Part shown: piece by piece, positions 1 to 64,000 of the stretch
Layout of the letters: each line of letters starts with the position of its first letter
Numbering within the stretch: the stretch's first letter is position 1
Assembly (NCBI RefSeq): GCF_002163715.1
Contig: NZ_CP015698.1
Coordinates: 496,001 to 560,000 of the forward strand
DNA: 64,000 nt
From: Curvibacter sp. AEP1-3
GTDB lineage: Bacteria; Pseudomonadota; Gammaproteobacteria; Burkholderiales; Burkholderiaceae_C
Direction: 5' to 3'
The notes under the pieces: model-generated
Told to the model about the DNA's origin: nothing
Databases searched by the model: none
The model's input: only the letters and a program-made list of their open reading frames with translations
Translations under genes and position numbers: made by a program

Positions 1-500
1 AGCCAATTCAGCCCGCGCGCATCAAAATCCAAGCCGAACAAGCTGCTGGCGCCCGTGGATAATGCGCGACCAGCTATCAAATGCGTAGCAATAACCAGCC
101 CCCCGGCGCCTGCACACCACACACCCAACGGTGCCATCAGGCGCACGAGCAGCAGCATGACGGCCATGCCGTGCAGCACCCCGAAATAGATGTAGCTGCT
201 GGGAAACATGAACCATGAGCCCAGCGATACCAGTCCGGCCGCACCCGCAATCTGCAGCCATCGCCGACCGAACTGGCGCCAGCTTTGGCCTTGGCGTTGT
301 GCAATAGCCTGCCCTGCCCCGGCGCATAACAGGAAAAGGCTCAAGATGCAGGTGCGCTGCCAGGTCCAAAGCGGGTCGCGGTAAAAATCCTGCTGGATGA
401 CTCGGGCGTTGTTCAGGTCGAAGCAGAAATGAAAAAACGTCATCCACACCATGGCGAAACCACGGATCGCGTCCAGATTCTCAAAGCGGCGAACTGTCAT
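1..500 (-). CDS. Membrane acetyltransferase, DUF1624/HGSNAT family (3' part outside window)
   Basis: Only the first ~166 residues are present; the gene runs off the left edge. Starting at the ATG at 500 the protein opens with MTVRRFENLDAIRGF and then FHFCFDL. This R..LDAIRG plus H..FDL pattern opens the DUF1624 family, membrane acyl-transfer proteins related to heparan-alpha-glucosaminide N-acetyltransferase. Several hydrophobic helices follow, separated by short Arg-rich loops, as expected for an inner-membrane protein. The substrate cannot be told from sequence. It is divergent from nothing nearby: the next gene, an MFS transporter, ends 21 bases upstream on the same strand, so both may share a transcript. 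The family call is good; the function is unknown. Confidence 0.7.
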   Translation of the reverse strand, partial: MTVRRFENLDAIRGFAMVWMTFFHFCFDLNNARVIQQDFYRDPLWTWQRTCILSLFLLCAGAGQAIAQRQGQSWRQFGRRWLQIAGAAGLVSLGSWFMFPSSYIYFGVLHGMAVMLLLVRLMAPLGVWCAGAGGLVIATHLIAGRALSTGASSLFGLDFDARGLNW

Positions 501-521
501 GCCGACAGTCTAAACGGCAGC

Positions 522-1697
522 TCAGTGCACAACCCGGATGTCTTGCTGGCGCCTGCCCCAACGCAAGATGGTGCTTCCGAGCACAGCCAGAACCACTACC
601 GGAAGAGCGAGTCCCCATGTGGGCTGCTGAGTCAGAACAAACGCAAAAGTGGGCGGGCCCAAGGTCGCCCCCAGATTACCCATCTGGGCGACAGCCCCGT
701 TGGCACGCGCTTGTTGTGCCGCATCCTTGTTCAAAAACGGAATCAACGCGAAGGCCGTGCCACCCGCCAAGCCGGAGACACCCATCAGCAACAAAGCAGC
801 TGCCGTGTAACCCCATTGGGCCGACGCTGCCAAAGCGCAAGCAAAACCCGCCAAGGCCAGCAATGGATACACCCAGCGAAGCAGGCGCATGGGGCTTTGG
901 CGCCGCGTAAGCCAGCCCGCACCAAAGGTGCCTGCCATACCGGTAAACGGCAACGCTGCAGCGGCCCACTGTTGGCCGGGCGGCAAGGCTTGGGGCAGAA
1001 AGGTCAGCAATGCGACGGCCATGCCGGTGTAGCAAAAGAAGCACAGGCCCGGCAAGGCCGTGGACCACTGGGTGTAGATGCGCACATGGCGCGCCAAGAG
1101 ACTGGTGCGCACGGGATCCGGCAACCGCGCTGCGTCTTCAGGAATTAAGCGCCAGACCCCTGCGCATGCAAGCAAGAAGAGGGCTGCATGCAAGGCAAAC
1201 AGGCCTTGAACGCCATACAGCCCCAGAAAAGAGGGGCCGAAGGCGGCGCACAAGGCAAACGCGGTACCTACAAAGGTGCTCCACAAGCCCATCGCCACCG
1301 AGCGGTGTTGAGGCCCGGCTGCAGCCGCCATCAGCGTGGGGGCAGCGACCACTACGGACAGATGGGAGGCGCCCTCGAGCACACGGGTTGCAAAGAAAGC
1401 AAAAAAGGGCAAATCCAGCGCTTGAAGCGCAGCCAGAACGGCCCCCAGCGACAAACCACCCGCCAGCAGCCGCCGGTACCCGACCTTGGTAGCCAGCAAG
1501 CCCATACTGACACCCAGAGTCAGCCCCACCACCCCGACCATCGACAGTACCCACCCCATCTGTGCGGCGCTCACTCCATAGTGGGTTTGGAGGAGCTGGA
1601 AAGCGAGGGAGATTTTGGCGAACTGCAGGGCCGCCAGAATGCCACAGCCCCACAACAGGAATACGCGCGGCCAATGGGTAGTGGGTAATGTGCTCAT
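522..1697 (-). CDS. MFS transporter (YbfB/YjiJ- or CynX-like, 12 TM)
   Basis: A 391-residue hydrophobic protein with the two-times-six helix layout of the major facilitator superfamily. The first half contains GVVGLTLGVSMGLLATKVGYRR, split here as GLLATKVGYRR, which resembles the family's motif A between helices 2 and 3. An upstream in-frame methionine at 1817 would add 40 residues of low-complexity sequence overlapping the divergent gene, so the start at 1697 (MSTLPTTHWPRVFLLWG) is preferred; the hydrophobic segment begins right after it. No Shine-Dalgarno is obvious. The substrate cannot be inferred. It is transcribed away from rlhA and probably together with the truncated acetyltransferase gene downstream. 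Confidence 0.85.
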   Translation of the reverse strand: MSTLPTTHWPRVFLLWGCGILAALQFAKISLAFQLLQTHYGVSAAQMGWVLSMVGVVGLTLGVSMGLLATKVGYRRLLAGGLSLGAVLAALQALDLPFFAFFATRVLEGASHLSVVVAAPTLMAAAAGPQHRSVAMGLWSTFVGTAFALCAAFGPSFLGLYGVQGLFALHAALFLLACAGVWRLIPEDAARLPDPVRTSLLARHVRIYTQWSTALPGLCFFCYTGMAVALLTFLPQALPPGQQWAAAALPFTGMAGTFGAGWLTRRQSPMRLLRWVYPLLALAGFACALAASAQWGYTAAALLLMGVSGLAGGTAFALIPFLNKDAAQQARANGAVAQMGNLGATLGPPTFAFVLTQQPTWGLALPVVVLAVLGSTILRWGRRQQDIRVVH

Positions 1698-1747
1698 GGG
1701 AGCGGGTGAGTGTAGCCAGCTCTCATCCATAAGCCAGGCACCTGCGG

Positions 1748-1753
1748 GATAAT
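1748..1753 (+). promoter_or_regulatory. -10-like GATAAT, 8 nt before the rlhA ATG (probable leaderless start)
   Basis: GATAAT is followed by TCTGCCCC and then the ATG of rlhA. There is no purine-rich ribosome binding site. A -10 element at this distance would put the first transcribed base at or next to the A of ATG. The same arrangement precedes map, dapC and, less perfectly, the glycosyltransferase gene at 34013. I see no good -35 box. Confidence 0.5.
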
Positions 1754-1761
1754 TCTGCCCC

Positions 1762-3780
1762 ATGTCTTTGCAAGATTTCCAACTCGAATTGCTGGCGCCT
1801 GCCCGCACGGCTGACATCGGTATCGAAGCCGTGAACCACGGTGCCGATGCGGTCTACATCGGCGGCCCCGGCTTCGGGGCCCGCTCCAGCGCCGACAACA
1901 GCGTGGCCGACATCGCGCGGCTGGTGCAGCACGCGCACCGCTACAACAGCCGCATCTTCGTCACCATGAACACCATCCTGCGGGACGACGAGCTGGAGCC
2001 CGCACGCAAACAGGCCTGGCAACTGTTTGAGGCCGGTGTCGATGCCCTTATCGTGCAAGACATGGGGTTGTTGGCTATCGATATGCCGCCGTTGCAGCTT
2101 CATGCCAGTACCCAGACGGATATCCGCACGCCCGAGAAAGCACGCTTCTTGCAAGACGTGGGCCTCTCGCAAATCGTGCTGGCACGCGAACTCACGACCA
2201 AGCAGATTGCGGCCATCCGCGCCGCCACCGATCCGGAGAAGTGCACGCTGGAGTTCTTTATCCACGGCGCTCTGTGCGTGGCCTACAGCGGCCAGTGCTA
2301 CATCAGCGCAGCCCACACGGGGCGCAGCGCCAACCGGGGCGAATGCAGCCAGGCCTGCCGCCTTCCCTACCAGGTCGTGGACGACAAGGGCCGCTTTGTG
2401 GCGCACGACAAGCATGTGCTGTCCATGAAAGACAACAACCAAAGCGAGAACCTGGCCGCCTTGGTGGATGCAGGCATCCGCAGCTTCAAGATCGAAGGGC
2501 GCTACAAGGACATGGGCTATGTGAAAAACATCACCGCCCACTACCGCAAGCTGCTGGACCGGCTGATCGAGGACCGTCAGTACTCTGACCAACCCTTGGC
2601 CCGAAGCAGCAGTGGCACCACCACCTTCACCTTCGATCCCGACCCTAACCAGAACTTCAACCGCGAATTCACCGACTACTTTGTGCAGGGCCGCCAGATC
2701 GACATCGGGGCCTTCGACACCCCCAAAAACCCGGGCCAAGCTATCGGTTACGTCACCAAGGTCAATGCCGACAGCGTGGAACTGGAGCTGATGGACCGCA
2801 GCAAACACTTAAGCAATGGCGATGGCCTGTGCTATTACGACCTGCAAAAAGAACTGGTGGGCTTGGCCATCAACCGCGCAGAAGCCATCAACGCGGCCAA
2901 GGGCTTGTGGCGCGTGTTCCCCAAAGACCCCATGCCGGGTTTCAAAGACCTGCGCAAAGGCGTGGAGGTGAACCGCAACCGCGATGTGAACTGGACCCGC
3001 ACCCTCGACAAAAAGAGCAGCGACCGGCGCATCGGCGTCTGGGCCGTGTTGACAGAAGTCCCAGAGGGCATTGCCCTCACCCTGACCGATGAAGACGGCT
3101 TCACCGCCACTGCCCGCACCACCCTGCCCCGCGAGCTGGCCAAGGATACTGGCACGGCGATGGACACCCTCAAGGACAACGTCAGCAAAATGGGCGCCAC
3201 CATTTTTGCGGCGCTCGATGTGCAAGTGCAGTTCAGCCAGCCCTGGTTTGTACCCGCCTCGGTGCTCAACCCCCTGCGGCGTGAGGCGGTGGATGCGCTG
3301 GAGCGTGCCCGTGCTGCCGGATTTGTGCGCTTGGCGCCCGGTGTGGCGGTGGAGCCACCGGTGGCCTATCCCGAAGACACCTTGAGCTACCTCGCCAACG
3401 TGTTCAACCAGGCGGCCCACGGCTTTTACGCCAAGCATGGTGTCAAAGTGATTGCCCCGGCCTATGAGGCGGTGGAAGAACTGGGTGAGGTGAGCCTGAT
3501 GATCACCAAGCACTGTGTGCGCTTCTCTTTAAGCCTCTGCCCCAAGCAGGCCAAAGGCGTGACTGGTGTGCAAGGCCAAGTGAAGGCGGAGCCTTTACAA
3601 CTCATCAACGGCAAAGAAAAGCTCACTCTGCGCTTTGACTGCAAACCCTGCGAAATGCATGTGGTGGGCAAGATGAAAACCAGTGTGGCCAACCAGAGCC
3701 GCAAAGAGCTGCTGGAAGCGGCACAGGGCGTGCCCATGACTTTCCACAAGACCCGACCCAAGCAGGAGTTCGGGCACTAA
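1762..3780 (+). CDS. rlhA: 23S rRNA C2501 hydroxylation factor RlhA (peptidase U32 family)
   Basis: 672 residues, matching the long form of the U32 family (E. coli RlhA/YdcP, about 650 residues) rather than the shorter TrhP/YegQ. Close matches include the opening LELLAPARTADIGIEAVNHG, HGADAVYIGGPGFGAR, HGALCVAYSGQC and GRSANRGECSQACR, where the cysteines belong to the set thought to bind an iron-sulfur cluster, then SFKIEGRYKDMGYVKN. The C-terminal third carries the DUF3656/collagenase-like extension and another Cys-rich stretch (FDCKPCEMH). RlhA is needed for 5-hydroxycytidine at position 2501 of 23S rRNA in E. coli. It stands alone between divergent MFS and convergent genes, with a terminator hairpin just after its stop. 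Confidence 0.9.
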   Translation: MSLQDFQLELLAPARTADIGIEAVNHGADAVYIGGPGFGARSSADNSVADIARLVQHAHRYNSRIFVTMNTILRDDELEPARKQAWQLFEAGVDALIVQDMGLLAIDMPPLQLHASTQTDIRTPEKARFLQDVGLSQIVLARELTTKQIAAIRAATDPEKCTLEFFIHGALCVAYSGQCYISAAHTGRSANRGECSQACRLPYQVVDDKGRFVAHDKHVLSMKDNNQSENLAALVDAGIRSFKIEGRYKDMGYVKNITAHYRKLLDRLIEDRQYSDQPLARSSSGTTTFTFDPDPNQNFNREFTDYFVQGRQIDIGAFDTPKNPGQAIGYVTKVNADSVELELMDRSKHLSNGDGLCYYDLQKELVGLAINRAEAINAAKGLWRVFPKDPMPGFKDLRKGVEVNRNRDVNWTRTLDKKSSDRRIGVWAVLTEVPEGIALTLTDEDGFTATARTTLPRELAKDTGTAMDTLKDNVSKMGATIFAALDVQVQFSQPWFVPASVLNPLRREAVDALERARAAGFVRLAPGVAVEPPVAYPEDTLSYLANVFNQAAHGFYAKHGVKVIAPAYEAVEELGEVSLMITKHCVRFSLSLCPKQAKGVTGVQGQVKAEPLQLINGKEKLTLRFDCKPCEMHVVGKMKTSVANQSRKELLEAAQGVPMTFHKTRPKQEFGH

Positions 3781-3783
3781 GGG

Positions 3784-4020
3784 CTAGCGAGGGCCCGGCG
3801 TCGGGCCTTCGTTTTCTGCAGGTGAATTCAGCAGATGCCACGCAAACCGCAGGCCCAGCACCGCATTGCCAATGGCAAAAACCGCAACGATCACCGAAGC
3901 GATCGGTGACAGGTTGCGGTTCTGAACAATCCAGACCAGCGCCGTCGACAATCCATTGAGCGCGAGCATCAGCCAAAAGGCGGCTTTGCTCGGCTGGATC
4001 AGACGGCGCAGGCGTATCAC
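3784..4020 (-). CDS. Small membrane protein, unknown function, coupled to nitroreductase gene
   Basis: A 78-residue protein with two likely membrane helices (AFWLMLALNGLSTALVWIV and IASVIVAVFAIGNAVLGLRFA) and a Pro/Gly-rich tail. A longer frame upstream (to 4080) overlaps the nitroreductase coding sequence in another frame. The GTG at 4020 forms a GTGA overlap with the TGA of the nitroreductase gene, the usual sign of translational coupling, so I place the start there. I do not recognise the family. Its coupling suggests co-expression with the nitroreductase but not a shared function. Confidence 0.6.
   Translation of the reverse strand: MIRLRRLIQPSKAAFWLMLALNGLSTALVWIVQNRNLSPIASVIVAVFAIGNAVLGLRFAWHLLNSPAENEGPTPGPR
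3792..3814 (+). terminator. Intrinsic terminator after rlhA
   Basis: GGCCCG (3792-3797), loop GCGT, CGGGCC (3802-3807), followed by TTCGTTTT. A 6-bp GC-only stem and a T-rich tail 12 bases after the rlhA stop. It overlaps the last codons of the convergent small membrane protein gene. Confidence 0.75.
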
Positions 4021-4655
4021 TTCACTTCGGTCACAAAGTTGTCGCGGCTGCGGCGCACCTTCTTCAGGTTCACCAACCAATCACCTTCATCGGCGCGGTA
4101 GCCCAAAGGCATGATCACCACGCTGCGCAGGCCACGCTTGTCCAAGCCCAGGATCTCGTCCACGGCCTTGGGGTCAAAACCTTCCATCGGGGTGGCATCG
4201 ACTTGTTCTTCCGCCGCAGCAATCAGGGCGGTACCCACGCCAATGTAGGCTTGGCGGGCAGCGTGCTGGTAATTCACCTCGGCATCACGTGGCACGTAGG
4301 TGCCCAGAATCATCTTGCGGTAGCTTTCCCAACCTTCGTTGATGAAGCCGCGCTCGGTGTTCACCAGGTCGAACATCATGTTGATGCGATCCGCGGTGTA
4401 GTTGTCCCATGCTGCAAACACCAGAAGGTGTGAGCCATCGGTGATTTGCGCCTGGTTCCATGCAACCGGTACGATCTTTTCACGCACTTCCTTGCTGCTC
4501 ACCACAATCACTTCATAGGGCTGCAAGCCGCTGGAGGTGGCGGTCAGACGGATGGCTTCCAGGATACGGTCCAGCTTTTCCTGCGGGACTGCCTTGGCGG
4601 GATTGAATTTCTTGGCAGCGTAGCGCCACTGCAGTTTGCTGATCAGATCGGACAT
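4017..4655 (-). CDS. NAD(P)H-dependent nitroreductase, NfsB-like
   Basis: 212 residues of the FMN-dependent nitroreductase fold. Recognisable points are the N-terminal LQWRYAAKKFNP (FMN phosphate-binding Arg/Lys region of the NfsB/NfnB group), LTATSSGLQPYEVIVV, and the C-terminal GYRADEGDWL. Family members reduce nitroaromatics, quinones or flavins with NAD(P)H in the cytoplasm. The start at 4655 (MSDLISKLQWRY) is preferred over one 28 codons upstream because homologous sequence begins here and the extra residues overlap the intergenic region with the purL terminator. The gene is followed by an overlapping small membrane protein gene. Confidence 0.88.
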   Translation of the reverse strand: MSDLISKLQWRYAAKKFNPAKAVPQEKLDRILEAIRLTATSSGLQPYEVIVVSSKEVREKIVPVAWNQAQITDGSHLLVFAAWDNYTADRINMMFDLVNTERGFINEGWESYRKMILGTYVPRDAEVNYQHAARQAYIGVGTALIAAAEEQVDATPMEGFDPKAVDEILGLDKRGLRSVVIMPLGYRADEGDWLVNLKKVRRSRDNFVTEVK

Positions 4656-4731
4656 CAGGTACTTTCTAAAGTTGATTGACGGCAACCACCTTGGCTGCAG
4701 CCGGAAGTCGACAGCTGGGGACTGTAAATCC

Positions 4732-4758
4732 AAAAACAAGGGGCCCGCAGGCCCCTTG
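4732..4758 (-). terminator. Intrinsic terminator of purL
   Basis: On the minus strand CAAGGGGCC, loop TGCG, GGCCCCTTG, then TTTTTGG. A perfect 9-bp stem with a U-rich tail, located 28 bases beyond the purL stop and upstream of the nitroreductase gene. Confidence 0.9.
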
Positions 4759-4785
4759 AATCAAACTGATGTCCCGCTCAGGGGA

Positions 4786-7700
4786 TTAACCCACCCACTT
4801 GCGCGCATTGCGCCACAGCTGCATCCAGGGGCTGAATTCGCTCTTGTCCAGGCTGGTCCAGCTCATCTGCACGTTGCGGAACACCCGCTCGGGGTGCGGC
4901 ATCATGGCGGTGAAGCGACCTTCAGCGGTCGTCACAGCCGTCAAGCCACCGGCGCTGCCGTTCGGGTTGAACGGATAGGCCTCGGTCGCGGCGCCTGTGT
5001 TGTCCACATAACGCATGGCGGCAATGGATTTGTCGGCGTTTCCACGGTACTTGAAGTTGGCGTAACCCTCGCCGTGCGCTACCGCAATCGGCAGGCGCAT
5101 GCCGGCCAGATCAGTGAAGAACAAGGACGGTGACTCCAGCACTTCCACTAGCGAGAGGCGGGCTTCAAAGCGCTCGCTCTGGTTGGTAGTGAAGCGTGGC
5201 CAGTCCTGCGCGCCGGGGATGATGTCTGCCAGCTCGGCAAACATCTGGCAGCCGTTGCACACGCCCAAGCCAAAGGTGTCCTGGCGGGCAAAGAAGGCTT
5301 TGAACTGCTCGGACAGCACGTCGTTGAACGTGATGCTGCGCGCCCAGCCGATACCGGCACCCAGCGTGTCGCCATAGCTGAAACCGCCGCAAGCGACCAC
5401 GCCCTTGAAGTCTGCGAGCTTCGCACGACCGGTCTGCAAGTCGGTCATGTGCACGTCATAAGCTTCAAAGCCGGCTTCTGTGAAAGCATAGGCCATTTCC
5501 ACATGGGAGTTGACGCCCTGCTCGCGCAGCACGGCCACCTTGGGGCGGCTCGTCAGGATGGCAGGCGCTCCTGATTTGATAGCTGCTTGCGCAGACTCCA
5601 CGAGCGCCAGAGCCTTGTTGGGCATGTAAATATGCATGCCAGGATCGCTTTCAGCGCCGGCTGCGGCGTGTTCGGCATCGGCACAAACAGGGTTGTCGCG
5701 CTGCTGAGCGATCTTCCAGCTTACGGCATCCCAGACCTGGTGCAGGTCGGCCAGCTTGGCGCTGAAGATGCTCTTGGCATCGCGCCAAATTTGGAGCTCG
5801 CCCTTGCCCGCATCGATGGCATCAGTCGCCGGACGCGTCTTGCCGATGAAGTGGCTGAACTTGGACAGGCCATGCTCGCGCAAAGTAGCCATCACTTCCG
5901 AGCGCTCAGCGGTGCGCACCTGCAGCACCACGCCCAGCTCTTCGCTGAACAGGGCCTTGAGTGTGGCTTCTTCACGGCGGGCACCCACCTGCCCTGACCA
6001 GTTTTTGCTGTCGCCCACATCCATGCGGCTGTCGGAGATGCCGTCGCCCTCGGTGACCAGCATGTCCACGTTCAGGGCCACACCTACGCGACCGGCAAAG
6101 GCCATTTCGGCTACGGTCGCCAGCAGACCACCATCGCCACGGTCGTGATAGGCCAATACCTGGCCCTTGGCGCGCAAGGCATTCACCGCGTTGACCAGGT
6201 TCACCAAGTCTTTAGCGTCGTCCAGATCGGGCACCTTTTCGCCCACCTGGTCCAGGGTCTGCGCGAGAATGCTCGCAGCCATGCGGTGCTGGCCCTTGCC
6301 GAGATCCACCAACACCAGGGTGGTGTCCTCGGACGCGTTGAGCTGGGGCGTCAAGGTTCCACGGACGTCTTGCAAGGTGGCGAAACCACTCACGATCAGG
6401 GACACGGGAGAGGTCACCTTCTTGTCGGTGCCAGCGTCTTTCCATTGGGTGCGCATGGACAGGCTGTCCTTGCCCACGGGGATGGAGATACCCAAAGCCG
6501 GACACAGCTCCATGCCCACAGCCTTGACGGTGGCGTACAGCGCGGCATCTTCACCGGGTTCGCCGCAGGCGGCCATCCAGTTGGCGGACAGCTTCACCCG
6601 CGGCAGCTCAATGGGGGCAGCCAAGAGGTTGGTGATGGCTTCGGCCACGGCCATGCGGCCGGAGGCTGGTGCATCCAGCGCAGCCAGCGGCGTGCGCTCG
6701 CCCATGGACATGGCTTCGCCCGCAAAGCCCTTGAAGTCAGCCAAAGTGACCGCGCAGTCTGCCACCGGCACCTGCCAGGGGCCGACCATCTGGTCGCGGT
6801 GGGTCAGGCCACCCACGGTACGGTCGCCGATGGTGATCAGGAAGCGCTTGGAGGCCACAGTGGGGTGCGCCAGCACATCGATGACGGCCTTCTGCAAGTC
6901 CACGCCAGTCAGGTCCAGCGGTTTGAATTGGCGGGCTACGGTCTTTACATCGCGGTGCATCTTGGGCGGCTTGCCCAACAAGACATTCATCGGCATGTCC
7001 ACCGGAGACTCCGCACCCTCGTCCACCAACTGCAACTGGCGCTCTTCAGTCGCCACGCCAATCACCGCAAACGGGCAACGCTCGCGCTCGCACAGCGCTT
7101 CAAACTGCGCCAGCGACTCGGGAGCGATGGCCAAGACGAAGCGTTCCTGGCTCTCGTTGCACCAAATTTCTTTGGGTGCCATGCCGGACTCTTCGAGCTT
7201 GACGGCACGCAAATCAAAGCGGGCGCCACGGCCTGCGTCGTTGGTCAGCTCGGGGAAGGCGTTGGACAAGCCGCCCGCACCCACATCATGGATGGCCAGG
7301 ATGGGGTTGCGCTCACCTTGCATCCAGCACTGATTAATCACCTCTTGCGCACGACGCTCGATCTCGGGGTTGCCGCGCTGCACCGAGTCAAAGTCCAGTT
7401 CTGCCGCGTTGGCGCCGGTGGCCATGGAGCTGGCAGCGCTGCCACCCATGCCAATGCGCATGCCGGGGCCGCCGAGCTGGATCAGCAGGCTGCCAGCGGG
7501 GAATTCAATCTTGTCGGTCTGGTCGGCATCGATGATGCCGAGGCCACCTGCGATCATGATGGGCTTGTGGTAGCCGCGTGCCACGGTGTCCACATCGCTG
7601 GCGACTGTCTGCTCGTACTCGCGGAAATAGCCCAGCAGGTTGGGCCGGCCAAATTCGTTGTTGAACGCCGCACCGCCCAAGGGGCCTTCGACCATGATCT

Positions 7701-8811
7701 GCAGCGGGCTGGCAATGTGCTCAGGCTTGCCCAAGGTGCTGCCCCAGAGCTTGGACACGGTAAAGCCGGTCAGGCCCGCCTTGGGCTTGGAGCCGCGGCC
7801 GGTCGCACCTTCGTCACGGATTTCGCCACCCGCACCCGTAGAGGCGCCGGGGAATGGGGAGATGGCTGTGGGGTGGTTATGGGTTTCCACCTTCATCAGG
7901 ATATGGTTGGTCTTGCTATGCTTTTCGTAGCTTGGCGCGCTCACTGCACCTGCGCCATTGGCCGATTTAGCTGTAAAGCGCTCGACCTGCACGCCTTCCA
8001 TCACCGAGGCGTTGTCCGAGTAGGCCACCAGCATGTACTGGGGGTGCAGCTGGTGCGTGTTGCGGATCATGCCGAACATGCTCTTGTCCTGGGCCACGCC
8101 GTCGATGGTGAACTGGGCGTTGAAAATTTTGTGGCGGCAGTGCTCGCTATTGGCCTGCGCAAACATCATCAATTCCACGTCGGTCGGGTTGCGGCCCAGC
8201 GTGGTGAAGGCGTTCACCAGGTAGTCAATCTCATCAGCGGCCAGGGCCAAACCAAATTGCGTGTTGGCTTTCACCAAGGCGTCTTTGCCACCGGCCAACA
8301 CGTCCACATGGTCCATGGGCGCGGGTTGAAGGGCGTTGAAAAGCTCTTGTGCTTGAGCGCGATCCAACATGGCGCTCTCGGTCATGCGGTCGTGCAGCAG
8401 GGCGGCCAAGGCCTGGAGCTGCTCCGGAGTCAGAGCACTTTTGCTCAATAGGCCGTTCTTCAAGGTCAAGCGGTACTCCACCAGACGCTCTACACGCTTC
8501 ACGGCCAGGCCGCAGTTGTGGGCGATATCGGTAGCCTTGGAGGCCCAGGGGCTCACGGTGCCGAAACGGGGGCTCACCACGATCGCGGGGCCTTCAGACG
8601 GACCGGTGTACGGGTCACCATAGGTCAGCAAAGCGGCCAGCTTGTCGGCCAGGGGCTTGTCCAGAGCCGCTTCGGTAGCGGCCAGGTGCACAAAACGGGC
8701 AGCAATGCCGGAAATCTTGTCGCTCACACCTTGCAAGGCGGGCAGGAGTTGTTGGACGCGGAAATTGCTCAGGGCGTTACCGCCCTCGAAAGAGGTGATG
8801 TGCAGGGTCAC
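4786..8811 (-). CDS. purL: Phosphoribosylformylglycinamidine synthase (FGAM synthase)
   Basis: Long single-chain purine biosynthesis enzyme, 1341 residues, converting FGAR, glutamine and ATP to FGAM. Seen in order: an N-terminal PurS-like region, [20 protein letters not shown] start of the synthetase part, [31 protein letters not shown] (ATP site), [16 protein letters not shown], and a C-terminal class I glutamine amidotransferase with GVCNGCQM (catalytic Cys) and the MPHPERVF triad region. The GTG at 8811 is taken as start because similarity begins at [11 protein letters not shown] and an AAGG lies just upstream; a start at 8862 would add 17 unrelated residues. A 45-bp palindromic element is embedded in frame in the linker before the amidotransferase domain (see repeat). 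Confidence 0.95.
5564..5608 (-). repeat. 45-bp palindromic element in frame within purL
   Basis: Bounded by the inverted repeat GGCGCTC / GAGCGCC. In the coding orientation it encodes [15 protein letters not shown], in the linker that joins the synthetase and amidotransferase parts, where E. coli PurL has unrelated and shorter sequence. By hand alignment about 30 of 45 positions match a segment of prmB (26553-26597) in the same reading frame, and the 20 bases at its left end match 18 of 20 in ligA. I read these as copies of a dispersed element. Confidence 0.6.
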
Positions 8812-8955
8812 TGTGGTGGCCTTGTAATGGGCTGGAGCGTTGGGGAGTGGTGATCCACACACGGCCGCTGACTGGGGACGCGCATGGAAGCTCCGGATTT
8901 TACCCGCCAGTGGACGCCGCTTTTCCCCACCGGCTCGCGCGGCTCCGCCGGATGG

Positions 8956-8961
8956 GATAAT
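8956..8961 (+). promoter_or_regulatory. -10-like GATAAT, 8 nt before the map ATG
   Basis: GATAAT, then CCTGCCCC, then ATG. Same layout as for rlhA and dapC; no Shine-Dalgarno. It predicts a leaderless map transcript. Confidence 0.5.
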
Positions 8962-8969
8962 CCTGCCCC

Positions 8970-9779
8970 ATGACTATCACTTACAAAGACGCCCAAGGCA
9001 TTGCCGGCATGCGTATCGCGGGCAAACTGGCCTCTGAAGTACTGGACTACCTCACGCCGTTCGTCCAACCCGGCGTGACGACCAACGAGCTCGACAAGCT
9101 GGCTCACGACTACATCACGCAGGTGCAAGGCGCCATTCCCGCACCCTTGAACTACACCGGTGGCGGCAACACGCCCTACCCCAAGTCCATCTGCACCTCG
9201 GTGAACCAGCAGGTGTGCCACGGCATTCCCAATGACAAGCAGCTGAAAAAAGGCGACATCGTCAACATCGACGTCACCGTCATCAAAGACACCTGGCACG
9301 GCGACACTAGCCGCATGTTCCTGGTGGGTGATTGCTCCATTGCGGCCAAGCGCTTGTGTTCCATCACCTACGAAGCCATGTGGGTGGGCATCCAGATGGT
9401 CAAGCCCGGAGTCCACCTCGGTGACATTGGCCATGCCATCCAGAAATTTGCTGAAGGCAAGGGCTTCAGCGTGGTGCGCGAGTTTTGCGGGCATGGCATC
9501 GGCCAGGTCTTCCATGAAGAGCCTCAAGTGCTGCACTACGGCCGCCCCGGGACCTTGGAAAAGCTCAAAGAAGGCATGACCTTCACCATCGAGCCCATGA
9601 TCAACGCCGGTGGCAAAGAAATCAAGGACGGTCCTGAAAAAGACGGCTGGAGCATCGTCACCAAGGACCGTTCCCTTTCCGCCCAGTGGGAGCACACCGT
9701 GCTGGTCACACCGACCGGTTACGAAGTGCTAACCCTTTCCGCCGGCAGTCCTGCGACGCCAGATTTTGTGACTGCCTGA
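8970..9779 (+). CDS. map: Methionine aminopeptidase, type I
   Basis: 269 residues, the normal length. Metal and substrate ligands of the pita-bread fold are visible: [16 protein letters not shown] (His of the substrate site), [10 protein letters not shown] (Asp), DTSRMFLVG (Asp), [21 protein letters not shown] (His) and FTIEPM (Glu), with a final Glu in QWEHTVLVT. Removes the N-terminal Met from nascent proteins in the cytosol. Type I lacks the insert of type II enzymes. glnD starts 12 bases after its stop, so the two are probably one transcript. It is divergent from purL. Confidence 0.95.
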
Positions 9780-9791
9780 CGCCTTCTGCGA

Positions 9792-12389
9792 ATGACCGAG
9801 CTGCAAGCCCTGCGCACCGACTACCGGGCGCGCAAAGCGCAACTGCTGGACCTGGTTGCATCCCCCATAGCGACAGTGCGCCAGGTGCGCAAGGTCTTGC
9901 AGCGCATGGCGGACCTGACGGATGAGGTGTTGCGTCAGCTCTGGTCGGGTGCTGGTCTGGCAGAACCCTATGCGTTGCTGGCTGTGGGTGGTTACGGCCG
10001 GGCGGAGTTGTTTCCTCACTCCGACGTGGATGTGCTGGTCTTGCTGCCCGATGGTCACTCGGCCGACACCGACTCTGATCTCAAAAAGCGCATTGAGACC
10101 TTCATTGGCAATTGCTGGGATGTGGGTCTGGAAATCGGCTCCAGCGTGCGCACCTTGTCAGACTGCCTGCAAGAAGCCGAAAAAGATGTCACAGTCCAGA
10201 CCGCCTTGCTGGAGTGCCGCCTTATCACCGGCAATGCGGACTTGGTGCAGGCTTTCCGAAAAGCCTTCACCGAGGCCATGGACCCCAAGGCCTTTTTCGT
10301 GGCCAAGACGCTGGAAATGCGCCAGCGTCACACCAAGTTTGAAGACACACCCTATTCGCTGGAACCGAACTGCAAGGAATCCCCAGGTGGCCTGCGTGAC
10401 TTGCAGGTCATTTTGTGGGTGGCCAAGGCGGCCGGGTACGGCGACAACTGGGCGGATCTGGCCCGGGGAGGCTTGGCCACCGAATTCGAGGTCAAGCAGA
10501 TTGAGCGCAATGAGGCTTTGCTCCTGCTGATCCGTGCCAAGCTGCATTTCATCGCCAAACGGCGTGAAGACCGCCTGATTTTTGACCTGCAGAATGCCGT
10601 GGCCGAGTCTTTCGGCTACACCGCCGGCTCGCCGGAGGGGGACCGCAAGCAGTTGGTGCGCGCCAGTGAGGCGCTGATGAAGCGCTACTACTGGGCAGCC
10701 AAGGCCGTTACCCAGCTCAACCAGATTCTGTTGATGAACATTGAGGAGCGGTTGAACCCCTCCACCCATGCGCCCCGCCGCATCAATGATCACTTCAACG
10801 ACAAAGCCGGCATGATCGATGTGGCCAGCGACGACCTCTATCGCCGCAACCCGCACGCCATTCTGGAAACCTTTTTGGTCTACCAGACCACCGTGGGCAT
10901 CAAAGGCCTTTCAGCTCGCACCTTGCGGGCTCTGTACAACGCCCGTGACCTGATGGATGCCAAATACCGGCGCGACCCGATCAATCGGGCGACTTTCCTG
11001 CAAATCATGCAGGCGCCGGACGGCATCACTCACGCGATGCGCCTCATGAACCAGACCTCAGTGCTAGGTCGCTACTTGTGGGTGTTCCGCAAAATCGTGG
11101 GGCAGATGCAGCATGACTTGTTCCACGTCTACACCGTGGACCAGCACATCCTGATGGTGCTGCGCAATGCGCGGCGCTTCTTCATGGTGGAACACGCGCA
11201 CGAGTATCCGTTTTGTTCCCAATTGGCCTCCGGTTGGGACAAGCCTTGGATTTTGTATATCGCCTCCCTGTTCCACGACATCGCCAAAGGCCGTGGAGGC
11301 GACCACTCCGAGCTCGGAATTATGGAAGCGCGCCGTTTCTGCAAGGAACACGGCGTGCCTGCCGATGACGCCAAATTGATTGAGTTTTTGGTCGGCGAGC
11401 ACCTGACCATGAGCCGGATTGCCCAGAAGTCCGATCTGTCGGACCCGGACGTTATCCAGGAATTTGCCAAGCGGGTAGGCAATGAGCGTTACCTCACCGC
11501 CTTGTACCTGCTGACGGTGGCCGATATCCGCGGCACGAGCCCCAAGGTCTGGAATGCCTGGAAGGGCAAGCTGCTGGAGGACTTGTACAAATACACCGCG
11601 CGTGCCTTGGGTGGCCGCGCACCGGATGCAGACGCGGAAGTAGAACAACGCAAGCGCGAAGCCCTGGTGATGGTGGCGCTGTACGCCCTGCCCTTTGAGG
11701 CCCACAAACCTTTGTGGGACACCCTGGATGTGGGTTACTTCATGCGCCATGATGCGGCGGACATTGCCTGGCACACCAAGCAGCTGTCGCGGCTGGTGGC
11801 AACTGACCAGCCGATAGTTCGCGCTCGTCGCTCGCCGGTCGGCGAAGGCTTGCAGGTCGTGGTCTACACCCAAGATCAACCGGATTTGTTCGCGCGTATC
11901 TGCGGTTACTTCGATCAAGGTGGCTTCAGCATTCTGGATGCCCGTATCCACACCACCAAAAAAGGCTACGCGTTGGATACGTTTCAGGTAGTAACCTCGG
12001 CCGACATGGACGAGCACTACCGTGAAATGACCAGCATGCTGGAAAACGGGTTGGCGCAAGCCATTGCCGAGGCCGGGCCGCTGCCGGCTCCCAGCCGGGG
12101 CAGAGTGTCGCGCCGGGTCAAGAGCTTTCCGATTGCGCCGCGCGTGTCGCTGAAGCCGGACGAGAAGGCGCAGCGCTGGCTGCTGAACATCTCTGCCAGT
12201 GACCGGCTGGGCCTGCTTTATTGCATCGCCCGGGTACTGGCCAAGCACCAGATCGTGGTGCAACTGGCCAAGGTGGCCACGCTTGGCGAGCGGGTGGAGG
12301 ATACCTTTTTGATTCACGGCGCACAGCTGCAGCACAATCGCGCGCAGATCGATATAGAAACCGAAATCCTGGACGCTTTGGCGGTTTAG
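9792..12389 (+). CDS. glnD: PII uridylyltransferase / uridylyl-removing enzyme
   Basis: 865 residues, typical for GlnD, the glutamine sensor that uridylylates and de-uridylylates PII. Nucleotidyltransferase domain at the N-terminus with [18 protein letters not shown] (residues ~67-83, the two Asp of the active site); GlnD-linker; HD hydrolase domain with [17 protein letters not shown] (H494-D495); two ACT domains near residues 680-760 and 790-860 that would bind glutamine. All key motifs are intact. It directly follows map, and no Shine-Dalgarno is obvious, so translation may depend on coupling or a weak site. Confidence 0.95.
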
Positions 12390-12401
12390 CCTGAGGCCGC
12401 T

Positions 12402-14024
12402 TCAGCCGTTGTAGAAGCTTGCGCGCATGCGTCCGTCGCGCTTGGCCACGTACAAGGCTTTGTCCGCTTGCGAAATAAGTGCTCCTGCGCCTCCCGGCTG
12501 AACCTCCGTCCACGTCGTACCGCCCACACTCACCGATAAGCGCGGACTGGTCGGAGATTGCCCATGGGGAATCTCCAGCTTGGACATTTCCAGCATGATT
12601 TTTTCCGCCACAGCCAAAGCGCCTGCCTCATCCGAATTCGGCAAAAGGATGGCGAACTCCTCTCCACCGAATCGTGCAGCCAGGTCCTGTTGACGCGAAC
12701 ACGCAGCCAATACGGATGCCACCTTTTTCAAAGCGACGTCCCCTTCGGGATGGCCATAGAGGTCGTTGTATTTTTTGAAATGGTCTACATCAATGAGCAA
12801 GAGGGATAAAGGATCTGCATGTCGAGCCAGACGACTCATCTCCAGAGGTAGCCGCTCATCCAATTTCCGGCGATTGGCGATACCCGTCAACGAATCGGTG
12901 CGGGACATGCTTTCAAGCTTTCGCACCTGCTCGTGAAGCACTAACAACAAAGAGTTGATTCCCTTGGTGAGTTCTCCGATTTCATCCGGGCGGTCGTACT
13001 TCAAGACGCTGTCCCAGCTCTTGCTCTCTCCAAGTGAGGCCAAATCTGTACGCAACCGGGCCACAGGGCGCACCAGCCATCGCTGAATGACGCTGATCAA
13101 CACCACCCCTGAAACAAAAGCCACCATCGCCCATTGCAGCATCATGTCTGAGAGAAGTTTCTCTGCTTTGACCATCCATTGGCGCTCAATCTGCATGTCC
13201 ACTTGCGCTACAGAACGACCATCGAAGCCTGACGACAGGCTTTGCATGTCGATCACAGTGTCATGGCTGCTCAGCTGCAGGTCATGGGCCGGCAGATATT
13301 GGAAGCCCGGAATCTGAAGTGGGGTTTCTGTCCCAAAGAAGGCAGGCTTTGGTTCCTTGGGGGCGCTCATGCGGAAATCGATTCCGGCGTTCGCCGCTAT
13401 GTTTTTCAAATCCTCCGGATCCAACTCCCTCATCATGGCCACTGTCCCAGACGGGGTATGGGTTCCGTCACTGTGGACGACACCTGTCCAGCAAATGCTG
13501 ACAGGACGTTCCAACATCCAGGACAAACCGCACTTTGTGGTCGGGACATGGGGGTCAGCCCCCTGCCAACTCCCCAGTAACGAGCTCAAAAGGTCCCGCA
13601 TTTGCGGAATACGTCCATTGCTCAGCGCCCTGCCACCGAAACCAACCACAGCCCCACTGGCATTCACCAGCAAGACCGCGTTCAAGTTGGAGGCTGCTAT
13701 CGCTGCCGGCCCGATATTGCTGACCTGAAACTTTTGGTTGGGCTTAAGCAGATGCTCATACATCTCGTCCCAGAATGCCCAGTCATGGTTCAACACGCTG
13801 AGGGAGACCAGCTGTTCGTCAAAGCCGCTCAGTACCCGCTTCGCAGCGTCATAGGCGGCCTTGCGCTCTATGGTCTCGAAGGTCGGCAAGAGACTCCGCT
13901 TCATCAGATACAGACCGACACTCCCCATGAGTCCGAACACCAAGATGAACGAAGCCACAATCCGCGAGGCAAGCCCGAGACCGGCCAAATTCATTCGCAG
14001 GTGAGTTTTGAATCGTCGATACAT
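12402..14024 (-). CDS. CHASE4-HAMP-GGDEF diguanylate cyclase
   Basis: 540-residue membrane-anchored cyclic-di-GMP synthase. Order: one N-terminal helix (IVASFILVFGLMGSVGLYLM), a periplasmic sensor region with HDWAFWDEMYEHL, typical of the CHASE4 domain, a second helix near residue 310, a HAMP-like linker (RWLVRPVARLRTDLASL), and a C-terminal GGDEF domain with an intact GGEEF active site (~residue 451). RQQD lies five residues before it, the product-inhibition I-site. The start at 14024 is chosen because AGGA sits 6 nt upstream of that ATG; starts at 14030 and 14093 lack this. The signal sensed is unknown. The gene is convergent with glnD and lies downstream of def. Confidence 0.9.
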   Translation of the reverse strand: MYRRFKTHLRMNLAGLGLASRIVASFILVFGLMGSVGLYLMKRSLLPTFETIERKAAYDAAKRVLSGFDEQLVSLSVLNHDWAFWDEMYEHLLKPNQKFQVSNIGPAAIAASNLNAVLLVNASGAVVGFGGRALSNGRIPQMRDLLSSLLGSWQGADPHVPTTKCGLSWMLERPVSICWTGVVHSDGTHTPSGTVAMMRELDPEDLKNIAANAGIDFRMSAPKEPKPAFFGTETPLQIPGFQYLPAHDLQLSSHDTVIDMQSLSSGFDGRSVAQVDMQIERQWMVKAEKLLSDMMLQWAMVAFVSGVVLISVIQRWLVRPVARLRTDLASLGESKSWDSVLKYDRPDEIGELTKGINSLLLVLHEQVRKLESMSRTDSLTGIANRRKLDERLPLEMSRLARHADPLSLLLIDVDHFKKYNDLYGHPEGDVALKKVASVLAACSRQQDLAARFGGEEFAILLPNSDEAGALAVAEKIMLEMSKLEIPHGQSPTSPRLSVSVGGTTWTEVQPGGAGALISQADKALYVAKRDGRMRASFYNG

Positions 14025-14114
14025 CCGCATTCCTGCAAGGTTGCGGTAGAGCTTATTCCCAAAACTGCATTTGGTACAGCACAGCGCCTCCAAGCGAGGA
14101 CATCGAGAGTGCCC

Positions 14115-16756
<2,642 letters not shown>

Positions 16757-17794
16757 TTAGCTGAAAAGGCGACGTGCGATAGGTGAGCCGGCGGCAATGT
16801 CCCGCTGCTCCAGCGTGTCGTAAAGCACCTGGAGGTCAGCAGCGATCACGTCCATGGTCTGTGCGGCCAGTGGCTGGCCGTTGTCGTCGGTGACCACGCC
16901 TTCCATGGCAAGCGCCAGGGCGTCTGCCGTTTCTCGCATGCGCTCGAAAGGCCGCTCTGCCCTGTCCACTTGGGCCACGTCAAGGTGCAGGGACAATTCG
17001 CGGATGGCGCTCTGGGCCGGGTCATCTGCCAAAGCAGCTTGAGAGTCAAAGCCCAGCACCAGCACAGGGGGCAGGCCCTCGACGGACGCCGGCAGCACCA
17101 TACGACCGGGAATCACACCGGCCACAAATCCCAAACGGGCTGCGTTCTGGTGGATGTAGCCGGGGCTCCAGGACGCATTGCGGGCGCGGATGGTGAAGCC
17201 GAGCTGGGCGTCGTGGGCGCTGGCAAAGTGGTCCAGCTCGCGGGCGCGGGCGACTTCATCCAACATTTCTGGGAATTCAGGCGTGGCATTGATTGCGTCT
17301 GCAAACGCCTGCGTCTTCACGACGAACTCCGAATACTCAATTTCGTTGAGCGCACCGGAACGGTTGGCCAACTGCACACCGGCTTGGAAGCCACCGTAAC
17401 GCTGACCGGGAGCAGGAACCTCCCACACCAAAGACTGCAGGTTGTAGCCCTCCACAGAGAAGGGCTTGGTGCCCGCACGGCGCGTCGCTGGCATGGCAGC
17501 CATGGCCGCTTCGCCGGACACTGCAGGCGTCGCAGGATCAAGCGCTACCGTGGCAATCACGTCGATCAGCGAATCCATGGCCGGACGCACTGGAGGTCGG
17601 GGCAGATTGAAGGCTGGCGTTTCGGCATCGACCTCGGTGAGCACAGGCTCTTGTGTGAGGTCGCCATCCACAGGATCTTGGAGCGGCAAGGCCTGACGGG
17701 GGGCATTGCGACGCGACGACCAGGCACCATGGGCGACCACGGCTGCCAGCACGACACCGCCTGCGATCGCCAATCCGATTTGTAAATTGCTCAT
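16757..17794 (-). CDS. zipA: Cell division protein ZipA
   Basis: 345 residues with an N-terminal membrane anchor (IGLAIAGGVVLAAVVAHGAW), a Pro-rich and acidic linker (about residues 30-130), and a C-terminal ZipA/FtsZ-binding domain. The latter contains GFQAGVQLANRSGALNEIEYSEF and the LPASVEGLPPVLVLGFDSQAALADD part. ZipA tethers FtsZ to the inner membrane at the division site. Sequence identity to enteric ZipA is low, as usual in betaproteobacteria, so position between smc and ligA is a strong part of the call. Confidence 0.85.
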   Translation of the reverse strand: MSNLQIGLAIAGGVVLAAVVAHGAWSSRRNAPRQALPLQDPVDGDLTQEPVLTEVDAETPAFNLPRPPVRPAMDSLIDVIATVALDPATPAVSGEAAMAAMPATRRAGTKPFSVEGYNLQSLVWEVPAPGQRYGGFQAGVQLANRSGALNEIEYSEFVVKTQAFADAINATPEFPEMLDEVARARELDHFASAHDAQLGFTIRARNASWSPGYIHQNAARLGFVAGVIPGRMVLPASVEGLPPVLVLGFDSQAALADDPAQSAIRELSLHLDVAQVDRAERPFERMRETADALALAMEGVVTDDNGQPLAAQTMDVIAADLQVLYDTLEQRDIAAGSPIARRLFS

Positions 17795-17816
17795 GTAGGT
17801 TTAGCTTTTGCGGTGT

Positions 17817-20800
17817 TCAAGTGAGCTCAGCGAGGTTGACAGCGGACTCCATGTCCACCGCGACAATCCGCGATACGCCCTGCTCCTGCATCGTGACACC
17901 GATGAGTTGTTCTGCCATTTCCATGGCGATTTTGTTGTGACTGATAAACAGGAACTGAGTTCCCTTGCTCATGCTGGCAACCAGCTTGGCGTAACGCTCG
18001 GTGTTGGCGTCATCCAGTGGTGCATCCACCTCGTCCAGCAGACAGAAAGGCGCAGGATTGAGCTGGAATATCGCAAACACCAGCGCAATCGCGGTCAGTG
18101 CCTTTTCGCCACCCGATAGCAAATGGATGGTCTGATTCTTCTTGCCGGGTGGTTGCGCAATTACCTGCACCCCGGAATCCAGAATTTCGTCGCCGGTAAT
18201 AACCAGTCGCGCGTTGCCCCCGCCGAAAAGCTCGGGGAACATGCGACCGAAATGGGCGTTCACCTGGTCGAAGGTGCCGGACAGCAATTCGCGGGTCTCC
18301 GCGTCAATCTTGCGAATTGCGTCTTCCAGGGTGTTCATGGCCTGCGTCAAATCGACGTTTTGCATGTCCAGGAACTGCTTGCGCTCACGGGCAGCGGCCA
18401 GCTCTTCCAATGCCGCCAAGTTGACGGCGCCCAACGCTGCGATCTCGCGGTTCAGGCGGTCAATGTCCCCCTGCATGCCGAACAAACGCACATTGCCGTC
18501 TTTAATGCTCTGCTCAATCGCATCGAGGTCTGCCTGCGCATCTGCCAACTGGGCCTCAAACTGTTCAAAGCCAAGGCGCGCGGCCTGCTCTTTGAGCTGG
18601 AATTCGGTAATGCGCTGGCGCAATGGGTCGAGCTCGCGCTCCAGCTGCAAGCGGCGCTCATCGCTGGCGCGCAGTTTGGCAGTCAAGTCGTCGTATTCGC
18701 TGCGCTTGGCGGCCAAGGCCTGTTCACGCTCCATCTTCAAGGCCAGGGCGTTTTGCAGGCCTGCTTGGGCCGCTGCGTCGGTCAGGCGGTGCAACTCGTC
18801 CTGCGCGCGCTGTTCTTCGGCTTGAATGCTCTGGTTCTGTTGAATGGCTGTTTCGATGGCGCGGGAGAGTTCTGCATTGCGCGCCTGCAGGCTGCGCTGG
18901 GCAAACACGGCTTCCTGCGCTTGGCGCTCGAGGCTGCGCTGCTGTTCGCGGCACTGGCTCAGCTTGTTTTGAACCTCAATAACACGTTCATCCAGTTGCG
19001 CGTGGCGCTCCTGACTATCGGCAAGCTGCATGTCCAGAGATTCGAAGCGCGCCTCGGCTTCTACACGTCGCTCTTGCAAATCGTCCAGCTGAGCTTCGAC
19101 TTCCGCCATGTCGGCATCGATCTGGGCACTGCGCGCACGGGTTTGCTCCAGCATCTGGGACAGGCGCAGAGTCTCGACCTGCAACTCATGAACGCGCCCT
19201 TGGCTTTCGGCGGCTTCGCGGCGCGCACTGACCAATCGCTGGGCACTCTCGGTGTATGCACTTTCGGCTCGGCTCAGAGCGACCCGGGACTCGTCGGCAA
19301 TTAGCACCTGAGCACGGAGCTGTTTCTCCAGGTTCTCAATTTCCTGGGCTCGAGCCAACAAACCGGCCTGCTCCGAATCCTGGGCGTAAAAGCTGACGCT
19401 GTGGGCCGTGACCACATGCCCGCTTTTCACATAGATGCTTTCACCAGGCTGCAACTTCTCGCGTTGCGCCAACGCTTCTTCAAAGCTGGCAGCAGTAAAG
19501 CAGCCTTGCAACCAGTCGGTCAGAACCGCTTTTTGGCCCGCGTCATTTACGCGCAGCAAGTCTGACAAACGGGGCAAGGCACCCGCGCGCTCGGGCAAAG
19601 CGGCTTGCGGTGGGCTGTAGAACGACAGTTTGGCAGGTGGCGCGTCCACCGCAAAGGCCTTGAGCATCTCCAGGCGTGACACTTCCAATGCCCCCAAACG
19701 CTCGCGCAGTGCGCCTTCCAGCGCATTCTCCCAACCTTGCTCAATGTGGATGCGGCTCCACAGGCCCTGCAAGTGGTCCAGCCCATGCTTGGCCAGCCAA
19801 GGCTGCAACTTGCCGTCGGTCTTCACCTTTTCCTGCAGCGCTTTGAGGGCCTCCAGGCGGGCTGACAAGTCCGCTTGACGGGACGACTCGGTGTTGACGG
19901 TGAGTTGCTGTTCCTTGCGAGCCTCGTCCAGCTGCGGCACCGCATCCTGCAGGTCTTGCAGCCGTGCGTCCGCCACCTGATGCGCTTCTTGCACCGCTTC
20001 CAGTTGCTCTTGCAGACCTGTCAACCGGGATTCATCCGGCGCAGACAGTGCATTGCGATCGGTCATCAACCGGTCGCGGCGGGTTTCCAACTGACGGCTT
20101 TGTTCTTCAATGCCACGTTGTTCAGCGGCCAACACCTGAATCTGTTGCTGCACCTGCGACACCGAGCCGCGCTGGTCGTTGGCGGCACCTTGCGCCTTGG
20201 CCAACGCCTCCTCGAGGTCCGGCAGTTGCTGAGCTTGCTCTTCAACCTGGGCGGCCAGCAGTTCAGTTTGCTCTTCCCCCAAGGCAGCCAATTCGGCCAA
20301 GCGCTCCATTTCAGCCTGCGCGTCGTCTTTGCGGGTGGCCCACTGGGCAATCTGTTCTTTGAGCGTGATCAGGCGTTGCTCCACGCGCTGGCGCCCCTCC
20401 ACCACGAAGCGGATTTCCGCTTCCAGGCGCCCCACGTCGGTACTGGCTTCGTACAACAAGCCTTGCGCTTGATTGACCTGGTCACCGGCTCCGTAATGCG
20501 CTTGGCGCACTGTTTCCAGATCTGCTTCGATGTGACGCAAATCGGCCATGCGCGCTTCGAGCGCATTGACGGCGGCCAGTCCTTCAGACTGCACTTTGGC
20601 TTTGTCGGCCAGCGCTTCCGCCCGCTTCAGGAACCACTGCTGGTGCTGCTTGAGCGTGACCTCGGATTGCAGTGCGTTGTACTTTTGTGCAACTTCCGCC
20701 TGCTTTTCCAGGCGCTCCAGGTTGGTACCCAGCTCGCGCAGAATGTCCTCGACCCGGGTAAGGTTTTCACGTGTGTCGGAAAGGCGGTTTTCTGTCTCGC

Positions 20801-21332
20801 GGCGGCGCTCTTTGTATTTGGAGACGCCTGCAGCCTCTTCCAGGAACAAGCGCAGCTCTTCCGGCTTGGACTCGATGATGCGGGAAATGGTGCCCTGCCC
20901 GATGATCGCGTAAGCACGGGGCCCTAAACCGGTGCCCAGGAACACGTCCTGGACGTCACGGCGGCGCACGGGTTGGTTATTGATGAAGTAGCTGCTTGTC
21001 CCATCCCGGGTCAGCACCCGTTTGACTGCAATTTCACCGAACTGACCCCATTGGCCGCCGGCCCGGTGGTCGGCATTGTCAAACACCAGTTCCACGCTGC
21101 TGCGGCTCGCAGGCTTGCGGGAAGTGGTGCCGTTGAAAATCACGTCCTGCATGGACTCACCACGCAACTCGCTGGCTTTGCTCTCGCCCAACACCCAGCG
21201 CACCGCATCCATGATGTTGGATTTACCGCAGCCGTTGGGGCCGACCACGCCAACCAGCTGGCCGGGCAGCAGGAAGTTGGTGGGTTCAGCGAAAGACTTG
21301 AAGCCCGAGAGCTTGATGGAGTTGAGACGCAC
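17817..21332 (-). CDS. smc: Chromosome segregation protein SMC
   Basis: 1171 residues with the full SMC layout: Walker A in VGPNGCGKSNIMDAVRWVLG (near residue 30), Q-loop, a long coiled coil rich in Glu, Gln and Ala, a hinge around residues 510-640 (LQGLWSRIHIEQGWENALEG), a second coiled coil, the ABC signature LLSGGEKALTAIALVFA and Walker B PFCLLDEVDAPLDDAN. Builds and organises the chromosome with ScpA and ScpB, which are not in this window. First gene of the smc-zipA-ligA-def run; zipA starts 22 bases downstream. About 128 bp lie between its start and the Hpt gene. Confidence 0.96.
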   Translation of the reverse strand: MRLNSIKLSGFKSFAEPTNFLLPGQLVGVVGPNGCGKSNIMDAVRWVLGESKASELRGESMQDVIFNGTTSRKPASRSSVELVFDNADHRAGGQWGQFGEIAVKRVLTRDGTSSYFINNQPVRRRDVQDVFLGTGLGPRAYAIIGQGTISRIIESKPEELRLFLEEAAGVSKYKERRRETENRLSDTRENLTRVEDILRELGTNLERLEKQAEVAQKYNALQSEVTLKQHQQWFLKRAEALADKAKVQSEGLAAVNALEARMADLRHIEADLETVRQAHYGAGDQVNQAQGLLYEASTDVGRLEAEIRFVVEGRQRVEQRLITLKEQIAQWATRKDDAQAEMERLAELAALGEEQTELLAAQVEEQAQQLPDLEEALAKAQGAANDQRGSVSQVQQQIQVLAAEQRGIEEQSRQLETRRDRLMTDRNALSAPDESRLTGLQEQLEAVQEAHQVADARLQDLQDAVPQLDEARKEQQLTVNTESSRQADLSARLEALKALQEKVKTDGKLQPWLAKHGLDHLQGLWSRIHIEQGWENALEGALRERLGALEVSRLEMLKAFAVDAPPAKLSFYSPPQAALPERAGALPRLSDLLRVNDAGQKAVLTDWLQGCFTAASFEEALAQREKLQPGESIYVKSGHVVTAHSVSFYAQDSEQAGLLARAQEIENLEKQLRAQVLIADESRVALSRAESAYTESAQRLVSARREAAESQGRVHELQVETLRLSQMLEQTRARSAQIDADMAEVEAQLDDLQERRVEAEARFESLDMQLADSQERHAQLDERVIEVQNKLSQCREQQRSLERQAQEAVFAQRSLQARNAELSRAIETAIQQNQSIQAEEQRAQDELHRLTDAAAQAGLQNALALKMEREQALAAKRSEYDDLTAKLRASDERRLQLERELDPLRQRITEFQLKEQAARLGFEQFEAQLADAQADLDAIEQSIKDGNVRLFGMQGDIDRLNREIAALGAVNLAALEELAAARERKQFLDMQNVDLTQAMNTLEDAIRKIDAETRELLSGTFDQVNAHFGRMFPELFGGGNARLVITGDEILDSGVQVIAQPPGKKNQTIHLLSGGEKALTAIALVFAIFQLNPAPFCLLDEVDAPLDDANTERYAKLVASMSKGTQFLFISHNKIAMEMAEQLIGVTMQEQGVSRIVAVDMESAVNLAELT

Positions 21333-21460
21333 AGGAAGATGTAGACAGCGCTAAGCAGTTGATTTTATTGGGAATAATGGAGCCTTCCCAGTGGCTCGCG
21401 ACCGCTGGATCATACCCTGCAGCAACCCGCACTTCGGCACACCTCCAGCCGCGATGGCAC

Positions 21461-21832
21461 TCAGGCCGGGCTACCCAGATACGCGGCCACCTCTGCTTCC
21501 AACACACGCAACTCAGGCGCCAGCGTGGCATATGCGGCAGCTACCATGGGCGCATCCCCCTTTTTACTCATGAATTCCACTTCGGATACCTTCGCGACCA
21601 ATTCAGCGGTGCAAAAGATGGGAATAAAGCCCTTAAGCGGGTGCAACAGGTGGTTGGCGCCCTGCACATCCCCCTTCGTCAGCAGTTCCGTGATCGCGGG
21701 AACGTCACGCTGCAAGGAGTCCAGAACCATGGGAAGCATCTCGCGCAAAGCGCCTTCGTCACCGATTTGCTCCAATGCACCGGCAATATTGAGATAACGG
21801 TTGCCGGCATCATTGGTCGGAACTGCAGACAT
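21461..21832 (-). CDS. Stand-alone Hpt (histidine phosphotransfer) protein
   Basis: A 123-residue mostly helical protein. HPLKG at 64-68 fits the phospho-acceptor motif HxLKG of Hpt domains, with the two flanking helices in the expected places. No kinase or receiver domain is fused and none is encoded next to it, so its partners in a phosphorelay are unknown. GAGGAG 7 nt before the ATG is one of the better ribosome binding sites in this window. It lies alone between smc and the divergent dapC. Confidence 0.75.
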   Translation of the reverse strand: MSAVPTNDAGNRYLNIAGALEQIGDEGALREMLPMVLDSLQRDVPAITELLTKGDVQGANHLLHPLKGFIPIFCTAELVAKVSEVEFMSKKGDAPMVAAAYATLAPELRVLEAEVAAYLGSPA

Positions 21833-21901
21833 GGCTTACTCCTCAAAATCGATCTAAACGGACCCCAAGGGCCGAAGACCCAAGTTTAACGACGACTCAG
21901 G

Positions 21902-21907
21902 GATAAT
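21902..21907 (+). promoter_or_regulatory. -10-like GATAAT, 8 nt before the dapC ATG
   Basis: GATAAT, GCCGCCCC, ATG. Third instance of the same arrangement in the window, again without a Shine-Dalgarno. Confidence 0.5.
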
Positions 21908-21915
21908 GCCGCCCC

Positions 21916-23127
21916 ATGAATCCGAATTTGTCCAGCCTGCAGGCGTACCCGTTTGAGCGCCTGCGCCAGTTGTTTGCAGGCGTTGTGCTCAACCCCGCGT
22001 TCAGCCCCATCAGTCTGGGCATCGGCGAGCCCCGTCACCCTACCCCCCAACTCATCAAAGACGCCTATTGCCATGCCATCCAATCGGGTGAAAGCGGTTT
22101 GGCTGCTTACCCCGCTACCGCGGGTGATCCCAAACTGCGGTTGTCCATGGCGAATTGGATTGAACGACGCTATGGCCTGAAGTTGGATGCCGCAACGCAA
22201 ATATTGCCCATCAACGGCTCACGCGAAGCATTATTTGCCTTTGCGCAGACGGTCATCAATCCGGCAGCTAGCAATGGCACTGTGCAGGTGGTGTGCCCGA
22301 ATCCGTTCTATCAGATCTACGAAGGCGCTGCCCTGCTTGCAGGTGCGCAGCCATACTTTGTGCCCTCTGTGCCCTCCCGCAATTTCGCCCAGGATTGGGA
22401 CAGCGTCCCGGAAAGCGTATGGGCGTCTACGCAGCTCATGTATGTGTGCTCCCCCGGGAACCCTGCCGGTGCGGTCATGCCTATGTCCGAGTGGGAAAAG
22501 CTTTTTGCGTTGAGCGACAAGTACGGCTTTGTCATTGCCTCGGATGAGTGCTACAGCGAAATTTACTTCCGCGATGAGGCGCCATTGGGTGGATTGGAAG
22601 CTGCAGCCAAGTTGGGGCGTGCCGATTTCAAGAATCTGGTGTCCTTCACCAGCCTGTCCAAGCGAAGCAACGTTCCCGGCATGCGCAGCGGCTTCTGCGC
22701 GGGCGATGCACACTGGATCAAACAGTTTTTGCTTTACCGCACCTACCATGGCAGTGCCATGAGCCCTGTCGTACAGGCGGCCAGCATTGCTGCTTGGGAC
22801 GATGAGGTCCATGTAGTTGACAACCGCGCCAAGTACCGCGCCAAGTTTGCCCAGGTCACGCCCTTACTCTCCCAAGTGATGGACGTCACCTTGCCGGACG
22901 CTGGCTTCTACCTGTGGGCGGATGTCAATGGCAGTGACACCGAGTTCGCCCGTGAACTGCTCGCTCTTTACAATGTGACCGTCTTGCCCGGCAGCTACTT
23001 GGCGCGTGAGGCGAACGGGCACAACCCCGGCGCCGGACGCATCCGCATGGCCCTAGTGGCTGAGACCGCAGAATGCGTGGAAGCGGCGCAGCGCATCGTC
23101 CAATTCGTTCGGGGTCGCAGCGCTTGA
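21916..23127 (+). CDS. dapC: N-succinyldiaminopimelate aminotransferase
   Basis: 403 residues of the class I PLP aminotransferase fold. Seen: ISLGIGEPRHPTPQLI near the N-terminus, GSREALFAFAQ, VCPNPFYQIYEGAA, SPGNPAGAVM, ASDECYSEIYF and the PLP-lysine region SFTSLSKRSNVPGMRSGF. This matches the betaproteobacterial DapC group. It makes N-succinyl-LL-diaminopimelate in the succinylase branch of lysine and peptidoglycan precursor synthesis. It is first in the gene row dapC-dapD-pilU-dapE-prmB, which contains three consecutive enzymes of this branch. Confidence 0.93.
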   Translation: MNPNLSSLQAYPFERLRQLFAGVVLNPAFSPISLGIGEPRHPTPQLIKDAYCHAIQSGESGLAAYPATAGDPKLRLSMANWIERRYGLKLDAATQILPINGSREALFAFAQTVINPAASNGTVQVVCPNPFYQIYEGAALLAGAQPYFVPSVPSRNFAQDWDSVPESVWASTQLMYVCSPGNPAGAVMPMSEWEKLFALSDKYGFVIASDECYSEIYFRDEAPLGGLEAAAKLGRADFKNLVSFTSLSKRSNVPGMRSGFCAGDAHWIKQFLLYRTYHGSAMSPVVQAASIAAWDDEVHVVDNRAKYRAKFAQVTPLLSQVMDVTLPDAGFYLWADVNGSDTEFARELLALYNVTVLPGSYLAREANGHNPGAGRIRMALVAETAECVEAAQRIVQFVRGRSA

Positions 23128-23175
23128 AGTGCCGGACCTCGAAGCCTTTTCTCCGATTACAACCCTGAAAAAACC

Positions 23176-24000
23176 ATGAGCCAACAATTGCAATCCGTTA
23201 TCGAAGCCGCGTGGGAAGACCGCGCCAACATTTCTGTGGCATCCGCACCCGCTGAAGTGCGTGAAGCCGTAGAACATGTGCTGAACGAACTCGACGCCGG
23301 CCGCTTGCGCGTCGCCACCCGCGAAGGCGTGGGCCAGTGGACCACCCACCAATGGATCAAGAAGGCAGTGCTGCTGAGCTTCCGCCTCAAGGACAACGAA
23401 GTCATCCAGTCCGGTGATCTGGGCTTTTATGACAAGGTTCCCACCAAATTTGCCGGCATGAGCGCTGAGGCCCTCAAAGCTACCGGTGTTCGCGTGGTTC
23501 CGCCTGCCGTGGCTCGCCGCGGCAGTTTCCAGGGCAAGGGCGTGATCCTGATGCCTTCTTACTGCAACATCGGATCTTATGTGGACGAAGGCACCATGGT
23601 CGACACATGGGCGACTGTGGGTTCTTGCGCCCAGATCGGCAAGCACGTGCACTTGTCCGGTGGCGTGGGCATAGGGGGTGTGCTGGAGCCTATGCAGGCC
23701 GGCCCCACCATCATTGAAGACAACTGCTTTGTGGGCGCGCGTTCCGAGGTGGTAGAGGGCGTGATCGTCGAAGAAAACTCGGTGATTTCCATGGGCGTGT
23801 ACATCGGCCAGAGCACCCCAATTTATGACCGCGCGACCGACACTGTCAGCTATGGCCGCATCCCGGCAGGCTCTGTGGTGGTCAGCGGCAGCCTGCCCAA
23901 GGGTGACGGCAAGTACAGCATGTACGCTGCCATCATCGTCAAGAAGGTGGACGCCAAGACACGCTCCACCACCAGCCTGAACGACTTGCTGCGCGACTAA
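23176..24000 (+). CDS. dapD: Tetrahydrodipicolinate N-succinyltransferase
   Basis: 274 residues, normal for DapD. The C-terminal half is a left-handed beta-helix with hexapeptide repeats ([59 protein letters not shown]). It transfers succinyl from succinyl-CoA to tetrahydrodipicolinate, the step before DapC. It lies 48 bp downstream of dapC and 23 bp upstream of the pilU-like gene, in one direction, so it is likely part of the same operon. Confidence 0.96.
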
Positions 24001-24023
24001 GTTCTCCCAAGCGGAAGGCAACT

Positions 24024-25193
24024 ATGGCCACGACCACCACACCCCAGCCTTCAGGCACCATGGAGCGCATCCTGCGCCTCATGAGCGAGAAGAAGGCGTC
24101 TGACGTTTATTTGTCGGCGCACGCCCCTGCGTTGATCAAAATCAACGGCCAGTGTGTACCGATCAACAGCCAGACCCTGCCTTCCGACGCTCCCAAAAAT
24201 CTGTTGGCGGAAGTGTTATCGCCCCAACAAATTGAGATTTTGGAGCGTGATGGTGAGCTGAATGTCGGTTTCCCGCTGGCTGGCGTAGGTCGTTTCCGTG
24301 TGAGTGCCATGCGCCAGCGCGGCACCATTGCAGCAGTGATCCGCTACATCAGCGTGGACGTGCCCCCCCTCCACAGCCTGCAGCTGCCCCCGGTGCTGGC
24401 CGACCTCATCATGGAAAAGCGCGGCCTGCTGCTGATGGTGGGTGCCACGGGTGCGGGCAAGAGCACGACGCTGGCGTCCATGCTGGACTACCGCAATGAG
24501 AGTGTGTCCGGCCACATCCTGACCATTGAAGACCCCGTGGAGTTTTTGTTCAAGAACAAGAAGTCCGTGGTGAATCAGCGCGAAGTCGGCACCGACACGG
24601 CTTCTCTCCATGTAGCCCTGAAAAACGCCCTGCGCCAGGCTCCGGATGTGATTCTGATCGGTGAAATCCGGGATCAGGAGACCATGTCAGCAGCGATTGC
24701 CTATGCGCAATCCGGCCACTTGTGCCTGGCCACCATGCACGCCAACAACAGCTATCAAGCGCTGAACCGCATCTTGAGCTTTTACCCGGTCGAAGTACGC
24801 CCCACCATGTTGGGGGACCTGGCTACAGCTCTGCGAGCCATCGTCTCTCAACGCCTTTTGCGCACCACATCCGGACTGCGCACACCGGCCGCCGAGGTGT
24901 TGCTCAACACCAAGCTGGTGGCCGAAATGATTGAAAAAGGCGACTTTTCAGCGGTGCGTGAAGCCATGGAGCAATCCATGGCAGAGGGTTCGCAGACCTT
25001 CGAAGCCGACATCGCCCGCCTGATTCAGGACGGCCTCGTAGACCGCAAAGAAGGCTTGGCCCACGCAGACTCACCCACCAACCTCATGTGGCGTTTGCAA
25101 AACGATTTCACCAAGGTGGCCAAGGCTGCTGCGGTGCCGGAAGAGGATGATGAAGCCTCCTTCACGGAAATTACCCTGGATGTGAAACACTGA
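24024..25193 (+). CDS. pilU: Type IV pilus retraction ATPase, PilU subgroup
   Basis: 389 residues. Secretion/retraction ATPase motifs are intact: Walker [10 protein letters not shown], Asp box [13 protein letters not shown], Walker [14 protein letters not shown] and His box [11 protein letters not shown]. The ending with an acidic tail ([13 protein letters not shown]) and sequence such as [15 protein letters not shown] at the N-terminus fit PilU better than PilT. PilU hexamers assist PilT in disassembling type IV pili. A pilus motor gene inside a run of lysine-biosynthesis genes is odd by function, although the spacing suggests co-transcription. A pilT paralogue is expected elsewhere. Confidence 0.85.
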
Positions 25194-26380
25194 TGACGCA
25201 AACGCTGCAGCTCACCGAGCAACTGTTGTCCATGGCCTCGGTGACGCCTTCAGACGGTGGATGCCAAGCCCTGATTGCCGATCGCTTGCGCCCGCTGGGC
25301 TTTTTGTGTGAAACCATTGAAAGTGGGCCGGACGATTTTCGAGTTACCAATTTGTGGGCAAAACGGCCTGCAGGGCTTGCGGGATCTGCGCCAGTAGCTT
25401 CCAAAAGCATAGCAAAAACCTTGGTGTTCGCCGGACATACCGACGTGGTTCCCACCGGCCCTGCGCAGCAATGGGACAGTGCGCCATTCGTCCCCAGCCA
25501 CCGTGACGGAAAGCTGTTCGGCCGCGGTGCGAGCGACATGAAGACTTCCTTGGCGGCGTTTGTGGTGTCTATCGAAGAGTTTCTGGCTTTGCATCCGGCC
25601 CCCGAACTCAACATCGCCCTGCTCTTGACCAGTGACGAAGAAGGCCCGGCCCTCGACGGCACGGTGGTGGTCTGCAAACAGTTGCAAGAGCGCGGCGAGG
25701 TACTGGACTACTGCATCGTGGGGGAACCTACCTCGGTCGAGAAAACCGGTGACATGATCAAAAACGGACGGCGCGGCACCATGAGCGGCAAGCTCACGGT
25801 CAAGGGCGTGCAAGGCCACATTGCCTACCCGCACCTCGCCAAAAATCCGATCCATCTGTTTGCCCCCGCGTTGGCCGAGTTGGTGGGCATCGAATGGGAC
25901 AAGGGCAATGCGTTTTTCCCGCCGACCACCTGGCAGGTCAGCAACATCCATGGCGGCACCGGTGCGAGTAACGTCATTCCCGGGCATGTGGTGATTGATT
26001 TCAACTTCCGCTTCTCCACCGAGTCCACCCCCGAGAGCCTTCAAAAGCGGCTTGCCAGCGTTCTGGCCAAACATCAGCTGGACTATGACTTGGCTTGGAC
26101 CATAGGCGGCCTGCCCTTCCTGACCACACCAGGCCCCTTGGTGGATGCGGTACGCGATGCCATCCGCTCAGAGACCGGGCTGGAGACACAGCTTTCGACC
26201 ACCGGTGGCACCAGCGATGGACGTTTTATCGCGCAGGTCTGCACGCAAGTGATTGAACTCGGACCTCCCAACGCCACCATCCACAAGATCAACGAATACG
26301 TGAAGCTCGCCGACATCGAGCCTCTGAAAAACATTTACCGCCGGGTACTTGAGAACCTGAACCAGGCGGAAACCGCATGA
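25193..26380 (+). CDS. dapE: Succinyl-diaminopimelate desuccinylase
   Basis: 395 residues, M20 metallopeptidase family. Metal-binding motifs are present: [11 protein letters not shown] (His, Asp), [14 protein letters not shown] (bridging Asp), [11 protein letters not shown] (catalytic Glu and metal Glu) and the C-terminal metal His in [15 protein letters not shown]. Hydrolyses N-succinyl-LL-DAP to LL-DAP, after DapC. The ATG overlaps the TGA of pilU by one base and the stop overlaps prmB by four. Near residues 60-80 an extra segment ([13 protein letters not shown]) contains a TAGC...GCTA-type inverted repeat in the DNA that may be another palindromic element. Confidence 0.95.
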
Positions 26381-27279
26381 ATTTGAAAGATTTGGTCGCA
26401 CAGGCCACCGCGCAGCTGACCGAAGCGGGCGTGTCCTTCGGCCATGGCACCACCAACGCGGCGGACGAGGCTGCATGGCTGGTACTGCACGCTCTCGGCT
26501 TGCCGCTCGATACGGGCCTGACCGACGAGGATAAAGAGTCAAATCGGACGATAGCGCCCGAGGAATATGCGCGGGTAGCTACACTTTTAGGAGCGCGCAT
26601 CAGCACCCGCAAGCCGGCTGCTTACTTGACCCAAGAGGCGTGGCTGCAAGGTGTGCCCTTTTACGTGGATGAACGCGTCATCGTTCCGCGGTCTTTGATC
26701 GCCGAACTCTTGGTGGACGGCAGCATCGACTATTGGCTCAAAGAAAGTACCCACCACGTACTGGACCTGTGCACCGGCAACGGCAGCCTGGGCATTCTGG
26801 CCGCCATGGTCTATCCGGACGTGGAGGTGACGGGAGCCGACATTTCGACGGACGCATTGGCGGTCGCGCGCATCAACGTGGACAAGCATCAGTTGCAGGA
26901 GCGGGTGAAATTGCTGGAGTCTGATGGCTTGAAGGCAGTCCCCGGTGTGTTTGACCTGGTGTTGTGCAACCCGCCGTATGTGAACGCCAAGAGCATGGCA
27001 GCACTGCCCGCTGAATACTTGGCCGAACCCTTTATTGCCCTAGACGGCAATCAGGCAGGCGGCAGCGGCGATGGCATGGACTTCATCCGGACCTTGCTGG
27101 CAGATATTCCCTCCAAGCTGTCGGAAGATGGCGTGCTGGTGCTGGAAATCGGAAACGAGCGCGAGTATTTCGAAGCGGCCTTTCCCGAGTTGGAAGTGGT
27201 GTGGCTGGAGACCAGTGCCGGTGAAGACCAAGTGCTGCTGCTGACGCGCGACGCACTGGCCCGCTTCCAGCAGCCTTAA
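26377..27279 (+). CDS. prmB: 50S ribosomal protein L3 glutamine methyltransferase
   Basis: 300 residues. SAM-binding motif [20 protein letters not shown] and the catalytic NPPY within [12 protein letters not shown] identify the PrmB/PrmC group. The N-terminal region and the spacing to NPPY fit PrmB, which methylates a Gln of ribosomal protein L3; PrmC, acting on release factors, is the alternative. Start ATG overlaps the dapE stop (ATGA). An in-frame palindromic element covers roughly residues 59-74. Confidence 0.9.
26553..26597 (+). repeat. Palindromic element in frame within prmB
   Basis: Ends GCGCCCG and AGGAGCGC. It encodes [15 protein letters not shown] in the same frame as the related element in purL encodes its 15 residues; GCGC, TGCGC, AGCTA and AGGAGCGC blocks are shared. 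By hand alignment about 30 of 45 positions agree. It falls in the N-terminal substrate-recognition half of PrmB, outside the SAM motif. Confidence 0.5.
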
Positions 27280-27389
27280 GTTTTTTACCCGGGCGGTATC
27301 CGGTAAGCACGCGCGCCGGACACGCCGAACTGCCTGATGTCATGCATCCGGTAGCCATTTATTGACGGCCTCACGGCCCTTCCCAGAAC

Positions 27390-29330
27390 ATGATTACATT
27401 AAAAAACGTCACCCTGCGCCGTAGCGCCAAGGTGTTGCTCGAAGGCGCTTCGGTTACCTTGAATCCAGGCGAAAAGGTAGGCCTTGTGGGTCGCAACGGT
27501 GCGGGCAAATCCTCGCTGTTTGCCTTGCTGAACGGCAATCTCCACGAAGACGCGGGCGAGTACTACATCCCCGCCCAATGGCGCATGGGCCAGGTGGCAC
27601 AGGATATGCCCGAAACCGAACAAGGCGCCACCGACTTTGTGGTCGAAGGCGATACGCAACTCGGGGCAGCACGGGCGGAAGTGACAGCCGCGGAATCGAC
27701 CGAAGACTACGAACGCATGGCGAACGCTTACACAGCCCTGCACGACGCCGGTGAGTACGACGCAGCTGCGCGCGCTCAAGCGCTGATTCTGGGTCTGGGT
27801 TTCAAAACCACCGAACTGGACAAACCAGTGAACAGTTTCTCTGGCGGTTGGCGCATGCGCCTGCAGCTCGCCCGGGCCCTCATGTGCCCCAGTGACCTGC
27901 TGCTGTTGGACGAGCCCACCAACCACTTGGACTTGGACGCGCTGGTGTGGCTGGAAGCCTGGCTGAAGAAGTATGAGGGCACTATGGTCGTCATCAGCCA
28001 CGACCGCGAGTTTCTGGATGCGGTAACCAACGTGACCCTGCACATCGACATGGGCAAGCTGGTGCGCTACGGCGGGAACTACAGCAAGTTTGAAGACATG
28101 CGCGCCGAGCAGATGGAGCTTCAACAAAATGCCTTCGCGAAGCAGCAAGACAAGATCGCCCACCTGCAAAAGTTCATCGCACGCTTTAAGGCCAAAGCCA
28201 GCAAAGCCAAGCAGGCCCAAAGTCGGGTCAAGGCCTTGGACCGGATGGAGAAGATTGCGCCGCTGTTGTCCGAAGCCGATTTCAGCTTTGAGTTCAAGGA
28301 GCCGGCCAACCTGCCCAACCCCATGCTCTCCATGCAAGGCGTGAGTTTCGGCTACCCGGCGCCTGAGGAAGCGCCCAAGGGCACTCCACCTACAACTATC
28401 GTCCATAACGTCAGCAAATCGGTGCTCGCAGGACAGCGTATCGGCATATTGGGTGCCAACGGACAAGGTAAGTCCACGCTGGTCAAAACCGTGGCCCGGG
28501 ATCTCGCGCCTCTGGGTGGCGAAATGACCGAAGGCAAGGGCCTGAACATCGGCTATTTCGCCCAGCAGGAACTGGACGTGCTCCGGCCTGACGAAACCCC
28601 GCTGGAGCACATGATCCGGTTGGTGAAGGACATGACCGCTGCCGGCAAAATTGCCGGACAGCAGACCCGTGAACAGGACCTCCGCAGCTTTTTGGGAACA
28701 TTCAACTTTAGCGGCGACATGGTAAAGCAGGCCGTGGGCAGCATGAGCGGTGGTGAAAAGGCTCGACTTGTGCTGTGCATGATCGTGTGGCAACGCCCCA
28801 ACCTGCTGCTACTTGACGAGCCGACCAACCACCTGGATCTGGCAACACGCGAAGCGCTGGCCATGGCGCTGAACGAATTCGAAGGCACCGTGATGCTGGT
28901 GAGTCATGACCGGGCCTTGTTGCGCTCGGTCTGCGATGAGTTCTGGATGGTTTCCCGAGGTGGGGTCGAGCCCTTCGATGGCGATCTGGATGATTACCAG
29001 AAATACCTGTTGGATGAAGCCAAGCGTCAGCGAGAGCTTGCCAAAGAAGAGGCCAAGGCCGGAGTTCCTGCAGTTTCTGTGACCGCCCCTGTCGCTGTGA
29101 AAGTTGGCCCAACTGCAGACGAACTGAAGAAGTGGAAAAAAGACCTCGCCGCAACCGAGGTGCGCATGGAAACGCTCAATGCCGAGGGCGCAGAGTTGGA
29201 AGCAAAACTCTCCACCAACCCGCACCCTTCAGAGATTGCAGAAGCGGGAAAAAGATTGAAGGCAGTGAATGTGGAGCTCCAGAATCTGGAGGAGCTTTGG
29301 CTCGACCTCACTGCCAAGTTGGAGGTCTGA
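27390..29330 (+). CDS. ABC-F ATPase, YheS-like
   Basis: 646 residues with two ABC domains and no membrane segment. First domain: Walker A GRNGAGKSS, signature FSGGWRMRLQLARAL, Walker B LLLLDEPTNHLDLD. A charged linker of about 80 residues (KFIARFKAKASKAKQAQSRVK) fits the P-site tRNA interaction motif of ABC-F proteins. Second domain: GANGQGKST, MSGGEKARLVL, LLLLDEPTNHLDL. A C-terminal coiled extension follows. The sequence is closest in my recollection to E. coli YheS. These proteins act on ribosomes rather than in transport. It is monocistronic, followed by a hairpin. Confidence 0.9.
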   Translation: MITLKNVTLRRSAKVLLEGASVTLNPGEKVGLVGRNGAGKSSLFALLNGNLHEDAGEYYIPAQWRMGQVAQDMPETEQGATDFVVEGDTQLGAARAEVTAAESTEDYERMANAYTALHDAGEYDAAARAQALILGLGFKTTELDKPVNSFSGGWRMRLQLARALMCPSDLLLLDEPTNHLDLDALVWLEAWLKKYEGTMVVISHDREFLDAVTNVTLHIDMGKLVRYGGNYSKFEDMRAEQMELQQNAFAKQQDKIAHLQKFIARFKAKASKAKQAQSRVKALDRMEKIAPLLSEADFSFEFKEPANLPNPMLSMQGVSFGYPAPEEAPKGTPPTTIVHNVSKSVLAGQRIGILGANGQGKSTLVKTVARDLAPLGGEMTEGKGLNIGYFAQQELDVLRPDETPLEHMIRLVKDMTAAGKIAGQQTREQDLRSFLGTFNFSGDMVKQAVGSMSGGEKARLVLCMIVWQRPNLLLLDEPTNHLDLATREALAMALNEFEGTVMLVSHDRALLRSVCDEFWMVSRGGVEPFDGDLDDYQKYLLDEAKRQRELAKEEAKAGVPAVSVTAPVAVKVGPTADELKKWKKDLAATEVRMETLNAEGAELEAKLSTNPHPSEIAEAGKRLKAVNVELQNLEELWLDLTAKLEV

Positions 29331-29354
29331 TCCGGCCGTCGGGGCGTAAGCCAC

Positions 29355-29388
29355 AAATAAAAAAACCCACCTTCGAATGAAGGCGGGC
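29355..29388 (-). terminator. Terminator of the tRNA-Lys pair (may also stop the ABC-F transcript)
   Basis: Minus strand: CCCGCCTTC, loop ATTC, GAAGGTGGG, then TTTTTTTATTTG. A 9-bp stem with one mismatch and seven U residues. On the plus strand the same hairpin is followed by CTTTAA, a weaker tail for the ABC-F gene. Confidence 0.85.
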
Positions 29389-29408
29389 TTTAAGGTCCAC
29401 TTTGTAGG

Positions 29409-29484
29409 TGGTGGGAACTGAGAGATTCGAACTCTCGACCTACGGATTAAGAGTCCGCTGCTCTACCAGCTGAGCTAAATTCCC
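29409..29484 (-). tRNA. tRNA-Lys (anticodon CUU)
   Basis: 76 nt including an encoded CCA. Acceptor strands GGGAATT and AGTTCCC pair over 7 bp. D-arm has AGCTCAGCTGGTAGAGC, the anticodon stem GCGGA/TCCGT encloses loop CTCTTAA with anticodon CTT, and the T-arm has GTTCGAATC. It reads lysine codon AAG. It lies 17 bp downstream of the second tRNA-Lys gene on the same strand. Confidence 0.96.
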
Positions 29485-29501
29485 TTAAATCGTCAAAATC
29501 T

Positions 29502-29577
29502 TGGTGGGACCAGCGGGGGTCGAACCCACGACAAACGGATTAAAAGTCCGCTGCTCTACCAACTGAGCTATGGTCCC
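29502..29577 (-). tRNA. tRNA-Lys (anticodon UUU)
   Basis: 76 nt with encoded CCA. Acceptor GGGACCA pairs with TGGTCCC. Anticodon stem GCGGA/TCCGT encloses loop CTTTTAA, anticodon TTT. T-arm has GTTCGACCC. First gene of a two-tRNA transcript with the CUU isoacceptor, so both lysine codons are covered by one operon. Confidence 0.97.
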
Positions 29578-29620
29578 GACAGTGCTCTTTAATTGCTTAT
29601 TGAACCCTGCGAAGCCTCAA

Positions 29621-29626
29621 ATTATA
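29621..29626 (-). promoter_or_regulatory. -10 box TATAAT for the tRNA-Lys pair
   Basis: Perfect TATAAT on the minus strand, about 44 bases upstream of the tRNA-Lys(UUU) gene, at the very end of tcdA. A convincing -35 is not seen. Start of transcription expected near 29614. Confidence 0.55.
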
Positions 29627-30428
29627 GCGTCTTTTTTGAGGCCAAATGGGTTGGTGCCGATAATTTATCGATCACCCAGCCTGCCGCACACATTCCAAAG
29701 GTGGCCGTCACACTTACCAAGGAACCGTAGCCGTGGCAATTCAACGTTCCATCCCCTTCCACCGCGCAAGAGGCATCGGGCCCACGAACCGCCTCCTTGC
29801 TGTAGACGCAAGCGACCTTCATTTTTTTCCCGTCTTTGGGCGCCCCATGTGATTTCCGAAGGCGGTAGCGTAGCTGGGCTAAAAGGGGGTCATGCGTGGT
29901 TTGACTCAAATCAGAAATATCCACGAGATGCGCCAAACGCTTACCACCTGCGGCACCGACAGACACAAATGGGACCTTGGTCTCACGCGACCATGCGGCC
30001 ATTGCAACTTTCGCCTTGACGTTGTCACATGCATCAATGACTGCATCTACTTGTCCACCCAAAATTGCGGGCCAGTTGTCCTCGTCAACGAAGTCGTCGA
30101 CCACCACCACCCGGCACGCAGGATTGATATCTGCAATGCGTTCCCGCATCGCTTCGATCTTGGACATACCGATTGTGCTGGTCAAAGCGTGCAACTGCCG
30201 ATTAATGTTGGATTCGGACACATGATCCATATCGATCAATGTAAGCGCAGCAATTCCGCTCCTGGCAAGAGCTTCCACAGCCCAGGAGCCCACACCGCCG
30301 ATCCCTACAACAGCGACATGCGAATTGCGAAAGTACCCGGCCGGCTCAACTCCAAAGAGCCGGTCTATGCCGGAAAACCGGCGGTTGAGGTCAGCCGCCT
30401 CAACCGCCCCTGAAGCAATGCCGGTCAC
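29622..30428 (-). CDS. tcdA: tRNA threonylcarbamoyladenosine dehydratase
   Basis: 268 residues of the ThiF/E1-like adenylating family. Seen: RFSGIDRLFG near the N-terminus, nucleotide-binding VVGIGGVGSWAVEALARSG, DMDHVSESNINRQ and DACDNVKAKVAM. TcdA cyclises t6A37 of ANN-decoding tRNAs to ct6A using ATP. The start overlaps the stop of cpoB (ATGA), making it the last gene of the tolB-pal-cpoB-tcdA row. It immediately precedes two tRNA-Lys genes, whose products carry t6A; the adjacency may be accidental. Confidence 0.93.
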   Translation of the reverse strand: MTGIASGAVEAADLNRRFSGIDRLFGVEPAGYFRNSHVAVVGIGGVGSWAVEALARSGIAALTLIDMDHVSESNINRQLHALTSTIGMSKIEAMRERIADINPACRVVVVDDFVDEDNWPAILGGQVDAVIDACDNVKAKVAMAAWSRETKVPFVSVGAAGGKRLAHLVDISDLSQTTHDPLLAQLRYRLRKSHGAPKDGKKMKVACVYSKEAVRGPDASCAVEGDGTLNCHGYGSLVSVTATFGMCAAGWVIDKLSAPTHLASKKTL

Positions 30429-31219
30429 TTCAAACGAGCCAAACGGTCCTTGGCAGCACTCGCAGCTTCTGACGATGGATAACTCGCAATCAGTTCTTCC
30501 AAAGTCTTTCTGGCCGCCTTGGTGTCTTTCAATTCAGACTGACAGTTAGCCAGTGCGAGTAACGCCTCAGGCGCGCGCAAATGATCGCCTGATTGCTGCA
30601 CCAAGCTACGGAAATTAGCCTGTGCGTCCTTGTAGTCCTTGGTCGCGTACTGCGCACTACCCAGCCAGAACAATGAAGAAGGACGGTATCCAGAGGTCGG
30701 ATAACGATTCAGGAAGTCGAGAAACACTGACTGCGCCGTAGCAAAGTCGCCTTTGCGAAATACAGCAAGCGCTGCTTCAAAATCGCGCTTCTCAGAGGGT
30801 TCTGCAAAGAACTCGCGACCGTCCACGGACACTTTCGAAGGCTCCAGTTTTCGCAGACGATCTTCAAGAAGTTGCGAAGAGTCTTTTTGTTTGCGCTGTG
30901 CCTCCGCCAGATCCCGCGCGAGCTGTTCTACCTGGCCACGAAGCTTGGCCGTGTCTGCACGACTAGCCTCAAGCTGATTCTGAAGCTCCAGAAGTGAACG
31001 GCGAAGTTGAGCCGCATCATCCGCATTTCGCTTGGATTCATCAGCAATTTTTTGATCGCTGTCAGCGCGCAAAACCTCAATTCGCTGGCGTAAATCAAGA
31101 ATCGCGCGACGTGCCTCTTCATCGTCAAACAGGCCTGCAAATGACTGCCCTGCCCCTAAGCACAACAAAAGTGCTACTGATGCAGCGTGAGCAAAACGCT
31201 TCGTCAAAGGAGACATCAT
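30425..31219 (-). CDS. cpoB: Cell division coordinator CpoB (YbgF)
   Basis: 264 residues. Signal peptide with cleavage after GAGQSFA, then a coiled-coil trimerisation region (about 30-110, EARRAILDLRQRIEVLRADSD), and C-terminal TPR repeats (FRKGDFATAQSVFLDFLNRYPTSGY, ALLALANCQSELKDTKAARK). Periplasmic partner of the Tol-Pal system and of PBP1B in E. coli. It starts 3 bases after the pal stop, with two successive ATG codons (31219 and 31216) possible. Confidence 0.92.
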   Translation of the reverse strand: MMSPLTKRFAHAASVALLLCLGAGQSFAGLFDDEEARRAILDLRQRIEVLRADSDQKIADESKRNADDAAQLRRSLLELQNQLEASRADTAKLRGQVEQLARDLAEAQRKQKDSSQLLEDRLRKLEPSKVSVDGREFFAEPSEKRDFEAALAVFRKGDFATAQSVFLDFLNRYPTSGYRPSSLFWLGSAQYATKDYKDAQANFRSLVQQSGDHLRAPEALLALANCQSELKDTKAARKTLEELIASYPSSEAASAAKDRLARLK

Positions 31220-31222
31220 GAC

Positions 31223-31765
31223 TTATCGGTAGCTGAACTCGGCGCGACGGTTCTTTTCCAGTGCGGCTTCGGAGTTACCCAGAACGGCCGGCTTTTCCTT
31301 GCCATAGCTGATAGCTTCCATTTGCGCATCAGACACGCCTTGGAGTTGCAAAGCCTTGCGCACTGCCTCTGCCCGCTTCTGGCCCAGAGCCAAGTTGTAT
31401 TCGCGGCCACCACGTTCATCGGTATGGCCTTCGATGCTTACTTTGCGGGATTTGTCCGCTTTCAAGTACTTGGCGTGTGCTTCCAACGTGGCCTGGAACT
31501 CGGAGCGAATGACAAAACTATCGTAGTCAAAGTAAACCGTCTTCAATGCAGCACTCAACGCTGGATCCTGTGCATTTTTGTCCAAGGTAACAGTGGCGAC
31601 ATTGCTCTTTGCTACGCCGGCACCGTCATTGGTTCCAGTGGCTGCCGAACCTGCATTCACCGTTTGACCAGACTTGTCTTCGACTGGCACCTTGTCCAGC
31701 TTAACCGCAGAACCACAAGCACTCAAAAGAGCCACAACCGACATGAGCAAAACCAATTTTTTCAT
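31223..31765 (-). CDS. pal: Peptidoglycan-associated lipoprotein Pal
   Basis: 180 residues. Lipoprotein signal peptide MKKLVLLMSVVALLSAC (lipobox LSAC) and an OmpA-like C-terminal domain with VYFDYDSFVIRSEF and the peptidoglycan-binding IEGHTDERGGREYNLALGQKRA. Anchored in the outer membrane, binds diaminopimelate in peptidoglycan and TolB. The ATG at 31765 has GGAG 7 nt upstream; a TTG two codons earlier is less likely. Second gene of tolB-pal-cpoB-tcdA. Confidence 0.96.
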   Translation of the reverse strand: MKKLVLLMSVVALLSACGSAVKLDKVPVEDKSGQTVNAGSAATGTNDGAGVAKSNVATVTLDKNAQDPALSAALKTVYFDYDSFVIRSEFQATLEAHAKYLKADKSRKVSIEGHTDERGGREYNLALGQKRAEAVRKALQLQGVSDAQMEAISYGKEKPAVLGNSEAALEKNRRAEFSYR

Positions 31766-31792
31766 TCTCAAACTCCAAGTTAAATTTCAAAA

Positions 31793-33052
31793 TTATTTCT
31801 GAGCGGGGCCCCAATCGGGCTCACGAATATCACCACCCTGGCCCGCCAGTCGGGCCTTGATGCGGCCGTCCAAAGTGGTTGTCATTAGCGCCTCTTTTCC
31901 TTGCAACAAAGTTGCGTAAATAATGAGGCGACTATTGGGAGAAAAGCTCGGGTTTTCGTCAGCCGCAGTATCAGTAATGGCCGAAACACTTCCGCTGACA
32001 ATGTCCATCACGTGCAACTTGAATGCACCGTTGACCCTCGACACATACGCCAACCACTTTCCATCCGGACTCAGGGCTGGAGAGATGTTGTAGCTGCCAG
32101 AAAAGGTGACTCGTTCTGCACTCCCACCGCCAGCTGGAACCCTGTAAATCTGCGGGGAGCCGCCCCGGTCACTCACAAAGTAAATTGTCTTTCCATCAGA
32201 CGTATAAACGGGTTCTGTATCGATCGCAGGCGATTGCATCAGGCGCTTGGGTTCCCCACCATTGGCATCCATCACATACAACTGCGACCCTCCATCACGA
32301 CTGAGAGTGAGCGCAATGGATCGACCGTCCGGTGACCACGTGGGCGCACTGTTGGACCCCTTAAAGCTCGCGACGAGACGACGACGGCCGGTCGCAACGT
32401 CGTGAACATAAACCACCGGCTTTCGAGCTTCAAAGGACACATAGGCGAGTTGATTGCCATTGGGGGCCCAGGATGGGGAAATGATCGGCTCCGGGCTACT
32501 TAATGCGCTTTGAGCATTTTCGCCATCCGCGTCTGCGACCCACAGGTTATAGGTCGGCCCCGCCTTCGTAACGTAAGAGATCCTCGTGGAAAAAACCCCT
32601 TTATCCCCAGTCAAACGCTCGTAAACGAAGTCAGCGATCCGGTGAGCCGCCAAGCGAAGATCACCCGGCAGCACAGCGTGGCTCTGTCCCCCCAAATCCT
32701 GATTTCTTACGACATCCCATAAGCGGAATCGAACATCGAAGCGCCCGTCAGCCAATCGCGTGACGCTACCTGCAACCAGGGCATCAGCCCCACGTTGTCG
32801 CATAACGTTCAAATCCGGACGGGCACTCTCATCCAAACCAGAGCCGGACTCCACCCCTTTGAATTGACCGCTTCGTTCCAGATCCGCCTGCACGATGGCT
32901 GCAATTTTCTGAGGGGATTGATCCTCACCACGGAAAGCAGCAATTGCAACTGGAATTTGGGTCATTCCCACTCCGGAAACTTCAACCCGAAATTGCGCTT
33001 GAGCCTGTAATGCGGCCAAACCAAAGAAGCAAATTAACCAGAATTTTTTCAT
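31793..33052 (-). CDS. tolB: Tol-Pal system protein TolB
   Basis: 419 residues. Signal peptide [19 protein letters not shown] followed by [10 protein letters not shown], an N-terminal domain (about 20-165) and a six-bladed beta-propeller with WSPDG/FSPNG-type repeats ([40 protein letters not shown]). Periplasmic link between TolA, Pal and lipoproteins. The start at 33052 is set by the signal peptide; 22 extra upstream codons would overlap the glycosyltransferase gene. tolQ, tolR and tolA, usually just upstream, are replaced here by a glycosyltransferase gene 13 bases away. Confidence 0.95.
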
Positions 33053-33065
33053 CGTGTTTCGATTA

Positions 33066-33917
33066 TCACCGTGTGTAGACCCGAAGCTGTTCAAAACCCA
33101 AGCTTTGCTGGTAACCAACGGGGGCTTGGATCAACTTGTTTCCGATTCGTTCCCGGACTCGTTGCGCATTTGCATTTTCCCGGTCACGGCTGCTCTCCGG
33201 ATGCCAAAGGTGGTAGACCTCCGTCGAGTAAAAGCCGTTCTTACGACAAAGCCCTGCATTGTGCAAACGCAGAACAAAGTCCGCGTCTTCATGCCCCCAG
33301 CCGACAAAGGTTTCATCGAATCCGTTGATCTCGATGTAATCCGCTTTATGTAACGCCATATTGCAACTTCGAATGCCCTTCCACCTGAAAGCGGTCTGAC
33401 GACGAATGGACAAATCAGGCAATCGGAACTTAGCGGTCCACTTGCTGGATTCCCCGTGAAATCCTCTCGCTATCCACTGCCACGTGGATTGATTGGACAA
33501 GTTAACATCTCGGGCAATTGCACTTTGGGTTAGTCCTTCGCTGAGAAGGACACGACTACCATTCACAAAGTGCCCGTTCTGTGCCAGCATTCGGTGGCGC
33601 TTTACGAAGTCGATCTCAGGAACACAATCCCCATCGAGCAAGATCAAATAACCACCAGCGGCTTGGGCCACTCCCAAATTGCGCACCTTAGCGGCAGTGA
33701 AACCAACGTCCGGATGCCATACGTGTTTGACTGGGAAGTTCGCCAGACTTTCAATAGCGAGAGCTTCTGAAAGGTGCTGTTGATTGGAGCCATCATCTGC
33801 AACGATCACTTCGAAATGACGATCCGATTGGTGATCGAGTGCTGCAAGTACGCAACCAAGCGCATCACTGCGGTTGTAGGTTGTAATGACGATGGAGATT
33901 AGCTCTTTGGAAGGCAT
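33066..33917 (-). CDS. Family 2 glycosyltransferase with GT7C-like C-terminus
   Basis: 283 residues. GT-A fold: [21 protein letters not shown] at the start, [10 protein letters not shown], and the DxD-like [13 protein letters not shown]. The C-terminal part has [20 protein letters not shown], the galactosyltransferase family 7 C-terminal motif (WGxEDxD), as in chondroitin synthase-like enzymes. Probably adds a hexose or hexosamine to a surface polysaccharide. It ends 13 bases before tolB and is read in the same direction, so it may be co-transcribed with the Tol-Pal genes. AT-rich patches differ from the backbone. Confidence 0.85.
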
Positions 33918-34012
33918 TTTCGACTAGACTTAGCCGCCCTTGATGCCGGAAATCACTCTCGGCGCTGGCTTGAAAGCTCAGGGGCTCAGGTCACTTTGGA
34001 TGTTACCACCCC

Positions 34013-34807
34013 ATGCCCACCATATCTGTCTACATCATCGCCTTCAACGAAGTTGAAAAAGTTAGCGCCGCCATCCAGAGCGTCAAATGGGCAGACGAAA
34101 TCATCCTCGTAGATTCATACAGCACTGACGGTACCGCAGATATTGCCACTGCCTTAGGAGCACGGGTAGTACAAGTTGACTTCAAGGGATTTGGTGACCT
34201 CCGAAATCAAGCAATAAATGCCTGCACCAAAGACTGGATTTTTAGCCTTGACGCGGATGAACGCTGCACACCGGAAGCTGCAGCAGAAATAAAGCAGTTG
34301 ATATCGCGCGATGAGACCCATGAGGTCTATCACACACCTCGACGTAACTTCTTTATGGGGCGCTGGATCAAGCACTCTGGTTGGTACCCCAATTATCGCC
34401 AACCCCAACTATTTCGCCGTGGGGCAATGACATATGACATGAAGCCCGTGCACGAGGGTTATGTATTGCACTCTAAGTTACCTATCGGGCACATGAAGTC
34501 TGCCATTTGGCAATTCCCCTTCAAGAACATGGCCGAGGTTATGCACAAGGCAAATCGTTACTCCAGCTTAGGGGCTGAAAAGATACAACACAAGAAACTA
34601 TCTATGTGGACCGCATTGCTTCATGCGAAATGGGCCTTTTGGAAGCATTACCTGTTTAAGCTTGGATTTTTGGACGGTTGGGCAGGCTTGGTGATCGCAA
34701 TCGGCAACTTTGAGGGTACTTTCTATCGTTACGTCAAAGCTATTGAGATTCAGCGTGGAGATGTATGGAAAAGGGCTCCCACGGAGTTGAAGTCCTTCCA
34801 TGAGTGA
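34013..34807 (+). CDS. Family 2 glycosyltransferase, WaaE/KdtX-like (LPS core)
   Basis: 264 residues. ISVYIIAFNEVEKVSAAIQSV, DEIILVDSYSTDGTADIA, DWIFSLDADERCTPE (DxD) and YNYRQPQLFRR-like YPNYRQPQLFRRGA are typical of the WaaE group that adds beta-1,4-glucose to the heptose of LPS inner core. Precise sugar specificity is inference. A GATGTT 8 nt before the ATG follows the leaderless pattern noted at rlhA, map and dapC. The end overlaps the msbA start by 8 bases. First gene of a five-gene plus-strand run. Confidence 0.82.
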   Translation: MPTISVYIIAFNEVEKVSAAIQSVKWADEIILVDSYSTDGTADIATALGARVVQVDFKGFGDLRNQAINACTKDWIFSLDADERCTPEAAAEIKQLISRDETHEVYHTPRRNFFMGRWIKHSGWYPNYRQPQLFRRGAMTYDMKPVHEGYVLHSKLPIGHMKSAIWQFPFKNMAEVMHKANRYSSLGAEKIQHKKLSMWTALLHAKWAFWKHYLFKLGFLDGWAGLVIAIGNFEGTFYRYVKAIEIQRGDVWKRAPTELKSFHE

Positions 34808-36533
34808 AGCAGACCGCGCCCACTACGTCCGCCTTTTAGGTTTCCTCAAACCGTACTGGCGGGCTTTTCTGTTCGCAGTACTCTGCATGATCTGCACAGC
34901 AGCGACAGAGCCAGTGTTTCCCGCCATCATGCGACATTTGTTGGATAGCGGCTTCAAGACCAATGACGCTCAAATGGTGTGGCTGATCCCGTTGAGCATC
35001 GTGCTGCTATTCGTCGTGCGGGGAGCCCTCTCTTTCTTGACCAATTATTTGATGACCTGGGTATCAACCCGATTGGTGGTGGACCTCCGGCGGGCAATGT
35101 TTAACAAATTGGTGGAAGCACCCACACATATCTTTCAAACTCAACCGGCCTCGCAATGGATTGCCCGTCTACTATACGACGTAGACAACATTAACCAAGC
35201 AGCCACAAACGTGCTGGTTACCGCCATCCGCGAGACGCTGACCGCAATTGCATTGTTGAGCTATCTTCTTTACTTGGATTGGAAGCTGACGCTCGTGACA
35301 CTCACCGTGGGTCCAGTAATTGCTGTTCTGATTCAAAGCTTCGGAAAACGGATTCGTAAAGCCAGCAAGGCCAGTTTGGAATCCTTACGTGCCGTTGCCC
35401 ATACTGTTGAAGAGACCACCGCAGCAAATAAAGTCATCAAGATATACGGGGGGCAGGAACAACAGAAAGACCGGTTTTTTGAGGTTACAGAAAGCTTTCG
35501 TCGCAGCATGATGAAGGAGGCCGTGCCAGCTTCGGCTTTAACTCCGATCACGCACATGACAGCTTCGTTTGCAATCGCATTCATTATTTTTATGGCGCTA
35601 AGTCGCTCTATGGGGCAAGCAGGTGATTCTGCCGGAAGCTTCGTATCTTTCATTACGGCCATGTTGTTACTGATTTCACCGATCAAACAACTAACAACAA
35701 TTAGTCCCATACTTCAACGTGGTCTAGCCGCGTGCGAAAGTGTATTCGGCGTATTAGATGGACCTGTAGAGTCTGATGCCGGCACAGCGGAGTTGAAGAA
35801 CTGTAAGGGAAACATCAAATTCGACAACGTAACGTTTCGCTATCCGGGCAGCGACAAGCTAGCCTTAGACAGTATCACCATCGAGGTCCACCCTGGGCAA
35901 ACCGTCGCCTTGGTGGGTGCCTCGGGGGGGGGGAAGAGTTCACTTGCAGCTCTCATTCCGCGTTTTTACTCGCCCGACACCGGATCAATATCAATTGATG
36001 GCGTTGACATTTCAACGTTGGATTTGGCCAACCTGCGCGAACATATAGCTCTGGTAAGTCAGGATATTGTTCTCCTCAATGACACCATCCGAGCGAATAT
36101 CGCATTCGGTCAGTCCCGCAACACCGATGACTCACGGATAAAGGATGCTGCAATTGCCGCCCACGCTTGGGAGTTCATTGACCGATTGCCTTTAGGGCTC
36201 GACACTCTCGTGGGGGAAAATGGAGCGTCCCTTTCCGGTGGACAACGTCAGCGCATTGCAATTGCAAGGGCGATACTCAAAAACGCACCCATTTTGATTC
36301 TTGACGAGGCCACATCAGCGCTGGATACGGAATCAGAGAGAGTCGTGCAAGAGGCATTGGCTGGCCTGATGAACAACCGCACCACGTTAGTAATTGCACA
36401 TCGACTCAGTACGATTGAACGAGCAAACCTGATCGTGGTGATGGATCATGGGCACATTGTGGAGTCTGGAGACCACGCAACTTTAGTCCAACACAATGGG
36501 TATTACGCAAATCTCCAACGTATACAGACATGA
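34800..36533 (+). CDS. msbA: Lipid A export ATP-binding/permease protein MsbA
   Basis: 577 residues: an N-terminal six-helix ABC exporter domain (1-320) and a C-terminal ABC ATPase. Walker A LVGASGGGKSS near 371-379, Q-loop ALVSQDIVL, signature LSGGQRQRIAIARAI near 478, Walker B LILDEATSALD, H-loop VIAHRLSTIERA. Flips core-lipid A across the inner membrane. Walker A codons TCG-GGG-GGG-GGG-AAG create a run of ten G (35924-35933). It overlaps both neighbours by a few bases, so translational coupling is likely. Confidence 0.92.
   Translation: MSEADRAHYVRLLGFLKPYWRAFLFAVLCMICTAATEPVFPAIMRHLLDSGFKTNDAQMVWLIPLSIVLLFVVRGALSFLTNYLMTWVSTRLVVDLRRAMFNKLVEAPTHIFQTQPASQWIARLLYDVDNINQAATNVLVTAIRETLTAIALLSYLLYLDWKLTLVTLTVGPVIAVLIQSFGKRIRKASKASLESLRAVAHTVEETTAANKVIKIYGGQEQQKDRFFEVTESFRRSMMKEAVPASALTPITHMTASFAIAFIIFMALSRSMGQAGDSAGSFVSFITAMLLLISPIKQLTTISPILQRGLAACESVFGVLDGPVESDAGTAELKNCKGNIKFDNVTFRYPGSDKLALDSITIEVHPGQTVALVGASGGGKSSLAALIPRFYSPDTGSISIDGVDISTLDLANLREHIALVSQDIVLLNDTIRANIAFGQSRNTDDSRIKDAAIAAHAWEFIDRLPLGLDTLVGENGASLSGGQRQRIAIARAILKNAPILILDEATSALDTESERVVQEALAGLMNNRTTLVIAHRLSTIERANLIVVMDHGHIVESGDHATLVQHNGYYANLQRIQT
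35924..35933 (+). repeat. Homopolymer G10 inside msbA Walker A codons
   Basis: Ten consecutive G encode the three glycines of GASGGGKSS. Length 10 is in the range where replication slippage becomes frequent. As written, the frame is open. Loss or gain of one G would truncate MsbA at its ATPase site. Confidence 0.9.
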
Positions 36534-37246
36534 AGATCCCAATCCTTATGTATCACCAAATTGATGTACCGCCCCCCAGCGGTACGCCGTTGCGTGGTTT
36601 GGTGGTATCCCCTGCTTCTTTTTCCTGGCAAATGCGCATGCTTCGCGTTCTCGGATACAAAGGACTATCAATGCGGGACCTAGAGCCCTACATCCTTGGC
36701 ACCAAGCAAGGAAAAGTAGTGGGTCTCACATTTGATGATGGATATCAAAACAACCTAGTGCACGCCGTGCCAACCCTAAAGGCAAGCGGCTTCACAGCGA
36801 CTTGCTATGGTGTTAGCGGCATGGTGGGTGGAACCAACGCTTGGGACGCAGGAAAAGTAGCGCAAAAGCCATTAATGACCCAACAGGACTGGTTGAATTG
36901 GCACCAAGCAGGTATGGAGGTGGGCTCTCATACGCGGACGCATGCAAATCTCAAGGAACTATCTGATGATTTGGCGAGAGAACAGATCGTACGTTCCAAG
37001 GAAGAGCTACAGCAATTGCTCGGTATCGAGGTTCGACATTTTTGCTATCCCTATGGCTGGTTTAAGCCGGAGCACGAAGACATGGTTCGCGCCGCCGGTT
37101 ACGTGACGGCAACGTCCACACGCAGAGGCCGTGTCCAAGCTGGCGACAACCCTTTTGCGCTTCAACGAATTATGGTTGCGCGAGCTACAAATCCTCTGCA
37201 GTTCTTTTTGAAAGTGGCAACAGCTTACGAGGATAAGCGGGCATGA
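36530..37246 (+). CDS. Polysaccharide deacetylase (NodB domain)
   Basis: 238 residues. NodB homology motifs: LMYHQIDVP at the start, VGLTFDDGYQNN (catalytic Asp and metal Asp), VGSHTRTHANLKEL (metal His pair) and FCYPYGWFKPE. No signal peptide is seen, which points to a cytoplasmic or membrane-associated substrate such as a lipid-linked sugar or LPS precursor rather than mature peptidoglycan. ATGA overlap with msbA and with the next gene. Confidence 0.85.
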   Translation: MKIPILMYHQIDVPPPSGTPLRGLVVSPASFSWQMRMLRVLGYKGLSMRDLEPYILGTKQGKVVGLTFDDGYQNNLVHAVPTLKASGFTATCYGVSGMVGGTNAWDAGKVAQKPLMTQQDWLNWHQAGMEVGSHTRTHANLKELSDDLAREQIVRSKEELQQLLGIEVRHFCYPYGWFKPEHEDMVRAAGYVTATSTRRGRVQAGDNPFALQRIMVARATNPLQFFLKVATAYEDKRA

Positions 37247-38130
37247 ACCAGCTGGCGCTCTATTGCAAAAGCTATAGCACGGACTTGCGGCGCGTTGCAC
37301 GCCTGATGCAATCTATCGAGCGCTTCAACGAGACACGGATACCCGTTTATTTATCAGTGCCCGAGTCTGAACTAGCCCTGTTCCGTGAGCACCTCGGCAC
37401 CACCTCTGCCCAATTGATCTCTGATGAGAGCATTTTGAATGCATCTCCGCGTCTGAACCTTGACTTGGTCGCACGCATGCACGGTGCGGTGGCGCAGCAG
37501 GTTGTGAAGTCGGAGTTTTGGCGTTTGGGACTTGCCGAATCTTATGTTTGCTTGGATTCAGATGCGGTCTTCATCCGCCCGTTTTCCAACAGTGATTTTT
37601 TGGCCTCTGACGGCTATCCCTACACGGTTCTGGACGAAGCACATGAGCTTCTGGAGGGGGCCATGCAACATCGCCGTCCACGCATCGTGGATGACTTTGT
37701 GCGGGAAGCCACATCGATACAGCAAATATTCGGACGCCATGGCCGTCGTTACAGTTTTGGCCCTTTCCCACTCGTATGGCACCGCAAGGTCTGGGAAACG
37801 CTAGAAAGCAATTACCTGCAACCTAACGGCATAAGTTTTGCGGATGCGATTGCGCACATTCCGATTGAGTCGCGCTGGTATGGGGAGTCGTTGCTAGCCT
37901 ACCAGGCCATCCCATTGCATCCTTGCCAGGCGCTTTTCAAGGTTTATCACTATGCTTGGCAGTTGGACCAGGAAAAACGCCGCGGCATCACCCATCAGCA
38001 ACTTTCCACACTGTACTGCGGAGTGATCTACCAGTCGGCCTGGGAGCGCGAGATGGACTGGCCCAGGGAAGGTGGCAGCGTACTATCCCGCATCGGCAGG
38101 CAGCTGCGTCGCAAGCTGGGGAGAATATGA
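37243..38130 (+). CDS. DUF6492-like putative glycosyltransferase
   Basis: 295 residues. SYVCLDSDAVFIRPF carries a DxD-type metal site in a GT-A-like context (predicted acceptor or nucleotide-sugar site), preceded by FWRLGLAESY. I believe it belongs to the DUF6492 group found in surface polysaccharide loci, but I cannot confirm it here. The Arg-rich C-terminus (RIGRQLRRKLGRI) may bind the membrane. ATGA overlaps on both sides place it firmly in the msbA transcript. Acceptor and donor are unknown. Confidence 0.6.
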   Translation: MNQLALYCKSYSTDLRRVARLMQSIERFNETRIPVYLSVPESELALFREHLGTTSAQLISDESILNASPRLNLDLVARMHGAVAQQVVKSEFWRLGLAESYVCLDSDAVFIRPFSNSDFLASDGYPYTVLDEAHELLEGAMQHRRPRIVDDFVREATSIQQIFGRHGRRYSFGPFPLVWHRKVWETLESNYLQPNGISFADAIAHIPIESRWYGESLLAYQAIPLHPCQALFKVYHYAWQLDQEKRRGITHQQLSTLYCGVIYQSAWEREMDWPREGGSVLSRIGRQLRRKLGRI

Positions 38131-38891
38131 GCACCTCCAACATTAACAACATTCCTATATTGCTGACCTCCAGCGTAGTGGCTCATGACAAAGAGGTTCG
38201 ATTGCAGGACCCCACCGAGAGGGCCCGGCTAGCAATGGAGTCAGTGCAACAGTGGAGAGCCATTGCTCCCCACAATCCACTGGTGCTCTGTGACGGGTCG
38301 GGTTTCGATTTTCAGCCTATGGTCGCTAAGTTGGTTAGCAATGGTCCAGTGGAGTGCCTGCATTTCCAGAATAATGTGGAGCTGGTCCAAAAACATGGCC
38401 GGGGATTCGGGGAAGGTGAGATCGTGCGCCATGCCGTAGAGCACTCCACACTGATCAAGTCAGCTGGCTGCTTTGCCAAATGCACCTCTAAACTTTGGGT
38501 GGAAAACTTCAGCACCTGCATGCAATCATGGAATGGTCTACTGCTCATGAAGGGGGTGTTTGACCATGTTTTCACACCGCGTAAGACCACAACACTGGCC
38601 TACATCGACACGCGGTTTTACGCTATGGATGTCCGGACATACCAGCAACACTTTCAGCAAGCCCACGAGTTGATTCGTGTCCAGGAAGGTTATGGACTGG
38701 AAGAAAGCTTTAGGGATATCTTTCTGAGCAAACAACTGAAACACTGCCTGATGAGCCCTCCTCCCGTCATCAGCGGCGTAGGCGGCGGAACCGGTGCGTA
38801 CTACAAAAATACGAAATTGCGCCAACTCAAGGAAAAGTGGCGCTACCAGCTCGTCAAGTGCAACCCATTATTTCGAAACTGGTTTGCCTGA
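38127..38891 (+). CDS. Putative sugar transferase or surface-polysaccharide protein, family not recognised
   Basis: 254 residues starting at the ATG that overlaps the preceding TGA. An upstream-extended frame to 37923 overlaps the previous gene and is ignored. It opens with NIPILLTSSVVAHDKEVRLQD, then NPLVLCDGSGFDF, HFQNNVELVQKHGRGFGEGEI and TLAYIDTRFYAMD. The alternating hydrophobic strand and Asp pattern resembles GT-A type enzymes such as WbmB-like proteins, but no diagnostic DxD is certain. It is last of the plus-strand run and its final 24 bases overlap the end of the convergent ligase gene. Confidence 0.5.
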   Translation: MSTSNINNIPILLTSSVVAHDKEVRLQDPTERARLAMESVQQWRAIAPHNPLVLCDGSGFDFQPMVAKLVSNGPVECLHFQNNVELVQKHGRGFGEGEIVRHAVEHSTLIKSAGCFAKCTSKLWVENFSTCMQSWNGLLLMKGVFDHVFTPRKTTTLAYIDTRFYAMDVRTYQQHFQQAHELIRVQEGYGLEESFRDIFLSKQLKHCLMSPPPVISGVGGGTGAYYKNTKLRQLKEKWRYQLVKCNPLFRNWFA

Positions 38892-40346
38892 GTTCAGATT
38901 GAGGAATAGCGTGAGCAGAAAAAAGGCCTGCATCTCCAGATAGTGCTCCTGGTAGACAGCATCCACCATGCCGCGCAACAGCCAGAAAATGGACAGCAAC
39001 AGAAGCGCTAAACCTGCTGCCCATGTTTGCTCTTGCTTCAGCGCAGTCCAGCCCGACTTTGTGAATCGCAAGAGCACCCAAGCATAGAGGATCGCTCCGA
39101 CCCAACCCACGGCCAAGATTAGATTGATCCATGCATTGTGCGCGTGAGAGTAGTTCATGGCCGGCACATGGCCACACATCTGCGCTATGCGGTACTCGTA
39201 AGCATCACGCCCGCCGCTCCAGCCCCAGGGGTTGGTGGCACTGAGATCAGCCCCGACACGAGCCAACAAGACGCGACCGCCATCACCGCGAAGGCCATCA
39301 ATTAATGACTCGACGTAGGCTTGATCCTTGTCGGGATGACTCTGGCGTACAAAATCGGAGGTAGCGGACGTAAAGCCGTCACAGATTAGGTCTTTCGGTC
39401 TCTCTATCTGAAACCCAAGCGCTACTTTGTCCCCCATGGAGTACCAGACAGGGTTATGCGATACCACATGATAGAAGAATACCAAGCAAAGTCCACCGAC
39501 TCCAGCCATCACTAGACCCACACCCCGTCCCAGACGCAACGGTTTACGCTGGACACGCACCGAGACCACATAGACCACGCAGGCCATTGCCAGAATCAAC
39601 AATCCGAAATAGGCAGCGGCGCGTGACTGTGCAATCACCACGCTCACGAAGCACAGTGCAACTAAAGCTCCCGCCTCGATTACCCGGCGGTGCTTGCCCT
39701 GCTGCCGGGCCGCAAACATCACAGCCAAGCCCAAGCACATGGCCTGAGAAGCTGGATAACCCAGATTGCCATGCATGGGCTCTATGCCCCTAAAGCCAAG
39801 GGGAAAGGCTGGCAAAGGTGTCTGCAACAGGGTCACATCCTGCAGTACTGCCCACAACGACTGACCTGCCGCTTGCAGGGACGGATCTTCATAAAACGTA
39901 GGCTGAAGTACGCCAGCCCAGGCCAGTACAGTAAGGCCCAGGTGAATAAATACCGGCACCGCGCTGACTAACGCAAGTACCCAGAGCGTCAGGCGCTTCG
40001 CGCCAAGGATTAGAAACGCTCCCCATGCAAGCAACCAAGTCAGGATGGACTCGCCCCACATACCTTTGCCAATCATATTGCTCCATGCCCCGGCCGGATT
40101 TGGGGCAATGAAGGGGAAGATCAAAAGATATACGCACCAGAGCCAGACCGGCAACGGCACTGCAGCAGCCAGCCTAACTATGCGCCCACGCTCTGTGCGC
40201 CATGCAAAGCCCAAATAGCCCAGCAGGAGCAGCAATAAGGCCAGATGCAAGACATTACGCAGAGCAATCGTGCCCGACACTGACAGCACTCCAGCAAAGG
40301 CCAGGATCAACGCAAGATAAAGCCTCTGAAATCGGTTCAACGTCAT
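38868..40346 (-). CDS. O-antigen ligase-like membrane protein (Wzy_C family)
   Basis: 492 residues with about 11-12 hydrophobic helices. SHAHNAWINLILAVGWVG near residue 400 fits the Wzy_C/WaaL signature region, and a large periplasmic loop (about 275-400, containing the SATSDFVRQSHPDKD segment) precedes it, as in O-antigen ligases. It could ligate O-chain to lipid A-core or polymerise repeat units; WaaL and Wzy are hard to separate by sequence. It lies 7 bases after the O-acyltransferase gene. Its end overlaps the plus-strand neighbour by 24 bases. Confidence 0.75.
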   Translation of the reverse strand: MTLNRFQRLYLALILAFAGVLSVSGTIALRNVLHLALLLLLLGYLGFAWRTERGRIVRLAAAVPLPVWLWCVYLLIFPFIAPNPAGAWSNMIGKGMWGESILTWLLAWGAFLILGAKRLTLWVLALVSAVPVFIHLGLTVLAWAGVLQPTFYEDPSLQAAGQSLWAVLQDVTLLQTPLPAFPLGFRGIEPMHGNLGYPASQAMCLGLAVMFAARQQGKHRRVIEAGALVALCFVSVVIAQSRAAAYFGLLILAMACVVYVVSVRVQRKPLRLGRGVGLVMAGVGGLCLVFFYHVVSHNPVWYSMGDKVALGFQIERPKDLICDGFTSATSDFVRQSHPDKDQAYVESLIDGLRGDGGRVLLARVGADLSATNPWGWSGGRDAYEYRIAQMCGHVPAMNYSHAHNAWINLILAVGWVGAILYAWVLLRFTKSGWTALKQEQTWAAGLALLLLSIFWLLRGMVDAVYQEHYLEMQAFFLLTLFLNLNSGKPVSK

Positions 40347-40353
40347 ATGGTTC

Positions 40354-42255
40354 TTAATGATTGGCCGCGTTCAAACTCTCACTCAGCAGCATGGAGCCCG
40401 CCCGCGACAAGTGGTTTTCATCCTTGAAAATGCTGTGCCCATCCCGCAGGATGGGACATTTCCCATCGAGGCACAGCATTGTGTTCGGATCCACAACACG
40501 AACCTGTGGCCAACGCGTAAGTACTCGCGCCGCACTTGTACGCACCATCTCGGATTTGACATCGTCCACAGTCTTGTCAATGACACAGGAATAGGGTGGC
40601 TTGCGCCCCAGTGGCAGTGCGCCCAAGCACAGGCGCGGGTCAAAGCCAGGCTCCACCACGGGTAAAAAATAGTAAACCTGCTTACCGGTGGATTGCAGCA
40701 ACGACAGCGTGGCGTCCAGCTTGCCTTCAAAGTCTTGACGCTCCTGAAGAAGGGATTGCTCTGTCAGGTATCGCCCACGAAACACAAGCGCTACCGCACG
40801 CACGTTGGCATCTCGGGCAATATCACGCAGCGCAGTTTCCATATGACGCTCGCACTCGGAGGCTCCAGTGCCGGATTTGGCCGCCATCACCGGAACGCAT
40901 GCTCCCTTGCCGCGCACAGCCAAGTTCAACCCGAGGGCATCGAAAGCCTTGGCGAGTCCCCAAAAGGCGTGCACTGCGTGACTGTCCCCAAGCACCACGG
41001 CACTGACCGGTTTATCCGCGTGGGCCAGCAGGCACACTTCCCGTTCCGGGAACTTGAAGGGTTTTTCACACTTCGCATCCGTAATCAGCCCTTGTTTCTC
41101 GAAATCCAGAAAATCTTGGCTTGAAGCCTGATCTAGCTGTATGAGATTTTTATGCCGTATACGCTCCAGTCCATAACGGTCATGAATATTCTTACCCAAC
41201 AAGCCGAGGACAACCATCCCAAGAAGCAACAGACTGATCACAATTCTTCGGGGGAATCTGCGCATAGGTAGTTCCCATAGCTTATAGGTCAACACTGCCA
41301 AAAGCAGGCTCGCCAACACTAGGCCAATTCGCAAGGCCACGGATGCATTGCCACTCTCAATGATGTAGGCAAAACTCAATAGCGGCCAATGCCACAAGTA
41401 CCATGGGTAACTTACTTTACCTATCGCCACCATCCACGGGTGGGCTAGAAGTCTTACAGTCCAATCTTGCTTGGTGGAATAGCCAACCAGAATCATTGCC
41501 GCGACAACCGGCAAAAGTGCGACAAGCCCAGGGAAAGGCACCTTGGAATTCAGAAGCAAAGTCGCCAACAAAAGTCCAATTACTGAAAGACTCCGAACAG
41601 CGGGACGCACAGACCTAAAAATTCCGGGATTCAAGGCCAAATAAGCACCTGCCAGCAATTGCCAAGCACGGCTAAGGGGAGAGTAGAACGCTTGAGTGGG
41701 ATCAATCCACACCCACCATGCTGAGAGCAGAAGTGAGAAGACCCCTAAAGTGGAAACAATATGGGCCGCACTGAGTCGAAATCGCAATACCACCCAAAGC
41801 ACTATGGGCCAGACAATATAAAACTGTTCCTCAATTGCTAACGACCAAAGATGTAGGAGCGGTTTTGCTTCAGATACCTTGTCAAAGTATCCAGCTTCCC
41901 ACCACAAACCGATATTTGAAAGAAAAAGGGTACCCAAACCCAAATGCTTGCCAAGCTGCATGTATTCTGGCGCGAGCAAGGTATGCCAACCCACAACCAA
42001 GCATGCAAACAATACCAAAATCAACGCCGGAAATATTCGCAGAATTCGTCGCGCATAAAACGAGACAAGGCTCCACTGGCTGGTTTGCATCTCGTGTCGA
42101 AGGATGCTCGTGATCAAATAGCCGGAAATCACAAAAAAAACGTCGACCCCGATAAACCCACCGGGAAACATATCGGGGAATGCGTGGAAAGCCACCACGA
42201 TCAGGATGGCAACAGCCCGAAGGCCGTCAACGTCTGCGCGATAGGTAAGACTCAT
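40354..42255 (-). CDS. OafA/YrhL-type O-acyltransferase with C-terminal SGNH domain
   Basis: 633 residues. The N-terminal acyltransferase-3 domain begins YRADVDGLRAVAILIVVAFHA and GGFIGVDVFFVISGYLIT, with about ten helices to residue ~340. The periplasmic SGNH domain has VVLGDSHAVHAFWG (catalytic Ser), and DENHLSRAG (Asp-x-x-His, H catalytic). Such proteins O-acetylate O-antigen or other surface glycans from cytoplasmic acetyl-CoA. Its start overlaps the stop of the upstream glycosyltransferase (ATGA). Confidence 0.9.
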   Translation of the reverse strand: MSLTYRADVDGLRAVAILIVVAFHAFPDMFPGGFIGVDVFFVISGYLITSILRHEMQTSQWSLVSFYARRILRIFPALILVLFACLVVGWHTLLAPEYMQLGKHLGLGTLFLSNIGLWWEAGYFDKVSEAKPLLHLWSLAIEEQFYIVWPIVLWVVLRFRLSAAHIVSTLGVFSLLLSAWWVWIDPTQAFYSPLSRAWQLLAGAYLALNPGIFRSVRPAVRSLSVIGLLLATLLLNSKVPFPGLVALLPVVAAMILVGYSTKQDWTVRLLAHPWMVAIGKVSYPWYLWHWPLLSFAYIIESGNASVALRIGLVLASLLLAVLTYKLWELPMRRFPRRIVISLLLLGMVVLGLLGKNIHDRYGLERIRHKNLIQLDQASSQDFLDFEKQGLITDAKCEKPFKFPEREVCLLAHADKPVSAVVLGDSHAVHAFWGLAKAFDALGLNLAVRGKGACVPVMAAKSGTGASECERHMETALRDIARDANVRAVALVFRGRYLTEQSLLQERQDFEGKLDATLSLLQSTGKQVYYFLPVVEPGFDPRLCLGALPLGRKPPYSCVIDKTVDDVKSEMVRTSAARVLTRWPQVRVVDPNTMLCLDGKCPILRDGHSIFKDENHLSRAGSMLLSESLNAANH

Positions 42256-44702
42256 GCTCTGATATCCGCTTCAGTTCTGTACATCAACTGGATAACAGCG
42301 GATCGTGTCGTATATGGACTCATCAACGCATTGTCTGCGAGACCCGTCGTCTCCCATTTTTGTACCAATTTCATGATGGCCAGAAAAAGGGCGTCTCCAG
42401 TATCGGCACTTAGGGTTTCGACTGCAATATGGCCTTGCTCGTGGAGCAAGCCCGCCATCTGTGAGTTGTTGTTAACAGTTGCCACAATCGGCCGCTGCAT
42501 CCAAAGATACTCATACAGTTTCGACGGAATGTATTCAGCGCAAATCGGCTCCGTACCATGTAGCAATAGCAAGACATCAGCACTCCGCATACGCCGCAAT
42601 ATCTGCTCACGCCCGGATAAACCAGTGGCTGGATCTGCCTCTATCCTGCCCAAGTGCCTTACAAGGTCACTCACCTTTGAATTTGTGAGCGCAGCTTCAG
42701 ACACCGCATCCAATGGCCCACCGGTCAATTGCAGTTCAATTTTGTCGCGGAGCTCCGGGCGTTGAGCTACCAAGGATTGCAATGCGTCAATGATGGGAGT
42801 TAGGTTGCGTGTGGGAGACAGTGAACCGAAATGTCCAATCACCATCTTGGGGCCCGGCACATAAGGTGGCATTTCCTTGAATGGCGCGTCGATTCCCGGC
42901 AGCATCATCTTGCCGCGATCACCTAGTTGGGGGTGTCGCCGCTTTGCACTAGCCAAAGCCTGGTCAGTGAACCAAATAGCGACATCCGCCTGTAAACAAA
43001 TAAGGCGCTCCACCTCGGCCTGCATCAACTCCTGCTTGCTGACCGGTTCGCTGCCCGGCATGACCAATGGGTCGTGCACTTCAGCCAACCACCGCACGCC
43101 CGTGGCCTTCTTCAATGCGCTGCCAGCAAGATGCGCCGCAAACGCACCGCCGGTTGAATAGATCAAGTCGAACTTGCGCCCCCGGGCTAATTGCCGGCCT
43201 TTCAGATAGGCGGAGAGCCACCAAGACCAGGAGCTCTCAACAGGGCGAAGCGTCTTCTCTACCAACATGAATGGCAGCAGCGGCAACGAAAGCAAAACCA
43301 TCACCAATCTGTACGCAAAAGGAGAAGCAAACTGCTTGCGCAGTACATGGCGCATTTCAAATCGGATCCCTGCAGGACCTGCGGGCCACAGTTGATAGTG
43401 CTCATAGTGCCGATCCTGACTCCCTGAAACACCACTAAGTACGACCAACTCAATGCCAGCTGCCTCCAGGTGCGGTAACTTGTCAGTAATGGTCTGGCTC
43501 GCTGCGCGGCCGTCCATATTGAAAGCATGGGAAAGCACCAGCCATCGTTGTTTGTATTTACGAGTGACCTCGCAAAACACCTTGTCATATCGCAGGCCAG
43601 CTTGATCCCATGAGTTAGCTTTCGCAAATTCCACGGCGCAAGTGCTCAGCGAGCCGGCAGTAGACTGGTCAAGTAACAAAGCATCTATCTTTCTCGCAAG
43701 CCCGACAGTGTCTGCCGGCTCAGAGAGCAATAACGCATTGCTACCCGCTGTTAAATCCCGCGCAATCCCGCTGAACGGTGCATCGCTCACTAGCACCGGT
43801 AGTCCATGCGCCATGCCCTCCAGCACTACCATGCCGTACGAATCTTCCAGGGTGGGATGCACCAGCATGTCAGCGGCCCTGTAGGCCAGCGACATGTCTT
43901 TCAGGCTACCCAAGAAATGAACGCGCGAACGTAGTCCAAGATTCGCCGCCTGTTGCTCATACTCCTTCGTTTCTTCCGAGCGGCCGACCACGAGCAATTC
44001 CACCTTGCCTTCGATATGGGTCATCGCTTCCAGCAAGGTTTTGAGGCCTTTCTTTACGAAGTCATTGCCGACAAATAGAAGCATGGGCACGTCTGTCGAC
44101 ACGCCGAGCGCTCGCCGCGCTTCGGCCTTGGCATCTGGTGTGGCCGGGCCCGGCACTGAATCCACGCCTGGCGTGATGACCTCCAGCATCGGGCGCGAAT
44201 TTGGAAATGCGCGCTCCACGACCTCTTTGAGCGTGGCTGACGCGCACACCAGCTTCTTCTTGTAGGCAAAAGCGAATCGCCGCTCTTCCAGCCACAGGTA
44301 AGCCAGAAGTCGCGGGCTGGTCAGCACTTTCAACCACCGCAGAGCCAACGCAAAGCCCTGCTTGCCGGCAAACAGTGTGTGCTTCACCGGCAACACATGC
44401 ACCGTGTGCACTTTGCCGTGCCAGGTGTTTTCATGGGAATGCACGATGTCAAAACCCGTGCGCGTGGCGCGCCAGGTCTTCCAGGCAAAGTAGAGTTGGT
44501 TGATCCAGCGCGGGCGCTCCAGGGGCTTGGGCACCTGGTGGTAGGTCACTCTGGGAAAATCATGCGAAATGGTCTGCGCGAACACATGCACTTCATGCTG
44601 TTGCGCGAGCTGCTCCACCACCGAGATGGAATAGCGCTCAGCCCCCCCCCCGGTCACTGAAAAATTGCGGCTCAAGACCGCGATACGCAAACGCTCAGTC
44701 AC
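42252..44702 (-). CDS. Tandem GT-B glycosyltransferase (two GT4-like modules)
   Basis: 816 residues, about twice a single GT4 enzyme. Module one (1 to ~385): IAVLSRNFSVTGGGAERYS near the N-terminus, VDSVPGPATPDAKAEAR, LLFVGNDFVKKGLKTLLEA and the E-x7-E type region HPTLEDSYGMVVLEGMAHG. Module two (~390-816) begins RWLVLSHAFNMDGRAASQT and has GHFGSLSPTRNLTPIIDAL and SKLYEYLWMQRPIVATV. Module one is WaaG-like. The GTG start lies 9 bases after the rng stop. A ten-G tract encodes part of VTGGGAE around codon 17. Possibly adds two residues to LPS core or O-chain, which is inference. Confidence 0.82.
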   Translation of the reverse strand: MTERLRIAVLSRNFSVTGGGAERYSISVVEQLAQQHEVHVFAQTISHDFPRVTYHQVPKPLERPRWINQLYFAWKTWRATRTGFDIVHSHENTWHGKVHTVHVLPVKHTLFAGKQGFALALRWLKVLTSPRLLAYLWLEERRFAFAYKKKLVCASATLKEVVERAFPNSRPMLEVITPGVDSVPGPATPDAKAEARRALGVSTDVPMLLFVGNDFVKKGLKTLLEAMTHIEGKVELLVVGRSEETKEYEQQAANLGLRSRVHFLGSLKDMSLAYRAADMLVHPTLEDSYGMVVLEGMAHGLPVLVSDAPFSGIARDLTAGSNALLLSEPADTVGLARKIDALLLDQSTAGSLSTCAVEFAKANSWDQAGLRYDKVFCEVTRKYKQRWLVLSHAFNMDGRAASQTITDKLPHLEAAGIELVVLSGVSGSQDRHYEHYQLWPAGPAGIRFEMRHVLRKQFASPFAYRLVMVLLSLPLLPFMLVEKTLRPVESSWSWWLSAYLKGRQLARGRKFDLIYSTGGAFAAHLAGSALKKATGVRWLAEVHDPLVMPGSEPVSKQELMQAEVERLICLQADVAIWFTDQALASAKRRHPQLGDRGKMMLPGIDAPFKEMPPYVPGPKMVIGHFGSLSPTRNLTPIIDALQSLVAQRPELRDKIELQLTGGPLDAVSEAALTNSKVSDLVRHLGRIEADPATGLSGREQILRRMRSADVLLLLHGTEPICAEYIPSKLYEYLWMQRPIVATVNNNSQMAGLLHEQGHIAVETLSADTGDALFLAIMKLVQKWETTGLADNALMSPYTTRSAVIQLMYRTEADIRA
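44642..44651 (-). repeat. Homopolymer G10 near the 5' end of the tandem glycosyltransferase gene
   Basis: On the coding strand ACC GGG GGG GGG GCT: ten G encode most of TGGGA about 16 codons into an 816-codon gene. A one-base change would remove almost the whole product, which is the usual architecture of a phase-variable locus. Only one read-out (frame on) is visible here. Confidence 0.9.
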
Positions 44703-44711
44703 AAGCCACCA

Positions 44712-46187
44712 TCACAGCAACACAATGTCGTATTGCTCCTGGGCCATGGCTGCCTCGCTTTGCAGCGACACAGGTTTGCCGATGAACTCGGAGAGGCCTG
44801 CCAAGTGCTGGCTTTCTTCGTCCAACAGCAACTCAATTACCTTGGGTGACGCGACTACCCTGAACTCGCGCGGCGTGAACTGTCGGGCTTCACGCAAAAT
44901 TTCGCGCAAGATGTCATAAGCCACGCTGCGGGGCGTCTTGACGATGCCCTTGCCTTCGCAGGTCGGGCACGGCTCGCACAGCATGTGAGCCAGCGATTCA
45001 CGCGTGCGCTTGCGCGTCATTTCCACCAGACCCAGCTGCGAGAAGCCACCCGCCATAGTCTTCACCCGATCGCGTCCCAACTGTTTGCGGAACTCCGCCA
45101 ACACGGCCTCGCGGTGGTCTTCGCGGGCCATGTCGATAAAGTCAACAATGATGATGCCGCCCAGATTGCGCAATCGCAATTGACGTGCGATTGCCTGTGC
45201 CGCTTCGAGATTGGTTTTGAAAATGGTGTCGTCAAAGTTGCGCGCACCGACAAAACCACCCGTGTTCACATCCACCGTAGTCAGGGCTTCGGTCTGGTCC
45301 ACGATCAGGTAGCCGCCCGACTTGAGCTCCACCCGGCGCGCCAGCGCTTTGGCAATTTCTTCGTCAATGGAATACAGGTCGAAGATGGGGCGCTCACCCT
45401 TGTAGTGCTGCAACTTCTCAGCCGCTGCGGGCATGAACTCCGCTCCAAAGGTCTTTAGCGCATCAAACTGCTCGCGCGAATCCACGCGAATCGTCTGCGT
45501 CGTTTCGCCCACCAAGTCACGCAACACGCGCTGCAACAGGTTCAAATCCTGGTGCAACAAACTTTGCGGCGGCAGACGAAGCGATGCATCCTTGATCCGG
45601 GCCCACGCCTTGCGCAGGTAAGCAATATCGTCGCCCAGCTCCTTGTCCGACGCATCCTCGCCATTGGTGCGCAAGATGAATCCACCGCCTTCTTTGCCCG
45701 CAAGCGCCTGCATGCGGCTGCGCAGCTCATCACGCTGAGCGGTAGGAATCTTTTGGGACACGCCGATATGGTCGTCCTGCGGCAGGAACACCAGCAGGCG
45801 GCCGGCAATGCTGATTTGCGTGGACAGGCGCGCGCCCTTAGTGCCAATCGGGTCCTTGATCACCTGCACCATGAGGGACTGACCCTCAAACACCTGCTTC
45901 TCAATCGGAATCTGGAGCTGAGATGCGCGGGAGGAACTCAGCGACTCACCTTCTGCCGGAGGATGCCACACATCAGCAACATGCAAAAAGGCCGCGCGCT
46001 CCAGGCCAATGTCGATAAACGCTGACTGCATGCCGGGCAGCACCCGCGCCACTTTGCCAAGGTACACATTGCCCACCAGACCACGCTCCAGCGTGCGTTC
46101 CACGTGCAGTTCTTGCACTGCACCGTGTTCCACGATGGCGACCCGCGTCTCTTGCGGGGACCAGTTGATCAGGATGTCTTGTTGCAT
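44712..46187 (-). CDS. rng: Ribonuclease G
   Basis: 491 residues. S1 RNA-binding domain near 35-110 (LVGNVYLGKVARVLPGMQSA, FIDIGLERAAFLH), RNase-E/G catalytic core with TTVDVNTGGFVG (catalytic Asp) and IIIVDFIDMARE (second Asp), and the zinc-link CEPCPTC (CPxC). No long C-terminal degradosome scaffold, so it is RNase G, not RNase E. Processes 5S and 16S rRNA ends. In many proteobacteria it follows maf; here only a maf remnant remains upstream. The start overlaps that remnant by 19 bases. Confidence 0.95.
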   Translation of the reverse strand: MQQDILINWSPQETRVAIVEHGAVQELHVERTLERGLVGNVYLGKVARVLPGMQSAFIDIGLERAAFLHVADVWHPPAEGESLSSSRASQLQIPIEKQVFEGQSLMVQVIKDPIGTKGARLSTQISIAGRLLVFLPQDDHIGVSQKIPTAQRDELRSRMQALAGKEGGGFILRTNGEDASDKELGDDIAYLRKAWARIKDASLRLPPQSLLHQDLNLLQRVLRDLVGETTQTIRVDSREQFDALKTFGAEFMPAAAEKLQHYKGERPIFDLYSIDEEIAKALARRVELKSGGYLIVDQTEALTTVDVNTGGFVGARNFDDTIFKTNLEAAQAIARQLRLRNLGGIIIVDFIDMAREDHREAVLAEFRKQLGRDRVKTMAGGFSQLGLVEMTRKRTRESLAHMLCEPCPTCEGKGIVKTPRSVAYDILREILREARQFTPREFRVVASPKVIELLLDEESQHLAGLSEFIGKPVSLQSEAAMAQEQYDIVLL

Positions 46188-46249
46188 GCAAAGCCCACTT
46201 CGCGCAAGGCCTGCGCTGTTTCAAACAAAGGGAGGCCCATGATGCCGGA
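46169..46249 (-). pseudogene. maf: 3' remnant of maf, cut by the prophage
   Basis: Minus-strand frame reads SGIMGLPLFETAQALREVGF then ACNKTS and a TGA inside the first codons of rng. E. coli YhdE ends HAVVGLPLVETYELL, so this is the C-terminus of a Maf nucleotide pyrophosphatase. The match fades upstream of SGI, and a TAA in the same frame lies near 46293. The rest of maf is absent from this side. The right limit of the remnant is approximate. Confidence 0.75.
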
Positions 46250-46384
46250 GTCTAAGCCCCAATGAAAACGTGTGTTCATTTTGAAAAGTTACGCCAGAAA
46301 TTACGCTGACGCCTAGTGCACCACCTTGGGCCGTGGTTGATTGTCGCACGAGCATTCTGGGGTTTTTGTTTGTCTTGGTGGCTG

Positions 46385-46390
46385 TATATT
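46385..46390 (+). promoter_or_regulatory. -10-like TATATT, 9 nt before the small ORF at 46400
   Basis: TATATT, then TAAACAGCA, then ATG. No Shine-Dalgarno. It fits a leaderless or very short 5' leader for the 71-residue ORF. Confidence 0.35.
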
Positions 46391-46399
46391 TAAACAGCA

Positions 46400-46615
46400 A
46401 TGAAAACAGAGACAACTTACCTTTGGCGGATCAAGTGGGCGGGCCGATGGACCAACACCAAGTACCACTGCACCGATGAACAGATTCGCAAAGAACACCC
46501 GGAGGCCGTCTGCCTGGTGGAGTCAAAGCGCGTGCAACAGGTGCCGGAAACAGACGACGAGCTGCGCGAGGCGCAGCAAATGAACTTCACCAGCGGCTTC
46601 ATGCGCAACAAATGA
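46400..46615 (+). CDS. Hypothetical 71-residue protein at the prophage edge
   Basis: Small charged protein without membrane segment: MKTETTYLWRIKWAGRWTNT, two Trp near the N-terminus, then KEHPEAVCLVESKRVQQVPET and a tail TSGFMRNK. I do not recognise the family; it looks like a small host-control or accessory protein of a prophage. It lies between the maf break and the KilA-N locus and is the only gene in that interval. A perfect 7-bp inverted repeat TGAATCG/CGATTCA begins at its stop codon. Confidence 0.55.
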   Translation: MKTETTYLWRIKWAGRWTNTKYHCTDEQIRKEHPEAVCLVESKRVQQVPETDDELREAQQMNFTSGFMRNK

Positions 46616-46632
46616 ATCGACTTAGCGATTCA
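46613..46632. other. 7-bp inverted repeat after the small ORF
   Basis: TGAATCG, spacer ACTTAG, CGATTCA. It begins at the stop codon. No T-run follows, so it is a weak terminator at best and could equally be a protein-binding site. Confidence 0.4.
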
Positions 46633-46763
46633 AAACACTGTACATCCCTGCAGTGCACCGATGGAGCCCGCATGGAATGGACTATCCGGTGAAGTTAGGC
46701 GACAGATACACTGCCGGTAGTGGCTTGTGAGCAACACCCTAAAGGCCTTAAAATAATCGATGC
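46616..46763. other. Non-coding stretch with a second TGCAGTGCA core
   Basis: No gene seen. TGCAGTGCA at 46649-46657 repeats the centre of the dyad at 46885-46899, in inverse orientation. The rest (GC and AT mixed) shows no obvious signal except TAAAATAAT near 46750. Confidence 0.4.
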
Positions 46764-46801
46764 AAACAAAAAGGCGACCTACTTTCACAAGTAAATCGCC
46801 T
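46764..46801 (-). terminator. Terminator of the candidate small RNA
   Basis: Minus strand: GGCGA, 2x2 internal loop, TACTT, loop GTGA-type, AAGTA, TCGCC, then TTTTTGTTT. Read on the plus strand the hairpin has no T-rich tail, so it works in one direction. Confidence 0.75.
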
Positions 46802-46866
46802 CAAGTTAGCAGCAACGCAACGAACCGATCCGCCAAGACTAGTCGTTGCATTTCATTGTTAGTGCG
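46764..46866 (-). ncRNA. Candidate small RNA (~100 nt) divergent from the KilA-N gene
   Basis: A promoter with perfect TATAAT on the minus strand (46878-46873) predicts a start near 46866. Transcription would end at a hairpin plus TTTTTGTTT at 46764-46801. Between them GCAACGA (46817-46823) and TCGTTGC (46843-46849) form a 7-bp stem with an 19-nt loop, so the RNA would have one internal hairpin and one terminator hairpin. It contains only a five-codon reading frame (MKCND). I do not recognise an Rfam family. It could be a trans-acting regulator, or an antisense to a related transcript elsewhere in the phage. Confidence 0.5.
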
Positions 46867-46872
46867 TCGGTG

Positions 46873-46900
46873 ATTATAGCAAGCTGCTGCACTGCAGCAA
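46873..46900 (-). promoter_or_regulatory. Promoter of the candidate small RNA
   Basis: -35 TTGCTG (46900-46895), 16-nt spacer, -10 TATAAT (46878-46873), minus strand. Four of six bases match the -35 consensus and all six the -10. Overlapped by the dyad at 46885-46899. Confidence 0.6.
46885..46899. promoter_or_regulatory. Operator-like perfect dyad over the small-RNA promoter
   Basis: TGCTGCA, C, TGCAGCA: a perfect 7-bp inverted repeat around a single base. It covers the -35 and the spacer of the minus-strand promoter and lies 50 bp upstream of the KilA-N start, a position from which a bound protein could control both. Confidence 0.55.
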
Positions 46901-46948
46901 GTAAGCAATAACCCTGACGCAGCGGTACCTACAAGGAGAACCCTTACC

Positions 46949-47647
46949 GTGTCCCTGCAACATCAACACACCTTAGTCACCCGTGACTATCAAGGCCATG
47001 CGATTACCTACCAAGATGATGGCTGGTTTAACGCGACTCAAGCCGCATCCAGATGGGGGAAAAACCCAGCAGAATGGTTGCGACTACCAAGCACCATTGA
47101 ATATCTGTCTGCTTTGAAGCGCCATCACAGTGATATGGGGAAATCCCACATCACTCGAAAAGGCAACTCAAAACAATTCCAGCAAGGAACATGGCTGCAT
47201 CCAAAGCTAGCGGTTCCATTTGCGCGCTGGCTTGATGCAGATTTTGCAGTCTGGTGCGACTCACAGATCGACGGAATCATTCGTGGTTCAGACGACTGGA
47301 AGAAGCTTCGGCACATGTCCGTGGCTTCAGCAAAACTCATGGCTGAAGTGATCAAAGATCAAAAAGTGGCCGAAGGCAAAGAACTCAAGCCTCATCACTT
47401 CTCAAATGAACACTGCTTGGTCAACTCGCTCATAACAGGCAAGTTCAAGGGGATTCAACGCAACTCGCTGACCCTTGCCGAGTTGGATTTCATTGGGAAG
47501 TTTGATGTGCGGAACAGTCTGCTTATTGCCAAGGGCATGAGCTATGAGGAGCGCAAGGCGACTCTTACTGCTGAGGCTGCCGCCTGGCTTGCTGCGAATG
47601 CCTCAAGACTTCCCTCTGCAAACGATCCGGGAAAGTTAGCAGCCTAA
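46949..47647 (+). CDS. KilA-N domain protein (putative phage antirepressor)
   Basis: 232 residues. The N-terminal half is a KilA-N domain: ITYQDDGWFNATQAASRWGK, NPAEWLRLPSTIEYLSAL, FQQGTWLHPKLAVPFARWLD and ADFAVWCDSQI. KilA-N is a DNA-binding domain of phage antirepressors and regulatory proteins. The C-terminal half (about 115-232) is helical and unrecognised. GTG start at 46949 with AGGAG 10 nt upstream. Transcribed opposite to the late genes, and flanked by the candidate small RNA on its left and a terminator on its right. Targets are unknown. Confidence 0.85.
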   Translation: MSLQHQHTLVTRDYQGHAITYQDDGWFNATQAASRWGKNPAEWLRLPSTIEYLSALKRHHSDMGKSHITRKGNSKQFQQGTWLHPKLAVPFARWLDADFAVWCDSQIDGIIRGSDDWKKLRHMSVASAKLMAEVIKDQKVAEGKELKPHHFSNEHCLVNSLITGKFKGIQRNSLTLAELDFIGKFDVRNSLLIAKGMSYEERKATLTAEAAAWLAANASRLPSANDPGKLAA

Positions 47648-47661
47648 ACTCAGCAAACCAA

Positions 47662-47683
47662 AACCCGCTTCGGCGGGTTTTTT
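47662..47683 (+). terminator. Terminator between KilA-N and the lysis genes
   Basis: AACCCGC, loop TTCG, GCGGGTT, then TTTTTT-type tail. On the minus strand the hairpin is followed by TTTTGGTTTG, so it can stop the late operon too. Confidence 0.9.
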
Positions 47684-47688
47684 GTTGC

Positions 47689-48084
47689 CTACGGGCAGCC
47701 CTTGCTGGCGCCCTGCCCTCCGTAGATCTTGCGCTCAAAGTGGTCTTTGCTGTCTGGGCCTTTGGCGCTCTTGATGGCATTGGGCAGCCACTGGAGGTTG
47801 TAGACCGCATCGGCACCACCGCAAGCCAGAGGGATCACGTGATCGATGGCCCAGCCTGGGCACGATCCAAAGGACTTGCCAGTGGCCGGGCATGGGTACT
47901 TTTCACGAAAAGCTGCCAGCACCGCGGCGCTGCGTTCTGTCTTGCCGGCGTCGGTGCGAACCACTTGGCCGGTCTGGCGGTAGTCCACCAGGGGATTCAA
48001 TGACGTGTTTGCGGGCTCTGGCGGGTTTTGAGCACAGCCGACAAGCACAGCAACTACACCAATGATGGATACGCCCTTCAACAT
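47689..48084 (-). CDS. HNH-domain lipoprotein
   Basis: 131 residues from the ATG at 48084. The N-terminus MLKGVSIIGVVAVLVGC is a lipoprotein signal with Cys17 as lipidation site. The rest contains SFGSCPGWAIDHVIPLACGG, then NLQWLPNAIKSAK and KDHFERK, which match the HNH nuclease fold (DH..., N..., H). A TTG at 48102 overlapping the Rz stop is the alternative start. An HNH domain outside the inner or in the outer membrane would be unusual: it might cleave incoming DNA or act after lysis. Last gene of the lysis operon. Confidence 0.7.
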   Translation of the reverse strand: MLKGVSIIGVVAVLVGCAQNPPEPANTSLNPLVDYRQTGQVVRTDAGKTERSAAVLAAFREKYPCPATGKSFGSCPGWAIDHVIPLACGGADAVYNLQWLPNAIKSAKGPDSKDHFERKIYGGQGASKGCP

Positions 48085-48098
48085 GAGGGCATTGTCTA

Positions 48099-48554
48099 TC
48101 AATGCAGTGTCAGCAGCTCTTGGCAGGCGCTCAGCCTTCCTTCGGTTTCAATGATGTTTTGTCGTAGGGCCGTATAAGCTTGTCGAGCAGCGGCAGTGAG
48201 CTCGGCTGCGGCTCCAGAATCCACGCCGGCGTCTTGGGCGGTTTGGGTTGGTCCGGTGCCGGGGCAAGTCGCGTCGATGTGCAGGCCTGTAGTGCCAGCA
48301 GCAAGGCGATCAGTAAGAGCTTTGTTTTCATTGCGGGCTTTCGTGAGTTGGGCGGTGCGGGTTTTGTCGACCTGGTCGACTTTGTCGGCCAAGTCGTCAC
48401 GCTGACGGATAGCAGCCAGCAGCTGGTCGTTGCGCTGCTTGGCCAGCTCGATGCGCTCTCGGCCGTGCTCGGCATCGAGGCGCCAGCCATTTACAGCCCA
48501 GCCGCCAAAGAATCCAACAGCCACCAAGGCAATGGCGATGAGTAGTTCTTTCAT
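48099..48554 (-). CDS. i-spanin Rz-like lysis protein
   Basis: 151 residues: an N-terminal signal-anchor (LLIAIALVAVGFFGGWAVNG) and a periplasmic coiled coil rich in Arg, Asp and Gln (ERIELAKQRNDQLLAAIRQRDDLADK). Inner-membrane spanin subunits connect to the outer membrane to complete lysis. The coding sequence contains a complete Rz1 in another frame. The start overlaps the endolysin stop (ATGA). Confidence 0.85.
   Translation of the reverse strand: MKELLIAIALVAVGFFGGWAVNGWRLDAEHGRERIELAKQRNDQLLAAIRQRDDLADKVDQVDKTRTAQLTKARNENKALTDRLAAGTTGLHIDATCPGTGPTQTAQDAGVDSGAAAELTAAARQAYTALRQNIIETEGRLSACQELLTLH
48131..48331 (-). CDS. o-spanin Rz1-like lipoprotein embedded in Rz
   Basis: 66 residues in a different frame inside Rz: MKTKLLLIALLLALQACTST (lipobox ALQAC) followed by a Pro-rich mature part (RLAPAPDQPKPPKTPAW...). 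The frame is longer upstream but only this part has a lipoprotein signal, so the ATG at 48331 is taken. Fully nested Rz/Rz1 pairs are typical of lambdoid phages. The mature protein is about 50 residues with six prolines near its start. Confidence 0.85.
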   Translation of the reverse strand: MKTKLLLIALLLALQACTSTRLAPAPDQPKPPKTPAWILEPQPSSLPLLDKLIRPYDKTSLKPKEG

Positions 48555-48964
48555 GGCATGAAGATCCGGTTGCCCGAGGCTGGACTTTTAATAGTCCAAT
48601 GTGACCAGCCGGGTGTTTTGCTGCTGTGCTCGATGAAGATGCCGTGGAATGCCAAGCGATCTGGATGCGCCATGCACCAGGCATCGATCTCGCCGCGGGG
48701 GTCGTAGCGATCTACGGCCAGACCCTCTTTGTGGCTACTCTTTGGCGCGCCCTGCGGACAGTCCTGCGGGCGGAAACCGCCGAAGGTTTGCCCGCTGACG
48801 CCATTCTTAGTAGCCGGGTTATCCGGGAACAAGACGCCCGCCCGGGACATTTCGGCTTCCAGTGCGGCGCAGGCCTTGAGCAGGTTGCTGGCGTTTTGCT
48901 GGCGCGCAATCGTCCAGTCGGGTGACTCGCGGTGCACGCCCACATATTGATTGAGGGTGATCAT
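48551..48964 (-). CDS. Endolysin, M15-type peptidase (VanY/L-Ala-D-Glu peptidase-like)
   Basis: 137 residues. SSHKEGLAVDRYDP (zinc ligands H78 and D85) and GWSHWT (H122) are the SxHxxGxAxD and WxH motifs of peptidase family M15. This family cuts peptidoglycan cross-bridges. No signal sequence or SAR anchor is visible, so a holin is needed, and two candidates lie just upstream. Lies between the 106-residue membrane protein and Rz, the usual place for an endolysin. Confidence 0.82.
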   Translation of the reverse strand: MITLNQYVGVHRESPDWTIARQQNASNLLKACAALEAEMSRAGVLFPDNPATKNGVSGQTFGGFRPQDCPQGAPKSSHKEGLAVDRYDPRGEIDAWCMAHPDRLAFHGIFIEHSSKTPGWSHWTIKSPASGNRIFMP

Positions 48965-48966
48965 GT

Positions 48967-49287
48967 CTATCCTTCCTTGACTCGAGTGCGAACAATCAGG
49001 ACCGCAAAGCCCAGCAGCACTGCGGTTTCGGCAAAGGTGGGCTGCGCATGGGTGATGTGGTCGAACGGCGTGGCGTGAATGCCCATGGCCAGCAGCAAGG
49101 GGGTGGCTACAGCACCGCCCGCCCCTATCGCCAGCAGCAGCCAGGCGAGCGCCTTGAGGAAGTCCACCACCCGTTTGCGGGGTGACAGACCGGACGCGAA
49201 GGGAGCTGTGCGCTCCAATTTGTTCAGAGCTTCGGCCAGCACTACGATGCCCGCCAGCCAGTGGGCCAGTTGAATGGGGTCGGTCAT
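48967..49287 (-). CDS. Phage membrane protein, possible holin
   Basis: 106 residues with two or three hydrophobic helices (LAHWLAGIVVLAEALNKL, ALAWLLLAIGAGGAVATPLLLA, TAVLLGFAVLIV), the last followed by a positive tail RTRVKEG. Helix layout and position just upstream of the endolysin fit a holin or antiholin. It overlaps the upstream gene by four bases (ATGA). Confidence 0.5.
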   Translation of the reverse strand: MTDPIQLAHWLAGIVVLAEALNKLERTAPFASGLSPRKRVVDFLKALAWLLLAIGAGGAVATPLLLAMGIHATPFDHITHAQPTFAETAVLLGFAVLIVRTRVKEG

Positions 49288-49709
49288 GCGCCTGCTCCCC
49301 CTTCCATGGCGGGTGGACTGCCCGGCGGCGCGCCGGAAAACCTGCGGATCATGAACATGAGCACTTGCTGGGCACCACCACCGACCGCAAAAGCACTGCC
49401 GAGAATCAGCGGCTCAGGCATGGCAGCCACCAACATGGCCAAGGGTGTGAGGTAGCCTGCCGTGAGCGAGCTGGCCACGGCCACCATCATGCGGCGCAAG
49501 GTGGTGCGCACCAGCTCCTGCCAGGTATCGCCAGAGCTGGGCACCGAGTTCAAAAGGACAATGGCCACCAGCGATCCAGCGAAGCCGGCAATGAGCAGGT
49601 CCGCACGCAGACCGAGGGAGATCCCCCAGGCGGTGATGACCGGCACGGTGACGCCAGCAGAGGCCAGCGTGGCAACGGCTGCAGTGGATGCGGTGGTTGG
49701 TTCTGGCAT
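49284..49709 (-). CDS. Phage holin-like membrane protein
   Basis: 141 residues from the ATG at 49709; a longer frame upstream overlaps the neighbouring gene out of frame. It has helices at VITAWGISLGLRADLLIAGFAGSL (split), TAGYLTPLAMLVAAMPEPLIL and GGAQQVLMFM. The C-terminus is Gly/Pro-rich. Its position, overlapping start and membrane helices suggest a second holin-type component. No family is certain. Confidence 0.5.
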   Translation of the reverse strand: MPEPTTASTAAVATLASAGVTVPVITAWGISLGLRADLLIAGFAGSLVAIVLLNSVPSSGDTWQELVRTTLRRMMVAVASSLTAGYLTPLAMLVAAMPEPLILGSAFAVGGGAQQVLMFMIRRFSGAPPGSPPAMEGGAGA

Positions 49710-49711
49710 GG

Positions 49712-50056
49712 CTACCTTCGGAGAATCTTGATGTGGCCCGGGCTGATGCGGTCCAGCTCTTGGGCGATAGACGCTGCAAGCGCCCAGCTTTTGTGCTCGT
49801 GCTCGCCGATAAGGCGCTCCAGCGTGTGGGATATCGTTACTTCGTTGCACTTGGGCCAGCCAAACAGCAAAACCCACCAGGTGCGGGCCACAATTACGTC
49901 AGCCAGCCACGCGGCCAGCATCACCGGCCAGAAAGCCAGCCACAGCACACGCCACAAGCCCTTCAAATCGAACAACTTGAGCGCCGGCCAGACCAACAGC
50001 AGCAGCGTCGGCAGGGACAGGAAGACGACGGCCGCAACGTAGAGGTGCCAGGTCAT
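49712..50056 (-). CDS. Phage membrane protein, unknown function
   Basis: 114 residues with two or three N-terminal helices (LYVAAVVFLSLPTLLLLVWP, LWRVLWLAFWPVMLAAWLADVIV) and a soluble C-terminal part (EVTISHTLERLIGEHEHKSW). Unrecognised. It overlaps the upstream gene by four bases and is 2 bases from the next. Confidence 0.45.
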   Translation of the reverse strand: MTWHLYVAAVVFLSLPTLLLLVWPALKLFDLKGLWRVLWLAFWPVMLAAWLADVIVARTWWVLLFGWPKCNEVTISHTLERLIGEHEHKSWALAASIAQELDRISPGHIKILRR

Positions 50057-50391
50057 AGCTGGTCCCTCAAGGCCTTGATCTGGTTGTCCAGGTCTTTGAG
50101 TCGGCGGTAGTTGAGCGCAGCCGTGGGAGGGTTAGGCCCAGCACCCATGGCGTACAAATCCTCCGGCTCGATGCCGAATTCCGCCAGCGCAAGTGCCTCA
50201 GCAGATGCAAGGGCCTGCTCGCGGTCGAAGCGGGCCATGTCTCGCACCTGCTGGGCTTCCAGCTCAAGGATTTGCTGAAGAGGACTTGGGGAGCGGGACT
50301 GCTCCCACGCTGCCACCTCTTCAGGGGTCGCTGCGCGGTCGCCCGCACGGCAGTCGCCTTCGTAGAGATTACCGAATGTGTCGACCCACAT
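50053..50391 (-). CDS. Hypothetical phage protein downstream of tail fibre (possible fibre chaperone)
   Basis: 112 residues from the ATG at 50391, which follows the tail fibre stop closely. MWVDTFGNLYEGDCRAGDRA opens like many short proteins encoded after a tail fibre, followed by a Glu/Ala-rich helix (LQQILELEAQQVRDMARFDR). The position fits a fibre assembly chaperone, but the sequence does not prove it. An upstream ATG-less extension to 50475 overlaps the fibre gene. Confidence 0.45.
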   Translation of the reverse strand: MWVDTFGNLYEGDCRAGDRAATPEEVAAWEQSRSPSPLQQILELEAQQVRDMARFDREQALASAEALALAEFGIEPEDLYAMGAGPNPPTAALNYRRLKDLDNQIKALRDQL

Positions 50392-50393
50392 GC

Positions 50394-51653
50394 TCACCAC
50401 CCCCGGAGGATGTAGGGTTTGGCCTTCCAGCTCCCCAGCGTGATACTGGCAGCGCCACCTGCCTTGGCTGGCCATGAGATACCGGCGCCGGTGCTGAAAC
50501 CTGTGGATTTGGGTGTTGCCCAGGCACTGCCAACGTTCAGGGAGAACGGCAGCTCATCGCCTACGGAAAAACCAATGTCTGCGGTTTTACACACCCAGAC
50601 CCAATTGGTAATGAGAGGCTGCACGCCGAGGTTATGGTTTTGCGAATATGCGCCACCGTAGGCCGTGCCCTGCTCTGTGCCCGAATACCGCCCCATCAGT
50701 GCATACCAGGTGATGGCAGTCACCACGGAGCCCGACACGGTGACTTCTCCCACAAACACACGGTAGGCCGGCGCTGCTGTCGTACCGTTACCGACCTTCA
50801 TTTGCATTTCTTGAATGTTGAAGGTGCTTTGCCCGTTGGTCACCACATCTGCACCGGCCCAGCGATAGTTGGGGGCCAATGCAGTGCTGCCCGGCGTGCA
50901 AACACCGTTGGCAGCAATGTCGAGATACAGATACATCGTGCCGTTGACGCTGAGTCCGGACCAAGACGGATTGGTGATACTTCCGGTGCGGTTGAGCGCG
51001 CCATTCGCAGCCGTAGCCGTAAGGGTGCCGGCTGCCGTCACGGTTGTGGCGCCTGTGCTTCCGCCGAAATTGGGCAGGCCAGCAGAATCCACCGGACCGG
51101 CCAAGACAGTCTGTCGGACTGCAGGGGATGCATTGACGTTAATGCCCGAGGTGATGGCAGAAGACACCACGGCAGGAACGCTCACCAAGGCATTGAGGTC
51201 GGTAATGTCAGCGTTTGCACCGGCCTTGGCCAGCAGCAAGCCCTCAAACGTCAGACCAATCGTCCAGCTTGTGTAGGTACCGCTGCCAACCGTGCTGGTG
51301 ACGTTTACCGTGAGGTTGCCGCCCGTATAGCTGACCACGGGGCCGCGCAAGATGTTGGAACCATTGTTGACCACCACGATCTGGCCGGGCACCCACAGTT
51401 TGCCGGTTTGGGTGGCAAACACCTTGGGGCCTGTTCCCACAGTGACCGAACTGGCGCTGGTTCCTGTGTATTCAGGAAATGCCATTGCCAGAAGCACAGC
51501 AGCAAGAATGTCCGCGTTGATCTGGATGGTGTCGGCCGTGGCGTTGGTCTCATCCACAAAGCCGGGGAGCTGCGCAAGAAGGCCAAAGGCTTTGGTATTG
51601 AAGTCAGCCGCGCTATCCAGCGGCGTTGGTGAGGGTCCAATAGGGTTGATCAT
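50394..51653 (-). CDS. Tail fibre / receptor-binding protein
   Basis: 419 residues, rich in Gly, Thr, Ser, Val and Ala in the beta-structured fashion of phage fibres (TVTAAGTLTATAANGALN, VGNGTTAAPAYRVFVGEV). It starts MINPIGPSPTPLDSAADFNT, a common start of phage fibres. The distal half ends in short Trp/Gly-rich loops, likely the receptor-binding tip. The 302-residue protein directly upstream ends 2 bases before it. Confidence 0.75.
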   Translation of the reverse strand: MINPIGPSPTPLDSAADFNTKAFGLLAQLPGFVDETNATADTIQINADILAAVLLAMAFPEYTGTSASSVTVGTGPKVFATQTGKLWVPGQIVVVNNGSNILRGPVVSYTGGNLTVNVTSTVGSGTYTSWTIGLTFEGLLLAKAGANADITDLNALVSVPAVVSSAITSGINVNASPAVRQTVLAGPVDSAGLPNFGGSTGATTVTAAGTLTATAANGALNRTGSITNPSWSGLSVNGTMYLYLDIAANGVCTPGSTALAPNYRWAGADVVTNGQSTFNIQEMQMKVGNGTTAAPAYRVFVGEVTVSGSVVTAITWYALMGRYSGTEQGTAYGGAYSQNHNLGVQPLITNWVWVCKTADIGFSVGDELPFSLNVGSAWATPKSTGFSTGAGISWPAKAGGAASITLGSWKAKPYILRGW

Positions 51654-51655
51654 GG

Positions 51656-52564
51656 TTATGCCAGGCTTTCTAAATTGAGGGTGCAGTCGCTGAGGTCTCG
51701 GTACTGGATCAGTACCTTGAAGCTGGTGTAGTAGCCGTAGACGGTGGTGGACTCAAACTCGTCGCTCACGATCCACAAAGCCGGTGTGGCGCGCATTCCA
51801 GCCACAAAGTTGAAAAATGCATCGGTTTGCGCGGTCTCCAACGCAAGGGGGACCTCCACTTGCGTGGAGTAACGGCGCTTGACCAGTACGGTGTCGCCGT
51901 AGGTGTTTACGTCCTTGCGGGAATAGTCTTTGATGCCGAGCGACACACCAACCGTGACGCATTTGCCCCATTGGCTGGACGTTCCCAAGATGAGAGTGCC
52001 CACCGCCATGGCCGCACCGCCGGTGAAGGTCACGATGATTTGTGCATCCAGAAAACTTGGCAGGTTGGTGTAGTAGCTGGCCAATGGCTCCGTGCGCTTA
52101 CCGTAGAACCAACTCCACCAGTTGGCCTCTGGCTGGATGCGCGGGCGGCTTAGGGTTTCGTCGTAAACCAAGCCAAAGGCGTCGCTGATCATTTGAACCC
52201 GCACGCTGGTCACGTCGGTGAGGTTGACAGCAGCCACAGAGGTCACAAACTGCCCAGGGCGCAGGGTGTAGCTCATGCTGGTGGATTGCGCGGTTTGGCT
52301 GCTGCTGGACAGGTCGAAGAGCTTCCAGCGGTTGGTGGCGCTCACGGCGACCCATTTGGTAGTGCCTGCCAGCTCGGGGTCGTTGTCCACGTTGGACGCG
52401 GCCAAGCTCTCGTAAATGACGTGGTTTTTGATGACCCGTGCTGCAAGGGCGTAAGTCGTGCCAGCGGCCCACACTGCGTAGTCGGCCTCGGGGACGGTAG
52501 AGCTGACCAACATGGCGTCCGTGAGGGCCATGGGTTTGATGATGGTGATGCCCTTCATGGTCAT
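51656..52564 (-). CDS. Phage tail protein (baseplate/tail tip-like)
   Basis: 302 residues starting MKGITIIKPMAL. An early WAAGTTYALAARVIKNHVIYESL segment resembles a carbohydrate-binding (ChiC/ChiA-type) module, then beta-rich sequence (VTSVAAVNLTDVTSVRVQM) and a C-terminal domain with YGYYTSFKVLIQYRDLSDCTL. It immediately follows the tape measure gene, where the distal tail protein usually is. The exact role is inferred from position. Confidence 0.65.
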   Translation of the reverse strand: MTMKGITIIKPMALTDAMLVSSTVPEADYAVWAAGTTYALAARVIKNHVIYESLAASNVDNDPELAGTTKWVAVSATNRWKLFDLSSSSQTAQSTSMSYTLRPGQFVTSVAAVNLTDVTSVRVQMISDAFGLVYDETLSRPRIQPEANWWSWFYGKRTEPLASYYTNLPSFLDAQIIVTFTGGAAMAVGTLILGTSSQWGKCVTVGVSLGIKDYSRKDVNTYGDTVLVKRRYSTQVEVPLALETAQTDAFFNFVAGMRATPALWIVSDEFESTTVYGYYTSFKVLIQYRDLSDCTLNLESLA

Positions 52565-55500
52565 TTATTCCGGTTGGACCGCGGGCATGCCGATGGCATC
52601 CCAGGTTTCAATGATTTGGGCAAAGCGCTCCATGATGCGGGCGAGCGCGAGGGACTGAGCGCGGTTTTCTTCGCGCAGGGCCTGCACTTCGGCAGCGGTA
52701 GCTGCGTCCACCTGTGCGGCTGCAGGCGTCGAGCTGCTTGCAGTGGCAGTCATCAAGGCGGGCGACAGGGCCAGCAGGGAACCGCCGGACAGGTCGCCAC
52801 CGTCAAAGCGCGCGGCAGCGGTGCCGCCGGCAGCCGCCATGGCTGCGGCGTAATCGGCATAAGTTGCGTAGTTGGCGGTTTTGATTAGGCTCTTGGCGCT
52901 GTCTTCTGCTGCCTTAGTCACTGCAGCAAAGGCTTCCTGCAGACCCATGAGGGCGGTGTAGGTAGTGCGGCCGCTTGCGGTCGTAATATCCTGCGCGTCA
53001 ACCAACGCCCGGAAGGTAGCTGTGCTGTCAGGCATAGCCACACCCAGACTGGCAAAAGACTTGACCAGGTTCTCGGTGGTCTTGGCGTTGCGCTCGGCTT
53101 CGGTGTAGTAGTTCTGGTAGTAGCTCAGGGTGGCTGTGTTGAAGGCATCCGCACCCCCAAACATATCCAGCAACTGGCTGGCGGCATCGGCAGTGGACAG
53201 GCCTGCAGTCAGTGCTGCTTTGTTCAGGGTGTTGAATGCACCGTTCACGGTCGCCAGACTGGTGGACAGCCGGGACAGGGCTACCGATGCGCGCTCACCT
53301 TCCTTGATGTAGCCCGAAGTGACAACCGTGCGGGCCAGCTCGTCGGCGATGCCCTCAAACACGGCCTGCAGGCCGGATTCAGTGAGCTGCGAAGAATCGA
53401 TGCGAATGGACTTGACGTAGCCGAGAATCTGGGAAGTCGGCTGGCCTAGGGAGTCCGCTAGCTGAGCGGTGGAGCTGGTGAGCGCGCCATACACTTGACC
53501 CAGTTTGCTGGCGTAGCTGGAATCGAGCGCGCGGTAGTCTGTACCACTGTCTCCACTGTTGAACCAACCGGCGCTTCGGCTCCATTGCTGATAGCTCTGG
53601 CCGGAAAACATGCTGCCGCTGAATGTCCCTTGAATACCCGTGGCATCTACGGTTTTGGCACCTTGACCAAATGCGGCATTGATCGCCCCACCAATGGCGC
53701 CACCGATAGCAGCACCCACAGGCCCACCAAAAATAGCGCCCAAGGCGGTGCCAGCCACCACAAGGGCATCACCATTTCCGTCGCCGGCTGCTGATCGGCC
53801 GTTGCTGATGGCAGTGCCCAGCCCGTAACCCGCAAATGCACCGCCGGCGTAGGCCCCAGCAGTACCGATGGTGCCGCTGTAGGAGTACAGGCTGTTTCCA
53901 GCCTGCTGCAACGCGTCGCTGGTGTTTTCAATGAGCCACTTGCCCATGGTGGCCGCGCTGGTGCTGATGCTTTCGCCCAAAGTGGTGAAAGCGCCGCTCA
54001 CGGTGTCGTAGAGGCTTTTGGCCTGCACTGCTGTATTGACGGTACCGAGCGCACCACCCTGCCCTGCTGCTGCAGTGCCAGGTAGTCCACCAGTGATCAG
54101 GCCGGCCACTGGTGTGACGATGGCGCTGACGATGGGGCGCAGGACCAAGGTCTTGAACATGTTCTCGACTGTGTCGCGGAAGTTTTCCACGAAGCCTTTG
54201 CCGTTCTCAAACCCACGCATGATGGCGTCGGTGAGGGTTTGCTGGATCTGCTCGGCGTCTTTCTTGGTGACTTCCAGGCGCGCTTTGGTGGTTGCTTGCG
54301 CGCTGGCAGATGCAGCAGCAACACGGGCGCGGGCACGCAGCTCTTCGCGCTGAGCCTCATCGAGGCCGGCGCTGCGGTCGATGGCGTCGATTTGCTTTTT
54401 GAGCTCCAGCTCAATGCGGTACTGCTCCAGTGTGGCTTCACGCACAGTGGCGCTTTGGCCCATGAGGGAGGCTTCCAGCGCCAGCATGTTGTTGCTGTCG
54501 CGGATGGACTTTTCGTAGGCGTCGACCGTGAGGCGGGCCTGCTCGCGGGCCTTGCTGTCGGCCACGTAGGCGGCATCGAGCTCAGACTGGAAGGCGATCT
54601 GGTCTTGGTACTGGGCGATGTTGGCACGACGTTGAGCAGCGGCTTTTTCAACCTCTTCACGCTTTTGCTGTGCCGCGGTCATCTGCTCTTCCAGCGTGAG
54701 CGCCTGCGCCTTGGTGATATTGCCTTTGCGCAGGGATTCATCAATCTGAGACAGGGTCTTGATGCGGAATTTGTCGGACTCTGTCAGGCGGCTGCCTGCC
54801 AGCAGTTGCTCGTTGGCCAGATCCAGCTCACGGGCAATGGTGGCGCCCAGACGGCCATAGTCGTCGCTGGCGTCTTTGACCGGCTTGATGAAGTGCTTGC
54901 GGATCCGGGCTTCCAGCTCGGGGGTGTACAGATCACCCAGGGCGGCTTTTTGCTTGGCGATCTCGGCAGCAAGCTTTTCGCTGTCGGTGGCGTAAGTGGT
55001 GAGCGCGGCTTTGTAAGAGGCTTCGCGCTGGGCTTTGGCCTCCAGCGAGGCGGCTACGGTCTCGGGGTTGACCCGACCACGGCCAGCACCACCGCCCGTG
55101 ATTTCTCCAAGCGCTGTCTTGGCTCGCTGCAGCTCTTGCACATAGAGCTGGGTTTGATAAATCTCGCTCTGCAAGTAAATGTCGCTAGGGCGCTTGTCAA
55201 ACTCCAGACGCATGTTCTGCAATTTGGTTGTCGCCTCGGTCAGCTTGCCATCCAGCGCCGCTGCCTTTTGGGCATTGGTATCGAACGCCTCAGGCACCAG
55301 ATTTAGGTTTGTACGCAGTTTGAGAAGGCCACCGCTCAGCGTATTCAAAGCTGAGTTTGTGACGTTGAAGGCCTCAGACAACATGCCGAAACCACCACGG
55401 CCGATAGCTGTGGTCACACCGGCCAAAGTCTGCACAAAGAAGCCAGCGCCCTCCTTCTTGGCATTTTTCATCGCATCTGATACAGCCTCGAAATCGGTGG

Positions 55501-56338
55501 CAATCCCACCAATTGCAGAGCGAATGGCCGAGGAAACGCCGGCTTCAGCTACCGTTTGCTTGAAATCAGTCCATGCGGTACTCAGCCGGTTGACGCTGGC
55601 CTGCATGCTGCGGCTAGCCTCATCCACCGAAGGAGCGACCTCGTTGGTGAGCTGGGCTGCAAACTTGGGGAGGAAATCAGACGCCAGCAGTTGGCCGCTT
55701 TCCAGCATCTTGTCCAGCTCGGTGGTGGTCATCCCCATGGCGCGGGCGGCGATCTGAAACGCGCCGGGTAAGCGCTCACCCAATTGGCCGCGCAGCTCTT
55801 CGGCTTGCACCTTGCCCTTGCTGATCATTTGGGCGACCGCCGTGAGTGCGCCTTCTGCCTCCTGAGCACTCAAGCCCATGACCGTGGAAGCTTGTGCAAT
55901 GGCGGAAAAAATGTCGCGGGTCTTCTGCCCTTCCAAGCTGGTGCCACGGGCGGCTGCGGCCAGCTTCATGTACTGCTCGGCGGTAGTGTTGAACTCCAGT
56001 CCTAAGTTGCGAGCGCTTGCCTTCACGAACTCCAGCTCAGCGGCCACATTTCCAGCGCCCACCGCAAATGTCAGGCCGTTCCGCAACTTGTCCACGCTGA
56101 TTTGAGCCTGAACCATGGAGTCAGTGAACTGGCGGACAGTGTTGGCAGCGATTGCAATACCCGCGACCACACCACCGCCAATGAAGGCCGAGCGCAAGGT
56201 AGTTGCCAGAGCACCTGAATTGGTCTCGCTGTCTTTGACACGGCCGCCAAAGGTGTCCAGCTCGCGGCCTGCGTTGCGCATACCGCTGACAAAATCAGCA
56301 GTGTCTGCCGTGAGCTGGATGCCAATACCTTCAAACAT
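52565..56338 (-). CDS. Tail tape measure protein
   Basis: 1257 residues. N-terminal tape measure domain around 90-230 with VMGLSAQEAEGALTAVAQMI and RLPGAFQIAARAMGMTTTELD. Then long helical coils (AAQQKREEVEKAAAQRRANI), and a Gly/Ala-rich hydrophobic middle (TALGAIFGGPVGAAIGGAIG) that could insert in membrane during DNA entry. Length of this protein sets the tail length. It is the biggest phage gene and follows the G/GT pair, as in lambda (gene H). Confidence 0.92.
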   Translation of the reverse strand: MFEGIGIQLTADTADFVSGMRNAGRELDTFGGRVKDSETNSGALATTLRSAFIGGGVVAGIAIAANTVRQFTDSMVQAQISVDKLRNGLTFAVGAGNVAAELEFVKASARNLGLEFNTTAEQYMKLAAAARGTSLEGQKTRDIFSAIAQASTVMGLSAQEAEGALTAVAQMISKGKVQAEELRGQLGERLPGAFQIAARAMGMTTTELDKMLESGQLLASDFLPKFAAQLTNEVAPSVDEASRSMQASVNRLSTAWTDFKQTVAEAGVSSAIRSAIGGIATDFEAVSDAMKNAKKEGAGFFVQTLAGVTTAIGRGGFGMLSEAFNVTNSALNTLSGGLLKLRTNLNLVPEAFDTNAQKAAALDGKLTEATTKLQNMRLEFDKRPSDIYLQSEIYQTQLYVQELQRAKTALGEITGGGAGRGRVNPETVAASLEAKAQREASYKAALTTYATDSEKLAAEIAKQKAALGDLYTPELEARIRKHFIKPVKDASDDYGRLGATIARELDLANEQLLAGSRLTESDKFRIKTLSQIDESLRKGNITKAQALTLEEQMTAAQQKREEVEKAAAQRRANIAQYQDQIAFQSELDAAYVADSKAREQARLTVDAYEKSIRDSNNMLALEASLMGQSATVREATLEQYRIELELKKQIDAIDRSAGLDEAQREELRARARVAAASASAQATTKARLEVTKKDAEQIQQTLTDAIMRGFENGKGFVENFRDTVENMFKTLVLRPIVSAIVTPVAGLITGGLPGTAAAGQGGALGTVNTAVQAKSLYDTVSGAFTTLGESISTSAATMGKWLIENTSDALQQAGNSLYSYSGTIGTAGAYAGGAFAGYGLGTAISNGRSAAGDGNGDALVVAGTALGAIFGGPVGAAIGGAIGGAINAAFGQGAKTVDATGIQGTFSGSMFSGQSYQQWSRSAGWFNSGDSGTDYRALDSSYASKLGQVYGALTSSTAQLADSLGQPTSQILGYVKSIRIDSSQLTESGLQAVFEGIADELARTVVTSGYIKEGERASVALSRLSTSLATVNGAFNTLNKAALTAGLSTADAASQLLDMFGGADAFNTATLSYYQNYYTEAERNAKTTENLVKSFASLGVAMPDSTATFRALVDAQDITTASGRTTYTALMGLQEAFAAVTKAAEDSAKSLIKTANYATYADYAAAMAAAGGTAAARFDGGDLSGGSLLALSPALMTATASSSTPAAAQVDAATAAEVQALREENRAQSLALARIMERFAQIIETWDAIGMPAVQPE

Positions 56339-56346
56339 GGGCGACC

Positions 56347-57032
56347 TTATTTAGGTTGGTTTTGTGCGGCTTGCCGGCCTTCCAGCGTGCCGCGCTCGCA
56401 AGCCCGGATGCCCGCCCAGATGCGCTGCCGGTCTTCGCCTGTGATGCCTTGCTCAGTGAGGTAGGCAGACACGCCGGCGTAGTCCATGCCCACTGCACCA
56501 TTGACGCCGACACGCCACTGCGTTTGCAGCTCGCACCAGTGGCGCCAGGTGTCCACATTGCAAGGCCAGAGGAATGCTCTGGGCTTGGGTTCATTGGCAC
56601 GGGCAGCAAGCACCGCGGCGATGAACGGGTTGGACTTGTCTTGCTCTGGTGGCTCATGGGCTTGGGCGTTTTCTGCGAGCGCTCTGGCGAGCGCCGTTAG
56701 TTTTTTTCCTTCACACCTACTTCGCCCAGGTAGGCTTGGAAGGCCGTGCGGGCCATGCCGGGAATGCGGCAGAGCTTGCGGAAGGCTTCTTCGCTGTAGG
56801 GCACTTGCTTACCCTCTTTGTCTTTGACGCCGGTCCAGCCCTTGTTGATGCCGAGCATGAAGTCGATCAGCAGCGTATTGCCCTGGTCGTTGATGGCGGC
56901 TTGCAGGTCGTCCTGCTCCAAGCGCTCGCACTCCAGTTGGAAGTCGAAGGCAACGGGCTGGCCCTTGCTGTTGTTGTAGGAACCTTTGACTTTGAAGCCA
57001 ACGGTGTCAGAAATTTCGATTTCGATAGACAT
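56347..57032 (-). CDS. Tail assembly chaperone, frameshift product (GT-type)
   Basis: 228 residues predicted by -1 slippage at A_AAA_AAC (56706-56700). The first 111 residues are shared with the short form; after the shift the frame reads LTALARALAENAQAHEPPEQ and continues, with no stop, into the DUF1799-like part PRAFLWPCNVDTWRHWCELQ. The second part has no credible ribosome binding site of its own (a GTG at 56613 only), so frameshifting is the most likely way to make it. As in lambda GT, the long form would bring the tape measure protein to the tail tube. Confidence 0.82.
56679..56706 (-). promoter_or_regulatory. Programmed -1 frameshift signal (slippery site plus stem-loop)
   Basis: Heptamer A AAA AAC in phase with zero-frame codons GAA AAA AAC, followed directly by stop TAA. 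Five bases later GCGCTC, loop GCCA, GAGCGC form a 6-bp GC-rich stem (56694-56679). Slippery site, spacer and stem all fit the known design of such signals. Confidence 0.85.
56697..57032 (-). CDS. Tail assembly chaperone, short form (G-type)
   Basis: 111 residues, ending EVGVKEKN at the slippery site. MSIEIEISDTVGFKVKGSYN at the N-terminus and LCRIPGMARTAFQAYLGEV near the end. Such short chaperones bind the tape measure protein. It lies between the tail tube and the second, frameshifted part. A gap of 133 bp separates it from the tail tube gene, in which I see no gene or clear signal. Confidence 0.75.
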   Translation of the reverse strand: MSIEIEISDTVGFKVKGSYNNSKGQPVAFDFQLECERLEQDDLQAAINDQGNTLLIDFMLGINKGWTGVKDKEGKQVPYSEEAFRKLCRIPGMARTAFQAYLGEVGVKEKN

Positions 57033-57165
57033 GAATCACTCCGATAGACAGGTAAACAAGCTCCGAAAGTGAATGCACGCACGGCGTGCCGGCTCGGAGT
57101 ACACCGGCGAGCAGGGCATGTGCTGTCTGGACACACGCCCTGCCCTGCCGTGCGGGCAACCGGGC

Positions 57166-57804
57166 TTAGTAGCTGATGACGCGACCCAGCAAGCTGATCG
57201 CGCACTGCACTTGGTTGACTTGGCCGGACTGCATCTGTGGCACTTCGGACACGGACATGTAGCCGTAGCCGTAGACCGTGGCACCACCGCCAACGATGCG
57301 CAGCGCCACCTTTTGCTGGGTGCGGGCGATGTTGAGCATGGCCTTGTAGGTGGCGTTTTGCGGGTCGTGGCCCAGGCTTAAAGTGATCGTGCTGGCGTTG
57401 AAGCCGGTGGGGATCTTGATGCCATTGCGGGCGCTCAGGGGCTGCACGTCGGTGTAGCGTGGATCGCCGCCAGAGTTGCTGATGGACAGCACTTGCGGAA
57501 TGTCAGTCCAGTTGCTGACCTTTTGGATCGTGCCGGTGCCGGTGCCTGCGCTGTAGAACTGGGTGTTGGTAGTGTCCAAGCCCAGAGCAGACAAGGTGTC
57601 AGCAGTCAGCTGGTCAGCTTGAAAGATGGAGTTGGAAGCATCTTCCCAGCCAGAGAGGAACAGGAACTCTTCGCCATCCACAAAGCCGTGGGCGACACTG
57701 GAGAGCACTGTGGGGTTGGCGTTGGATGCAGCGGTGACGGTTTTGGCGGCTGCGAAAGTCGTGGAAAACTGGAACTTCGCGCCTTCGGGGAAAAAGTAGC
57801 TCAT
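57166..57804 (-). CDS. Major tail tube protein (gpV-like)
   Basis: 212 residues. MSYFFPEGAKFQFSTTFAAA start, Val/Ser/Gly-rich beta structure, and C-terminal QMQSGQVNQVQCAISLLGRVI. Length and position between the tail terminator and the G/GT chaperones fit the tail tube of lambda-like siphophages. Similarity is structural rather than obvious by sequence. Confidence 0.75.
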   Translation of the reverse strand: MSYFFPEGAKFQFSTTFAAAKTVTAASNANPTVLSSVAHGFVDGEEFLFLSGWEDASNSIFQADQLTADTLSALGLDTTNTQFYSAGTGTGTIQKVSNWTDIPQVLSISNSGGDPRYTDVQPLSARNGIKIPTGFNASTITLSLGHDPQNATYKAMLNIARTQQKVALRIVGGGATVYGYGYMSVSEVPQMQSGQVNQVQCAISLLGRVISY

Positions 57805-57822
57805 GGTGGATTGCTCCTGGGG

Positions 57823-58260
57823 TTAACTGAGGGTTGCGCCGTTGGCACGGTGCAGAACATTGAAAACAAGGGTGGCGCAGGCGGTGAGCTCACCGTCGGC
57901 GTCGAAGTCGTAGGCGATGCCTTGCGGCCGGATGACCACCACCACGCCGCCCAGCGTCGGGTCTTGCATAAGGCGGGCGTACACGTCTTGCACCAGCTCA
58001 TCGACAGCCACATCCGGGGAAGTGGACTTGCCGCTGCGGGCATAGCACTCGACTGCATAGGAGCCATTCCAGCTCACGGGCATACCGCTGACCATTTGCG
58101 CCTGAGCGACCTCGATCTGCACAGGCCGGATGGCCACTGCAGTGGCAGAGCTGATGGGGATAGGACGACGGCGGCCACGCTCGATGAGCGGAGCCACTGG
58201 GGTGCCTGCCTTCAGTGCTGCCTCGATGGCATCGACGGTTTTGACGACGATGGTGCTCAT
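57823..58260 (-). CDS. Tail terminator-like protein (gpU/gpZ position)
   Basis: 145 residues starting MSTIVVKTVDAIEAALKAG. Middle VQIEVAQAQMVSGMPVSWNGSYAVECYARSG and VDELVQDVYARLMQDPTLGG resemble minor tail proteins that cap the tail tube. It overlaps the joining protein gene by four bases (ATGA) and precedes the tail tube gene by 18 bases. Confidence 0.65.
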   Translation of the reverse strand: MSTIVVKTVDAIEAALKAGTPVAPLIERGRRRPIPISSATAVAIRPVQIEVAQAQMVSGMPVSWNGSYAVECYARSGKSTSPDVAVDELVQDVYARLMQDPTLGGVVVVIRPQGIAYDFDADGELTACATLVFNVLHRANGATLS

Positions 58261-58541
58261 GGGGCCTCCAGATACAGGACGCTCATGCCGGTGCCGTCAG
58301 GCTCGTGGCTCGCCACCAGGTAGCTGGTGGTGCCAACGGTGACCGCTGCACCTTCCGGTGTTGCGGGCACGTTTGCCGTGGGCAGCGTGAGCGCTGGCTG
58401 GGTGCTGGCCATGCCGAGCACACCCACACCGCCCTGCGCATAGGCGTTGTCGAAAATGGCAGCCACCTCCACCCCCGCCAGAGTGATGCGCTGGGCAAAC
58501 TCTGTGGGGTTGACGAAGGCTGCGAGGTTTTCGGCAAACAT
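58257..58541 (-). CDS. Head-tail joining protein, FII-like
   Basis: 94 residues. VEVAAIFDNAYAQGGVGVLG and SYLVASHEPDGTGMSVLYLE align with the lambda FII sequence (GVFDDPENISYAGQG, FWVDRVSPDDGGSCHLWL). The protein would connect head and tail. Position next to the capsid gene agrees. Confidence 0.75.
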   Translation of the reverse strand: MFAENLAAFVNPTEFAQRITLAGVEVAAIFDNAYAQGGVGVLGMASTQPALTLPTANVPATPEGAAVTVGTTSYLVASHEPDGTGMSVLYLEAP

Positions 58542-58573
58542 GATGCGCAGGGCTGTGTGTGTGGCCTGTGGGC

Positions 58574-59824
58574 TTACGCTGTCAGCCAGTCAACGACTGT
58601 GGCGAAGCTTTCGGTGTTGCGGACGTTTACGTCCACGTCTTGCAGAGCCACGATGCGCACGCCGCCGGAGGTGGACGCTGCGTAGGGGTCGCGCATCAGG
58701 TCAATGGCACCCCACATGCCGATCAGCAGATCGGAGAAGTTGCCAAAGATGCCTGCGGAGCAGACGCCGGAGCTGGTGCCCTTGGTCAAGTTGCTAGGCA
58801 CTGCGTTGGTGACGGCAGCGCGGTAACCGTTGAGCGGCTCGTTGGTGTTGCGGTCCCAGATCGGGTCGCCATTGGTGCCGGAGAACTTCTGTGTGCGCTT
58901 GAGGATGCCGCGTGTCTTGGCGTTGACCAGGTAGCCCATGGTGCCCACGTCCGCGTTGGCGGTGGCCACGTTGGTTTCCAGGTCAATGATGTTGTTCCAA
59001 GTGGGTGCCAAGCCGTTGGTGCCGCCGACCAGGGATGGGGTGATGCGGGTCAGCAGGCCGGAAGGCTGGTTGCTTGCACCGGTACCGGCAATCGCTGCCA
59101 ACTGGATGCCCAGACCCAACTGCTTTGCCAAGTCGCCCAGCACGAAGTTTTCCACGTCGATGGAGGCTTGGTTCAGCAAAGTGCGGCTGATATCGGTGAA
59201 GCCGCCCGCTGTCTTGGGAGACATGAGCACTTGGCCGACAGACTGCTGGCTTTCTGTGGGGGCTGTGTTTTCAGCGACCCAGTAGATGGTGGCGCCGCCG
59301 GTTTGCTTGGGGATGGCGATGTTGCCGCGCAGGTCGGTCAGCATGGTGACGCCGAGCTGGTCCAGCACCATGGCGTTGCGCAGCATTTCGATGAAGCTGC
59401 TGGCCTTGAGCTCAGTGGCGACCAAGTTACCACCGGCAGTAGGTGTGCCCACCACCAGGTCACGGCGCTGGATTTCGGAGGGGACAAACACACCACGGGC
59501 TTCGCGGCCCATGATTTTGGCAACAGCTGCAGAGCACTCGCGCTCAAAGCCCATGGCGCGCTCGTTGGCAGCGCTAGGGTCTGCCAGGTAGCGGGCGATG
59601 TTCAGGACGCTGAAGCGCTTGGCTTCTTTGGCTGTCAAGCCAATGTCTGCTGTGGGCAGAGGCTTGGTGGACATGTGGGCGATGAGTTCGCGCTGGAACT
59701 CTTCGACGGTGATGCCGCGCTGGATGGCGGACAGGGCCAATTCAGCGCCGCCAGGAGCGGTGGCACCGATTTTGGAGATTTCAGCGGCGTGATTGCGCTG
59801 CTCGACAACGACTACATCAGTCAT
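58574..59824 (-). CDS. Nested in-frame start: capsid protein without protease
   Basis: An ATG at 59824 is preceded by AAGGA with a 6-nt spacing, inside the protease-capsid gene and in its frame. It would produce 416 residues from MTDVVVVEQRNHAAE, which is where the linker ends and the capsid part begins. Such nested starts occur in lambda (C/Nu3). It would allow an excess of capsid over protease. Expression is inference. Confidence 0.6.
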   Translation of the reverse strand: MTDVVVVEQRNHAAEISKIGATAPGGAELALSAIQRGITVEEFQRELIAHMSTKPLPTADIGLTAKEAKRFSVLNIARYLADPSAANERAMGFERECSAAVAKIMGREARGVFVPSEIQRRDLVVGTPTAGGNLVATELKASSFIEMLRNAMVLDQLGVTMLTDLRGNIAIPKQTGGATIYWVAENTAPTESQQSVGQVLMSPKTAGGFTDISRTLLNQASIDVENFVLGDLAKQLGLGIQLAAIAGTGASNQPSGLLTRITPSLVGGTNGLAPTWNNIIDLETNVATANADVGTMGYLVNAKTRGILKRTQKFSGTNGDPIWDRNTNEPLNGYRAAVTNAVPSNLTKGTSSGVCSAGIFGNFSDLLIGMWGAIDLMRDPYAASTSGGVRIVALQDVDVNVRNTESFATVVDWLTA

Positions 59825-60433
59825 GGCTTTTCCTTGGGGTTGGTTTTGGGGTGCAGGGGTGGCGGGTGCGGCTGCGATGGCAGCGGGTGCCACGGGGGCC
59901 TCCAGCTGCTCAGCGCTGCGGCCAACGCCTACGGTTGCGTCAGCGGGAACGCTGACCATGGAGACTTCAAAGGGCTCCCAGTCGGTGACGCGGTAGGTTT
60001 CCACACCGTCAGCGCTTTCGACCAGTTGGGCTTTGTGAATCATGTAGCCGACGCTGACGTTGCGGCGGATGCCATCAACCACGTCTTGCCACACTTCCTC
60101 TGCACGAGCGCTTTTTCCAAAGCGCACCACGGCACGACCTACCCGGTCGGGGCCGATCTCGACAGATTCGATAACGCCCACAACATCTCGGGTGTCGTGG
60201 TCGCACAGGAGGTTTGCACCGCTGCGCAGGCGGCCGGTGCGCATGCTGGTGGCGGTGCAGTCCAGAATTTCAATGCCCCAGTAGCGCTCGTACGGGGTCT
60301 CGCTGGCGAATGCCAGGGTGGCGGTGCGTGCTTCAACGTCAACCGCTGCACGGTCCACCAGCAAGGCTCGCTCGGTGCGACCGGTCTGCAGGTGACGCTG
60401 CAAGCTCTCGGGGATGGAGGTTTTGGTAGTCAT
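58574..60433 (-). CDS. Fused HK97-type prohead protease and major capsid protein
   Basis: 619 residues. Residues 20-175 form a U35 prohead protease: RTATLAFASETPYERYWG, H79 in LLCDHDTRDVVG, S127 in RRNVSVGYMI and FEVSMVSVPADATVG. A Pro/Ala linker (about 178-203) leads to an HK97 major capsid domain (from ~204) with GVFVPSEIQRRDLVVGT, IAIPKQTGGATIYWVAE and a C-terminal DLLIGMWGAIDLMRDPYA. Protease and capsid are separate genes in most phages. An internal ATG at 59824 with its own ribosome binding site could make the capsid part alone. Confidence 0.88.
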   Translation of the reverse strand: MTTKTSIPESLQRHLQTGRTERALLVDRAAVDVEARTATLAFASETPYERYWGIEILDCTATSMRTGRLRSGANLLCDHDTRDVVGVIESVEIGPDRVGRAVVRFGKSARAEEVWQDVVDGIRRNVSVGYMIHKAQLVESADGVETYRVTDWEPFEVSMVSVPADATVGVGRSAEQLEAPVAPAAIAAAPATPAPQNQPQGKAMTDVVVVEQRNHAAEISKIGATAPGGAELALSAIQRGITVEEFQRELIAHMSTKPLPTADIGLTAKEAKRFSVLNIARYLADPSAANERAMGFERECSAAVAKIMGREARGVFVPSEIQRRDLVVGTPTAGGNLVATELKASSFIEMLRNAMVLDQLGVTMLTDLRGNIAIPKQTGGATIYWVAENTAPTESQQSVGQVLMSPKTAGGFTDISRTLLNQASIDVENFVLGDLAKQLGLGIQLAAIAGTGASNQPSGLLTRITPSLVGGTNGLAPTWNNIIDLETNVATANADVGTMGYLVNAKTRGILKRTQKFSGTNGDPIWDRNTNEPLNGYRAAVTNAVPSNLTKGTSSGVCSAGIFGNFSDLLIGMWGAIDLMRDPYAASTSGGVRIVALQDVDVNVRNTESFATVVDWLTA

Positions 60434-60485
60434 GGCCCCTACTTTCAGGGCCGAGGTGTCTAGTTTTTAAGGCAAAGGACTAGAC
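60434..60485. other. Inverted repeats between SGNH terminator and capsid gene
   Basis: GTCTAGT (60458-60464) and ACTAGAC (60479-60485) form a perfect 7-bp repeat with a 14-nt spacer. Closer to the capsid ATG, GGCCC and GGGCC flank an 9-nt loop and include the likely ribosome binding purines, so the start may be partly hidden in RNA. No good promoter found here. Confidence 0.4.
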
Positions 60486-60507
60486 GTTTTTGAAGATTTT
60501 TGCGGGC

Positions 60508-60533
60508 ATAAAAAAACCCGCCGGAGCGGGTTT
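60508..60533 (-). terminator. Intrinsic terminator after the SGNH hydrolase gene
   Basis: Minus strand: AACCCGC, loop TCCG, GCGGGTT, then TTTTTTT. Strong stem and seven U, in the middle of the late operon. Antitermination would be needed to reach the capsid gene from an upstream promoter. Confidence 0.9.
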
Positions 60534-60553
60534 CTTGTGCTGAGGGGATGGGG

Positions 60554-62230
60554 TTAGGCGTTTTTCACAATGCCCACTCGGCTGATGCGGATGGTTGCCT
60601 GAACAGGGATGCCACCGAGGAAGCAAAACTGGAAATTTGGTTGAAGAGATTTGCTGGCGGACGCAGTCCAATCAGCGTTGGTTCCGCTTCCCAGTGTGAG
60701 CGGCTGGGTCATCACTTGACCATCAAAGGCAGCGCTTGCCCAAGCTCCATCCATTGCCACCGAGTTGTAAACGGTGCCAGAGAGCTGGGCGGAGTTTTGA
60801 ACAATGTTGTTTGTCGTATCTTGGGCCTGCAAAATAGCCGTAGGACCGACGAATCCAACTGAGCCAGCATCCACAATGATCCTGGACACTGCAGATACAA
60901 CGTCACCAGATGCCGCAAATGCCCCACCAAGGCCATAGTTGGCGATGGAAACTGATTGAACAGTTCCGGCTGAGCCAGCAGTTCCGCTGATGGTGACTAT
61001 TTGTTGCTCATAGCCATCTGGGTCGGTGCCCTTTGCGCACACCACTGAATAGCCAGCAGGAATGCTCCCCATGGTCCAACCGGTTGCCAGCTGGCCGGTA
61101 GCAGTTCCAAGCGTTCCTGCTGTACCACTCATCATGGCCGCGACACCAAAAGCGGTGTCACCAGCATAAGTTGGCAGGTTGTTGCGCGGAGCAAAGTTGC
61201 CCATTTGGAAAATGGCATCCAGCACCGCACCGATGCGGCTGCCTAGATCGCGGTTTGCTTGAAGGTTCGGGTGCAAAAAGTCACCGGCAGCCAGGTAACC
61301 AGCTTTGAACTGGTAAGACGTAGGCGAAGCGGCCATTACGTCATAGCTGTTGAACTTGATGACTTTGGAGCTATAGGGCAAGTACGCTGCACCATCCAAG
61401 AAGCGGCGGCGGCTGTAATGCACCGCGCCGTTGCCCGACTGATCGGAGTTCGGAAACTCGTTCAATACAATCACGATCTTGCCTGCGGCCACCAGAGCAT
61501 TGATCACGGACTGATAGACGGGGCCGTCAGTGGTCACGGGGTTTGTGCCGTTGTTCACGCCGATCAGCATCACAAAAACACTGGCAGCGCTGCCCAAGAT
61601 GTTGGCCCGCTGCGGATAGGCGCTGATCGCTGTGGACGCCACGTTTTGCGGGGGCAATACAGTGTAGGTGCCGCCAGCGTTGGAGCCTGTGCCAGTTTGC
61701 AATGCACTGATGTACGTGCCAGGCGCTACACCTGTGCCGAAGAGCTGCTGGCCCACGGCAAACGCGCCGGATGTGTGCGTGGTGTCTGTGAAGGTTGCAA
61801 CACCTCCAGACATTGTGATTGTACCGGTACCAACTGCGGACGCTGCGGGGTTTAGTCGAGACTGAACTTGGGCAAGTGTGTTGCCGTTGATGCCGAAGTT
61901 GCCAACAAACCGGCCGCGGTAATTGCTGAAGTGCTGAATCCATGCAGCCAAGCCGTAGGCAGTGAGGCGGTTGGGCATAAATGTATTGGAATCTTCAGTG
62001 CTGTTGGCACTGCGAGAATCCCCAATAAGTGCCCACTGGTTGTTTGTAGAGGCTGGATAGATGGCGCTACCAAAGCTCACTTCGGATCCTGTTTCCGGGT
62101 GAATAAGCGCTGTCATTCCAGCATTCCACTTTGGCACCATTTGCTGCTGACCAGCGGCGTTTTTAAAGCCGATATGGTTGCGAGTTGGGTCCGATAGAAC
62201 GTCTACTTTTGAGCTGATATCGAGTGGCAT
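60554..62230 (-). CDS. SGNH/GDSL-type hydrolase in the phage head module
   Basis: 558 residues. SGNH blocks: LIGDSRSAN (S72 in GDS), FGINGNTLAQV (block II), IGVNNGTN (block III, Asn) and GDFLHPN (D317-x-x-H320). Between blocks II and III about 70 residues (GTGTITMSGGVATFTDTTHT to GGTYTVLPPQNV) form a separate beta-rich module of the sort found in phage structural proteins. The C-terminal 200 residues are Gly/Ser/Thr-rich beta sequence. GGAG precedes the ATG. It sits between portal and capsid genes, where lambda has no such gene. It may de-acetylate host surface glycan. Confidence 0.78.
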   Translation of the reverse strand: MPLDISSKVDVLSDPTRNHIGFKNAAGQQQMVPKWNAGMTALIHPETGSEVSFGSAIYPASTNNQWALIGDSRSANSTEDSNTFMPNRLTAYGLAAWIQHFSNYRGRFVGNFGINGNTLAQVQSRLNPAASAVGTGTITMSGGVATFTDTTHTSGAFAVGQQLFGTGVAPGTYISALQTGTGSNAGGTYTVLPPQNVASTAISAYPQRANILGSAASVFVMLIGVNNGTNPVTTDGPVYQSVINALVAAGKIVIVLNEFPNSDQSGNGAVHYSRRRFLDGAAYLPYSSKVIKFNSYDVMAASPTSYQFKAGYLAAGDFLHPNLQANRDLGSRIGAVLDAIFQMGNFAPRNNLPTYAGDTAFGVAAMMSGTAGTLGTATGQLATGWTMGSIPAGYSVVCAKGTDPDGYEQQIVTISGTAGSAGTVQSVSIANYGLGGAFAASGDVVSAVSRIIVDAGSVGFVGPTAILQAQDTTNNIVQNSAQLSGTVYNSVAMDGAWASAAFDGQVMTQPLTLGSGTNADWTASASKSLQPNFQFCFLGGIPVQATIRISRVGIVKNA

Positions 62231-62254
62231 GGAAGTTCTCCAGGTCAGTGAGGT

Positions 62255-63763
62255 TTAAGCGACCGGCGGTTTTCCGGTAGAGGGCGTAGCCCCGGGGGTG
62301 CCGTCGTAAGCGGTGAGCTGCACGCCCACTTCGGCGGCCAGCTTCATGGCCATGGCGATGGCGTCGACGGTGTCCTCGAAGTCGTAGCCCATGGCAGCGC
62401 ACAGGTCTTGGGGTGACATGAGGCCTGCTTTGACGGCGAGGATCTTGGCTTCCATGTCGCCTTTGGGATCGACCCATTCCCAGCGGCGGGCCTGCCACTC
62501 ATGGCGGCTGAACTTGGCCAGCTTGCTGTAAGGCAAAGCATTACCGTTGGGAAATGTGATGGCACCACTGAGCAGGGCCATCTTGAGCCAAGCACGAAAG
62601 ACGGGCTCCATGAAAACGTTGATGAACCACTCTTGGTCATCCATCCAGCGGTCGCGCTCTTCCAAGGCACCCGAGCGGATGCTGCTGTAGCTGACGCCTT
62701 CCAGATCATTGCCGACCGAGTGATAAGCCACGCACCAGCCGCTGGCCACACGCTGCAGGGCGGTTTTGACGAACGGGCCAAACACCTCATTGGGGTATTT
62801 GCTTTCGTGCGGCTGAAAGGTGGTGCCGGCGGGCAGTGTGTCGTACACGCCGGGCTGGCTGGTGGTGATGATGGGGGCACCGGGCTCAGCACTTTCTGGC
62901 GCACCAATGGGTGCTTGCGCCTCGGCACTGGTGAAGAAGCCGTAGTGGTTGGCACCATGCTCGGCAGCCAGCACGGCCGACAGCATGAAGCCGCCCAGGT
63001 GGTGCAGGCTGAGCATGCCCGGGGCCATCCAAGGGATGCCGCGCAGCTGCTCGGCGCGCTCGACTTTGAAGCGGTGCAGCACCTCGGTGGTGGGCACGCG
63101 GATCCGGGTGCGGCTGCTGCTGACGCCGTCGTTGGGGTGGGCAGCAAACAGGTGCACGGCCACGGGGCGGCGGTAGGCATCGACCTCGACGCCCATGATG
63201 ACGGCGTTGGTGGAGCCGGTGGCGCCGACGTTGTAGGTGGTGTCGATGCGGTCTACATCGATGACTTGCAGTGCGAAGTTGAATTTATTGCCGGCGTCTT
63301 TGCCTTGAATGAAGCGGACCAGAAACTCGCCATCACTGGGCAGGCCACCGACGATGGTGGTGCACAGGTCGCGCAGGCTTTGCTGGCCGGCTACATCGCA
63401 GGCGAGGCCCCATTCGGCCCATGCCTCTTCAATGGCGTTGCTGGCAGCGCGGTCGGGCTTGCCTGGTGCGTCTTGCACGCGAGACTGCAGCCGGATACCA
63501 CCGGGGCCGATGATGTTGCTGGTGACCATGCGCGTGTACTTGGCGGCATAGTCGTTGTTGTGGCGCAGGTCGCGGCCACGGGAGCGCAGGCGGTTGAGGT
63601 CGCCGCGCAGCTCTTGGTTGATGGACTGCTCGGTGGTGATCCAGTCAGACGCCAAGCGGCCGAGCTGCGCGCCCTGAAAACGCCGCGTTTGGGCTTGTCC
63701 ACCGAAGTAGCGGGCCACGGCACCGCGTGCGCGCTGGATGAGGCTGCGATATTGCATGGCCAT
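62255..63763 (-). CDS. Portal protein, lambda gpB family
   Basis: 502 residues. N-terminal NNDYAAKYTRMVTSNIIGPGGIRLQSRV, central VDADRIDTTYN-type VIDVDRIDTTYNVGA, VLHRFKVERAEQLRGIPWMA and C-terminal FINVFMEPVFRAWLKMALLS match the lambda/P21 portal family. It forms the dodecameric DNA gate at the head vertex. It follows gpW and is followed by the SGNH gene, 24 bp apart. Confidence 0.92.
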   Translation of the reverse strand: MAMQYRSLIQRARGAVARYFGGQAQTRRFQGAQLGRLASDWITTEQSINQELRGDLNRLRSRGRDLRHNNDYAAKYTRMVTSNIIGPGGIRLQSRVQDAPGKPDRAASNAIEEAWAEWGLACDVAGQQSLRDLCTTIVGGLPSDGEFLVRFIQGKDAGNKFNFALQVIDVDRIDTTYNVGATGSTNAVIMGVEVDAYRRPVAVHLFAAHPNDGVSSSRTRIRVPTTEVLHRFKVERAEQLRGIPWMAPGMLSLHHLGGFMLSAVLAAEHGANHYGFFTSAEAQAPIGAPESAEPGAPIITTSQPGVYDTLPAGTTFQPHESKYPNEVFGPFVKTALQRVASGWCVAYHSVGNDLEGVSYSSIRSGALEERDRWMDDQEWFINVFMEPVFRAWLKMALLSGAITFPNGNALPYSKLAKFSRHEWQARRWEWVDPKGDMEAKILAVKAGLMSPQDLCAAMGYDFEDTVDAIAMAMKLAAEVGVQLTAYDGTPGATPSTGKPPVA

Positions 63764-63771
63764 GGGAGCCC

Positions 63772-64000
63772 TTAGTAGTTGCCGCCAAAGCGCACGAACA
63801 CCCGACGCGGATCACCCATGCCGCGGGCAATGAGGTTGGCGGCGGTTTCACGAGCGACTTCGGCGCGGTATCGGTCGCGCAGGGCCAGCAGCTCAGCCAT
63901 GGGGATGCGCTGCAAGCTGCGCCCGGCGATGGTGTAGTTGGCGGCGGTGAGGTTGGCGCCGTCTTCGAGGTAGGCCTCGATGTTGGCCAGCACGCGGCGG
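63772..64000 (-). CDS. gpW-like head-tail joining protein (5' end outside window)
   Basis: Partial: the last 73 or more residues. ALRDRYRAEVARETAANLIA and VFVRFGGNY after ANYTIAGRSLQRIPMAEL agree with the gpW family (short helical protein, repeated 'ALDYEGRSL..EL..R' pattern). A GTG at 63993 is possible but the frame stays open to the window edge, and the true start may be further upstream. Terminase genes should follow to the right. Confidence 0.65.
   Translation of the reverse strand, partial: RRVLANIEAYLEDGANLTAANYTIAGRSLQRIPMAELLALRDRYRAEVARETAANLIARGMGDPRRVFVRFGGNY

Follow-up and report, generated by a model that had tools for sequence, protein, structure and literature searches.

What controls the KilA-N gene at the left end of a prophage in Curvibacter sp. 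AEP1-3, and what is the small RNA that appears to be encoded beside it on the opposite strand? The window, by which we mean the whole stretch of 64,000 nucleotides analyzed here, carries the left part of this prophage, an element of ~36.9 kb that lies between rng (44712-46187, RNase E/G) and maf. Its integration site is apparently the 3' end of maf. An 11-bp core, CCCATGATGCC, stands at 46236-46246 and again at 83168-83178 (window numbering, the second copy lying beyond the window), and the coding sequences on the two flanks share a similar C-terminus, taken here to be that of Maf. The KilA-N gene itself (46949..47647, plus strand; 232 aa, PF04383 at E 2e-21) is preceded by a Shine-Dalgarno-like AAGGAG (46933..46938, +), runs opposite to the adjacent lysis genes (Rz by both Pfam and PHROG), and is followed by a terminator-like hairpin at 47661..47684 (+); the opposed orientation and the hairpin are as expected of a moron. 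Adjoining this slot is a gene for an HNH-type nuclease (47689..48102, minus strand), which has weak PHROG matches to endonuclease VII/HNH proteins (1.3e-4 and 4.8e-4) and, by direct reading, a lipoprotein-like start.

Upstream of the KilA-N gene, the first-pass annotation had described a -10/-35 promoter, a 7-bp stem, a hairpin and a perfect dyad on the minus strand, and direct reading finds all of them in place. The promoter (TTGCTG-16-TATAAT, 46873..46900, -) combines a poor -35 element, with three of six consensus matches by our own count, with a TG one base ahead of TATAAT that forms an extended -10 (TGCTATAAT); it is absent from the output of a generic promoter scan of 46200-47800. Downstream lie a 7-bp stem, GCAACGA/TCGTTGC (46817..46849, -), whose loop holds the YUNR-type sequence CUUG (46837-46834, -), and an intrinsic-terminator-like hairpin of 14 pairs followed by TTTGTTT (46771..46802, -). 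The role of such YUNR loops has been described (PMC6562991), and by direct reading a loop with this motif is also present in the closest relative of this locus. Together, these elements delimit a putative RNA of ~100 nt (46764..46866, -) that folds better than shuffled sequences (z -3.7; 1 of 200 as good). The terminator-like hairpin by itself is not remarkable, falling within chance expectation (two found in 1.6 kb, 2.1 expected); the decisive evidence that places the RNA beyond chance is its conservation. The RNA had not been recognized in the first pass, and the Rfam search that we ran returned no family at gathering score, C4 included. At a lax threshold (46600-47000, E up to 1) Pistol was the only match, with nothing credible on the RNA; that match, at 46615-46653 (+) and 17.7 bits against a gathering score of 34.5, is probably chance. 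A scan of the whole window with Rfam gave two tRNAs only.

Inspection of the plus strand revealed a candidate promoter for the KilA-N mRNA at 46725..46754 (TTGTGA-18-TAAAAT), the only sigma70-like site on that strand in 46200-47800. Since 1.0 such sites are expected by chance, support for this promoter comes from conservation: it can be aligned both to nrdA promoters and to its counterparts in two related loci, L006 and L152. With its start placed 7 nt past the -10, the KilA-N leader would run from 46761 to 46948 (+) and would hold the complement of the small RNA. The RNA had initially been described as divergent from the gene; because the sole sigma70-like site on the plus strand lies beyond the terminator of the RNA, an antisense arrangement is the probable one, the two promoters facing one another and the RNA lying opposite part of the KilA-N leader. 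At the level of sequence elements, a putative RNA with a promoter and a terminator to itself stands opposite a leader that is defined by the putative plus promoter. Translational attenuation by the RNA was considered and set aside, as blocking the covered part of the leader in constrained in silico folding changes neither Shine-Dalgarno nor start-codon accessibility clearly.

A search with 46600-46960 over 61 genomes yielded matches in four. Beyond the AEP1-3 genome, the cassette was found only in Comamonadaceae bacterium OS-4 (G001, AP026970.1; 70% identity, E 9.8e-15), a member of the same genus in which RNA, promoter and dyad all recur in a mobile element; the other two genomes share just 24-26 bp of the plus promoter. 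The OS-4 element (L020 1986-13524) spans ~11.5 kb, contains integrase, primase-like and capsid E genes, and is possibly a phage satellite or a degraded prophage.

The first-pass annotation had proposed covariation as a check, and the stems do keep pairing through double changes, both in OS-4 and in the four-sequence comparison described below. For two stems taken from the plus-strand fold of the window alone and placed on OS-4 by plain MAFFT alignment, 21 of 21 pairs are kept, five via double changes; under simulated independent substitution, the probability is 6e-6 for keeping all 21 pairs and 0.006 for at least five double changes. The minus-strand structure keeps 20 of 21 pairs, with five double changes, and this two-sequence covariation is matched by 20 of 500 shuffles. 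The terminator hairpin in OS-4 shows four double changes, two one-sided changes that keep the pair, and one broken pair. Taken over all four leader hairpins, the signal is weaker (37/50 pairs kept, P 0.0055; six double changes, P 0.064). We make no claim for the hairpins at the dyad (H3) and at the start codon (H4): the plain MAFFT alignment leaves 8 of the 22 pairs in H3 broken; in H4, which has nine pairs, five are broken and two gapped. H4 is good in the OS-4 cassette (L006; 1 of 500 shuffles as good) and poor in the window (44 of 500), whereas for H3 this is reversed (109 of 500 in L006, 4 of 500 in the window).

A covariance model built from these two sequences and run on 103 genomes of the genus matched three, one of them new (G476:C3:2274-2438, E 1e-5). 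Among 47 fetched loci, a fourth, weaker match came from another genus (L024 of G410, E 0.033) and lies directly upstream of, and on the strand opposite to, a gene that combines KilA-N and BstA parts. In an alignment of all four sequences, 94% of cells are paired and 13 of 21 pairs show double changes, values that no shuffle of 500 equals and that slid controls approach with at most 47% and four pairs; the structure was used in fitting this alignment, and that favors the pairing result. A conserved secondary structure, as would be expected of a cis-antisense control pair, is present, and on this comparison the putative small RNA is well supported. The 12-nt loop TCTTGGCGGATC (window 46827-46838, -) is inverted in the G476 cassette (L173 1579-1590, +), as if it had been flipped between its stem arms.

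The cassette is rare among the sequences searched. A second model, built from all four sequences and run on 399 genomes of the family, gave matches at E <= 0.05 in 14, two of which (G000 and G410) were already in the model. Eight of the 12 further matches were fetched; no relative of KilA-N, BstA or Bro-N is encoded at any of them, seven show a hairpin with a T-run by eye, and all eight look like chance. Both genome-wide model searches (103 genus and 399 family genomes) used stricter filters, with which weak matches may be lost. Neither three bstA loci of named phages nor the other fetched KilA-N loci gave a small-RNA match, and none was seen among HNH-linked viral loci (41 found, one being the window's own prophage), of which 32 were searched with the first model and 23 with the second. 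The cassette was unmatched by blastn in phage GenBank; scans of viral contigs returned the dyad-promoter pattern and the nrdA-type operator pattern zero times each; and in the 399-genome family sample, which is without G001 and G476, the dyad-promoter pattern occurred in the AEP1-3 genome only. A scan of a species-genome collection produced five stretches, and the cassette was recognized in one of them, that of OS-4. The other four (L073-L076) have a dyad beside a TATA box and were rejected, no cassette being seen around it on reading. KilA-N proteins are themselves common, with 1,404 relatives at E <= 0.001.

Comparison of the copies shows that the gene behind the control elements differs from one to the next. 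The OS-4 cargo is BstA (PHROG 1.6e-92, PADLOC 1.1e-117), that of G476 is a Bro-N protein sharing the C-terminal region of the KilA-N protein (33% identity over 218 columns) and giving no PADLOC match, and that of G410 joins a KilA-N-like N-terminus to a BstA C-terminus. A KilA-N-type N-terminus joined to the BstA C-terminal domain is also seen in L015 and L025 (G086). The order of plus promoter, terminator, RNA, dyad and gene is kept with different cargo genes. Beside the slot, the HNH-type gene is 76% identical in OS-4, and no other matching pair of frames of at least 90 aa was found between the G000 and G001 regions compared. A further prophage, in G458, is of the same type by direct reading: it adjoins rng and shares the 71-aa frame, an Rz-like gene and the HNH gene (93% identity). 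The listed G458 frames of at least 70 aa include neither KilA-N nor BstA, in place of which the slot holds a possible frame of 40 aa that includes a CEHC motif. The slot itself (L152 3018-2896, -) carries an nrdA-type promoter, both NrdR boxes and a terminator-like hairpin facing the promoter; it gives no small-RNA match, the second model reaching 11.6 bits on the terminator. The sequence of the hairpin found 3' of the KilA-N gene in the window is also seen 3' of this slot.

An RNA of this kind could be trans-acting, with targets among the messages of the host or of competing phages and only an incidental overlap with the KilA-N leader, and its own promoter and terminator, its conserved structure, and the identity in the two closest copies of TGCTAACT, which adjoins the terminator, would suit that role. 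We nevertheless regard trans action as unlikely: only a few bases separate the end of the RNA from the point where the KilA-N mRNA is inferred to start, the order of elements persists when the cargo is exchanged, and the loop varies between copies, to the point of inversion in G476, which fits a self-matched sense/antisense pair better. Our preferred reading makes the small RNA a cis-acting antisense regulator that belongs to an exchangeable cassette of prophages, one equipped with host-type operators.

Less credible again is the view that there is no functional minus-strand RNA, the promoter and hairpins being remnants and the plus-strand leader alone being transcribed and structured. A functional mRNA leader would be just as likely to leave compensating changes in the stems, and leader folds are strong in both copies (46761-46990, z -4.7; OS-4 leader, z -4.6). 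The T-run that turns the hairpin into a terminator, however, can be read on the minus strand only; the minus-strand -10 with its TG and the dyad are almost unchanged (TGCTATAAT/TGCTATACT); and the distance from motif to TATA is equal in three of four loci by our own count.

The cis-antisense reading leaves the question of what governs the RNA. The dyad, TGCTGCA-C-TGCAGCA (TGCTGCACTGCAGCA, 46885..46899), is positioned between the -35 and -10 of the small-RNA promoter. It contains CTGC-N3-GCAG and fits TG-N-TGC-N3-GCA, which is reported as the PhaR motif, together with most of the PhbF motif, TG[N]TGC[N]3GCAA (both PMC3206438); as far as the motif goes, the small-RNA promoter bears a PhaR-type operator. 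The host gene for PhaR is present in four of four genomes (PF07879 over cut-off). With up to two mismatches and on both strands, the dyad motif matches 74 times in the AEP1-3 genome against 5 for a reversed control, figures that are indicative only, the control pattern differing in CpG content. Reading of 18 stretches around PhaR-type sites placed them upstream of PHB genes in two cases, phaP and phaR: two sites precede a phasin gene (L108; PF09361, E 4e-28), and one precedes phaR itself in the AEP1-3 genome. Another site lies beside, but downstream of, a different phasin gene (L112; PF05597), and the remainder are in or near genes for which reading gave no tie to PHB.

The first-pass annotation had suggested that KilA-N or the phage repressor is perhaps the protein that acts at the dyad. 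Several observations argue otherwise. The dyad fits the PhaR/PhbF motif and the motif recurs at host phaP and phaR, and a 41-bp block of dyad and promoter is nearly unchanged in OS-4, where the gene behind it is BstA: 38 of 41 positions are identical, compared with 115 of 196 in three other segments (Fisher p 8e-6; 34 outer positions, 18 of them identical, left out). An operator for KilA-N or a phage repressor was also rejected on the ground that TGYTGCANTGCARCA is single in the prophage (46200-83100), occurring once in the 96 kb that include it. An inverted copy of the core at 46649-46657 had been noted as well; it reads TGC-N3-GCA, a pattern found 30 times in the prophage, and is treated as chance, and by direct reading no such core is seen just upstream of the G001 promoter. 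In the other two of the four cassette loci the dyad takes looser forms, TGCTGCTATGCA and TGATGCACGGCA, upstream of TATACT. A 14-bp palindrome, TTTAGCTAGCTAAA, is visible by eye in the G458 leader (L152 ~3070-3090), roughly where a PhaR-type dyad would be expected. What stands of the initial description is an RNA of ~100 nt, with its promoter under a conserved operator, beside a prophage KilA-N gene.

Least likely of all is that the 41-bp block serves mainly as an aba-like DNA element for self-immunity, rather than as the operator of a host regulator: the OS-4 cargo is BstA, the studied bstA loci carry cognate aba DNA (in BTP1 a 63-bp stretch where the gene begins), and no other segment in the comparison is as conserved as the block, but each aba element tested works only with its cognate BstA (PMC8585504) while the block is near-identical in front of either cargo, KilA-N or BstA, it resembles the PhaR-type sites that precede phaP and phaR, and direct reading reveals in it none of the CCCGCC repeats that BTP1 aba needs.

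The plus promoter likewise resembles that of a host gene. An NrdR-box-like palindrome, ACACTGCCGGTAGTGG (46708..46723, +), corresponds to box 1 of an nrdA-type promoter; over 26 bp at this box, identity with the nrdA promoters of AEP1-3 itself and of G007 is 96%, and its score of 13/20 is reached or exceeded at 69 of 72,985 background positions. The ~50-bp promoter of the OS-4 cassette has matches in 54 of the 103 genomes of the genus; those other than the two cassettes are 77-90% identical. At 21 of 25 such loci checked (20 distinct places) nrdA lies just downstream, as confirmed by Pfam in the AEP1-3 genome, the remaining four being the two cassettes, L155 (at a contig end) and L152. All 21 nrdA promoters have paired NrdR-type boxes with a 16-bp spacer. 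Tight binding of NrdR to box pairs has been reported for spacers of 14-17 bp (PMC12051234), the range over which we scanned for pairs. OS-4 and G458 each carry a pair with a 16-bp spacer, which is firm as a statement about sequence and makes NrdR control of these two relatives plausible. In the window the second position scores 3/20, amounting to no box and hence no pair, and NrdR control of this copy is doubtful; G476 has one box-like palindrome (13/20). None of the 41 HNH-linked viral loci has a paired NrdR site at a 14-17 bp spacer. A host NrdR gene is present in both genomes checked (G000 and G001; TIGR00244 over cut-off).

Among the cargo proteins, a defense function is experimentally known only for BstA, an abortive-infection protein (PMC8585504). 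An anti-phage role for the KilA-N cargo is hinted at by a weak PADLOC match to the candidate system PDC-S22 (2.5e-5), the only PADLOC assignment of the window's cargo, which is not BstA. The AlphaFold model of the KilA-N protein (pLDDT 83, pTM 0.50) matches no PDB entry at 1e-3 or better; the best match, DdrC of Deinococcus, is weak (E 2e-3, TM ~0.4), and matches at <=1e-3 in a viral structure library include other KilA-N proteins. The structural matches are left out of the evidence.

On balance, we favor the reading that the slot holds a promoter-gene-terminator moron of the prophage under an antisense cassette with host-regulator-type operators; put more generally, the best reading is a portable control cassette for prophage moron genes, composed of a cis-antisense RNA and host-regulator-type promoters. 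What the analysis shows directly are the sequence elements, their conservation, the covariation of pairing, the operator matches and the host genes for PhaR and NrdR; the two transcripts, antisense action, repressor binding, the physiological logic and an anti-phage role of the cargo are inferences. The nrdA-type plus promoter would produce a KilA-N mRNA with a leader of ~190 nt, and the facing promoter (46900-46873) inside that leader would produce the ~100-nt RNA, which would end just short of the mRNA start and could pair along its whole length with the leader's initial ~105 nt. The small RNA would lower KilA-N expression by stem-loop contact followed by duplex formation and probably RNase III decay, to which transcriptional collision may add. 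Host PhaR on the PhaR-type operator would repress the small RNA, and accumulation of PHB would release it. Where both NrdR boxes are present, in OS-4 and G458, NrdR would repress the cargo promoter at high dATP, and drained dNTPs, as in phage replication, would free it.

In phages P1 and P7, C4 is a small RNA of antisense type that is associated with an antirepressor-like phage gene; the RNA described here differs in lying on the strand opposite the gene and in having no Rfam family at gathering score. Another parallel is sas/sieB of P22 (named in PMC7067206), in which a prophage antisense RNA controls translation of a phage-exclusion gene; here, by contrast, the RNA lies over the 5'-most part of the leader, the gene behind it is of KilA-N, BstA or Bro-N type, and the promoters bear host-type operators, the comparison being one of description, not of sequence. 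With the BstA-aba system of BTP1 (PMC8585504) the cassette shares BstA as the OS-4 cargo and a KilA-N-type DNA-binding N-terminus, although the cargo of the window is KilA-N; and whereas bstA of BTP1 is reported to be transcribed from the cI promoter and co-transcribed with cI (PMC7067206), the gene here has its own nrdA-type promoter and antisense RNA. The control of repB by RNAII and CopG in pMV158 similarly pairs a short antisense RNA with a transcriptional repressor, but concerns plasmid replication, with a single-hairpin RNA and a plasmid-encoded repressor (PMC4485353). As in the NrdR regulon of nrdAB promoters, box 1 is found in the window and both boxes, 16 bp apart, in OS-4 and G458; unlike that regulon, the promoter drives phage cargo rather than ribonucleotide reductase, and the window is without box 2. 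Literature searches, mainly of papers outside subscription, returned for NrdR with prophage, phage defense and promoter a pneumococcal study alone (PMC6755750), and for NrdR box with phage only matches that were unrelated as judged by their listing. Nothing similar appeared among the best 15 of 73 matches for KilA-N with antisense RNA, prophage and abortive infection, or among the best 10 of 115 for PhaR with prophage.

More tentatively, and with doubt, we entertain a broader possibility: that prophages of the genus possess an exchangeable slot for anti-phage DNA-binding proteins (BstA, KilA-N and Bro-N), in which a promoter modeled on that of the host's NrdR-controlled ribonucleotide reductase senses the drain of dNTPs and the PhaR-controlled antisense RNA sets a threshold. 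An invading phage would drain dNTPs, NrdR would let go, and the defense protein would be made, with the PhaR-controlled RNA adjusting the threshold of defense to the carbon-storage state. In one study of lytic phage infection in pneumococcus, the host operons preceded by NrdR sites reportedly showed much the strongest induction (PMC6755750), which makes NrdR a plausible sensor of infection.

The promoters of the cassette resemble those of genes for DNA building blocks and carbon storage, and the cargo gene may be tuned by the state of the host. How prophage defense genes are kept silent and then switched on is, to our knowledge, a largely open question. If the proposed scheme is true, the cassette would couple prophage defense to host regulators of nucleotide supply and carbon storage, defense would be switched on by the metabolic signature of phage replication, and infection would be sensed in a general and testable way, without recognition of any phage part.
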